Made by a program: the position numbers and the translations under genes. Under the pieces are notes generated by a model, which did not search any database, had not been told where the DNA came from, and saw nothing but the letters and a program-made list of their open reading frames with translations. Source: Pegea sp. RAD2-039 (taxonomy: Eukaryota > Chordata > Thaliacea > Salpida > Salpidae). From it: DNA of 64,000 bases. Shown piece by piece: positions 1 to 64,000 of the stretch. Location: assembly GCA_034620365.1 (NCBI GenBank), contig JAQGEQ010000263.1, forward strand, positions 248,001-312,000, written 5' to 3'. The stretch's first letter is position 1. Each line of letters begins with the position of its first letter.

Positions 1-3000
1 TCTTTGTTTTGTTCATAATACTGAAACTGATACAAAAATTTTCTGAAATTTAAATGATTGAAAATATTTTTTATTTGAGTTTCTTTATTGACGATGTTTA
101 AAGTATTTTAATAAATTAATGAGTCACAGCTGCTTTGATGGAGTTGTTTAGAAAGTAAAATGAAAATTGCCTAGGCACACCTCGATATAAATTATTCTTT
201 ACGAAATTGATAAAAATATTGATTTCCAAAAATTTTATTTGCAAATTTGGGTATTTAAAAAATGTGTTCGGAAACATTTATGATATAGTTTTCAAGATTT
301 GCAGAGTCAAGTTTTTTGTTAAGAATTTCTACAATCTAATAGCATTTTGGTTTATTTTCTACTTTCCATTCGTAATTTAAAGAGATGTAAATTGTTTGAT
401 TAAATTTCTATCAATTAAAAAAAAAGTAATCTTAAAATATTCATTACTTTATTTTATTATTTTTACAAAACTGAAATAATTTTCTAAAACAGGATGCCAA
501 TGTCTTTGCTTAATAAATATTCCTTTCATGCCTAACTGTACTGTAATCCTAAATTAATTTCAACAAATCAAAAATGAGTTATATAACTTTTCAAGTTGAA
601 AACCATTTCAAAAAGTCTCTCTGTCAGAAAACAACTGTTCAAATAGTCCCCCAGTAATTTCTTGAATACAAATAACAAAGAAGATTTGATATAAATTACA
701 ATTTTTAACTCACAATATCTTTCTTTAAATATTACGTAAATACTGAAATCATTTTAAAGCTTAAAAATTTAGATAAAGATTTAATAACTGTTAAATTATC
801 AATAGCCTTTGAAACTGAATTTATTTTAATATTTTTAAATTTTGTAGAAACTTGTATTAGTTAATAAAACCAAATATCATCATACAGAAAAATCGAAACT
901 AAATCATTCCACCTACTAACAATTTCTAGGTTAAAAGTTGAGATTTATGTAGAGTAAAGTAAACTATTACAATAAAAACTTTATTCTTTCAAACAAAACG
1001 GTTTCTAGAAACTATTAATCTCTATATAACAAGGCAAGCAGAGAGAATTAAAAGCTTCGGGAGAAGTTGCTTGAGAAACATTGATTTTCGTTTGATAAAG
1101 TGTGGTAAGCTTATCAAAAGATTAACTTTTTTTCATGTTTCTTCTGTTTTAAGAAAATAAAATCGTTTACATTGAATATATTTGAAACAGATATAAATTA
1201 TTTCTTTAAAGTTTTTGTTTCTTAACATCAAAAATATACACATTTCTAGAACCAAAGAAAAAAGGTTTTATCTTTATGCATGATTTAGTATAATCACTGA
1301 TGTGTTTATAGAGCAATCATTATTATGAAGGACTTTCTTAATCTTCTATTACAGACCTACTTTTTCCTAAACCTTTTATTCTGTCCACAAATGGACAATA
1401 GAGCTTTTGGTTGATGTCTTCCTTTCAAAATCATTTGCGGAAAGCATCCGATTTATTATCTTCTTAATTATAATGATGACTAAAGTAAATAAGTCAAAAA
1501 ACTTTTCATAACTTTGTAGCATTTAAGATAAAAAAAGTTAAATTTTTGAATGATTATTTTTCTAGGGACCTTCTGGTAGAGATGAAGATGCTAGAAGGCC
1601 GATTCCATTTTAGTATTTTTAATCCTTTTACTTTTAGATGTCTTTAAATGATAAATCTGTCAACACTTGGTGGCAGAAGAGAGTAAGATGTAGTACAAGT
1701 AAAAGATTTTTCTTCCAAATATACTTTGTAACAGTAAAATGACGTAACTAGAATTCTGAGTGATGAGAAGATACATGACTTCATCAATTTAAATTCTATT
1801 TTTCTATAAATACGATTTCATATGATAAAATGAAACGAGAATTTGAATTGATAAAAAAACTTTTCCGGAAAATTCTGATGTCATTTTTAATCTTCTAATT
1901 TCACTTGCCTCTTATCATGACTCTTTAAAAATTTGACCAAAATTAACTTGAGAAATTTACTTACTGCTGACTTTGAAAAAAAGATTTTGAAACAATTTTT
2001 ACTTTTGAGAAACAACTTTCTTTAAACGCCAATTTATTACCCTGTCCAAGAATTTAGTTTTTCACAGTGGCAACCCTTTTTTTGTAAATTGTCCATCGTT
2101 ATTTTTATTCAACTGACTTTTGTAGCTATCTTGTAAATACACATTTTTGGTGAAATTTGTTTCGTATTTTTACAATTACATTTTATTTAATTAAATATAT
2201 ATCTATTTTAGACTATAATTTATAGTGAATTGAAAAAATGAATTCAATAAAACATCGTTTAAATCAAATTCTTTGATTCATTTAAATACAAAACTGAAAT
2301 TTAAAATATCAAGTTTAGAAAACTTGATTTGATTAATCAAGAATACAGTTAAAACATTAATGTTAGATTTTAGTAGAACAAACTGCTAAATTGTGGCTTT
2401 CTATGGTTTGTGTCATATAAAGCTGCTTCTCATTAGAAAAAGGATTTCGAATTCGTGAACTTTAGTCTTTTAATAGCAAGGAAAATTGCCATTAAACTTT
2501 TTCCAGAGCTAGTAATAGCGATTATTTGAACAATTTATTGTTCAAAAGTTATAAATCAAAATAAAATGTTTTGATTTAAATGTTTTTTTGATCTGCTTTT
2601 ATTTTACTTAATCACTATTGGCCAAAAATAAGTGAAATTTATTTGTAAAATACTCATGATAAGATATATCAAAAAGAAAAACGTTTTGGTCTCAAACACG
2701 TCATAGACTATAATCTCTTTTTTCCACGACAACTTTCATCCTAAAAGACCTCTAATCGGATTTTCTAAGCTATTGAAGTTTACTTAAAAGTAAAAAAGAG
2801 ATGCTGTTATTTGTTATGTGAAATACGATGTAAATGTCAAACACACTATTCAAATTGACACAAATACAAATGTTTTGTAATCAGTTAAGTAAGTTTCTCT
2901 AAATTTTCACCTTCTTTATCTTGTCAATCAATTTTTATGTACAAACAAACAGTTTTCAGTTAGATCAGTCAGTCAGTAGCATTTTTTACTTTAAAAATCA

Positions 3001-4381
3001 ATTAATTTTGCAAGTTAAAGCTGCTTAGAAATTTTTCTATTTTTCATAAAGTTTTTTGAGTAACCAATAGACGGATCTTTCAACTAAATAAACAACTTTT
3101 TTTGTTGTTATTTTAACAGATTCGAATCTTATATTAATACGTCATTGGCTAAACATTTTTAATAATTTTTACAGTTATAAACATAGAACTTCATTTCTTA
3201 AATTTTTTTTCACAATTTTGACAAAGTAATATTATTAAACATAAAAATAGATCAAATACTGAATTGATCATATTCAAAATTTTAAAATAAATTTAGATTT
3301 TTTATATATGATTTTCTAAACCTTATCAGGCTTGAAATTCTGTAAAGTAACAAGAAAAATTTCCCATTATTATACAAGTAATAGTTTTTCAACCGTTGAT
3401 GTTAAAACGAAAAAAAGCTCGGAAATAATTCCTTTTATTAAAAAACTTTTGTTGAAATTTTTTAAACGCTGGATCTACATTTACTAATATCTTCACTTCA
3501 AATGTTTCTTAGCTTAAAATTTAGTGGTTTTCAAATATCTTACATAACTTCTACCAGCAAAAAGATACAAGTGAACTGAAATTGGTTTATCAGAAGTTTG
3601 AGATCGAAAATACTGAGAATAATGACCCAAGTTAAATATTCAAATCTAGAAATTGTTTGCAATTTATTAGAAGAACAATTATTTGAAATATTCAATTATT
3701 AAGCTCTCTTAACACACGAAAATAATATTAACTATATTTAGAATAAAGCTCATCTGTCAGTTTAAGAACACTTAAAAGTAATTTAATTTAAAATCATCAC
3801 AATAAAGTATAGAAAAATTGCAAAGGATTGTTTTAACAAGTTTTGAAATTAAGCAATTGCAAAAACTCAGCGCAGATATAATTTGTTGAAAACAGTAATT
3901 TTTTGAGGCTTACTTGAAACAATTTGAAAGTTTTATTTAACCCTTTGCAACTTTAAGCTTAAAAAATGTTAAAAATTTAACATTTTCTTCAATTAAAACA
4001 ATAAATATATTTAATTATAAACAGAAAGAGTTATTTTTCTAATTTATCATTTTAATCAAAGACTTTTTCTTCTAATAATCTGCTAATGATTAAAAGATAG
4101 ATTGTGAGAAATGAAATCAATAAAAAGTAAAATAATTATTCAGTTAAACTTCAAAAGCTACTCAACAGGTATGAGTTGCCAACAGTTATAGGGAATTTGT
4201 TTATTTATCTTATTCTTCTTTAACTTGAACAGTTTAAAGAGATTCTTTATTCTTCCACAAAATGCAACTTCCAACAATTGCTGTATCAATTTACAGCACA
4301 TCTTCTAACTTTCTTTACAATACTTTTTGTGTTTCAACTCCTCGAAAACCGGTTATATGAAATCAATGTCATTGATATCTT
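1..4381. other. AT-rich intergenic DNA, 3' flank of the 4.4-8.4 kb gene
   Basis: No exon-like stretch is visible on either strand. The DNA is uniformly AT-rich with short homopolymer runs. The part next to 4382 is probably 3' UTR of the minus-strand gene: the plus strand reads tttatt at about 4200-4205, an AATAAA signal on the minus strand roughly 180 bases past the stop codon. Two adjacent short hairpins lie at 2525-2577 and are listed separately. Confidence 0.6.
2525..2577. repeat. Two adjacent perfect short inverted repeats
   Basis: TTTGAACAAT (2525-2534) is followed two bases later by its exact reverse complement ATTGTTCAAA (2537-2546). Seven bases further on, AAATCAAAA (2553-2561) pairs with TTTTGATTT (2569-2577). 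Neither lies near a recognised gene. In DNA this AT-rich, such pairs can arise by chance, so no function is assigned. Confidence 0.6.
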
Positions 4382-5848
4382 CTAGATAGACATTTCCATG
4401 AAAACAGAAAGACTCTCAACGCTTCGTTCCAAAGGTATGATGTCATAAGCAACATCATGTAACGATCGACTTCGACTTTTTCTTGAATTGATGTCACATG
4501 ACTTTTGTTGACTACTTTGTCGACATTGAACAGATGTTGGACGTTTCTTAGTTACTTTAGGCAGTGACACTGAATTAGCGGTCGATTTCCGGCGTCCAAT
4601 CTGACCTAATAGTGGACAGCTAACGACGCTTCCACCGCTACAAGTCGAGTCTTCCGCTAATGGCTTCGAAATTAGATCTTTTGTTAAATTTGTGTCCTGA
4701 ATTCGGAGTACTGATCTAGAGTGATCAGTATTGTAGTTCTTGCTCTTCATATAACATCCAAGGACATCTAGAACTGATGTACTGTTCTTGATGAATCCTC
4801 CTTTACTCTCAGATTGAATCTTATCAAGATGAGGAACAGATCGGCTCTTCAGCACTGACTTCCGACAAATCTCTTTACTCGAACTTCGACTAAAGATCTT
4901 TAAATGCTCCAAGTTCCTCCTCTTTTCAACCGGAGGAGCTTGAGCTGATCCCTCTGCACTTGATGATAGTTGTCCGTGTGCAGTGAGGCGTCGCGAGCAC
5001 TTTAACAAATCACGTGATGAAGACGCGCGCTCCTGTTCACTGATGCATGGCAATCGGAATTTTCCAACCGAGACCCCTGTCCCATAACCGCGGTCCGCAG
5101 TACTGTGGGAAGATGACACGCCATCCGCGCTCACCTGTGAGCTTCTGTGATTTTCTTGTTCTCGATCGCTCATAGTGACGTCACAAACCTTATTGATAGT
5201 GCCTGAAGAAAGAAGCAAAAGTAGCGACGCTTCGATAGAAGTCGTGACGTCACTCACTATAATTAGATACAGAGCTCATCGAAGTTCTTCCTCTCGTGAT
5301 ACAAACTTCTTCATCTACATCTAAGATTGTTGCTTCTTTCGAGCTTTTGCTGATTGTTCCACCGACTTGATGTCGTTTGATTGCCGCCACGTGTCGGGTG
5401 TGAGCCCTTTTTCGACGTAAATCGTGCGTCTTCCGCTTCAAGCGCCGCTTTCTACGGATCCGAGTCCCATTTCGATCTCGTATTCTATAGGAAATGTTAA
5501 GATTTTAAATCAGGGTTTTCCCCGAGAACAAGAAAGCTTTTTTAGAAAAGATTTTTTAATTAGATATTCGAACGGAAGCTCTGAAGTTTTAGTCAAAATA
5601 GAAACACAGAATTTTGATCTCTAAAGATGAGAAGATATTTGAAGAATTAATCTTCTATCTAGTCGAAAAGAAGATTATACATCTTCAAGAGATCAGGTGA
5701 AGAACGAATCTTTAACTTACAATTGTTCCATTGTTGTTGTTGTTTGTTCTTCTTTCCCTCGACTGTACGAAGATGCCAAACTTCCAGGAGCCTTAATCGG
5801 AAATAAAAGATCAAAACTTGCTTCAGTTTCAACTTCAATTATTACCAC
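4382..5848 (-). CDS. Uncharacterised basic, serine-rich protein, C-terminal exons
   Basis: Three exons on the minus strand: 5848-5721, 5484-5258 and 5202-4382 (stop TAG at 4384-4382). The 55-base intron 5257-5203 begins GTGAGT and ends CTTCAG; the intron 5720-5485 begins GTAAGT and ends CTATAG. Phases agree, giving one frame through all three. The protein has a very basic stretch (RIRRKRRLKRK) followed by a long Ser/Arg/Lys-rich region with no domain I recognise, ending SVFMEMSI. A shorter form could start at the ATG at 5731-5729, which sits in a good context (ACAACAATGG) and would give 352 residues. However, the frame stays open upstream of that ATG and joins the hydrophobic exon at 6051-6100, so these exons may instead encode the cytoplasmic tail of a membrane protein of at least 443 residues. 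Composition is much richer in G and C than the flanks, which supports real coding sequence. Function unknown. Confidence 0.75.
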
Positions 5849-6050
5849 CTGTTCAAGTTCTTAAATTTGTTGCGTTTTATCAAATTCAATTATTTCAAAG
5901 CGAAAGCTTTGAACGATTTCAAGTGCTACTACATATAAACCGTACTTCTAAGCAACGTTTATAAATCCGATTAACTGTAAGCGATTTAACATGAAGAATA
6001 TTTGTGTTATGCCATGAGGACCACCTTGCAAATGTAACTCAACCGTGAAC

Positions 6051-6100
6051 CATCAAACAGTTACAAATGATACCAACTAACAGGCCTATCGGCGTTATTA
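6051..6100 (-). CDS. Putative transmembrane exon of the 4.4-8.4 kb gene
   Basis: On the minus strand an acceptor TTTGCTGCAG precedes an island whose only open frame reads ITPIGLLVGIICNCLM, strongly hydrophobic. It starts in phase 1, matching the phase-1 end of the exon at 8399-8292. If it ends at 6051 (donor GTTCAC) it joins the next exon (5848) in phase 0, giving a continuous hydrophobic run into VVIIEVE. An alternative donor seven bases further on (GTTGAG) with an acceptor near 5857 also keeps the frame. The donor is weak in either case and the acceptor at 5849 has a poor pyrimidine tract, so the exact junction is uncertain. Confidence 0.5.
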
Positions 6101-8291
6101 CTGCAGCAAATATTTCTGCCTTTTTAAGTTTTAATGATAAGGGAAATAAATTTACTATTTGTTAAATCGTTGCCAATTCTTTTTCTTATCGCTGTCTTAT
6201 GAGCCTTATTTTTAGAAATTAAAGAAGTTTGTAGCTAGTTTTTATTCGAAACTCTCACATTAATGAACAGTTATTTTTACTTTTATTCACTTTTTATGTT
6301 TGTTAACAACTTTTGAAAACTGGAATGATTACTTCCTTAAAAATAACTTTTCTAATTTGAAATAAATGGTATAAAGCGTTAATAATTTGAAAGTATATCA
6401 ACCACAAATTTTGTCAGAATTGCATATAATAGCGTCCTCTTATATTACAAATGTAATATTAATGAACTTGTTTAATTCATAATAATGATTTAAACTGATG
6501 AAGTCATGCTTTTATTGATTTATTTTTATGGTTTATTTATTACAGCACATTAAATAAAAACATTTGTCATGAATGTTTGAACTTTTATATACTAAAGACT
6601 TTATAATTCATAAAACTTGAAAGAAATGAGTTCAAAAAAATTTGTCAGGAACTGTAACTAGGTATCTCGAGATAACTTTTTATTTTGCTTAATCAGCATT
6701 TATTAACATTCCATTAAAGTGTGGAATAATTTGACGAAGTTTAGATCTAAACGATAACAGAGGTGATGGAAGATCAGTTCTATGATGTATGCTGACACTA
6801 ATGAAATAATGTTTCATTTTCCATTTAACTTCTTACACTTCAACAAGCTTATTATGATGACGTGTTCGATGATTACAGTAACATTTAATAAAACGCTCAG
6901 AATAATTAAGAATCAAATTTTAGTGTCAAAGCCTCATGTACTCATCTACATCAGTTTTGCTTTTAAAATGACTACTTTGTCAGCTACTAAACTTAAGTAA
7001 TATCAAGCTTTTTTTTAATAAGTTTTAGAAAATAAGACCTAATCAAACGAAATATCTTGTTGTACTTTACAAAGTGTTTTTAATTATCAAAATACTCTTA
7101 AAGTTATATTTATCAAAATTTATAAGTTTTAAGAACAGATAAGTTTTGTTTACATTTTAGTATTTTCAAGTTTCCAAATAAATCTATGATTAATTTTCAA
7201 TATTTTCAGTTCTTCAATTGATAAATATTAAATGGTTTTCTGGGAGTACTTTTTAAAAAAAATTAAAATATTTTAAAATTAATTCACTATTTTAGAACTT
7301 GTCTTTTCTGTAAGTTACAAAAATTGCATTTTTGATTAAAAAGAAAAATTAAGCCACGGTCAAAATATATTAGGCTTCAAATTAATAAAACCAATTGCAC
7401 AGAACAGTCATTGTACTTTATACGGCATAATAACAACTCAAATAAATTTATAATTGGATCATGACATAATATTATTGAAACAAAAGCTTAACAATATGAA
7501 TATTGTTGTAATTTTTCGTGCTGATAAAAATATAATTAAATAATATAAAAAATTATTCGTTAATTTTCAGTAGCAGTTTTTATGCTACAATAACTTCAAA
7601 AATTTGAAGCTAAAAAGACTGAAAATTAACAAAAAAGTTTTTAGTAAAAAATTCAACTGTGAAAACCAGGTGATAATAATTTGGCAATTTTCAAAAAACT
7701 TTTGGTTAATATAAATTTAATTAAAGAGTTGGTAGATTTTTTGCTTTAATATAATTACTTAATATGCTAAAACAGTTTAGTTTGTCAAATAAATTGAAGA
7801 TTAATTTAAAATCTCTTAATCTATATTTAATAATCTCAAACCTGTTTCAATTAAATATTTTGTCGTGAAATATTATAAGCTTTTGGTGAAAAAAGCTTAC
7901 TGTAATTTGAAAATAGTCAGGAAAGTATTGGCTAATAAACATAATCAAGTTTAGAAACACAATCTGATCATTCAGTTAACCAATAATGTCAGCAAATTAC
8001 AAAATAATGAATTTAAATCTTTACAAATTGGATTTTATTTAATGAAAATCTAAAATCGTGTTTGAAGAGGTTTTAAATTTCAAAATAAATCTTTGCCCTA
8101 GATAATTTTTACAAAAGCAACATCATTGCTTCTGCTTCCCACAAATTCGTGATTATTGTGGGCTTAAAGCGCATTAAAATCGATTCCACGAGCTTTAAAC
8201 CAACAAAATAAAAGCTGAAAAACCTTGTATCGATTAGATGAGTTTTTCCACTTAGAGCTGGTCACATGATTCTTTGTGTTTGGTCTCCCAC

Positions 8292-8399
8292 CTGAAACTC
8301 GTCTTTCGTATCCAACACCCAAGAGCAGCCTGCGGTCGTCGATTTTGCTGTTTTCACTGCTCTCAGTACAATCCGGATGAAATGGGAATGACGTGACTT
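8292..8399 (-). CDS. Putative 36-residue exon, probably extracellular part of the 4.4-8.4 kb gene
   Basis: A GC-balanced island on the minus strand is bounded by a good acceptor (a T-rich tract ending GATTTACAG) and donor (CAG|GTGGGA). It is 108 bases, phase 1 at both ends. In the phase-consistent frame it contains HPDCTESSENSKIDDRRLLL and ends ERRVS. Joining to the exon at 6100 gives RRVS-V-ITPIGLL, so it would lie just outside the membrane segment. Another frame of the same island is also open, and I recognise no domain. Upstream exons, including any signal peptide, were not found between 8.4 and 12 kb. A GC-richer patch at about 9545-9700 is the only candidate and I could not build an exon from it. 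Confidence 0.5.
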
Positions 8400-11300
8400 C
8401 TGTAAATCACATTTGTGTGTGATTAGAATAAAAATAAATGAAGCAAACAACAAGCAAATGCGTTTTACTCTGAATAATTTTGAACTATTTAACTTTGTGG
8501 TATTCACATCTATACAATCTGTCAACTTTGCTTCATAAAAAGTCGATTTATTTTAAAAACTCAAAAAAAATACAAAACAAATTATTTCCTTTTTGTATTA
8601 TCCCGTGTATATATTCACATAATAAATAAATTATTTAATTTTTTAATGATTTTTTTGAAAACCTTTTACCCTATAAAAGTAATTTTTAAATATTCGTAAT
8701 ATTTGTAGTAAATTTCATCAGATAAATAAATAAATAATTAAAGTGTTTTTTGGGACATATAATCAATTTTGACAACAACATTTTCTCATTAACTTTATGG
8801 TAAATTCAGGAATAGAGTTCATAAATATAAAAATGTAAAAAATTTGAAGTTATTTTCCCCTTATACTTACTGGAAATTAATTGTTGTGTCAGCTTACATA
8901 AAACTTATTCAGATTTTTAATTATATCCCAGAAAAAAATTGATTTAATTCTCAGTAATTTGATGTTGATGTATATAAAGAAATTGCATCAATTTTAAAAA
9001 TTCAAAATACAAATTTACTAAAATAATTTTTCTGGTGGATTGCAGTAAATATAAAAACATAAAAATGAACTTAACTTAATCTGAGAAACGTTACTTGTTA
9101 AATTTTAACTGATTTTATTAGCAAACTAAACACTTTATACGATAAATAATGTAAACTTTAAAACTAAAGTTTGTTTTGCTAAAAGAATGATGTAAAATGA
9201 GTTGTTGACAATATTGGATATTTTTGGCGAAATTAGAATAAACCTTCTTCAATAGACATCAAATGAAAATTTAATAAAAGGTTTGGTCAGAACTGAAGTC
9301 GTATTATTTGGAATTCTAAATAACCAGGTTGGAGCTAATTTATTCGTCAAACTTGTGTTCTTCTTATATTAGTCACTATTGTACCTTACACTTTTAGTAA
9401 AAGCAGTTTTTACAAAAAAAAAGCTCCTTAACACCGGATATAAAAGTAACATTCTAATAGTTCAAGAAAAGTAGAAAAATTCTTTTGCTGAAATAACTTC
9501 AGATTTAAATACGAAATCATGCTAACATATAAGACTAAAAAATGCTTGATTCGTTCAGAACAAATGACCAGGTTTAATGACGAACACGAAACCATGCTGC
9601 AATGTTGACCACTAATTTCAAATGAATTAAACTTAATGCTGTGAAAATATCGGTAGTAGCAGCAGCGAATATAGTGACGTGATGTCATAACGCGATCTTA
9701 TAATCGCACGATAAAACCAAAATGTGTCTACTATCCTCTAATGACTTCTACTTAGGTTTATAACGAAACTAATTTAAAAATGTTGTTGATTTTAATAAGC
9801 GTTAAAATAGATTTTTTACATCAGTCATTTATGATTAACCAAACTAAATCTTGAAAATGTAGAAGATATGAAACCGTTTTTCTCGATCAGTATTTATTTT
9901 CAAACTAAACTCTGCAATTGATTTTCAAGATGCAAACGCTGAAATAATTATAAAAGTTTTTTTAAGTTTAACTCGAGTCAGGTAGACAACTACCAGTTAG
10001 GCATGTTATTTTACAGTTGCAAAACTTTACTAAAAAGATTAAACTAAACAAACTTGATTGAGTGAAATTATAGTTTACGTTTCAAGTGTCTAGAAGCATC
10101 ATAAAGACTGTAAAAGTGATATATTTAGTCAAACCATAACAGATTTACATTCAATAAAAATTCTAAGATTATCATTTGAGAGTTCTTGGTTGGTTTAAGC
10201 TCTAGGGATTAGGCTACATAATATTTCTTGTCATATACATAGCGCAATTTAAGGACCACAACCTTATGATTATCGATCCATTTTAATGTTTACTATGAAC
10301 AGTTTTTTTTTTGATTTTATCAAAATCTAAATACGTGTAACATATTTTCCCTTGAGAAATAAGACAGTATTATTACATCTATATATAAGACATCAAATTA
10401 AAAATGTAAAAAAAATGAGAGTTACTCATCTTTTTAATTAATACTAGAACATAAGGCTTTTAAAAACAGTTATCATTAAGGAAGCTACAGTCTTAATTAT
10501 AATTCAGGCTTGATGTAGTGTTTGTTTCTGTGTTCATGATATGTCAGATGATACATACATTGGTTTCATTTATGCAATAAGAATTCTTAACAAAACATAC
10601 ACAGTTGTTTCTACTTTTACTCCATAAAAGATGTGATCTTCTCTTGTATTTGACTACAAAGTGATGTAAGCTTTTGTAAATCAAAAATTAGAGAAATTTG
10701 GATAGTATACTAGATAAATAATAGAACAAAGTGGTCGTTTTTTGTATTGTAATACTAAGCAAAAAATAATTGACGCCAAATTGTTGCTTTTTTCAATTCA
10801 AATTTGAACAAATTTTAAGATCGAAGCTTTTGTTGTTAACAAAGTACAAAATAAACTTTTCGATGTATCTGTAAGCAGAAAATTTATATTAAAATGATAT
10901 TTAATGTTGATTAAATTTATTGAAAGATTATTTCATAAGATTTCAAAGGATATAAGTAAAATTGATAGAAATTTAATTCGAGTAACTATTATACTTTCTA
11001 CAAATTAAGATTAGGTTAACCACCGTATCGCCATAGAGAATGAATAAGGAAAAATTGTATTAAAGTATTATTCAGACGAAGATGATTTAATGTTTAGAAA
11101 TCGAAATGTTGATACTGCAAAGATAGAATATTTTCAAAAAAACTTTACTTATTATCAATGAAAAACATAAAGTTTTAGATTGGCAAATATTATTGTACTT
11201 ATCGTAGATGAAAATTGATATTAAAGAACCGTTTAATCATTGGACTTTACTTGTTTTGAAATTATATCTTAAAAGTTTGTATCCAGTTTCATGATTGATA

Positions 11301-12050
11301 GATAAAAAAATGGCCACCAACTAACTTCTAATTTTTCATCATGAAAAAAACCTTTGATGTGATGATAACATCTCTAGCATAAACTAAATGTGGGTCAACT
11401 AGACTCTGCTATGTTTCAACGAGAGAAACAGACAGTTAGTACATACAAAAACTACTAGAACTGTCACAAAAAGACACACACAAATTTGTTTGTTCAAAAT
11501 TCATGATTAGATAATAATAACTTTTAGTCAATTTATAATTTTTTATCAGCTGTCTGGGTGAAGAAAATAAACTAATGCAAACACAGAAGGACTTATTTGA
11601 TCTCATATTATTCTTCACGTTTTATCTAAACTAAATCCAAGTAGTCATTTCGTAATTATAAACATTTCATTGATGCGAAATGTATAAGAGCTTTCTACAA
11701 GTCTTACCACCAACATTCTTATCTCTCTAAAACATTTTTACAAATTTTTCTAGTTTGTGTAATTTTATAATTAAAAAAAAAACATATGTAGTCAATCTTT
11801 TTATAATATTCATTGTATAAAGTAATTTTTTATAAGCTAATGGAAAGAGTGTTTAAAATCATTATCATTAAAATGATTTAGCTGTAATATTTACTTACAA
11901 TTTTATTCATTATTTCACTATTGTACTTTTGTGAAAAAAAAGCTAAATCAAGTTAACATGAGACAATGTTTATATTTTAAGGTTCTTATCGTATCAAAAT
12001 TGCAAATTCATTAATTTATAAAACGGTTAAATTCTTGTGTACAATAAGCA
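8400..12050. other. AT-rich intergenic or intronic DNA
   Basis: No supported exon. A GC-richer patch at about 9545-9700 contains a CRE-like stretch (TGACATCACGTCAC on the minus strand, about 9670-9685) and a short minus-strand open frame. It could be a promoter or first exon of the gene to its left, but no signal peptide or matching splice phase could be shown. On the minus strand an AATAAA-type signal near 11903-11908 may serve the membrane-protein gene that stops at 12051. Confidence 0.5.
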
Positions 12051-15000
12051 TTAGTCTAGAACTTTAGAAGATAACTGAATGAAATTACTGTCTCTTGAAT
12101 GACGTTTTCCTCCACTAACTGTGGGTATAAGAAGATGATGGCTTTCTCGAATTTGTAATCCAGTAGAAGTTGAATCTATCATTTCATATGCATGTTCACG
12201 GCGTCTGTTAATGATAATGAACTTAATTTGTGTAATGTTAATAAGCTAATTTGAATAACAAAATCGTTAAAAAAAGTTTTTCTACCATCTTTTAATCTTA
12301 AATTCTACCGTATCTTATGATGTTTATCACAAGATTTCATTCTGAGTTTAAGTAGCTTCTATCCAATAAAAAAACACCAAAATTTAAAGAATTAATACAC
12401 GCATCTTCAAGATGAAACAATTTGTTGAGGGTATATAACTCTGGCAGAACATTCTTGGCTAAGGCTTTGACAGCATAGTGGTTAGAATCTAACAGACATG
12501 AAAAGCAGACGTAGTAATCAGATGGAGCTATATTAAACTACCGTAACTTAACCAGGGTACACCCTTAACAAGGGTAGACTACAATTACTAATAATCAATT
12601 ATATTTCAAGCTACAGGAATAGTTTGTAGTAAAAACTTTCAATTAATTAATGTGATCTAAAAAACATGATACCAAAACTGCAAAATATCAACTTATTTTG
12701 AAAAATAGTTTGCGATTACAACTTAAAAAACTTTTGTGATGCTTATGTTATCTTATCATCACTAGTAACTTGAGCGTTTTACAGATAGATATGCAATTGA
12801 GATAAATTTTTTGGTATACATTTACAAGACACTTAAGATATTCTAAATCCAACATTTTACTTAATAAAAATTCTTTAAAAGTAATCTAAGTTGTCAACAT
12901 ATTTCAATCATTTTTAATTAAAAAATATATTTTTGGAATTGGAAGTTAAAGAGCTTAAAATAAAGATGGATATTACGAAAATTGGAATCATCTCAAAATA
13001 CCTCTTATTTCTTTGCAAACTTGATCCCAGATTTACATAAACTACATCAACAGCTGTTTGTTCGGTCTCTTGAAGAGTATACAACGGATTTGTTGTACGA
13101 TTTGCATCTGTTGTAAAAACAACATATTTTTAACATAAAGAATTCGTCTACTAATATATTATCTGCTAATCTGTTTATTTTTTATTCATTACAAAAAAAT
13201 CAGTAATTTACTTTACGACTATTCAATGGTTGAAAAATAGATTAAGATTCAATATTTTATTACTGCTTAAAGAGCTATTAAAATAATTCTAATTTAATCA
13301 AAAATTTTCTAATTATTTTGCAGCAATTATTTGTCTACTTAAAAGACAATCTTGTTATAAATCTTAGATAAAATCAAACATATTTATAGATAGAGTTACA
13401 GAAAATTGCTATCTGTAAAGATTAAGGTATTTTAAAGTATATGTGATAAAAACAAATTTATTTTGCTATTAAGAAAGTTTACAAGAGATTATATAGGAAT
13501 GTTAATTTATGTATATCTTGAAGTAAGCTTTCAAAGCGTGCAAAATTATAATAAATTAAAACTGTGCATATAAGTGTGTTGGTTGCATTTGAATATGCTT
13601 GTATGCATTGTCATCAGCAACTTCAAATAATTATTTCTTCTTGTTTTATTAATAATGATACTTTAGAAGCTGTTTTTAATTTCATTTATAATTTTTAATA
13701 AAAGATTTTTAAAATTACATTTGAAGAGTATGTCAAGTTATTTATGTTAGTAGTCGGTAAAGTTCTTTATATTGTGAAATAAAAGCTTATAAATAGTTTG
13801 TAATTAAAAAAGGGTAAAAACTAATAAAGTTTATTCTAAAATACATCTTTGGCATCTCAATAGGAAATTTAGAATGACACCTCAAAGTCTTAATTGAACA
13901 AAAATTATAAAAGTCAATTAACCAAAACAAGTTTTCGGTTGTAAAATACTCTCATGGTTTATCTATTCAATGTTTATATGCTAACTAAATTGTGATGAAT
14001 CATTACAATGACGAGAAAGTCGAAATATTTAAAAGATTTTTATCTTGATCCTAAAATCTTTAGTTAAACCTTTAATGAAGCGACTATTAGCTTGTTCCGT
14101 AGCTAAGTTAAATCAAAAAGTAAAAAATATGTCTTCTATATAATCGCAAGATAGCAAGATGAAAGAAAAATATGTTATTTAGTCTGGTTGATACTGTATT
14201 TTTTGAAGATGTTATCCACTTTTACTCAGTCATAAGTTTTGGAGTTAATATATTCGCTTTTATCCATGTAGCCTACTTCTGATATGAACGACAAAACCGT
14301 AAATTTTTTGGAGATTTAGATAAAAAAGAATTTAAATCTTTGAAACTCTAATCTTCAAGACTACATTCACAGAGTTTGCAATGTCAATCATATTTAAGTT
14401 TGCTGAGAACTGAAGAAACCCCTAATTAAAACAAGGAAATTGCAGAAGTAAGTTTTGAATTTAGCTAACAGTAGCAACAATAACAAAACCTCATAATGTT
14501 TAAAGATTTATTCTTTTTTCATCGTTTCTTCCTCTTATTAGTGTCAAAGTCTCTTTAAAAATCAACTGCATAATTGATTTTAGATCTTCAAACTAATTTT
14601 TCAACATAATTGTTACTCAGACATTTGCGTCTGAAGCTTTTGATTCGATAACAGTTTCCAAGGTAACCGCTCGGTTACCGTTTACATGACGCTTCTGTCA
14701 GGTTTAAGTATGAGTCAATAAGAAACTGAGGAAAGATTGAGTGTTACAGATACATCTGGCACTTTTGACATCAATGATAAGTTAGGAGAAAATCACTGTA
14801 GTATTTTCATTCATAAATTACCAACCTGTACAGCCGATAAAATCTCCATATGCAAAGTTTTCAATTAAGGTGAAACCTCCTCCAGGACCAAGTCGCTCTG
14901 CTTCAACAGCACCCTGGACGTTGGCGACTGTCTCGGGGTCAGTTCCCACATCTCTACTCTCAACTCTTCCAACTGCTTGATGACGAGGTACTTCTGAAGG

Positions 15001-18000
15001 AAAAATTTTGTGGGCATCAGTTGAAACCACACTTCTTCGTTTGCTTTGAAATTGTCTCATTCTCCTTCTAGCTAACCTGAAAAAGTAGAAGATGACTCAG
15101 CATTTTATGATTAGTGACCTCAATTTATCTTGTAACAAACTAGTTTCTTTTGATGCCTAAAAACCCTTCACGAAAATTGGCGCTTACGCTTTTTTGCCGA
15201 AGAAAATGAGAATGGGAGTCAGCATAAAAATAGCAGCCAAGGCACAACCGATCATTGCTCCGTAAACTGCCGGTAAGTTTCCGCTTCCTAAAACTGCTGA
15301 AAATAAACCAACCCGGAATTTACTTCAGTCACAAAACTATTTGAAAAGCAGCCAAAGCGAAAGAAAATTTTTCTCTATATGTAAGTAATAATGGAAAGCA
15401 AATATCAGAGATGTTTGAAGAAGTCTTTTGACCTCGTGACCTTTTATATGATTGATCTCAATTCATTAATCACACTTGATGGTAGTTATCTGAGTTTTGT
15501 GGAATATTTAAATGACAGCAGACTTAAACAGAACATCATTTGTAACTTTTTTTCAACTTTTGCTTTTTTCAACTATGAAATGAAAGATAAAGATGATCAT
15601 ATTTCTTTTTGAGAAATCAATCAAAGCTATTTGGAAACTAAAAAAGAATTAAAAAAGACCCGGTAGCAATATACAGTTATAATATATCATGATGAAAGTA
15701 AAAGAAAAATAGAAGATATATTATTTACTTGTTGCAAATAAACCTTGCAGCTATTATAGTCATTTATTGAGTAAATATTTGAAGGTAAATAAGAAAAAGA
15801 AATTCGTCAATTTACCTTCTTTTATGATATGTTTTAAGTTATCATTTTCTTGTAATACATGAGTCATAATATAAGCCGCTTTATAAATTTTCACAAGTAT
15901 ACTTAAATAGTTTTAATGCCATAAAATTGTAAAATTATCTTAAAGTTGTTTTAAATTACAAGAATTATATAATGACTTCACAAGCTAAATATGCGAGTTT
16001 TGTTTGCATCAGAGTTATAAAGTTTTATAAAACTTAAAGAAAAATTCCCTTTCTTGAATAAATCAAAACGACCTGTCTGAAAAAAATACTTCTCTTATTT
16101 GACTTGAATAAATTATTTAAATATTTTTCTATCAATATACATTCTATGAATTCAATTTATTATTGCTTAATGAACAAAACAAAGAAATAGTTTTAAAGTT
16201 TTATAAATTGATGGTTAATATCAATTCCAAAAATATTTTTTTTGTTTAACTTTCTCATTTTTTAGACAATATGATGAATGTGTTACTCGTAAAACCATTT
16301 TCAAGGTGTCAGTTTAAACCAAAGTCAAATTGAAAGGTTGTTGCAGTTAACTATCTATGTTTCTCTTCATTATCCAATTCTTTCAAAGTTTCTACTTCAA
16401 AGCTTAACACGTTCAAATTGCTTTTAGCTCTCACGATTTTGATGAAGCAGCAAATTTGTGTAACTTTCAGTAATTATTCCAACCAATCTACCGCAACTTA
16501 CTTCTAGGGTTAGCAAGTTTGAAGTCAGCATGTGATAAAGATACAAACAAAACTTTCTGACGATGGCAAGCTGATTGCTTACATAAATATATACACCTTC
16601 TATGTCTATGCTTGTCGGATTAAAGCTGCGACAGGTATCTAATTGCGGCTGTACCTTATCAAGGAACTAAACATACCAGGCTTTCGTGTTCATCAATCCT
16701 GAACCTTGATGGGATTACCTTGTTTTCAATTCAAGTTTCTACTTTGTTTTCTTCACTGTCGTTCTATCATGTTGATACTAAACTAACTTTCTCTTTGAGG
16801 CTGATGATTAAAAACTGCGAAAGATTAGAAAGTCGTCTTTAAACTGTAGTTATTCTCACAACTTAACGGCTGAGTTTTGCTAAGACTAGTATCAATTTAA
16901 TTCTTAAAATGTAATGAGGACAAATCTGAGAATCATGGATCAAATAGCTGTAAAGATTGATGACGTCATCGTCGAACAACTATAGATCCTGATTTAAACA
17001 TCTGGAGTTTGTTGTTGCTCTGGAAGCGTAAACGCGTCGAGTAACCAATAACATTAAAGCTTCTATTAGAGGAGTAGTAAAATTTGTTCATCTTGATTAT
17101 TCATCACCTAGCACGGGCTACTGGTTTACGGTTGATGGCTTATTATTTAATTATGCGTTCATTAATAAACAAGAAACTAACGTTACAGGATTAAATAGAG
17201 TTCATAGCAGCAAGTTCTTTTTTCTACATTCAAAATTTCACATATAGTTCTGTAGGTTGTCATTGCGTGTGTTGAAATAAACCCTCATATATTGTTCACA
17301 ATTCAATTGCCTCAATTTATAGCAACTCTAAAGTAATTGTGACATTAATTGAACCATATTATTGCTAAGTAATGAGAGTAAGATTTAGTTTGTGAGATAT
17401 TTTCAAATATTTTCCATACATTTGATAGATTGTTTGTCAAAATTCTAAAAAACATTCATTTTTTTACAAATGAAAATTGTATAGATTAATCTCAATTTGT
17501 TTTAAAAATAATTAGTTCAATTCTTTCAGACCACATAAGAAATTGAATTAGTTAAATAGTATGACCGTTATAGTAATAAAATAAAAACTCATTAATCTCA
17601 AATAAAGTACTTTTCGAAGTAAAAAATCCTGGCGAAAATAGAAAAGTAAAATTTATTTGTTGTTAATGTAGAGCTCAATGCTTCGATTACTCAAGGTGTG
17701 TTTTGTAACTTAATGAAATTTTGGCAGCAGATTTAACACACTGGTAAAAAATGAAGTGAATCTTTCTGTGGTATGTCTGATAAATCAATCATACATATCC
17801 TTTTACGTGCTAAGCACCAAGACAGCTTGACAGATCCAATTCTATCTACTTAACACATTATGGTTGATTAAATGCTCAATATATCTGTTGTCAATCTCAA
17901 GTATATACTTTAGTGACTGGTGGTTGTATTTGGGTGGTATCTTGCATACGCAATTACTGTTGCTTTAATAAAGTAGAAACTGGCTGATAATTTGTAAGAA

Positions 18001-21000
18001 AATTGATACATATCTCTTTACTGTGATAATGCATAACAGAAAAAGCATGTGATATATTTTGTGAGCTTAACATGTTAATTTGTCTATACAACACAAGCTG
18101 TCTTGCATAAATTGCATTTTTTTGATTTTATAAATAAATGAAAATAGTTTAATGAAGCTTTGGGTATAAAAGATAAATGTTAAGTAAAAACAAATTGAAA
18201 ATTATTTTAAATTTTGATTTTGTAGTCTAGACATCATTTAAAGTTAAAGATAAAATAAGACCTGAAAACTAAACCAAATTTGAATCAACAGTTTATCAAA
18301 ATATTCAACAGCAAAATATTTATGTTTGTGGTAAATGTAAAAGATTGAATAAAATAAAAAATTTGAAATTGTCTGATGAATGATTGAGAACTTTATTGAA
18401 TGAGTAGCTATTTTGTTTTTGGTTTTTTAAACTTTTTTTGTGGCTTTACAGACGATAAGATCTTTCTTTGTAGTGAGTATCAGAATTGAAAGTGTTCATG
18501 TAAACCTATAGTTTTACGAAAGAAACAACATTTCAACTCAACCATGCGAAAAACTTATATCAGATTATAACAGCAGACTGAAATTGAGTTTTGAAGTAAT
18601 CAGTTAAAGTTTACAAAATCGACATTCAAAAGAAATTGAACTTCAATTATTTTGATCTTTTTGAATTTTCATGTTTCAATTATTCTAAGATTTGCTACAA
18701 ATACAGCTGACTGGTAGTATTTTAACATATATTTCAATTTTAAAAGAATTTTGTTTTAAAAGTTATAAAAGATTATGTCAATGAAAATAATTAAGATTTA
18801 CATAGTTTCAAGGAACAAAAACTAAAAGTTAAATTAAAAAAACAAGATGCAAACCTGTAGTTGTAGTTTCGCTACTGGTAGCGATTTCTTGCTTAACAGG
18901 TTTCATCGAATTTTCGACCTTAAATCGCGTCGTGACGTCATAGTAAGAGTGTCGTTGTTCATACTGTGCGTCTTCTGCCAAAAACCAGAGATGAAACAAG
19001 TTTTAATGTTGTTTTGACTCCTTTTAAACTAGAGTTCGCGACAATACAGCTCTTTATAGTCAGGCAGCTACAAAACATCTACCTGATATCTTGTTCTTTC
19101 GTCCTCTTGTAGGCATTACTCGAGTAGTTTTAGCTTTGAAAGAGGAGGTACGACTCGGTGGCCTGGAAAATTGAAAGAAATATTTTTGTGTTATGTCAAC
19201 ACCTTTTAAAAATGGGAGTTCCCACCATACTCAGGTGGGAACTTGATGAGAATCAAAACTTTGTTTTCTTCTATTTTTTAATTGATAATTTCAAACTTGA
19301 CCATAATGAATTGTGTTTCTTGATGTTGAAATTCTGCTGCTGTATACAGTTTTAGGGCTCACAAAAGCTATTTAGAAATTTCAAATCAATTTTACGAGCT
19401 GGTTTCTTAGGTTTGTAGAAAGTTTAATCAAACAAATTGATTTGATTACTGAATCAAAGCATTTTAAATTCTTTAATAGTTTTTAAGTTTTGTTTAAAGA
19501 TTTAGAAATTTAATATGTTTGTAGTTTAATTAAAGCTGCAAATATAATTAAACACCAAATCTTATTTCTTCATAGGTTTTATAAACTTTAGTAACTTTTT
19601 ATATCATCTAGTTTTAGTAACTTTATTGCAATTTAATTTTAAACAATAGTGATTTCGATGTAAAAAATTTGCTTATTTTCCCATCAGAATATTAAAACCA
19701 ATACTAAACCGAAAACTAGAAAATTATGAAGCTTAATTAACACTAAGTAAAAACAAACAAATCTTAAAAATGATTTATTTCAAGTTTCATAATCACCTCT
19801 AACAAAGGTTATTCGTGTTTCATAATCATCACTCATCTATATTACAAACAGTAATTAAAAAAGAAATTTTTACCAAGTATCGGTCGTAAGGCTTTTCATC
19901 AACTTAACATTATTTTAAAGTTTGAATAATCTTTATACTTTAACAACTTCTTAAAGTTCTTTTTATATTTCATTTTACGAAATAGAATTAAACTCTAAAT
20001 CACAGTTACCTAGCTTTGAAAAGAGTCAGTAATTGCATTTGTATCTCATTAACAATTAACAAGAAGAATAATTGTTTAGTAAACTAAAGGAACAATAATT
20101 TTCCTATTATAGGTCAAACGTCATATTTTGTTGGTAGTAACAAAACACTTTCTAGTAACAATTACTTCAGTACACATATATCTTTAAAGTGGTTTGTGTA
20201 AGTATTGAAAACATATGATAATAAATAAATAGAACTATGATAGGTAAACATAATCACGTGATATAGATTGTGAAATTTAAACTTTGTGGAAATTTCAGGT
20301 TTATTTAATTGAAAAATGTAAAAATGGAATAGTTTGTTATTTAGTAGTTTTTACACATGATAATCAATTTAACAAAAGTAATGACATCATTTCTTGATTG
20401 CTTTGTTTATAAATTTTTGTGGAGTTGACTAAATTTAACTTTTACTAAAATGGCTTCAAAATGTTTCAAGAATTTTTGAAAGGCTATTAAAGAAAAAAAG
20501 TTTAATTGTCATCAAATCATTTGCATAAAGTAAGAAAAATAGCAAAAATATTACGAAAATAAAAATGAATTGATTTTTAAAATAAATCAACTAAATTTAA
20601 GTTTTTATTTTAGTTTATGTAAATTATATTTTCAAATATATTATCATAAGTATTTCTTAAGTTATAATTTTGACAAAAAAAAACCCAATAATTTTTTATC
20701 ATCAAAAATGACATTAACATGTACTTAAGATTTATTATCTATTTTAGTTATTTATTATTATTATGTAATTATTATGTATTTATAAAATAAACCTGATTTT
20801 TATTTATTTTTATTTTATTTAGCCTAATAAAAACTTTGTTTTGATGATTTATAAGATAAACAAACTTTGATAATATATATTATTCAATATTTATCTCATA
20901 AATTTATATCTGTTTTGAGTATAGTCAATTTCAAATATCCCTTTTTCGTTTTCTTTCAAACTTTCAAAAACATACAATGTCTTTTTGCTGTCTCTAAGAA

Positions 21001-23078
21001 CAACGTTATAAAGAGCTTAGCAGTATGATTAATAGTCTTTAATAACTTTGCAACAAATTTGCAACTAACTAATTATCTTGGTGAGTAAAAAAAACTCCAA
21101 AAGTACAATTTAATCTTTAAAAAATCCTTTTAACAGGATACATTTTCCATTTTTTAAGGTATGATCTCTCAATAAACATTACAAGACCAACACAACTTCA
21201 AAGAAACTAATGGATTAAACTAAATGAATAATTAGAAACATTATACTAAGAAGTTAATTATCTGTTAAAGTATTTAAGCTAAATGATCCAATTTAATTAG
21301 GAAAAACAATAGTAGTTTTTCAAAGTTTCTAATATCAATACTCAAATTGTTTTTAAAATCAGACTTTCAATGTAAAAAATGATTTTTACTGGAAGTTAAC
21401 TTACAACCTTTTGAATATTTTAGAATTTAATTCTAAATTGAGTCTGTTGTTAATTAAAACAAACAGAAATGATAGTTTGTCAAATTCACAGATGATAGCA
21501 CATCAAAATGTTTATTAATGAGCTATTCATAAGTTTTCAATTTACTTCTACTTCATAAAAGAAAAGATTATATTATCAGTACACTAGCTAACTTGTATAA
21601 TTTAAGTATTTCATAAACTAGTACAGATTGTTTACAGTAAGTAATAAGAATACTGTGAGCTCTGTTTACTTCAAGTACAAGTTATTGTATTCATTTCTAT
21701 TTAAACTGACAAATTTAAATCAAAAGTGTCACTTTTTGTTATTCTCAAAATATTTATTTATTTCAACAAACGCGAACAATCTCTAGCTAACACACATTCT
21801 TGATAGTTTAAATACATTTAAAAGCTAAATCACTGTAGCTTGAAGCACCAATTAATGTATAAATGAGTTGAACTTTAAAGCAGGTTGTCTAAAATATAGT
21901 CTAAACACTAATGTATGCTAAAGAACAAGTTCAATCATTTGAACTTTAACCAAACTGCTGTGTATAAAATTCTAATTATTTAGAGACGTATTTCAGAAAT
22001 TTTTCTTTAACTTCTTAAAAGTTCAACGTTTTATTTATTCCTTTGACAAAAACTGTTTGAACAGGTTAACCAATTTGACGGACTTAAGTGTATTGATTTG
22101 AAAAATTGTGCATCTGACAAAATAAGGTACTAATATTTCAAAAATAGATATATATTTGGTAATGTATCAAATTGCAATCTTCAATCTTAAAAAAATCGTT
22201 TGAAAATAAGAAAGTAAGTCTCCAAAAAAGATAAATAACAAGCAAGCAATCAATTACAATTATTTTGATCCTCACAAACACTTAAATATGAACTGAGTAT
22301 TTTTACTTTTTTTTTTATTCCCACGCAATTGCACAAGAGTATTTACTTAAACAAAATGCAGTAGAATAAGTCGCTAACAAAGGACATTGTAAAATTAACT
22401 AGATTCGAAAATGACTTTTTAATCCATTAATTATTTCAGCAGATATGCTTCAACCTGTATATATGTATTTGCTATGGCTTATACTGGATTAAAAACCAGT
22501 AAACTTATGGATTAAACAGTTCAATTTATCAAAAACTTTTAACTTAAAACTTTGTAAATCTTTTCTTTAGCTGTTTGTACTTTTAAATAAATAAATTAAC
22601 CATAAACTTAACAACGATTTATTTTAGTAGTTTTATTTGATTTTTTTTCTATAATATTTAATGTTATGAATAAACTTTTTATAGACAACAAACATATATT
22701 CTTTTAAACGATTTTTTTGACTTAAAAACTAACTTTTCGCTAAAACCTTTTTTAGGTGCCATGTAAAAGCTTACTAAACAAAACAGACAAAAAAAGCTTT
22801 AGAAATCTGTAGCTTTCCATCTTAATAAAAAGAATCTTTTAACTTTAACACAAAGCTAATTTGTAGTCGCTTGCAAGCAAACTTCACAGCAAATAAACTT
22901 ATTTAGGGTCTCATATATTGATTGAAACAAACTATCAACAAACTCACTTTAATCACTATTTTTTCAGCATTTGTAAGATAAATTTCAAAAGAAAGAAACT
23001 TTGAAAATCATCTAGTTCTCACTCCCGTTTAACAATCGATATTTTGATGACTTTACCGCTGTTTACAGCCAGCATCAC
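12051..23078 (-). CDS. Single-pass membrane protein with NPxY and ITIM-like tail motifs (5' end not found)
   Basis: Seven exons on the minus strand: 23078-23023, 19162-19083, 18974-18855, 15296-15188, 15076-14826, 13107-13002 and 12204-12051 (stop TAA at 12053-12051). Every junction has GT/AG ends and matching phase, and the joined coding length is 876 bases (291 residues plus stop). The most upstream exon is the least certain. Order in the protein: a Thr/Ser-rich stalk ending SSETTTT; a hydrophobic segment GAMIGCALAAIFMLTPILIF with small-residue GxxxG spacing; a basic stop-transfer stretch ALARRRMRQFQSKRR; then a tail of about 190 residues. The tail holds NPLYTL (NPxY, the PTB-domain and endocytosis signal), VVYVNL (fits the ITIM consensus V/I/LxYxxL/V) and AYEMI (YxxPhi). 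The layout suggests a type I receptor. An NPxY plus YxxL tail recalls CED-1/Draper/MEGF10 engulfment receptors, but no EGF repeats were seen and the ectodomain is mostly missing, so I give no name. The start and signal peptide must lie upstream of 23.08 kb. Confidence 0.78.
12205..13001 (-). other. Last intron of the membrane-protein gene, with a tRNA-like remnant
   Basis: Intron between the last two exons, donor GTATTT and acceptor TTAACAG on the minus strand. On the plus strand at about 12471-12489 the bases AGCATAGTGGTTAGAATC resemble the D-arm/A-box of a tRNA-derived SINE, but no B-box (GGTTCRANTCC) follows. A small hairpin, ACCCTT/AAGGGT with a 3-base loop, lies near 12560-12575. Confidence 0.4.
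15297..18854 (-). other. Large intron of the membrane-protein gene with a GC-richer island
   Basis: Phase-1 intron. At about 16480-17200 the sequence is clearly more balanced in composition than the rest and carries one exact TGACGTCA (16961-16968). On the minus strand there is an exon-like open frame containing FNPTSIDIEGVYIYVSNQLA that runs up to a good GTAAGT donor near 16500. Its phase (0) does not fit the flanking phase-1 exons, so it is not part of this transcript. A regulatory element or an exon of another transcript is possible. Confidence 0.35.
19163..23022 (-). other. Intron of the membrane-protein gene, AT-rich
   Basis: Donor GTGAGA at 23022 and acceptor TTTTCCAG at 19163 on the minus strand. 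Nothing exon-like was seen. A low-complexity T/A/TTATTA tract occupies roughly 20740-20825. Confidence 0.5.
20740..20825. repeat. Low-complexity TTATT/TTTATTTT tract
   Basis: Irregular repetition of TTATTATTATG, then TTTATTTATTTTTATTTTATTT. Simple-sequence DNA of the kind expected in an AT-rich genome. Confidence 0.7.
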
Positions 23079-23200
23079 CTAATAGTATGCAAAAGTAATA
23101 AAAAACAAAGTGTTAATGAGTACAAAAATGTTTTTTTTCTTTAGTATTAGCTTTTTTTCCATTTAGAAGTGTATTGAGTCGTCAGAACTTCTGTATAAAG

Positions 23201-23421
23201 AGCGGAAGTATTTCAACCTCCTATAACTTCCGCTATAAGCGGACCTTTCATCAATATATCAATTCGACTCATTAGAAAGTAAGTAAAAGCAGAGTGACGT
23301 CATCGCAGCTTCGATGACGTCCGTCAAAGTAGCTAATTTGAGCAAAAGGTATGAAGATGTTGTTTGTTGTATGTGACGATACATCTGTCTAAGATAATGA
23401 TTGTCACCGGAAATGACGTCA
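23201..23421 (-). promoter_or_regulatory. CRE cluster with inverted repeat, candidate promoter or enhancer
   Basis: Two exact CRE palindromes TGACGTCA (23295-23302 and 23414-23421) and one near copy TGACGTCC (23315-23322) lie within about 130 bases. Next to them AGCGGAAG (23201-23208) is matched by its exact reverse complement CTTCCGCT (23227-23234), which itself forms a hairpin with AGCGGA (23238-23243). The block is far richer in G and C than its surroundings and lies 120-350 bases upstream of the most upstream exon found for the minus-strand membrane-protein gene. CRE sites are bound by CREB/ATF bZIP factors in animals; use here is inferred. Confidence 0.5.
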
Positions 23422-23499
23422 TATCGCGAAAAGTTTAAAAGTTGAACTACTTCATTTGGCTGTAGATGAACGGAAGCGACTTGATTACAACTTTGTCAT

Positions 23500-26400
23500 C
23501 AACTCATCAACTGAAGATCAGTATGACTTGGAGTATATGACATGAACTTAAACGATTGTAAGGAGAAAGGCTTTTTTCGTACACGCTTTTAAACAATAAA
23601 TTGTTTTTAAAATAAAACATCTGCGAATAAATTAGTCGATTTATAAATAATCTTATTCTTCGAAGATCTTTACATAACTTTTTTTGATTAATTTGCTGAT
23701 TTATGAGACGGAAAATTACTTCTTTATAGAGCCACAAGATTTCGAAATTAATTGTCGAAACCAAAATGAATTTTTGCAACAAAACCATTACGTTTACAAG
23801 TAAAAATGTCTTTTTGCCTTAAACCAAATTACGTCAGATTATCTTAACAATTCTTTTATTAATCTAAAAGAAAAGGGTTTCAAATCCAATATTGTCCTTA
23901 CTTCAAAACTGTCTACTTGTATTTAATCCAACGATATCGAGTCATTGTAATGTTATAGATTACTGTCATATTTTTATACAAAAGGGCCTGTCTTAGATAT
24001 AAAATTTAAGATTAAATATGAGCCACAGAGAAAGTTGCTTTTAAGAATTTATATTCTCTCTACCTTTTCTTTCAATGGTTTTAGAAAAACACTAAATTAT
24101 GTCAAAGCAGTGTACACCTGTTGACTAGAATTATAATTTCGATTAAACTGTAATGTTTTAAAAATATATATTTGGATATGATTCAAAAAAAAGCTTTCAT
24201 TTAAAACTAATTAAGTTGAATGTTAATACCAGATTTTATTATTAAAGTTGTTACTGAAACCTCATATTTGTATTTTCTTTCAAAGTTTGAAAAGTGCTTG
24301 AATACAACTAAAAGAAATGACTTTAAGCAAATAATCAATATCATACTAAGAGAAAGACTACTGACACTTTCATGAATAAAGTTGCTCAATTATTTATAAT
24401 CACTAAAGCCAACAAAGCACAACATAAGGTTCATATTTTTGTATATTTTAAATAAATTTGGTGTTTGTTTTTTTTACTTTCATCCACTTATAATTCTAGA
24501 AATTGTAAAAAAAACTTATCCAGTTTTGTGCTAAGAAAGTTAATTTTGAAGAAGAGGATTACTTGCTGTAAAAAAAGCCAATGAAAAATCTGTTTTAATA
24601 AAGTTAACTGAAACGTCTTGAAAGAATTTGAGAGAATTTATAACTTCAGCTAAGATCAAAGCGATAAGCAACAGTTTAAGTGAGACCTTGATCTTTATTG
24701 TGAACTTATAATCAAATTTGTTACAACGCCTTTGTGAGTAAGCAGTGGCATAGTTTCTTTAAGAATACTGTCGACGTTTGCTTTATTAAAATCATCTATT
24801 TCATTTTGCAGTTAAAAAATCAAGAAAATTATTTAAAAATTTAGTTTATTCTTCTAAGATATGTTTACTTAAATCATCATTAAGCTATTTTGTTATTTAC
24901 TTAGATCAGATAGTTAAGTAAAAAATTATTAAACTATTTCTAGCAAAGTCTTTTTAGGCTTATTTTTCCATTTATAAAGAATAAATGTCAAAATATGATT
25001 AAGAATATTATTTTCTAGGATTAAAGAGTTTTTAATTCTCAAACTATTTCTTTTTTCATTTAAAATCTTTTTGAAAGTTTGTTACGTAACTTTTATGAGC
25101 TATATAAATATGCTTATATGAAAATCAAATTGTCGTAAAACAAATATATTAAAAGGTCAAATAAAAAACGTTTTAAATGATTAACATTAAACAAGTTTTT
25201 CAGATAGCAAATAACTGAACAAAGTTATTAAAACAATTTTCAAATCATTCATTAAATAAACTCTAACTGTATATACAATCAACACCAAGGCAAACATACG
25301 TTTTATTTCTAATAAATTGGTAAAATAGGTCGTAGACAAAGAAAGCTAAAGTCTATTTTAACTTTAAAATATCTTTTTTTGAAATACGAGTCTAAAAGTT
25401 ACTTAAACATAGTTTAAAATTAACAAAGTATATTTAAGGTTTGTTAAACCTTCATAATTCTTAAGTAAATGTCCTAAAGTTTTTACAGTACTGTAAGTTT
25501 TTTTGTGAGTATTTATTAGCTAAACAAAATCAATTTTTTTTACAAAGATATGGACAAGAAACCAAAGAAAAATACCGAAACGGTGCCTTATTTTGTAGAG
25601 TGAAGCAAAAAACCAAATAACTAATGTTTAAAATATCTTATGCTTTCCCAAAATGTAACAAAAGACCTATATATGCCAACTGCTTTCTATGCTTTGTTGG
25701 AATAGTATCTACGACAAATACAGTTTTGGCAATACAATATTTACCAAACAAGGCAAACGTAGCATATTTTCTAAACGTGCAAATTGTACGTTTTTCTAAT
25801 ACACTTTGCTTTTAAAAATCCTATTTAAAAATGGGTGCCAATTATAGAAAAAAAATTTTGAACTTACTATAGACTTAACTTGTATTCAGTTGCTAAAAAT
25901 GTTTAAAAAACTATTTAAAGTTTGAAATAGAAATCAATTTTCGCAGATTTAACATAAAAAGTAAAATGATTAGAAGTTTTTTTTCTATTATTTGATTAAA
26001 TAAAATTACATGTTTCCGAATTTAGTTTTAAATTAGACTAAAATGAAGTACATTAAAACTTTGTGGCTACATTATGTTTGAAATCTGAACCTCAAAGTTG
26101 GCATATGACCTTATAAAAAGCCAGTTGATATCTCACAGATATGAGCTAACAACCTGCCAACTAAATTGACTTGTCATTATTAATTAGATACAAAAGTTTC
26201 TTCACCAGACGCAGCATTAAAGATTTTTATGTCTAGATTCTTATATTTTCTTAAGATACCATCATAACAGCATGAAAAATTCTTTTAGTATAAGGTACAA
26301 GTTTTTTAAAGATTATGTCTCAAGCTACTTTAGCTGCTGCTAATAATAAACTTGGAAATGTCAGCTTCTGGATTGCATTGAAGTTGGAATCACTTCTACT

Positions 26401-29400
26401 TTTAAAAGCTTTTTGTTGCTACTTATTGTCAGTTATTACATATGAGAGAAGCTTTTCGATTCCTATACTCTAATCGGTGATTACATTATAATATTTTTAG
26501 AGAAATAATTTTCATTCTTTCTAATTTCAAATAACATATGTTCGATCATATGTAAATGTTAATTTTATTTAGGATTTTTTGTGTTTAATTTGTATCAGCA
26601 AAATGTTGAATTTTAAAAATTTGCGTTTAAAAACTGGACAATTAGACCCGTAAATGGATTCAGAACATTTGAAAAATCTTGTATGATAATATGACATGAC
26701 ACAGATTAAAATATAAATCATCCTAATCATTATTATAAACCAATCAACTTTATTTAATTATGACTTCATCACTTAATAATGTATTGAAATTAGTGACAAA
26801 TTTGAAATGGAGTAATGATAATTACATAAACATCTTTTTTTAATCTTGAATGTCTTGCTGATATTTGAATCGAAGTCTTTTGATTGGTTCATTAATGATC
26901 ACAAATGTATTTTCAGCTTTAAATGTAACTAATGAATTGGAAACAATGTTCTAATTGCTTTTAGAAAGTATTTTGACATTTTTTTATACAAATATTTATG
27001 AAACAAATAATGCTTTAAAACCTCATATAAAACTAATTTTCATTTTTAAATCATATATAAAAATCAATTAGAGATTCTTTAATACTTTAATTACATTTAA
27101 ATATTTGTTGTTTAGACATATACGCAATAGTTTTGACAATTTCACAAACAACTACATCCTTATGTTGTTATTTTCCACTTCTTAAAGATTTATTATAATC
27201 CAACTAAAATCAGTCATTTAAAGTTACCAAGGAAATTCGAAAGTTTTATAAAAATAAAAACAACTGATACATTTATGGTCTTAAACTCAGATTTCTAACA
27301 AAGACTTTCTTGTTAACTCATTTAACCACAGGTAATATAAAGCCAACTATAAAATTATTATAGAAGTTTACCACAATTTATAACTACCTATAACATAATA
27401 TGTTAAAAGGTAAGTGGTATTGGTCGTTATAAAATTTCATGCATAATAAAAGATTAGAGATATATTATGCTCATTTGTAAACCATATACTGACAAAAAAT
27501 TAAATAAAAGCTTTCAATATAAAACTAAATAAGATCAGAATGTAAAAGTTTATAAAGTAGATAAATTGTGGTAATATAAATGGATTATTTTTTTCCTATT
27601 GATACCCAGTCTTATGCTTAAGAAGTGTTTTAATGACGTAGTCTTAATATTTGAATAATTTGTTAAAAAGATTTACATGTAATTTCAGTTCTGTCTGCTT
27701 TTTTGTTTGTTTGTTTTAATTGTTTTTAATTATATTTTATTGCTTACAAAATCACTTATTTAGGGAACACATCATTACAAAAGATGTAAACTTGAAAAGT
27801 GATTATGTATTTACAATAATACTTTACATAGTATGTATAAGAGACAAAAATTTCTTATTGCTTTATTAGTTTCATATACAGTTTTCAATTTACTTTATTA
27901 TGTAAAATATTTATTATTGTTTTTAGAATTACTTTTTGTATATAATGTCATTCGAATTGTCGCAAATTTGTTTGAAAAAGGAGTCATATGTAATCTTTAA
28001 TCAGATTTTATATGAAAATTACATAACAAAGTATGATCTAGAATGTTTTGTTAAAAAGTAGAAACTTGTATTTTGTTGCACGCCTATTTAATTTAATCAA
28101 ATGAGAAATTAATCGAAAGACAAAGACAATAAATGTAGTGATGATTAATTAAAAGAAAATAGATAGAATTTAACCGACCTTATCGTCATGCTTTTATATC
28201 AGGTTAAAAGCTAACATCTTTGTGTTTTGGAAGTCAAAATTTGAAATGATATTTTTAGCAATGTTTTCATACATATAAAATAGAAAACACAATAGAACAA
28301 ATTACTATTTACTGAAATAAAACTTTATTTTTATGTAATTAGCTAATTTATTAACTAAAAAAAGTTTGTTTCTTCAAACTAACTTAAAAACTTCAGTAAA
28401 ACACCAATTATATTTACATTAAGCTCATTATGAAATTAAAGCCAAAGTTTTATATCACCAAATGAAATTGTTTATATACTAAGGCAAAAAACCATACAAA
28501 ATTCAATTTGAAATGTTTAATTATTAAACAGGACTACACAAGAGCATATGCCAATATTTAAAAGCTCGATATTTAACTCTGTTACAATTGAAACTCATAT
28601 TCGAATTCAAACTAAAACATGACCCAGAAGAAAACATTTCCTGTGCCAAAACCAACGACTAAACCATGCTTAAATTTTTTTTCTATTTAGTTATCGCCGC
28701 TTCAACGAGCTTTAGTCAGCACACTATAATTATCTTACTTGTTAGTGACCCTTATAATCAACCTTTTAAAAGTGATTAGGTTTTGTTATTTGGAGTAACA
28801 ATCTCAACATTTTGTTCTTTCAAACCTTTCTAATTTTGAACTTAAAGTAGAACATTTTTTATTCACCCACATTAGTAACCATAACTACAGTTTGCTGTTA
28901 AAGTAATTGACTAAAACGTTGACTTTGATACTTGGTAAATTGTAATTTCATCAAATAAACAAAATATATACTCTGATATTTACTAAGTAAATTTGTAAAT
29001 GATTGTCATTACTAATATTAAATGAAATTGTTCTTTATGGTTTAAACAATTTATTTTACAATGAACTACATTTTTATTCTTGTAAACCACAAAATATAAT
29101 TTTATAAAAAACAGTAGTTGAAAAATAGTTTTGTCGAAAAAAGAATTTAACTTAAAATTTAAAATTAGGTAATTGAAACATTTTGTAATTATGAAAAGAG
29201 TTTATAGGATATATTTAAAAGTCTCAAAACTTTTTGTTTTGTTCTACAGTAAATGTTTTTTAGTTTATAAAAAAGGAATTTTGAAGTACAGAGAGACAAA
29301 TTTAGTTAGTAGCGCAGTGAGCAATCTCCAGAAAAACAGGAAAGATTATTTTCTGCAAATGAATGAAGATATAGAAAATATATAATAAGAAAAAAGTTTG

Positions 29401-29700
29401 AGCAATTTGCTGCAACAGGATTAGCAAACGTTAATCTTCTAATTTATCACATTTTCATAAGTCAATAATCTTCAAAACTTTTCTTGTTCAGTCTTATTAA
29501 CAGTCAGCTGTTTCATCTTAGTAAAATTTCATGTTATCCGATTATATCAAAGTTTACTTCGATTGTTTTGCAAAAACAACTTCCCTAATCCAAGTAATCC
29601 AGCTTTGATCCGAGAAACATCTTCTAAAGTGTTGTTTTAAGAGATATTTTTAATTAAAATCAATTCTATTTTTTTTATAATGGTAAGTATTTGAATTCTG
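23500..29700. other. AT-rich intergenic DNA
   Basis: No exon supported on either strand. Short open frames (for example 23507-23788, 25624-25815, 29173-29385) have the composition of the background and no splice-site or domain support. The missing 5' exons of the membrane-protein gene could lie here. Confidence 0.5.
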
Positions 29701-29727
29701 TTGACGTTTTGATATCATGGTTCTGTA

Positions 29728-29741
29728 GCGACATCTAGCGG
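29728..29741. promoter_or_regulatory. CTCF-like motif (left of peptide gene)
   Basis: GCGACATCTAGCGG. Its reverse complement CCGCTAGATGTCGC resembles the animal CTCF core (CCASYAGRKGGCRS) with two mismatches. It lies about 770 bases upstream of the TATA box of the peptide gene and is nearly identical to a site at 33959-33972. Insulator function is inferred. Confidence 0.35.
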
Positions 29742-29914
29742 GTAGTTTTTTTAAACACAAAACATTTTATAAAAATTTTGTATATGAAACACTTTATCAC
29801 AAAATTTCCACAAAGTTAGATTGGAAGTAAAATTTATACTAAGACAACAATTTTGTGATTTTGAATTTACTAACTTGCGCAATGTGGCAAATTTTTATCG
29901 AATTTTTTGTGTAT

Positions 29915-29965
29915 GATGTCAATAATAATAAATATAAATAAATATAAGATAAATATAGATTAAAA
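29915..29965. repeat. AATA/AAATAT low-complexity tract
   Basis: Imperfect repetition of AATAATAATAAATATAAATA followed by related units. Simple sequence only. Confidence 0.6.
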
Positions 29966-30500
29966 ATTTTTTCAATAAAATTTAAAGATATAAACATCAT
30001 CTATTACAAACAAAAATAACTTTTATTTACAAAAGCAGTTAGGGTTTAATGTATAATAAAAACATTAAACAATTACTTCTATTCTAGTTTAAACTATTTT
30101 GTATATCTGTACAATATTTTTTCATCTTTTAATTGAAAGTTCGCACGTCTTTGGTTAGACTTGCTAATACCAGGTGTTGAAATTTAAAAAATGCTCATAA
30201 ATATTTAGCCTCAATCAAGTCTGAAATTTGCTACAGGAGATATGAGACAAATATTTGTTAGAAAAGTTTCTAAATCTCTCACTACCATATTAATTATTTT
30301 TATGTTTCAAAATGTAACGCCCTTCTTTGGTTAGTTTTTAATTTGAAGTATAGGTTGTATATGTGATATATGAACAACGAGATTAAGGTTAGGCAGACAT
30401 TAAGTAAACGAGTTTTACAAAAAAAAAGGTTTTAAATAAAATCTTTCTCGTTTTGAGAGCGTAAGAAAAAGTTCTTTTTCTGGGGGTGGCGAATCTAGTC

Positions 30501-30535
30501 TATAAAAAGCCTTGCTCAACCGATTTTTTTAGTCT
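30501..30535 (+). promoter_or_regulatory. TATA-box core promoter of the peptide gene
   Basis: TATAAAAA at 30501-30508 in a locally GC-richer context is followed 30 bases later by an initiator-like TTAGTCT (A at 30531). This predicts transcription starting near 30531 and a 5' UTR of about 145 bases before the ATG at 30676. A clean TATA plus initiator at the right spacing fits a highly expressed or tightly regulated gene. Confidence 0.7.
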
Positions 30536-30675
30536 AAACTTGAATCTCAGAAGCCTATATTCGACGCGTATTAATAGCGAGACACTCTCTCAGCTTACAT
30601 TAACTAAGAACTATCCAGTCGGAAGCAAAGAAACTTATTTCCTTTAGAACAGATATTGAAGATATCAACTTAAAA

Positions 30676-31303
30676 ATGTCTTGCAACAAAATTACAGTTT
30701 TTATTGTAGCAGCTTCAGTTATTTTCATGATTTTGAGCAATCAAACCACTGAAGCTAGACCAACCTGGTGAGTTAGTTAAAGATTTTTAATAATTAGATG
30801 CAATAATTATGATAAATTAATTAACTTTTTTTTGGCTTTCTCATTCGCTTATCAACTCAATTCCTTTTTTAGGCAAAACATCACTTGTGTCGGAGTGGTT
30901 AAGAACTTGTGCAACTATTGGGGGAACTTTTGTCATGCTGATATCTTGTCAGGAAGAAGACGAAGATCTCTATCTTCTGCACCAGGTCGGTCGAGTCTCT
31001 TTTATCTCATTAATTTTTACTAGAAGTTTTTCTTCAAACGAATAATTTGACTAGCTCGGTTTTTCTCGTGTGTTTGACTCTGCAACTTTGCCTGGGGTCA
31101 ATGAGAAGCTTACTCAATTTTCGTTTTTAAATTTAGAAGTACTTTTGAAGTTACTTATTAATAATTTTCAAATATTTTATTTTAAAAATGTAATTTTTTT
31201 TCTAGAAACTGTTTCCCGAGCTTTGCCTCGAAGAAAACGATTTTATAGAGTTCGACTTCTCCCTCGTAACAGATGCCCTTTCTGCAAACAAGTTTGCTGG
31301 TGA
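30676..31303 (+). CDS. Secreted Cys-rich peptide precursor, 100 residues, no recognised family
   Basis: Three exons: 30676-30767, 30873-30985 and 31206-31303 (stop TGA at 31301-31303), phases 2 and 1, total 303 bases. Donors are GTGAGT and a weaker GTCGGT; both acceptors have strong pyrimidine tracts. Residues 1-27 are a signal peptide (hydrophobic core ITVFIVAASVIFMIL, cleavage likely after TEA). Residues 28-58 form a segment with Cys36, Cys44 and Cys51 and an N-glycosylation sequon NIT at 33-35. It ends SG followed by RRRR (59-62), so trimming would expose a glycine for C-terminal amidation. Residues 63-76 are a cysteine-free linker. RRKR (77-80) precedes a 20-residue cationic C-terminal peptide holding Cys92, Cys95 and Cys99 and ending CW. 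Each processed segment has an odd cysteine number (3+3), which suggests an inter-chain disulfide as in insulin-type hormones, though the spacing is not insulin-like. A neurohormone or a cationic host-defence peptide are both possible. Confidence 0.8.
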
Positions 31304-32310
31304 CCACTTTTCCTTCTCTCGGACAACTTCTCGATCACAAGCATCGCCACTGCCCTCAATTTACCACAGAATCTCGCCTCCAACCACATATCAGATCGCC
31401 GCTGATATCAGAATTTGCTTCGATCAACACCCTTGTAATCTCAGTAAAAAGTCGACGCAATAACAATTATGCTTCAATGAAACCACCACCCACTACAGAC
31501 GAAAGCTGATAAAGCCGATAGAACTGGAAAGCGCTAGCTGTTTTCGATATATTGTTGCGAACCCGTTCTTTCTCGTCGGAGTAAGGCGTAAGCACTACAA
31601 TCTACCAGAGAATTGCTTGGCTGCTTTTCAAAACTCCACTGACAGCGTTGGCTCGCGTAAGAGTTAACAAACCATGAAAGCTTAAGAAGCCGCTCTTGTG
31701 TCCAATATTCCTACTGATATGTTCCCGAATTTACGATAATAATCCTTAAATAGTTTCACACATTTCAATTGTAAGTGACAAGTTTTTATTTTGCAAAAAT
31801 ATAGGCGTAGCCCCTCTGAAATTTGTTGGTTGTGGGTGAAACATTTACTTCTGATTTCTAACAAATATTAATCCTGAAGTAAGCCATTTAATCTCTAGTT
31901 ATTCATGGTTATGATAAGATCTTTGGGAGTGAATCTTTCTTCTGCAGTAAAATCTAAATTAAAATCTCTTATTTTTGATGTTTTTATAAAATAGCATCGT
32001 TCTGTAGTTGATTTATTTACAGTTGTTGTTGTTTCATTAATGTTCGCATCAATTTGTTTCTCGTCATTTCTATGTTTTCCTTTTTCTTCCCCTTTTTGTA
32101 TGAGACGATGCTTCTGAAATTATTATTTATGACACGAATGTTTTTATTTCTATTTACTTTTTCTCTATGTCGTTTTCTTCGTCACACATCAGTAAGCTGA
32201 CGACGTTTTTATAAAACTGCACATTTTTACAAATACACAGGAGCAGATTTTGTAAAACAATTTCCATTATTTACTCAAAAACAGTGAAGAAAAATTATTA
32301 ATAATAAAAG
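31304..32310 (+). other. Probable 3' UTR of the peptide gene
   Basis: Composition stays much more balanced than intergenic DNA for about 1 kb after the stop codon, then falls back. The first clear AATAAA after this balanced stretch is at 32303-32308. The open frame at 31273-31509 overlaps the stop and has no coding support. The 3' end is inferred. Confidence 0.5.
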
Positions 32311-32415
32311 AGTTTAAGACAAGCTTCTGACATCTACAGAGCAGCTCGTGGTAGCTACTTGAGTATCAAGTGGCGCCAATTCATCTGATGTATAAGCACG
32401 ATCCTAATTCCAGTA

Positions 32416-32443
32416 ATTCACGTTAGCAAAATTCACGTTAGCA
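32416..32443. repeat. Short tandem repeat ATTCACGTTAGCA x2
   Basis: ATTCACGTTAGCA occurs twice, 15 bases apart start to start (32416 and 32431), separated by two bases. It lies in a GC-richer patch (about 32330-32620) just past the inferred 3' end of the peptide gene. No function assigned. Confidence 0.7.
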
Positions 32444-33958
32444 GGTCTAAGAAACCAATGAAGGTTTAGCTTTTGTTTGTATGCAGTGTGTCTGACTTTT
32501 CAGTATCCCTCAAAAGGTGATTAAGAGGAAACAAAAGCTTCCTGCGCTTAGATCTCTTTATGTGGTAGCTGAAGTCAGGTTAGAACAATCACTTGCATAA
32601 GATGTATGTGAGTAGTCATCACGGTTATTAGCATGCTTACAAGTTTTCTGGAAATTCTTTAACATCTTAGAAAATCTGTAAAATTTAAACACAAAAAATT
32701 TGTTATCCTAAAAATCTATTCATCATAAGATTTATATTGATAAATATAAAATATTTAAAAGAAGAAAAATATATAAATTTTCAATAACTAAATTAATTAT
32801 TTTATCAGATTACCAGCTTTATCAATTCAACTATCTATATTAATCATTCAAATAAGAAAATTGATAAGAGAAATGATTTTTAAATTAATATTTGATATAT
32901 TAGTAAAAGCGTAAAATTCTTTTTCTATGAAAGAGTAGAGATTCACAGAAACCCAACAATAACTGCAAGATTCGGTATACTTATATGAAAATGAAATATT
33001 TTCTTCAATTTAATAAAATTATCATAAGTATAGCAGCGGTAACCAAAGAAAATTAGAATATTAGTCGATACTTAGTGAGCTCTATTCAAAGTTTGCTACT
33101 AAGTAACTACTGAAGTTTTCATATAAATAATAAATATTAAATGTTTTAGATGAGAAAATGGAAATATTTGGAGAATACTTTTAAGAAACTTGCTTCTGAT
33201 CTTAAAGAGTCATTTATTTGTTATTATCAAACTTTTTAAATACATTGTTGTTAATCAAATGTTCATAATTTTCGTTCAATAGTATCTATAGGAGGTTTAT
33301 TTGCTCTTATTATAAATAGAACAGCTTATTTTCTGTTTCTAAACTTAAGATGTTAATATAGAAATCTGTTTGATATAACAGAACTAAATATTTGTATTTT
33401 TATAACTTTTACTACAACTTGAAATAGAACAAACTGTTATCATACGATTTGTTATTTTCAGCAAATGTGTACTTAAGTATAAATAAAAAAGCCACATAAT
33501 AAACATATATTTTGTTTAAACAATATAACGTTTTCTTTTTTATTAATGTTTGCTTAATACAAGCAATAGAACTTTTTTTTATCTATTACTTGACCCAGGC
33601 ATACTCAATAAACATATTTGTTCAAATAATAGAGTTTAAAATGAAAGTTCAGAGGTTAAAATATAAAATAATTAAATGAAAAATGAAATTGATAACTGTC
33701 ATGATAAAACTTAACATCTTAATAATTAATGTTGAAATATTAACTCTAAATGGTTAGTTTACATTCAACTTATCAAGATCTATTTAAATTCATCAATTTA
33801 TTTTTATTTGAATGTTATCTTTTTTAAAACATTACATCATATCAATGGAATTTTTAGGTTGATAAGAGTCTTATTTTCACTTATCTTTTATGAAACTATT
33901 AATCAGCTTTAAATTATTTACCAAAAAATATTAATAAAATTTTCTCTTCAAGACTAAA

Positions 33959-33972
33959 GCGACATCTAGTGG
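33959..33972. promoter_or_regulatory. CTCF-like motif (right of peptide gene)
   Basis: GCGACATCTAGTGG. Reverse complement CCACTAGATGTCGC matches the CTCF core CCASYAGRKGGCRS with one mismatch. It differs by one base from the site at 29728-29741 and has the same orientation, so the pair brackets the peptide gene. Confidence 0.4.
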
Positions 33973-36900
33973 TAAATATTATAAAAGATTCAGATTACAT
34001 CATCAAGAAAGAGAACAGGAAAGGATAAACTTACAACAAAGCACAAGAACTTACTTATCTTGTGAGATAATTTTATTATCGGATAGCCAAACAACTATCT
34101 AAGACTCACTTTGACAAAATACTACAAAACGATTCGCTGGTTTTGAAATGGGTCATACCAAATCAAATGGTTTACCAAAATAAACCATAAAAAGATTAGT
34201 GGTTAATTTTTTTTATTATTTTGACGGTTTTTAAGTCTTATATCTATCTCTTAACAAAGATTTCTTTGTCGATTTGTTATTCTTACAGTGTCTAAAAATC
34301 AATTAATCTAGTTAAGAATTAGAATTCTGTTCTAATATTTTCTCATCTAAACAATATAAATTCAATTATATTTTATTTCTTTATATATTCATTTTGAATA
34401 AATAATTACTTTCCGAATCAAATGATAAATTGTGGTCCTCAAATACAAGCATACTTTTTAATTCATTGATACCATGTATCTAACATTGTGTTAAAATCTT
34501 GGTGTATTTTTGAAAAGTCACGAAGTCTATTTTTTTAGGTGAAACTGGTGGTAAGTTCGCTGTTAATAAGATCAGGATTGAGTAACTATAATTGAAGTTT
34601 ATGTATCAGTTTTCAAAATGAATTTGTAACTGTTACTTTAAATCCAAATTTTCTGTATTCTATTTACTTATTGAATAAACTTTACTTTAGAAACAAAAAG
34701 TTGCTAACTGTTATTAATTCAAACATTAAAATACATCGTACCTTATTTCAAACAAGTACTACACTTGTATGTTACCCATAAACTATAAATTTCTCCTTTT
34801 AAATCTTGAAAAACATTTGTACAAGATTGATTTTCATTTTACTCAATTTATAAATACATTAAATATAATTTTTCCACCGATATTAGGTTGCTATCAAAAC
34901 AAAGTTGATTTAGTTGCTTAACTGTCAATTTACAAAACCTAAGTTCAGCTGAATAGTTTATTCTAAGTTGATCTTAAGAAACATAATATGTTCTTACTTA
35001 AGTTTCTTTCACTCTAAAATTGATCTTATATGGAGATTGCTACCAGAATAGAAGTTTCCTTTGGAAATGTATTAGAGATATATCTAAGTTAAAGAAATTG
35101 AAAGCTTTAATATTATGAATAAAATTAAATTGTTTAGAACGGTTCATTATTGTTAAAATATAACTACTAAATATTGCATAAAAGTTGATAACGTTTTGGT
35201 AGCTTTTAGAAGGAAATATAATAAAAACAATATAGTTGAAACATAAACATAATCTCCGCTTAAAATAGCTTATAATAGGATGTTTAATAGATATAAATAA
35301 GATTATCATTTATTTATAGTTATTAAGTTGTATGTTTAGGACTGTATCATAATATATTCTTTTATCATGAACGTACTTTTTATTTTTAAAGTTTTTTATA
35401 GTAAATATTATTACTTTTTTAAATAATATCTTATAAACATGTTTAAGTTATTATGTGTATAATTTATAGAGCATTAAACAGCTATTATAAAAATGTGATC
35501 TTAACTATAGTTTGTGTATTTAATTTATAAACTTTTTCCTTGTAATGTTTATAATTATTTAATTCTTTCTTATAATGATTTTGTATCTTCATCCGGTGAC
35601 TAGAAAAAAATTAATAAAGGATTATACGCAGATCCGATATAAAAAAAGTTTTGAAATTATTTATATGTTTCTGAAAAAAATTGATTACTAAAAATTTCAT
35701 CAAAACAACAGTTACCTTGAGCCCGAATGAAAATTACTGTAACAGCTTATACAAAGATTTCATAAAATATAATTTCTGAGAATAGTTGAACAGATAAATC
35801 CTTACTTCATTTCTTATAAGATTTACTCCTCCTCTCAGAGTTTATCAGTTTTAATAATTATTTAAAAATCAGCCAACATTGAATCCTTTAAAACTCTATT
35901 TTTTGAATTATAAGATGCTAAAGGTAAAAGCATTTTTTAGACTATAATAGGCTTAAGTCTATTACAGTGATGTAATGTATTTCAGTATAAATCTAATCAC
36001 ATTTCAGTTGATTAACCGCATTTGTTAGACATATATTGCTGCAATCTGTTCGAATTTTTAAACGATTTGCGGAGTATCTTATAAAGGATAAAAAATTATC
36101 TTTATACTTGTTTTCAAACCAAAAATATTCAAGTAATTTTTGACCTTTAATAATATTAACAAACACCTTGGTTAAAAGTGAACATAAAACTGAATTTTAT
36201 TTTTCAAAAAATGAACATGTTACAAGGTTGGAACTGGCTTGAGACTTTAACAGAAATCTCTTAAAGTTAAAGATTGAAGAATTTGGTTATCTACGAAGCT
36301 AACTTGAAAGATAAACATCGAATTGGCTGAGGAGTAATTTTAGCTAATCGAGAAAATTAGTGATTTATCTTCATGCAAAATAGAAAAATCTACTTAATTG
36401 CTGTATATGAAATTGATTTAATTTTGTTTATACTTGTTCAACTTTGATTAAGTAGAATTTTATAAAATATTTACTCAAATTAGTCATCTAAAACTTGTTT
36501 ATTGACTTCACAATGGTAAAGAAATTAGTGAGATTTAATTAGTAGTAAAAAAAACATTTTAATAGATAAATCTAAGATTTTAAATCTGATAAAAATTTAT
36601 AGAGAAGTTATTCATGAAAAATCTTAAATATAAGAACCCAAGTAATAATCTTTACTTCAATTCAAAACAAAATATGTTGAAACAGTTAAAAAATATTATT
36701 GTTTTTTCAATTACAGAGAAATCTCTTTCACTATTCAGTTGGTAAAAGATATCTGTAAGAGTTAATGAAACTGTATGCACAAAAGAATATCTATTTCCAA
36801 TGATAAGCTTTTAATCAATTCTGAGTAAATCAAGGTTTTCAGATAAGAATAATTAAGAAAAAAGTATAAAATATCAAATGATATAATCAAAAAAAAATAA

Positions 36901-37173
36901 ATGGTCCATGAAAAAGTATTTCAATCTAAAATTAAAAGCATCAACTTTAAACACATCAAACCAAAACCTTAGTGATATATATCACAAACACTTGCTTAAG
37001 ATGTGATCAAAAACAAATCAGTCCGATTTTTTTATCTGTCTTTTCTACATCTTGTATAACTTCCTCTTTACGCTTAGTGGTTATGGACATTCAGCAAGCT
37101 TTCACCCCCTTTATTAGTGAGTCATTCATTTGAGTAAATTACTCCCTAACCCTGTCTTGTCGTCGTAGTCGTC

Positions 37174-37317
37174 TTATGAACTCTTTGCTCTATTTTTTCT
37201 GGAACCAACATAAGAACGACTATAGTCAATGTTTGTAATTTGGAATTTCAAAAGCACTTACACCGCCTTATCCTTTCTAGGAACGTTTTTCTTCCTTCTT
37301 TAGGTATTTTTAGCCAA
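37174..37317 (-). CDS. Possible 3'-terminal exon pair of an unidentified gene
   Basis: On the minus strand a strong acceptor (AACTTTTTATTTCAG) precedes 37317-37264, read as WLKIPKEGRKTFLERIRR. A donor GTGTAAGT, a 65-base intron ending GTTGGTTCCAG, and a second exon from 37198 continue the frame KNRAKSS to a TAA at 37176-37174. Phases fit and the intron size matches others in this window. No upstream exon was found and no homology is recognised, so chance remains likely. Confidence 0.2.
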
Positions 37318-40300
37318 CTGAAATAAAAAGTTGATAATTTGGATTTAAAACTGTGCTCAATCAAAAGGCTTTATCTTAATAGTGGGTGGCTTTTAAACAG
37401 AAAACAGTACTCTTTATAATTTATCACAATAAATAATTAGAAAGAAAGAGTTTGTACTAATTTGAACTAAAGGTGGTCTAATTTTCTCAAATTCATCATA
37501 TCATGAGACAGTAAAAGTGCTTGACAAATTGACTAGAATAAAAACAAGTTAAAAACAAATTTATTGTGCAAAATAAAGCTGGGGTAAAAAAACTGTTAGT
37601 CTACAATAATTTCAATTCAAGGTAATTTTAAAACAATCATTATTCAGTTATAACCACTATTGTATAAAATTAATTGATTTGTTATTTATTCATACGGAAA
37701 TGGAATTTCATTTATATAATGCTTCTATTATATATAAGCCCACGAACAGTAGTAATAAAACAATAAAACAGATAGAGTTTGATATTTTGGGTTTCACAGT
37801 CATCTTTTTGTTGTTTTGAACTTGATTTTTATTGTGATAGATTCAAGAATATCAGTCAGCGTTCTCATTATATCAAATAAATGAGTAAAATAACTTGATA
37901 TCAGATCCTTGATACCATCTATTACAGACTTTTATACTTTTTAGAGAGCTTTCTGAATCTAAATAAGCAAAAGTATATCTTTAACAACTAAATATTTGCT
38001 AGCTACATTTAGAAAAATTAATTTAGTAGCTGTGAAGTTTAATTAAAAAGTTACAAGACCGTCAAAACGGCTTCCTTTAATGACTTTAAATGTTTTGTAA
38101 TATAGATAAAACTAAAAAGTTACGATTTTTAAGGAAAATATTTCAAAGTCTTATTAGGAAGAAATTATATTTTCAATGTTGTTTAATATGGAATTAAATC
38201 GCTGTTTTTTTTCTAACTTTTTAAACCATAAATTCCTTCAACTTTTTCCATATTCCTAACTTAGCATGACGATACCGGTTTTCTTTTGCTGTTTTAAAAC
38301 TAAAATCAAGTTGTAAATTTGAACCAGTAGTTTTAACCATTTGTATTTTATAAAATATAGGTTTAAGTTACAATTTGAAATGGTTTTAAAGCCATTTCAG
38401 ATAATATTTAATGTTAAACGAACTTCCAAATAATGAAGTTATCTGCAGAGCATATACTTATGGTTGAAACCACGATTGAAAACGACCTTTTTTGGCAATG
38501 ATTCATGATTTAGTATATCATTATTGATAGAATATAAAGGAAAATGACAATATACATAATGAGTTTCTTTTTTAACGCCAAATTTATTTTTGCAACAATT
38601 CATTTCGAGAATATTTCAGATAAAATGTTTATTTGCAACTATTCAATATTTTACTATTTCTTATTAGATACAAAATTCGAAAATGAAAGATTTGGAAAAA
38701 AGCTTACTAAAAGAAAATAAACCTTTTTGTCAATTTTTCAAGCTTTTAGCTGAAATATTTTTAGTAATATACCAACATTAAAAAAACAAATTCAAAAACA
38801 ACCGTCAACAACACAGTAATTTGTCTTCAATAAAAAATATTTTTACTTAATGTAGTTGTATGCTTTAATGGTGTATTTGAAAATTAGTTGGAAAGACCAA
38901 TGTCTTTTTATGTTTGAAGCAGGTTTAAGCTTGTAATAATAGGATAGTTATTTGAGAAATGAAAAAGCTTTCAGCATCTTTCTCAGCATAATTATTTGCA
39001 AAATTTCAGTAGATGTTTAATATGATGAATTAAGCTATCATAATTTATTTAAAATAAATTCTAAAGTGTATTTTCATAAAAGTTTCAATTGATTAATTCG
39101 TTGTTTATAAAGTTTTGACTTCGGAAATAAATAAAGAAATTCGTAAATAAAATTGAAAATATTCAGATTAAAACCCTTTGAACTTTTTGAAGTGAATAAA
39201 ATCCAAAACAAAAACTGAATTAAATTCGAATTATATGACATCATCCAAGTTTGCAAAAAAATGCTAATGACAGTATATAAGTTTTTAACATCTACGAAAG
39301 CTTTCTAAACTTTAAGCGAAATTTTATACCCTTAGTAACAATGGCTTCTACTCATGATAAATTTAAGTTGACAAGCCTGCAATGTGTAAACGACTTAATG
39401 TACATTCTATCCAATTCTAAGTATTGACAACTAAACATCATCCTAAAATTTCTTGTTAATCAAGATCTTTATACTTAGCTACTATCAATCCAGTTGACGT
39501 CATTTAAATAAATCAATTGTGTCTTAAGCTCTTCTATATTCGTTAACTCAACTGAATCTTTAACAAAAGTTTAATTTTTATACCAAAAAAATTGATTTTA
39601 AAATTTTTCGATTGATCAAATCAGATAATGTTTCAGAAAATCAAAAGTATTTAACTGAAATAAAAACGCTGAAAGTTATAATTTTTTAAATAAAATATTC
39701 TAATTTGCATTTAATTAAAAATGTTAATTATTTTTTTATTAATTCTATTTCAATAATCTAATTTATTTAATCATTTTGTCTCACATCAACCACAAGTTGA
39801 TTTCTTAATTCTTTTAACTTCACATTTTAATCTTAATTTCAGTCTCGACTGGCAATTGCCTTATACAGTGAGCCTCTTTTAAATTTGGGTCAAATCCTGA
39901 ATAAAACTACGTAATAAGTTGGTTAGCCGTTTGTTACTATCATATCCTGTTTATAAAGCAGAATATTTGTATCTCTTAATACTACTTTATCCACTTTCAA
40001 ATGATGACTTACATACATATGGACTTTGGCATACAAAGAAAGATAATTTTTCGTCAAATTGGATAAAAGGTAAAACGAAATTTGTTACAGTCTGTACCTA
40101 TTATATAACTTCTCTTATTTGTAAATAGCCCTTTCTCCAAGTACCTAGCCATGACATTTTGTTTAATTGTATTAGCTTCAATTTCTACTGTTATGTTTAT
40201 TTTAGCAATTTGTAGTTAATCTATTTTTTACTTATTAATATTATTTTACTTTTTAGGGTTAAAACTGTTGAACTAAAAAACGTCTTCATTATAATTGAAT

Positions 40301-43300
40301 AAATTAAATTACAGATAAATTTAATTAACAGAAATTATAGTTTTAAGCATCTTTATAATCAGTTAAGAGCTTTATCAAATAGTCTCATTTTAAAATTTGA
40401 TATCATAGATTTCAAATCGATTTTTAACATTTATGAATTACAATGGTTTAAACAAAAGGTAATTAGAGTAAAAAATAATTACTATAAGTAAAAACTCGCA
40501 TTTGTAGACATATTTAACGAACGGAAGTCTTGTTAAAGATGTTTTGTTAAAAATTTTAATTCAACAATTAATTGTTATAAGCTTCTTACTACTACTAAAG
40601 AACTTGTTTTGATTTATCAATTACATAATTACATCATCTACAGTTCTTTTTCGATTTAAAGCAGCTTAATTATAATTTGATGAATTAAACAACCTAATTC
40701 TACGTTTTAATAATTTGAAAGTGCATTTTAAAGCTGATAAATGATTAAATTAGATTCTAGCAACCACAGTAAACAAACCAGACAATGATTTCAGTTTACA
40801 AGATTTTAATTGAAGACTTATCATAACAATTTGCAGTAAAATACTCGAAGAAATGGTTTGATGTAATTAGTAAACATTATTTACCATAATTTAGTTCTTT
40901 TTGATATCTTGTTTGTTCCGGTGCTCAGCTAAAGAAAAATGTGTTTTCGCATCAGATAACTTTCATCACTTAAAGTGAAAAAACAACAGCAATTCTATTA
41001 AATATGAAACTATTACAACTCAAAGCGGATGTTACTACATTAGAATATACAAGCAAATAGTAAAAAAATTGCATATTCGTGAAGACTGTAATGAAAGTAA
41101 TTTTTGACAGACACAAAAAGTTCACCTTAGAAAGCACTCGCTTTATAAATCATAGCCAAATGACAAGAATTTTACACATAATAGCAATTCTGCTTCCTGT
41201 TGAACTTACTACGTTCTAAACCTCATATACTTTAAATATATATTGACCGTTCATTCTTCAATTTATTTTTTTTTGTCATTCTGCAATTATAACCATCTAC
41301 CTTCTAACCTTTTTATTCAAACTCCATTGTAATGCGCATTGGATAAAAGCATTTATATGGACTTTCCTGCGTATACGTCCGGTTGCTTACGGCTTTAGCA
41401 CTCAAGTAGTAAGAGGTTGAATGAGCATTGAAATAGTCTCATATTTATCTGTTATTTTCATAGACAATTGACAACAGTTTCAGCTTGAATTCCATTTTAT
41501 ATGTCTTGAGTCTCTTTTGTCATTAACTTTCATTTCCATATACTGTTTCCTTCACCAAAACGGATTCATTGAGTCAGAACGTTAGAAGAAAGAAACAAAT
41601 TGAAATAACGAATATAAAAGTACAACGCGATTTCATTTCTGATTAGTATCTGTTTGTAATGATTTCATTTCATTTATCAAGTTTTTAGAGGTTTATAAGA
41701 GTCCCAAATACTGTTAGAAAGTCAGGAATTATAAGCTTCTGATTTTACAGAAACCTGTTAATATCAAAGTATTTTTTTAATGTTGATATATATATTTAAT
41801 TAATTTTTAAAACATCGGTTTTGCGCAGTAACTTATTCATATGTTTATTCGACTACCTCATTAAAGACTTCAAAATTCATTTTAAAGAATGCTATGACCA
41901 ATATCATTAAGATTCAAAGTTCAAGTTACTAATTAACTATTGTTGGAACTAATATTTACTTTTGTACCTCCTCTATTTTGTATATTTGATGAAAATTTGC
42001 CAATAACTTTGCTGATAATTAAGAATATCTTTTTTAATATACAGAAATAGCTGATTAGGCTAATGAGTTTTCAAATTTATATCTAATTTATGCAGTTTCA
42101 CTTTACAAAAACAATTAAGTTTAAAGAATAGAATTCATTTGTTGAGTTCAAAAGTATTTAGATTAAAAAGCTTTAATTAACCAAAAGCTTTAAATAATTA
42201 AAAAAAGATAATTAAAGTTTTTTACTGCAATAAATTGAAGTGAAATCTGTAAAAGCAAAAGTGTTTTATGATTAATTAAAAATATTCGTTTTCCAAAAAG
42301 CCTAATTATATTATAATAATTGAATATTTTCATATATTTTTGAAAGAATTAATATTTTATATAACATTTAGTTCATTGAAAAATTCATTAAATATAATAT
42401 TTCCAATTCTAAAGATTTTTTTCTAACCTCCTTAAACTATTTAAAATTAATCTTCTTTTTGTATTATGAAACAAAAGATGATACAATAAAAAGCTTTTTA
42501 ACTACCTAGTATAAATTTTTTAAATTTTAATTAAAATCAAGAAAGATGATTGTGATATTTTTTATATTGCTTCTAGACAAAAAGATTTATTTATTTCTGA
42601 AAATAAGCTTGTATTATAAGAATGTAGCCGGATAAATTTTTATAAGCAGATTAAATATTATTATCACACAAACAATAAACTTTCATCTAAATTTTATATA
42701 TTCTTAACCTATAAGAGAACTGAAATAATTATATTTATCTTGATGTTTTCATAAAATAGTCCTTTGAAAGATTAAAAATATTTGAGTTAAATAGATTCTA
42801 AACATCTAAAGAGGAAAAGGTCACTAAATAGCGATTTGGTATTTTTCATTTTCTGTATTTGTTATACTTTTACCTATACACACTGCATTTGGTTATTTTG
42901 GACTTATACTTTTTTTTTTTCTAAAATCTAATAATTTTGTACAGAAAAAAATTATAAAAGATGACTTTTTGTAAATAATATATGAAATATTCAAATGTTT
43001 AAATTTTTAAATTTTTGAATAATTTCATGTAATAATATATTTTTGGTACACGTAAAAAACGAGGTTGTAGCGTGTCTTATGAGCACATTATTTATAGATT
43101 ATAAAGATGAGATCTCACATGTCAAAAAAGAATGTTATCAGATTAGATTAAATAAGCTTCTGTTGAGAAATTTATTTATTCCTGAAATTGAAAAATAGAA
43201 TCTGTTTTCAGCTTCAAGTTAACATTTTGTCTTGAAGCTGACGTTTTGTAATTTGAGTACAGCTTTTATCAGAAAATAGAGATGTAAAAAGAATATGTCG

Positions 43301-46300
43301 AGTAGGAAATGTCAATTTGTCACACAAGTTGAAGTTCAATCGAAGTTTGATTTTAAATCATACATTTTACAGTATGTTTCGAGTTACTTAACTTGAGTAT
43401 TATTGGAAAATTGTAGAGTCTAGAGAGATGTACAAGTACAAAATACTTTCTAGATTTATTCGAGTTATTTCAAGCTTCTTATTTTCAACATTATGTAGTT
43501 AGAATTTAAAACTAATAATAGATTTGCTTGTTTCTGATAAAAATCTAGTTTTTTTATATTTCTAATTGTATTCTAACTCAACGAATATTTTTCGCAAAGT
43601 TTTTACTTATTTTCTACTTTCTTAGTTCCTTTTTCGACTTCTTCATTGAATGACTTGTCTTAAATTTATTTTACTTCAATTATTTATCTCTTATTTAGCC
43701 ACCCATATAGTTTTTTTTTTCAAAAAACGTAAATTTTTTAAATTGTAGCTCTATTAATGAACATTTTAAACTATTTTATTATCAAATCATGCTATCTACC
43801 GTTACATGAATAACTAGCTTACATTTTCGAACAATTTATGTCTTCTGCCGTGGCTTAAGAATAAAAACAGTTTTATATATTTATAGCTCAAGAACGATAC
43901 GCAGTTTGTAATGAAAAACTTCTTTTTAAGAATCTTTAAGTCTATGATTAAAATAATTGTAAGGTCTTTAAGTTAAGCTTCTGAAAAAATAATAATAAAA
44001 CCTTATTAATTGGAAAAAATTTGAATGGAATTTTGATTATCTTTCAATTTATAAATATAAACTATATCGAACCTATCATTAACCAACTATAAATGAAATA
44101 AAAAGTTCAATAGTTTATTGAAATGTTTGTTTAGATCAACCAGTTACAAAACATTCTTTACTAAAAAGAAGAATATAAAAGAGTTCAAAAATACAACAAA
44201 ACTCGCCAAGTAATTCGAAGCTTAAATTAAGATAGACTCAAACAATTCGAGTTATAATTACAATACTTTCAACTTAACTTCGTTTGCTAAAAGAAATGAA
44301 ATTTAATTCACGAAAGCTTATGAGAACATAATAACTACAAAAATGAAATTTCAGTCATTTACGTAAAAAGCATTCATGAATTACTATCAAAACCGTTTAA
44401 GAACTGCCTGAGAACGTTTGTCAAAGTTATCCTTCTTTTTCGTTTGGCTTTATGCCGTATTAAGCATCTACGAGAAAGTATCATTGACAAGTAAACTTTT
44501 GTTAATTTTGTTCGGTTTTTGCTCATTTTTTAAATAAAACTAAAGTGAAACTGGTAGCTTATATTCAGGTGGCTTCTGTGAAACTTAAAATAGTTCTTTA
44601 TTTACATAACTTATCTTATGGGTTTTATCTTTGATTATTAAGCAGAAAAATGTTGTAAAGATGATGTAGTTTTCATCAAACAAATTTACTTCTGTTTTAA
44701 TATTGTTGATCCATAAGTTTCTGAAACCAGTATGGTGGTTAAACAGCAACACCAAGTGACCAAATTTTGATTACAACCAATTACATGTGAGTAATGGTTG
44801 TGAAAAATTTCGCAAAATTGCCGGACAACCAATTATTTGAATTTCACATCAAATAACGCCATCAACAGTTGTTACTGTTGTGATATGAAGCGTGCCAGTA
44901 TATCATTTTGTTTCATTTAAAGAGCTGTCAATCTTATGTTTGTAGGATTTTTTATAAACAATAGTGTTTATAATACTCGTTTACTAAAAATATTACCTTA
45001 AAAATATTTTCAAATGTACTGAATTTTAATATTTTTTACATGAAACTTTAATAAGGAAATCTTTAAATTTTTCAAACTCTAATCTAAAATCTAATTAAAA
45101 TAACTGGAATACTTCTGAAGTTTTCCCTAATGAAGAAATATTTCTGACGAATGTTCAAAGTTGTTAACTTTGATAAGTAAAAAAGAAACTTGAAGAGATT
45201 AGACAAATGTTGGCGCTTCTTAAACATTTTCCTAATTAAATCCTTCTTAAGTATTGTTTAAAATTTCATTGACGTCAATTCAAAAAATATTTAATGAAAA
45301 AAATATAATCTTGGCCAAATTTCCAAACTATATCTACTGTTTATGACAATAAGATGAAAAATAACTTTTTCTGGTGTTACATTATCGTTTAATTATCGAA
45401 AATTTAATATCAGGAAAGTAAACAGTTATATTGAAAAGACATCTTGTATCACAAAATTACAGTAGTTGACAGATATGAAAATAGGTGATGACGTCTGCTG
45501 GTTCCGGATTAATTTCTAATCAGAACTTTTACTTTATCTTTGAAATATTAGTAGAAAATTGAGTTAAACAATCTTTTTAATAACGTTTATACTCCGAATA
45601 AAAATGCTTTTAGGCACTTATTAGAAGTCTATTTTACTATTTTAACTTAAATTATACAACGATTTTTACTTTACATGTCAATATTGTGAGCTAATATCGA
45701 CTCCATATCAAATAAACACTAATTTTTGTAAAATTTAGTGGATTATTTGGAAATTCCTTTCGCTTAGTTGAGATTAAATAGACAAAGGTCCCTCCTTTTC
45801 AATATTCACTTTGGTTCGTTTTAAAATGTTCAAGAGTTGCTTTTTATAAGCAGTGTACTTTAAATGCATTTTCAAGGTAATTGTTTTTAGTTTATCATGT
45901 TTTTTTCTACTTCCAAAATTTGTCATTAACCCATAAATGAACAAAGAGTATCATTTTCTAGTTTTGATTTCTTAGAAATCAAAAATCTTTTTGAAATTCC
46001 ACAAATTAGTTTCTTCCGTTCTTAATAAGATCTTTTTTCATTTACTAATTATTTCTAAGACTTCAAAATGTAGGTCTTATGATGTATTTTTTTAAATGTT
46101 AGGAAGTTTTCTATATAGTTTTCACTTTTTACTTATCAGTAGAGTTTTTAGTAAAAAAAAGTAAAAAAAAATTATTGATAATGGTTTAAGTAGGAAACCA
46201 AGACTCGTTGCAAAAACTGACAATAATTGAACAAAAAGAACTTTGTACTTAAGGTCGTATAAGCTTATTATCTGTAAAGAAATTAATCTAGTCAACAAAA

Positions 46301-47952
46301 ACTTATGCCACAACAACACTTGATTACGTTACTCTTGATTGAACACAATTTTGTCATGATTTTTTTGATTAAAAAAATTCTTAAATAAAAGAAGATACTA
46401 TTGACGTAGTGAATTCTAAAATTATACACTAAAGATAAACGTAATAAGCTGTCATTGATGCTATAAATGTAAATTAAAGTATGAATATGTAAAAAATATT
46501 TTAATTTAAGAAATTTTTGATTAATTTAAAGTTACATAATTTGAAGTTTAAAGCATTTGTTCGTTTTAATCCAGTTATTAAACAAAAGCATTTTTTATCG
46601 ATGCGGTAATTTCAATCTAATAAAATTTCTTTACAGAAACAAAGTTTCCATAAACTTTATTTTTGATTAAAAAAATTGTCATAATGTTAATAATTTTGTG
46701 GAAAATATAAAAAGTCAAAAAAAGCTTTACTGTTCAAAAATTATTTTCAATTTTTTTTTTGTATTATCCAAGTTGTAACATTCATCATTAACTCACTTAT
46801 AAATAAAAAGCTTTTAGTTTAAAAAGAGCTTAAAGCATCTTTATGTCAGACTAAATTGTAATTTTCACTGAAAATGTATTTCACCTGTAATTTACTATAA
46901 TAGTTTCCTACACATTGCTGTGTATTGTTTAGCAAACATCGTTTTACTTCAAGAAACATTTTTTTTCAATTAGTCTCCAGAAGCAGAGAATTTATAAATG
47001 ATGTTAGCTCATTCCTGTTTGCTTTTTTAAGTGAAATATATCAAAGAACCATCATTTCATTAGTCTCAAGAGTTTTAAATTCTTAACGAGTCATAGCTAA
47101 CTCGTTTCACTAGTGAGTTATATAACGTGATTACAAATGCAAACCACCAAGTTATTCTATGAAATTAATTGATCTGAGTATATACAGTGTTTTAAATCCA
47201 AATACTCACGGTGTTTTTAATCTGATTATGTTGGTTTTTTGATGATGGGTTTTCTTATCTTATTTGCAGGTCACTTTAAAAAAGAATTTTTGCGCTTTAT
47301 TGAGCTGCTTGCTTAAATTATCCTCAAATATTTATAGTTTGATAGATAAAAGCTTTTTGCAAGTCATCACAGCTTTACTAACATAAGAATATGACAAGGC
47401 TTAGTGTAAACTTGAACAATGCGTTGGGTTATAGTAATTTGGAGCAATAATAATTTGTTGCAATTACAAACCACTTTCTTTATGTTTTTAAAAAACACTT
47501 TTGTGTTTATTCAAAATATTAAGCAGCTGCTGAACAATATAAAAGTGAAAAGCTTTATATTAGATTTAAATCAGATAAAAAATGTAATTTGCAAAGTCTT
47601 TGCCTTTCGAGCGTTTGTTAAATCGTTGAGAATTATGAATGAAATATCTACTTTTGAAACAAATCACGAGCTCGTGTTTTATTCACGTAAAAAATATGAA
47701 AGTAATAAACCAGTAAACTAAACGAAATATCAACTAAAATTTTAATAAATGATCCTTCATTCATTGATCAGATATTGATAAACGATGAAATTAATCAAAT
47801 CTACAAATAACCAATCGAGATTCTTCAAAGTATTTTGTAACAAATCGTATTGAAGTTTTTCTGCTTTTTTTTACAAAAAGAAAACAGCTGCAAAAATTTA
47901 TGGCGTGACACCAATTTTAAATAGTAACGAATTGATAAGCAATTAAATTTAT

Positions 47953-48050
47953 AACTTGGTTACCAACGATAGATTCATTTTGGAGTTCAGTCTTTTCGAT
48001 TTTTAACTTGGTTACCAACCATAGATTCAAGTTCAGTCTTTTCGATTTTT
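47953..48050. repeat. Tandem duplication, about 50-base unit, two copies
   Basis: Copy 1 (47953-48004) and copy 2 (48005-48050) both begin AACTTGGTTACCAAC and end GTTCAGTCTTTTCGATTTTT. Copy 2 lacks a few central bases and has one substitution. The near identity indicates a recent local duplication in non-coding DNA. Confidence 0.85.
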
Positions 48051-49317
48051 ATGAAGGTTGTTTTCTAGATTGAAGAATATTAATCAATTTCTTTAAAATA
48101 TTTAACATTTTTAGGAGTAATATACCTTTTAATTAATGCTTATGAAGCTTAAATTATAAAGTAAGTTTATTATAAGGCTTTTGTCCAAATTGAGTTTTAT
48201 TTGTTAAAGCAATTTTTAGATTATTAATACACAAAAATTAAAGCATAATCATCATCTTTTATGCTTTCAGTGAATTCTTTAATTAAAAAACGATTACTAC
48301 TCATCAATCATTTCTTGAGTCTAAATATTTGAACATCATCAATCTAAGATTCTAGACAGGTAACTCTTACCTCCTTTTTAAGACTGTTTTCTGTAATTTT
48401 TATTGTTTTTTTGTAATTATTTGTACATAGAGCATACTAATAAAAATATTTCAAAACTAAAGGACTGTTCACAAGTAACTTTTAAATTTTGTACAGACTT
48501 TTTTGTAAAGACTAAGTTAGTTTATACACTTGAAATACTTTTTTTATTTTTATATGTTTGACAAGTTATTAGGCTAATAATTTCAAAATCATTCATACTT
48601 TTGACAGCTTTTAACAAACTACTGATTTAGTGGTGTCATCTCTAACTAAACTTAGAATAAGCATTATTTAGTAAATCAATGTTTTTACTTATTCTGATGA
48701 ATGAATATAAAACGAACAATGGAACGAGTTGTTTTATAAAAATTTTACTTTGAAAATTGGGCATTTTCTATTTGTGAATGAAACTTAAAAATAAATTTTA
48801 ATTGAGGTTTGATGACTTAAGTTTTCTTGAAGTTAAGTTCTTTGAATCAATCGTACGGGTTTTAAACTCTCATTTAATAACTTGCTATATTATGCATGCA
48901 ACTTAACTTGCTCTGTTGACGGATTTACTAAATAAATAATAAGTATATCTGAGAAAGTTTACACTTTATTTGCTTATATCTAAATTAGATTAGAAGTCAG
49001 AAAATTGACCACTTGTAGAGAAACAATTTTGAAGACTTCAAAAAGATTTTTGCTGTAAAATGATCTAAGCAGCGATAAATGAATTGAATAATTGAGAAAT
49101 TGAATGTCCTAATGACCATCTCATTTTACAACTAACTTACTCTTGAATATCTGGTGAGGTATACACTTAAACAGTTCCTATATCATTCGCACTTGTCATT
49201 CTGTTCACTAATATATACAATTTGCTTATTTAAAGAGTCATAAAACTAGTTATCACGTGATTATCCCCAAATAAAACTTAGGGTCAATTTACAATTTCAT
49301 AAATCTTTAGATATCTA

Positions 49318-49331
49318 GCGCCACCAAGTGG
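49318..49331. promoter_or_regulatory. CTCF-like motif in the gene desert
   Basis: GCGCCACCAAGTGG. Reverse complement CCACTTGGTGGCGC matches the CTCF core with one mismatch, and it has the same orientation as the sites at 29.7 and 34.0 kb. Function is inferred from the motif only. Confidence 0.4.
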
Positions 49332-51229
49332 CCAACTTTAAAATCTGTGGACTTAAAGAGCAGTAGAAAAAATGCTAAAAGAAACAGGTAAACCCAGTGA
49401 AGACTTGTGTGAATATGTCACTATAAACAATTGTTCATATTCGGGGAAAAAATTTAAACCAATATGCAATTATACTTAAATACCGAAGCTTTGAAAACAA
49501 AGTAAATGTTTCCCCCTGAAACCCTGAATCAGATAGAAATTGTGGGCTTAAACCAATTTTATGGATTCGTAATTTTATAATAGTTGGCAGTGTAGTAATA
49601 AGTAGAGCAGATAGCTAAACTAATGTAATAATAGTCTATCTGTGTGAGAAACTTTAAATAGCAAAAAGAGCAGTCATTATGCTCAAATTAAAGCTACAAG
49701 GATGGGGCCGATATTTAAATGTTAATATTTCGTCTTTCTATTTAGTCGAATGTATATGATCAAAGGACTAGTATATCCTTAAGGGTTTGGAAGAAGATAA
49801 TGCGGTAAAGATAGAACCATAAGAAGCAAAAGATGTGAAAAGTTCTAGTAACGTATATTACAAAATCATGAGAAGAATCTAGGTGGGAACCCTCAAGGAA
49901 ATTTTAAGCTTAAAATTTTACATGAAACATCATATCTGATACTTATGTTTCCAGATAATGTTTCTTTGTTTTCTAAATCTTTGAATGATTGTTATTAGTG
50001 AAAGATAAACGAATGTCAGAAAAGTTTTGTTTAAATTAATCCTAAAATTAGAGCTTTGAATTTCATAAAGTAAATAACAGTTGTCATTTTAATTCTAATA
50101 TTTAAATAAAGTGGATAAACATCAATATAAAAAAGGTAAAATAAATAAATAAAAATGACAAATTTGCACTTTTAAAATGTAAAAGTTATATTACGAACTA
50201 ATACTTAAGTTTAAAATGAATAATTTAGTCACTTAAAATTATACTGTTATTCATAAAAAGTGTTTTAAAAATCATCAAATATGGTGTTTTATTAAAATGT
50301 TACTTGTAAAATTGTTATTTTAAGTTTTACTACGAAGCTTATAATAGAAAGTAAAGTAATTCTGATATAATTATAAGGTGTAGAGACTAATATGTGTTCA
50401 ATTTTTACATCACTCATATAAAACAAGCAGTTTTACGTCATCTTATGAATTTGTATTTGAACTCATTAAAACTTTTCAAGTTAAATAAATTTAAAATTTT
50501 AAATAGAATTTCTTTTTATATTCATTTTTAATTTATAAAATTATTAAACGTAGAAGGTTTTGGGTGCTTTTATTTCTGTAATTTATTGAGTTTTATCAAT
50601 TTTTATTTTTATAATCTTTTAAAATAGTAAATTAAACTTTTTTTAGATAAAAGTTTAAATACATATTCAATTTTTTTTTATAATAAATATTTTTCAGGTT
50701 CAACTTTCTTCAATTTTTTTCAAGTAATTTCGACTAATAAAATTTATTGTAACAAAATATTTACTAATCTTTTGGATTGGAATTTCCTAAAGAAAAAAAT
50801 TTCAAACTCATCGTAACATTTTAAGTTTTCGAAAATTGTAGAAAGAAAATTATTCTAGCTAATTTATTAATAAAGCTTAATCAAATCAATTTAAGCAACA
50901 AACAAAAATTTGAGGCTGCTCAAGCATACGATTATTTATCAAAGCATATTTAATAAACGAAAAAATAAACTCAGTTAGACTGTAAAAACCAGGTTACATC
51001 TTTTTTACTAAAAAAAATGATGATGTAAATTAAAATCATTAAATTGTTTATTGAATTTAAAGTCAAGCAAACGGTAAATCCAAAAAGAATTCCATTTTTA
51101 TCCGTGACAACAGTCGAATCAAAAGATCAGACTTTTAAGGAAAGATACAAGTTAAAAGATAACTTCAATCTATCAGAGCTAATCCTTTTGAAACGTTACT
51201 TGTAACTACAACAAAACTGGATTCATGTA

Positions 51230-52000
51230 ACAATTTTGTAGCTCAATGTCTTTAGGATTCTTCAATTGATGTGTCTACTCATTGAAATAATCGAGTTTTG
51301 TCGCGCTATTATTAGCCAGGTGTATCAGAAACCACGTGATGTAATCGTTCAACGCGATGTAATTTCAAAGTTTTTTCACTTAGCTTGCTTTTATCTTTCA
51401 CTATGAGATCGTGGATATAGTCTACTCACTATTTCAAGAGCTTCAGTAATGAAAATCACTTTTCAGAGGCCACCTCTATTTGTTTCAAAAGAATTTGTCG
51501 TGACCTTTCAGATGACCTTTTAAGTGACCATTAAAACATGTCTCTTGTGAATCCAATTAACTTGTCCACGCTAGATCAAGGTGAAACCTAAAGAAAGTAA
51601 AGTTATTTACGATGTGTTGCTTATCGTTTAATGATCTTTATAAAATATCGATTATTAAAACATTTTTAATAAATTCAAATCACTTTTTGCTGAGAAAATA
51701 AAGTAGAAAGTTTAGGAGTGATCTTTTAAAGATGAAGATTACATCAAGAGATTTGAATACTACTCATCAATCACTATGTAGATGACTGAGATGAAAGACA
51801 AGTTTCTGCCAAAGTTGTATTCCAAATTCTGTCTAATTTTACCGCTTGTGAGATTGACTGTAAATTTTTGAAGGGACACTTTCACTAGCCCGTGTCCATG
51901 GCTTAGTTGCGATAGAAAATGTTCAGGTGGTTGATGTGTGCCATTGTCAATTCCATGACGAGCTTGTAGTGGTTGCTTAAGTAAATGCTGCCAGGTTTTG
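51230..52000. other. GC-balanced island of unknown nature
   Basis: Composition is clearly above background. It contains a palindromic E-box CACGTG (about 51333-51338) and two related words CGTGATGTAAT and CGCGATGTAAT about 20 bases apart. A plus-strand acceptor TTTTCAG at 51460-51466 is followed by RPPLFVSKEFVVTFQMTF and a TAA at 51521-51523. On the minus strand a longer open frame covers about 51775-51970. No domain is recognisable in either. It could be an enhancer, a non-coding transcript, an old transposon or a terminal exon. Confidence 0.3.
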
Positions 52001-55000
52001 ATGTGTTGAAATTAAAACTCCACAGCTTTTGTAAAATGAATTGAGTATGTTCCAAATATCTTTAAAAACTATTTGACAATGATATTGTCATGTTGGTATT
52101 TCCATCGGGGAAGTTAACTTAGTCAGAATATCCCTTTTTATTTTGCTTTAAACATAATTCCTAAATCAATATATCAGAAATCATAAGTTTTAATTCAAAC
52201 ACAAACTGTTTAAAAAGTTTTATTTAAGTTGGTTTGACTTTATGGTTGTTTTGTTGCAACAGTCCAGATGTTTTATTCTTCTGAGTCAAGTTCTGTACCA
52301 ACTAATACTTTAATCATGTTACAAAGTCTTTTTAAGACGTTTGAAAAGGATGAACATTTGCAGAATGTTGAAAAATTACCGATATTTTGATAAGAAAAGT
52401 TTTTATATCAACATTATGGCGCCAAATCTTAAATAAATGATTCAATTCATAAATATGTATTTAATTTATTTTATGATCTAATCTTTTGTCTTTATTAAGA
52501 ATAGTTTACTATAAATAAGATTTAAGTTTAGTTATATTTTATAGATTAAAGTTTCTGATTCTACCAGTTTGTAGAAAGATTTTTATATTACCATCAATTT
52601 TAGTAAACTTTTCAATAGTTAATAGCTTAATACAGAAATATTAAAAAACATTTAGTTAATTATTTTTATATATTTAAAGATTAACTTAATTTTGCTATTA
52701 AATCTATACAAGACGGTGAACCCGGGTTTAATTACATAAAGCAAAGTAGAAATTATTTTTGAAATAAATGCATAGTCTAAAATTTCCTGTAAGGCCTATA
52801 ATCTGTAATACATCAAACGCTTCTGTGTTTTGGCATTCAATTAAATAATATATTGCAAAAAATTCTGAACTTAATAGAAGCCAACTAAAGCTTCTTATAA
52901 TTATATTTGAGCAAAAATTTAAGACTACTTTAACTCAGACAGTAAATAACTCTTTAAATAGAAAAAAAGGATTAGTTGTTTTCTGAGTTCATAATTCTTG
53001 GCAATGCCAAATTTCTATTGCTTGATTTGAAGCAGTCAAATAATTACTTAATAGTTAAAATAATTATACTATACAACCGGAATAGTTTAGTTAAATAAAA
53101 GATATACATTATGCAACTAACAATCAAGCTATGTCAATAGATGTAATAAATGTAATTATGTTGTCAAGTTGAATTCAGAACGTATTTTCTTTAATTGAAT
53201 CAAGTTTATTACTTCAAACAGTTTAAACTTAATAATAATTTGTTATGTGCTCAAAAAGTTAAATAATTTTTACTTATAAATTTAATTAGAAAAAAAACTT
53301 TGAAAATTGAATTCAACTAGGAGTAATTTTTAAAAATTTCTAATTATCTAGAAGTATTTTTCAAATATTTATAAGAAATAATAACAACATGAGACGAAAA
53401 AAGAAATTTAAAGTAACAAACAGCAGATAATTTTAAATGATCCTTCTAAAGAAGAGAACTCCACTCACAAAATAGGTTAAAATCTCATTGTAAAATGAAA
53501 GGTATCTCATTTGATGGATTGTTGTTTAATTAGAAGTGTAAGAGAAGAGCTTGAATGAGTTCAATGACAGGTGATAGACAAGAAAAAGTTAGTTGATCAT
53601 ATTAGGGATGACCGTTTTGTTTGAAGATGTAACTTTTTTGACTTGTACGCTTGACGTTATGTATAAATGAAGAATGATTAATATGATGCTTTTTAAGTTT
53701 TCTCTATTGGAAGTTAGTTACTATTTATAAGAGTAATTTAGGGTAGTTTGAAAAACGTTTTTATGTTTTACAAATCGAATTTTGTTGTAGCAACAAAAGT
53801 TTACGGGAAAATTTTCTCTAAATTTCATATTTTTAACCATTTAGTGTATAAGCTACAACAGCAAACTTGGCGAAATTTTTACAGAAAAAACTTATAAGAA
53901 AGAATTAATTGGAATGAATTTAAGATCAGATCATAGCTAGGAACCATTTCATTTTGAAATGAAAGAAATTATCGACATTTAAAGTATTTAAGATGATCAA
54001 TTTTCGAGCTATTTTAGGCTCAGGTCATTTTACAACATTCTCAACATTTTCCAAGTATTTTATCTTGAAAATTGATATCATTCACAAATTCAAATTCTAC
54101 ATTTTCTACGTTTTTTTTCTTAATATTTTAACCTAATTGTTTGTGTAGTATTCATGTCAAAGACGAAACTCAGAAAATAATTTAAATCATAACTAATATA
54201 TACTTTTGATTGAGAAATATAAAGCTTAACAGATGAATTTTTTTGCCCGAAATTTGTCAAAAATCATTTTAAGATTGTAAAAAGTTTTATAAAAAAATCA
54301 ACAAGCTCTTGATAATATATTATTCTGAAATTATTTAATGTTAAACTTTATTTTAGACACAACATCTTGTGGTTGGCTAAAAGATTAATTTCATTTGTTC
54401 ATTACAAAGTTATTATCTAATTTTCTATTATTCAAAGTATAAATTTTCATATAAACTTTTTAGTGAATACATGATAACGGCTATTAGCAATTATTCAAGA
54501 ACAAAGTTTGAATATTTTTACAAACTTGTAAGCTCATTTGTAAGCCCATAAGATGGTTAACTAGATATTTATATCTATTTCCTTCTTAAGCTAATTTTGA
54601 AGTTATTTGTGAAATACACAGGAGCAGTTTTGAAGTATTTTATATCAAGAAAAGTTTTTCTAAACATGCTAATGGTTAAAAGCTATGGTTTAATAAGTTT
54701 GAAATTATCAAATTTGATTTAATTATTTTTATTTGAAGCAGTTAATGTTTTCTTGCTTTTAAACTTTTATAAATAAACAATTTAAATTTACAAAGTCTCC
54801 AGTGCAAAAATTGAAAATATTCTGAAAGTTGAACTTTTTTAGTTTTTTGTAAACTAATAATATTTGTTTCACCCTAAACCCATTTTAGACCACCAAGAAC
54901 AGGGTCTTTTCAGTTAGATGCAATTAGCTGAGATTCAGGTATTTTAGTAAATTCAAATTTTCTTTTAATGTCTATAAAATTTATTGTGCAAGTATATTTT

Positions 55001-56520
55001 GTTATGTAATAAATATCGACGATTTATTCATAAATATTTTTTAATATACTTTCAACCTTTAATTCGTCTGTTTCCTGAAAAATAAAGCATTTGAACTTAC
55101 TGTGGAAAGAAGTTTAAGTAATTTGAGCAATTTGTTTGCAGATAATTGACTATCGGTTTGATATTTAATACTAGCCAGTTGAAATTAATGTTATTTCAAG
55201 TTATTATCGCTAAAAACCAGTTTATCTTCAAAAACGTTAATATTACAAGAACTAAATCGTTGTTAGTTCAATTAACGTTTCAGAATACCTTCTTCCTAAT
55301 TTATGACAGCTAAAAATTAATTCTAATCGATGAGAAAGGTGCTTATACGTCTATTTGTTGAATTGAAAGTCAAAAAAGTTAATTGCTAAAAAAGTAATTT
55401 TATAAAAAAACCAAATAATCTTTCCATCTCTCAATAAATTAAACTCTGATGCAGAATCATTTGATTTTACATAACCAATAATAAAATTTCCCAGTGCCCT
55501 GTCATTTAAGACTATTTTTATCCTAAAATGGGCTCACAACGTAAGCTACCTGTTCAAAACTGGTTCAGTCACTTTATACAAAACCCTTAAATTTTTATAA
55601 ATATTTCGATAAAACTAAACCTTTATACATTTGTCTAAAAAAACTAGAGTTCAACTCATTTGTACGGAGCCTTTACCTTAAAAGATTGAGTCAGTTTGAA
55701 AAACGTTTACCAGAAAAGCTTTCTCTGGATGTAAATTACTCTTTTCCTCAAACAAATACTGTTTCTCGAAGATTAAATTAAATCTTTGCAATATCGACGC
55801 ATCGTCTCCAGCCTCGTACTAATAGCAGTCAGTAAACTTAAAGTTTTTTTAAAAAAAATTTCCACAAATTGGGATCTTCTTTTTGACTTCATTACATAGA
55901 AGACTGTGTATCTTCTTTTAAGATTTTGCTGAAGGAGTATGATTTGAGTAATTTGTTGATAAATGATATATAAGACGACTTCTCTTTATTTTCATTTAAA
56001 AAAGATCACCAAGTAAGCTTTTGTATACCAAATTCTTAATGACCGGAAATATTTAAGAGCACTTTTAAGACTTTAAACTCAAACTTTTAGTTATTTTTCA
56101 AATATTCAAACGTTTGAATGAATTCAGAAAAGTATTCTTACATGCCTTTTTACTCATACAAAGATTGTTGTTCAAAGTTTAAATCCTTACAAAAAGACCT
56201 TCGACCTCGCACTATTGTTTAAAATTATTGATGACTCCTTTCATAGTAATTCAATATTTTCTTAAAGGATTGTAACCATTCATACGTCTTTAAAGGTTTA
56301 TCGTTTAAGTTAACCAAATTAATAACTTTTAGAACACACAGTGAACTAATAGTCTTTTAAATAAAGTAACCACAGTTAAGAATTTTAGGAAAGTTAGGAA
56401 CTTTCTTTCCAATTCTACCATTACAGCAAGTTCAGTCAGCTCTTTTAAAATTATGCTGAAGAAGTATGACTTTATTATTTTGATATGATTAGTATGCACT
56501 ACTTATGTTGAATCATACTG

Positions 56521-56618
56521 CTAAAGACCTTTCACTATTTCTTTATGGTTATATTGTTCTGTGTTCGTTATAATAGCTGTATAATCTAATATTTGCAGCC
56601 ATGCGTTAAACAAATAAA
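56521..56618 (+). repeat. Dispersed repeat, copy 1 (SINE-like tail)
   Basis: Alignable by eye with 63404-63509. Both share a pattern ending TTATAAnAGCTGnAnAAT, then TnGCAGCCATGCGTT, then an A-rich tail with ATAAA. The best block is GCAGCCATGCGTT (56595-56607). Copies are diverged. The shared A-rich end suggests a retroposed short element, but its 5' boundary and any target-site duplication could not be fixed. Confidence 0.6.
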
Positions 56619-57736
56619 ATCACTGCTAATAACTGTTTTGTGTTTTCCAATAATATTACTTTAAACGCAAATTGAGTTTTCTTTTGCTATACAACTTGGC
56701 AATGAAATTTAAAAGGTAAAAAGTTTATTTATTTTTAAAATATTTTTGAACCAGGTACTCAAACATTCAAGCTCAGCACCAAACAATTCATAAAAAAAAC
56801 AAATCCTGGTTCTTTATGTAATTATTAACAAAAAGTTTATAAGGACTGTTTTTAAATTCAAACAACTAAAGATTAAAAAATAACTCTTCAAATAAACTGG
56901 CAAATATAAATAATTTTAACTTCTATATAGGGCTAAGAATTTAAAAATTAAAATGGAAGATATAGTTTTCTCTTTTTTTTAATTTCTATCTTTTAGTTCT
57001 ATTAGAGTCTATTTTATCGGCTTTATTACTTTTAATTTTTTAAGTTTTAAGTAGAATATTCGAAAGTAACAAAATGGATTTTTTAACTTAAAACTTGAAC
57101 CTAATTTCAGCGTGTTCATCATAAAAGTAATTTCAGAAAACCGTTAGAAGCTATTTCAATATTTTTCTTTATTCTTATCTTTTTATTTTATATTTCTAAT
57201 GGATTATATACTATGCAATTATAACCAAATGCCTTGAAATAATATATAAGATAAAATTGTTAGATGTCATTAAGTTTGATTAGTAAAAAATCTAAACCCA
57301 GAATTCACTTGTAATAAGATATCTTTTTAGTTTTATTCTCTTGTAATTTGACTAAAAACCATCAAAATTATTTTATTTTTAATTAAACTTGTGTAGAAAT
57401 TTTTAGTTTTTCTTTTACTGATTATTTTTATTATTAACTTAATATATTATTATGCACTTGAAAATTTTAGATTATTCATAAGTTTTATCATTTTAAGTTC
57501 ATTTAAATTTTTCAATTACCTGGTGCTTTATTTTAATAACTTTTTAAAAACTCTGTAATTAACATTATAAATTGTATTTAATCAATTTATGAAATACTTA
57601 AAACAATTTTGAAGCTTAGCTTACATAAAGTATTCTATAAAAGTTATTTACAAAATTATTTTAATGTTTTTTTTACAAGATAAGTAAATCTGATTTTGAG
57701 TTGACTTTTTTTATGACTATTAAAATTATATTTCAG

Positions 57737-60043
57737 GTTTTTTAAGAAGTCTGATTAAAAATGAGTGAATATACTGATAATGAAAAATTTGATGCTATGT
57801 TGTTGCATATGGCACAGCAAGTCGAAGGAGGTGTCTTTGGTGTAAGTAGAATATAAATATCTAAATAATAAATTCTCAAGCATCTTGTCAATTAATATTA
57901 GTGATATCTCAATAATCTTGAACTAGAATATTGTGTTTGATACTTGATTAATTTCTATAAAATTCTTTTAACTATAAACACCTGAAATTACTTCTAAATA
58001 TTTCAAGTAATATGCTTTTAACAGATTATTTCTTATTTTCAGTTGTTGGATATTTACTTTGGTTTTTTAAGACGAAAAACTGATTTTTTTACTGGTGGCC
58101 AAGGTGGACAAGCAGAGAAGGTAATATTTATAAATCATATTTGATATAATTAGTTTTCAAGATAAAACCAAACATTATAAAGATTAATTTGTTAAAAAAT
58201 TCTATATTAGATTTATTATATTTATATAAAGGGGTTATTACAAGTAGAAGGTTGAGAATTTCATATTTGTTTTATATCATTATTCAGTTGTTATAATCTG
58301 ATAAAAAAGAACTTTAAAAATTTTTTCATTTGTTGAAATTATTTGTTGTTTTGAAAGCTGCTTTAAAAGTCTTAAACTTTTTCATATAAAATAGTTTTAT
58401 TTTTTACTAGTACTTAAAAAAGTTATTACAAATTATCCTTTTTTTGATCATATTTCATTTGTAATATTTAATAATATATCTAGTCTGTTTAACGACAAAA
58501 AAAGCTTATATTAAAACCCGGGTAGAAGGGCCCTTGTGAGTCTGGTTAATGACAACACTTCTAAGAGATGCAAAACTCCGAATTTAAAGCCGGAGTTGGA
58601 TCCCCATAAGCAGCTCATTGTCGTTCTAGCAGCTTCTGCGACGCCAGCTGGGTGCAGCTGCATCAGTCCTTCTATTCTGCTGCATACTTTGTTAGAGTGG
58701 AACCCTGCTGCTTGGGCAACAACTTGATATCCATAAATTCTGCCCTGGCGCATATATGCATGGTCGTTCTTGGCCCAAGCGGGCCAAATAAAGAATAAAT
58801 CATTAACCATACTTAGTAAATTATAAAAAATGTTTGTAGCAGAGCCTAGTGTAAATAAAATGTCTTGTATATGTGTTTGATAATTGTTGGTTTTTATATT
58901 ATAACAAATGTAGTTTCAATTTGTTTTCTTTTTACAAGATCGCTATGGAGAAGTTCAAATACCATCAAAAATTAGCAATTGAACAAAAAGCTAAAAAAGA
59001 TGCAGATAAAGCAAGAAATGAAGAAATCAAAGTAAGTTTTTAATCAAGTTTGACAATCATCCAAACTGAACTTTTATTTGATTTAGAAAAAAGAAAAAGC
59101 GAAAAAAGCACGAGAAGAAGAAATCAAGTCTAGCAAGATCGTTGAGGTGACTGAAGAAGAAGCTAAAGAACTTGAAGAAGCTCAGAAAGCCAAGAATAGA
59201 GTAAAAAATCCCAACTTCAATTAAACTTGATGAAGTCATCTCTCCACTTTTCAGGGTGACTCTCAAGCTTCTGCTAAACCTGAAGAGAAGATCTCTTCAA
59301 AAAATGAAGAAGAAAATAAAGAAGATGATGAAGAAGAAGATGAAGAAGATAAAGGAAAACTAGTTCCTAATTACGGCAATGGATGTGATCTTGATAATTA
59401 TTCTTGGGTTCAAACTCTCGAAGAAATTGAAGTAATTAAAAGTTTTCTGAATCAGTTTTCTTCAAATCAACTTTTCTTGCAGCTCAAAGTACCTTTCAAG
59501 GCAAACTTCCCGATTCGAGGTCGGGATGTTGTCTGTGATGTCCAACGAAAGCATCTGAAGATCGGTTTGAAAGGCCAACCTCCAATAATTGATGGAGAGT
59601 TGTTTAACGAGATTAAACAAGAAGAAAGTTTTTGGGTGGTCGAAAATAAATCGAGTCTTCTGCTGACGTTGGAAAAGGTAAGATCAATTGAAAGATTAAA
59701 CTCCTCCTAAGATGATTTTGTTTAGATCAATACTATGGAATGGTGGAATAAACTTGTCTCCACTGATCCTGAGATTAACACTAAAAAAGTCAATCCTGAA
59801 AACTCGAAGTTATCGGATCTAGATGGTGAGACACGTGGTATGGTTGAGAAAATGATGTATGATCAGCATCGAAAACAACAAGGACTTCCTACATCCGATG
59901 ATCAGAAGAAACAAGACATGCTTCAAAAGTTTGTTTACTGATCTTGATGTTTTGATGGAGTAAATCTGATTTATTCAATTTTTTTTTTCAGGTTTATGGC
60001 TCAGCACCCTGAAATGGATTTTAGTAAAGCCAAGTTCACATAA
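57737..60043 (+). CDS. NUDC: NUDC, nuclear distribution protein C (dynein/HSP90-linked chaperone)
   Basis: Complete gene. Exons are 57737-57841 (ATG at 57761), 58043-58120, 58939-59031, 59087-59200, 59255-59431, 59483-59677, 59726-59928 and 59992-60043 (stop TAA at 60041-60043), giving 330 residues, like the roughly 331 of vertebrate NUDC. All introns are GT/AG; the last donor is the weak GTTTGT, fixed by the conserved C-terminus. Residues 1-50 carry the conserved N-terminus with [13 protein letters not shown]. About 54-122 is a Lys/Glu-rich coiled coil, followed by an acidic stretch ([19 protein letters not shown]). The CS/p23-like domain, about 163-255, includes [28 protein letters not shown] and [18 protein letters not shown]. 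The conserved tail holds [20 protein letters not shown] and ends [16 protein letters not shown] acts in the cytosol in nuclear migration, mitosis and protein stabilisation with LIS1/dynein and HSP90. A 3' splice site just before the ATG shows at least one untranslated 5' exon upstream. Confidence 0.97.
58517..58800. mobile_element. GC-rich repeat insert in NUDC intron 2 (SINE/MITE-like)
   Basis: An abrupt island of high G+C inside a very AT-rich intron, starting at CCCGGGTAGAAGGGCCC and ending in a TGGCCC/GGGCCA hairpin (58771-58786) followed by AATAAAGAATAAA. A 10-base inverted repeat lies near its two ends: TGGTTAATGA (58543-58552) and TCATTAACCA (58800-58809). Both strands are open for 60-99 codons, a by-product of composition. 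I take it to be a non-autonomous mobile element or the end of a LINE rather than a gene. Its family is not identified and no second copy is in the window. Confidence 0.6.
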
Positions 60044-60183
60044 CTCTTCAAGAAGATAAAAGTCGAACTATTTGAACTTTGCCATGAAAAACTTTTAATA
60101 TTTTTGCAGTTTATATGTTAGTCAAATTCGTATTTGTTTAATATTCTCATAAGTTTTTCAATTCTCATTCCTGATATATTAAC

Positions 60184-60189
60184 AATAAA
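60184..60189 (+). terminator. Polyadenylation signal of NUDC
   Basis: AATAAA about 140 bases after the NUDC stop codon. A second one follows near 60214. The 3' UTR would be about 160 bases. Confidence 0.7.
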
Positions 60190-60802
60190 AACAGGTTCTA
60201 ACCATTTAGTAGTTGAATAAATTTCAAAAAGTTGAAATATCCCAACACAGTTACTGGTCAGTAATAAATTTCAATCGTCTTAGATTTGAGATGATTTGCT
60301 GAAGGTGGGTTTAAAGTCTCATGAATGTCTTTTCACCAGTTGTAGCTACAAAATCAAACTTTCAAATGTTGGTTTCAAATATTGATAGTTAATTAGTGAG
60401 CTAAATGCAACTTTTGGTTAATTAAACATTAAAATAATGAATTCAGTTGCAAGGATTATTTACAGAAATCCGTAGTTTTTCAAACTAGTAAAAGATTCTT
60501 ACAATCGTTTATCAATTTACTGATTTCAAGTTTAAACAACTTTATTAGATGTCATCTTTGTTGTATTTCATCTTATGAAGAGTACCAGTAGTAAACAACT
60601 GTTTTTTTGAAAACGTTTTGTTTTAGAAACAGTCAGTTTCCGAATTTCATTCACCTTAAGATAGATGTTCGGACTAAAACCAACTATTTTGTGATATCCT
60701 TTCCTCAATAATTTCAGTTATTTATTTTTGATCATACCTTTCATATATAAGTACAATTACCAAAAAAATTGTTTAATTGATAAATACCTCTAAAGCTACA
60801 AA

Positions 60803-61480
60803 CTACTTATAGCTTGCAAATATTAAAGAGAGCACCTCCCGCTGACACACATTTTCACAAATAACATCTATTAAGTTAGAAACATAGAAAGCAAAAGATG
60901 TAGCACATGGTATTTCGGTAGTCTTCAAAGCATATAACAGTGAACAATTACATAGAATGTCAATTATAAAAAATATCAGTTTAGAAATGACAATGTTGGC
61001 AGTATTATAACGGTTCAACTTCTTTTTGAACAACACGAGTGATTCTGACATGGCAATGTTTGATGGCAGCTGGTTCCATGTACTAATTGTGTAGAATGAG
61101 AAAATATTTGCTCTGATTAATGTACCAGGTGATATGGGCTTATGAATATGTAATGTGTGTCGTCTGAGCTGATATAACTTGAGGGAAGGACTAATGGAAA
61201 AGAAATCATCAAATTGAAGGTCAACTAAATTGTGGATAATTTTAAAAATAAGAATTGAGTCGTATTTAATTCGTTGAATTTCCAAAGTATCTAAATAGAA
61301 GAAGTTTAGACGATGTTTATAACTATCGTAATTAATATTAAGTTTCCTGCATACTAATATCGTAAATGTTACCTGAACAGGCTCGATTTTTTTATATCAC
61401 TAACTTGATATGGCATCAATGCACTGACATTGTATTCAAGAATTGGACGTAAGTACAATTTGAAAAGATTTATAAAAAAG
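60803..61480 (-). mobile_element. Decayed non-LTR retrotransposon, C-terminal end of reverse transcriptase
   Basis: Read on the minus strand from about 61480: LFKLYLRPILEYN, then after a frameshift IEPVQVTFT, then YKHRLNFFYLDTLEIQRIKYD, LIFKIIHNLVDLQFDDFFS, LRRHTLHIHKP and ISTWNQLPSNI, then SLVLFKKKLNRYN. This is the order found at the C-terminus of CR1/jockey-type LINE polymerases (RPILEYN, FT, LE.RR..D, YKI, FF, RxH, WNxLP, FKxxL). The catalytic fingers and palm, and any ORF1, are absent here and the frame is broken, so it is a 5'-truncated, inactive copy. The open frame of 160 codons ending at 60803 runs past the recognisable homology, which stops near 60990. It sits between NUDC and MANEA in the opposite orientation. 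Confidence 0.85.
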
Positions 61481-61499
61481 TACGAATCCTTAGAACAAT

Positions 61500-62022
61500 T
61501 TTTACTATATCAATAATATCCTATCATACAAAATTATAATAAACTTTTTTTTATGTATCTGTTGTAAAAGTAGTGACAATATAAACTATTTTTCTACTTC
61601 TGGTACTTTTTATTAGTTCGGTATTATTATTTCCAAATAAAAATGTTTTTTTGAAAAAAGACAAATTCTCTTCTGCAATTCTAATTAGCAAATATCAAAA
61701 TTTTACTTCTTTTAATAAAAAACTAAAGATAAAACTTACTAATTAATAATAATGTTAATTTTTATTTTTTGTACTGCATATGTACTATATATATATGTAT
61801 GTACTAGCACAAAATACTGAATTGTACATTTAATTAATTTTTTGCAGATAATTTGCTTAAAGAAAACTCAATTTTGTATTTTGAGCTGATATATAATTTG
61901 TAGAATTCATACTTAGTCTTTATTTAATAAACATTATTTTATATATTTTTATAATTGATACCTCTAATGTTGTAATCAATTTACTTAATAAGTTTTAAAT
62001 CATTTTTTTTATTTTTAAAAGG
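61500..62022. other. AT-rich intergenic region between NUDC and MANEA
   Basis: No gene seen. It contains a short ATATATATGTATGTAC tract near 61785-61805. The MANEA promoter and any untranslated exon should lie here or just to the left, but no TATA or initiator stands out. An AG acceptor after a T-rich run near 62022 hints that the MANEA start codon lies in a second exon. Confidence 0.4.
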
Positions 62023-62068
62023 TTCTAATTCTAAAGATAATTCTGGTTTTAGAAGATTGAATAACCAG

Positions 62069-64000
62069 ATGTTTCGAAAAGTGCTAAAATGTAGTTTAAT
62101 CATACCAATTATTTCAGTTATTTTGTTTATTTTATACTTTTTAAACCTTTACAATGAAAAGTTTCTTAAAAGAAACCATAAAACTGAAGAATTAGACCAG
62201 GTAATAGTTCTAATCAAACAATAACAAAATGATGTTGACTTTATTAAAACAGGTCACTGAACAATCTTCAAATGTTAACTACAATGTCCATGCTTTCTAT
62301 TACGCATGGTATGGGAACCCATTAAATGATGAAAGATATATCCACTGGAACCATAGATTTCTACCTCATTGGTCTGATAAAGTCTCTAAAAAGTACTCAA
62401 CTGGAGAAAGACATAATCCACCGGAAGATATAGGTCTTGAAATTAATAATAATTTTTGTAAATCTGTTAATTTTTATCTGTTTTATGCTTAATAGATGGT
62501 TTTTAAACTTTTAAATGTTTTATTAGGATCAAATTTTTATCCAAGTCTTGGTTTATATAGTTCTAAGGGTCCATTTATTCAGAAAATTCATATGAATCTC
62601 TTAAAGAAAGCTAAAATTGGTAAAAAAAAGATTTTTTGAGTTTCAAACAACTTCTTTTATCAAATTATGTCCTCTAATTTAGGTGTGATTGCTGTGTCTT
62701 GGTATCCTCCTGGTAAAAGTGATGATGAAGGCTTACCAGTAACTGAAGAATTTTGGAGAGAGTTACTAGATAGTGCAGAGTATAGTGATATTAAAGTAAA
62801 AAGAAATTAATATTTTGTTGCTTTTTACAAATAACTGAAAAAAATATTTTCTAAACAATTTTTAAAATTTATCTAAAAGATAATTCTAATTTTCAGGTTT
62901 GTTTTCATATTGAACCTTATGAGGGTCGGACTGCAAAATCAGTTGCTGAAGACATCAAATACCTCATCAAAACGTCAGTTTTTTTGCTCTTTATATTTCT
63001 ATTTAAATTTTTAATCTATTTGTTCGACTTTTTAATTGATAAAAAAGTAAAATCCCTTTTTTTCATACAACTAAATCCTTGCAATGCCTTTTTTCTGACT
63101 TTGTTGCAACAATAATAAGTCAGCACCTTGACACAAAGTAAAACTCCTTCAGCAACAACACCACGCCAAAACCTATTAATGGTTTCTCTAATTTTTAAAT
63201 TTAAATGACTTCTTTAAACTTGAAATCTTTAATAACAATTTTTATTAGAACCAGCAGAGTTTTGTTTCAAAAATATAAATTAAGTAATTTTGTTTAGAAG
63301 TGAAATATAAAAAGTTTCTTTATTTCGTTTTTTATTTATAATTTGTATTTTACTGATACCTCTGCAGTGTTCTATTCTTTTCATATCAGCTATGCTAAAT
63401 TGTATACTTAAAACCTTTTCATTATCTTTCGCTCATATTTTTTTGTTTTTCTTTCTTATAAGAGCTGCAGAATTCATCACTCGCAGCCATGCGTTGAATA
63501 GATAAATACTTTCAATAATATTTCAAACTTTTTAGCATCAAGCTACAAATTTTTACAGTTTTGGAAACCATGGTGCCATCTACAGAAAAGAACAGATTAA
63601 CGCAAAGCTAGGAGACTGGAGTCTTCCTTTATTCTATATTTACGACTCCTATCAAATTGACTCGAAAGATTGGAAGGATGTTCTTGCAAGAGATGGAAGA
63701 GCATCTTCAATCCGAAACTCACAGGACACAGATGCGTTTGTAATTGGATTATTAGTGAATAGAGATGATATGTAAGTGACTTTTCAACTATCAACTTCTT
63801 TAAATTGATGAATTTTCATCAGGCAAACTTTTGTTGATTCAAATTTCGACGGTTTTTACACTTACTTTGCTTCACATAAAATGGGTTTTGCTGCTGCTAG
63901 TGAAAATTGGAGTATACTTTCAAAATTTGCGGTTGATAACAACTTATTATTCATACCAAGTGTTGGGCCTGGATATATAGATACTAACATCAGGTTACTA
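62069..64000 (+). CDS. MANEA: MANEA, Golgi endo-alpha-1,2-mannosidase (GH99), 5' part, cut by window end
   Basis: Exons: 62069-62200, 62253-62433, 62527-62619, 62683-62795, 62897-62973, 63559-63771 and 63823 to about 63993. Phases agree throughout, encoding about 326 residues of a family near 460. GT follows each exon; the donors after exons 2 and 5 (GTCTTG, GTCAGT) are chosen by homology. Residues 1-44 give a type II membrane anchor (CSLIIPIISVILFILYFLNL) and short stem. The catalytic GH99 domain begins with NYNVHAFYYAWYGNP and YIHWNHRFLPHW, then RHNPPEDIGSNFYPSLG, VSWYPPG, VCFHIEPYEG, LPLFYIYDSYQI, FDGFYTYFA and LFIPSVGPGYIDTNIR. These match the (beta/alpha)8 barrel of endomannosidase, which cleaves glucosylated mannose from N-glycans in the Golgi, a bypass of ER glucosidases. 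The region with the conserved acidic catalytic residues lies beyond the window. Exon 7 probably ends at 63993 (CAG|GTTACT). Confidence 0.95.
62974..63558 (+). other. MANEA intron 5, the longest, holding repeats
   Basis: The other MANEA introns seen are about 50-100 bases, while this one is 585. It contains a hairpin CTGACTT (63095-63101) / AAGTCAG (63117-63123) enclosing the palindrome TGTTGCAACA, and near its 3' end copy 2 of the dispersed repeat. Transposon insertion probably explains its length. Confidence 0.7.
63404..63509 (+). repeat. Dispersed repeat, copy 2 (SINE-like tail), in MANEA intron 5
   Basis: Matches 56521-56618 along its length, best at GCAGCCATGCGTT (63483-63495) and the preceding CTTATAAGAGCTG. 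It ends GATAAATAC. It has the same orientation as copy 1 and as the host gene. Confidence 0.6.

Follow-up and report, generated by a model that had tools for sequence, protein, structure and literature searches.

A credible orphan prohormone gene that may encode a disulfide-linked two-chain peptide of insulin-like plan

To our knowledge, and within a literature search that was not exhaustive, covalently two-chain peptide hormones are few outside the insulin superfamily. The precursors of the insulin/relaxin superfamily (PF00049) are built of a signal peptide, an N-terminal chain, a linker flanked by basic residues and a C-terminal chain, with six mature cysteines. Covalently two-chain peptides are also found among the antimicrobials of marine invertebrates, where PMC10608444 describes centrocin and halocidin as short two-chain designs joined by a disulfide and including a cationic chain. 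The EP/CCHamide (GGNG) peptides have two cysteines spaced x6, an aromatic residue and a glycine between them, and a predicted amidated C-terminus; EP orthologues have been reported in two rotifers (PMC6617912). We have analyzed a window of DNA (the whole stretch considered here, 64,000 nucleotides) and describe in it a locus that can be compared with all three groups and that, judging from its sequence, is a credible orphan secreted prohormone gene. The predicted precursor has the same order of parts as the insulins, but its cysteines are distributed 3+3 instead of the 2+4 of insulin and its linker has only 14 residues. It resembles the EP/CCHamides in having two cysteines so spaced, an aromatic residue and a glycine between them and a predicted amidation, but has in addition a third cysteine, an N-terminal extension and an extra cysteine-bearing C-terminal segment. 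It also shares the C-x7-C spacing of the endothelins. Centrocin and halocidin have a single disulfide and are classed as linear helical, whereas each segment of our precursor has three cysteines (PMC10608444 for the antimicrobials).

The gene is predicted at 30676-31303 of the + strand (the strand of all its features given below), where splicing of the window sequence gives a three-exon ORF of 303 nt that codes for 100 residues and ends in a TGA stop. Exon 1 (30676..30767) begins at the first ATG after the presumed transcription start and codes for the signal peptide and the start of the first segment (segment A). Intron 1 (30768..30872, 105 bases, GT-AG, donor CTG/GTGAGT) interrupts Trp31 after the second base. 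The remainder of segment A, ending at Ser57, is found in exon 2 (30873..30985) together with the amidation glycine Gly58, the RRRR site and the start of the linker. After intron 2 (30986..31205, 220 bases, GT-AG), exon 3 (31206..31303) codes for the end of the linker, RRKR, the second segment (segment B) and the stop. The acceptors of both introns are T-rich. The donor of intron 2 (CAG/GTCGGT) agrees at 5/7 positions and is the top one among the 10 GTs in the open frame of exon 2, so far as sequence goes a donor of moderate strength. Several introns of other genes, when inspected by eye, measured about 50 bases.

A TATA box (TATAAAA, 30501..30507, a consensus match only) lies 28 bases 5' of an initiator-like TTAGTC at 30529, and there is no ATG within 30531-30675, between the presumed transcription start and the ATG of the precursor. 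The first AATAAA poly(A) signal 3' of the stop is at 32303..32308. Together with the GT-AG introns and the absence of an upstream ATG, the TATA box and the poly(A) signal are consistent with a real gene. Besides, the GC content was at least 30% (up to 49%) in 22 of the 29 150-base steps starting between 30350 and 32450, over a window mean of 26.6% (27.3% in the 264 kb), and this raised GC fits a single transcription unit that would extend over about 30.5-32.3 kb. The stretch 31250-31700, presumed to be part of the 3' untranslated region, has an unusually high GC content (41-49% in steps of 150 bases vs 27%) and also contains ORFs in other frames, of 79 and 85 aa.

In order to estimate how easily such a gene could appear by chance, we used a permissive finder that accepted a hydrophobic N-terminus, 0-2 introns with scored donors and acceptors and up to 130 aa, and that kept only models with two or more furin-type sites and six or more cysteines, even in number; these criteria were set after the gene was seen. 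Over both strands of the 264 kb, the sole model returned was the precursor gene. The full configuration appeared in 0/60 sets of order-2 Markov sequences of equal size and genome-average composition with strict thresholds, and in 0/25 sets with looser ones. When one furin site and at least four cysteines were enough in the loose setting, there were 2 cases in 25 simulated sets and 2 in the real sequence. Models with a signal peptide numbered 33 in the real sequence vs 16 in the simulated (strict), and 98 vs 68 (loose); the simulations being poorer in these models, the background is somewhat understated. Taking exons 1 and 2 as given, we simulated exon 3 alone (an in-frame acceptor tail in which a furin site precedes two or more cysteines) and obtained it in 25, 64 and 10 of 20,000 simulations with gene-region, GC-rich and window composition, respectively, that is, a 0.05-0.3% event by chance. 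Since the tests were designed after the gene was seen, the simulations support the gene without proving it.

Codon usage, trained on 14 neighbouring ORFs (3,398 codons), gave the precursor +1.8 bits over its 100 codons. This exceeds the other five frames and lies between the median and the upper quartile of 460 arbitrary ORFs. An overlapping ORF in another frame (31270-31509) scored as well, +2.3 over 79 codons. The codon usage of the precursor is uninformative, not distinctly coding. This neutral score, the moderate donor of intron 2 and an alternative acceptor in frame at 31273, which would give a 63-residue tail with two cysteines and without a furin site, are what could be expected if exons 2 and 3 were wrongly joined or the locus were not transcribed. 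Against this stand the simulations, the TATA box, the use of the first ATG and the in-frame RRKR followed by three cysteines, and we regard a mis-joined model or the absence of a gene as very unlikely.

The predicted protein reads MSCNKITVFIVAASVIFMILSNQTTEA, then RPTWQNITCVGVVKNLCNYWGNFCHADILS followed by G-RRRR, then SLSSAPETVSRALP followed by RRKR, and finally FYRVRLLPRNRCPFCKQVCW. The signal peptide (residues 1-27, 30676-30756), called by a hydrophobicity rule and motifs, would be cleaved at TEA/RPTW according to the -3/-1 rule for signal-peptide cleavage. Segment A (RPTWQNITCVGVVKNLCNYWGNFCHADILS) has 30 residues and three cysteines, is nearly neutral (computed charge +0.8) and includes an N-glycosylation sequon, NIT (residues 33-35, 30877..30885, motif only). 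Directly after it, Gly58 and RRRR (59-62; 30952..30966, again only a motif) form a candidate furin or prohormone convertase site with an amidation glycine. The linker (SLSSAPETVSRALP), 14 residues and not acidic, is placed between two tetrabasic sites, the second being the furin-type motif RRKR (77-80, 31229..31240). Segment B (FYRVRLLPRNRCPFCKQVCW; residues 81-100, 31241..31300) is C-terminal, has 20 residues with three cysteines, ends in CW and has a net charge of about +4.7. The seven cysteines are at positions 3 (within the signal peptide), 36, 44, 51, 92, 95 and 99, with spacings C-x7-C-x6-C in segment A and C-x2-C-x3-C in segment B. The layout of segments, the exon model and the RRRR and RRKR sites were proposed in an earlier note on this DNA, and our splicing, which yields 100 residues and a stop, agrees with it; the spacings given there were found again in the translated precursor, as were the glycine placed directly before RRRR as amidation signal and the sequon at 33-35. 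At the motif level, the general traits of a secreted peptide prohormone (signal peptide, convertase sites and amidation glycine) are all present.

The trait typical of insulins, two chains flanking a linker bounded by basic residues, is also seen at the sequence level, with RRRR and RRKR as the boundaries. However, the insulin A-chain motif CC-x3-C-x8/9-C is absent from the precursor, and, with the HMMER filters on, PF00049 gave no match to it up to E 10. The difference from insulin that the earlier note had claimed thus holds, and the same genome has a separate insulin-like gene. This insulin/relaxin-like gene, at L032:1408-1800 (contig C1 of genome G000, about 2.086 Mb), reached 23.3 bits with PF00049 against a cut-off of 23. 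Its B-chain is CGIELTRRWRDAC (C-x11-C) and its A-chain, found after RRRIKKR, is CCAKACTYEHIQRNYC (CC-x3-C-x9-C), with a loop one residue longer than the classical one. A short frame at L033:1498-1572 (contig C15, about 0.4516 Mb) resembles an insulin A-chain (CC-x3-C-x8-C) and falls below the Pfam cut-off.

Taking the gene model and the motifs as observed, we have reasoned from them to expression, processing, disulfides and function. Three cysteines per product cannot all pair within the chain, so that at least one inter-chain bond, A-B or in a homodimer, would be expected. This parity argument had been made before and is logically right: an odd number of cysteines leaves one unpaired within each chain. 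Homodimers, A-A or B-B, would satisfy parity equally well. Given the tetrabasic sites on either side of a 14-residue linker, we most simply read the precursor as a protein that folds as one chain and is then cut to a two-chain amidated hormone, and the sequence makes the A-B linkage likely. After loss of the signal peptide, three disulfides would form as the chain folds in the ER, segments A and B being joined by one or more of them, and furin or a prohormone convertase would cut at RRRR and RRKR, freeing the 14-residue linker. The basic residues would then be trimmed and segment A amidated at Ser57, a glycine directly before RRRR being a standard amidation signal. Because an insulin-like gene is found elsewhere in the genome, the convertase route is likely present. 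Processing of this kind would yield a signalling peptide of two disulfide-linked chains, with a mass of about 6.03 kDa before any glycan. The computed monoisotopic masses are 3449.66 for reduced A (30 aa, amidated) and 2583.33 for reduced B (20 aa), and 6026.94 Da is predicted for A+B with three S-S and no glycan. An N-glycan adjoining Cys36 would be unusual for a small hormone and counts against a hormone. Overall, we give about even chances to a single-copy gene whose secreted prohormone yields a disulfide-linked two-chain signalling peptide with the plan of insulin and not its sequence.

The cleavage site that each segment has of its own would also permit the release of A and B as separate peptides, both having one internal disulfide plus a cysteine that is free or forms a homodimer, as parity allows. 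When a single precursor has two segments with odd cysteine numbers, pairing between them is the simpler solution, and we consider such independent peptides unlikely. The charge of segment B and its C-terminal position would also suit an antimicrobial precursor, in which the cationic segment would be the effector, either on its own in homodimers or joined to A, by analogy with sea-urchin centrocins and ascidian halocidin. Two-chain antimicrobials of this kind exist in marine invertebrates, but the centrocin propeptides are described as anionic (PMC10608444) and our linker is not acidic. Segment A, near neutral and with an amidation signal, does not favor this function either, although amidated antimicrobials exist, and we hold an antimicrobial role to be rather unlikely.

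The loop of segment A between Cys44 and Cys51 (CNYWGNFC) fits C-x2-[YFW]-G-x2-C, which we take to be the core spacing of the CCHamides, and this pattern had only 2 occurrences, this site included, among the 486,710 residues of the six-frame translation of the 264 kb. The precursor might then be a divergent EP/CCHamide, a ligand of bombesin/endothelin-type receptors, with Cys44-NYWGNF-Cys51 as core, amidated, and the other cysteines secondary. The amidation glycine of segment A is consistent with this, and so is its FCHADIL (C-H-x-D-I), a stretch that resembles the endothelin tail. In endothelins the four cysteines follow the signature C-x-C-x4-D-x2-C-x2-[FY]-C; this pattern has no match in the precursor, and neither has the Pfam endothelin family. 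The inter-cysteine region of the rotifer and entoproct EPs is reported to be closer to arthropod CCHamide (PMC6617912). By the same source, however, the family has GG or GA between the second cysteine and the amide, where segment A has HADILS; segment A also has no C-terminal Asn, and three cysteines vs two. Its cysteine loop does not come directly after the signal peptide, a position to which PMC6617912 lists exceptions. Besides, the CNYWGNFC motif was picked after the fact. With EP orthologues reported from two rotifers, an orthodox EP would be expected in addition to this gene if the animal were a rotifer. One strict pattern search (control 1) found no orthodox EP/CCHamide gene elsewhere in the genome. 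We think that the precursor is quite unlikely to be a divergent member of this group.

We have searched for relatives of the precursor in several collections. With HMMER filters on, the whole precursor gave no Pfam or NCBIfam family at E up to 10, and segment B alone no Pfam family. A 68-residue piece produced a sub-threshold Pfam match to the MYM-type zinc finger (E 0.013, 15.7 bits, cut-off 22.4), which was rejected because it covers just 13 residues of segment B in a secreted protein. In PDB, the precursor and both segments found only chance-level matches (E 1.1 and 1.7, none, and 2). Over its own genome (105.7 Mb, 387 contigs), among the best candidates, which were scored, the precursor matched no locus but the three exons of its own gene, and a search with exon 2 likewise recovered exon 2 alone. 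By tblastn against the 264 kb and six loci it found itself and weak matches, the best of the others with E 0.12. A short pattern was fitted by 47 stretches of viral contigs and 312 of prokaryote genomes, with 0 confirmed as relatives in either, and five short strings of the precursor had no occurrence in the full texts of 5.39 million papers. The novelty claimed in the earlier note stands with respect to Pfam, NCBIfam, PDB, the viral and prokaryote collections and the genome itself, and its support is limited to these; in that sense the precursor is likely an orphan prohormone.

Some sequences bear on the kind of animal. The arthropod cuticle domain PF00379 had no match, in a scan without a positive control, and an arthropod seems doubtful. 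COX1 had no match either, as expected if the assembly lacks the mitochondrion. A guide/primer sequence of Brachionus manjavacas matched once, with 3 mismatches, in a gene that by eye resembles VPS13; a B. plicatilis catalase primer had no match with up to 2 mismatches, and a bdelloid spliced leader had none. The single MnSOD gene detected differs from the two B. plicatilis MnSOD primers at 6 and 8 of 20 positions at best, which makes that species unlikely, although a primer might cross an exon junction. In PMC11954553, newly assembled monogonont rotifers have 24.95-31.14% GC, with 106.9 Mb and 26.75% in B. plicatilis, values close to those of the present genome, whereas Proales similis (45.5%) is far from them. 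A monogonont rotifer other than B. plicatilis would therefore be our guess, and no more than a guess.

In phyla that have been sampled poorly, orphan precursors of peptides are often met with, and this limits the interest of the present one. If the chains were linked, the two-chain design known from insulin would have a second solution, and receptor studies would gain a synthetic target. A hormone family unrelated to insulin, with an independent origin of the disulfide-linked A-linker-B plan on 3+3 cysteines in a lineage (possibly the rotifers) whose peptide hormones are hardly known, is a possibility that we put forward tentatively and with more doubt than belief. For the peptidergic systems of spiralians, a survey of 2021 (PMC8557429) names the gnathiferans, rotifers among them, as the next frontier, to be surveyed in depth. 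The cysteine parity and the testable mass make the precursor worth one peptidomics or transcriptome check.

Other features were observed towards the end of the window. The ORF at 60806-61396 (-) is similar to one on contig C32 (227403-227867), and by eye both resemble a non-LTR retrotransposon reverse transcriptase at its C-terminal end; the window ORF had no Pfam match. Similar ORFs at 58514-58915 (-) and at 367192-367596 of contig C32 have a common 15-residue stretch and belong to a dispersed repeat. A NudC-like gene with a CS domain (PF04969) is found at 58940-60043 (+), and the first part of a gene of glycosyl hydrolase family 99 (PF16317) at 62070-64000 (+), the outer limits of both having been set by eye.
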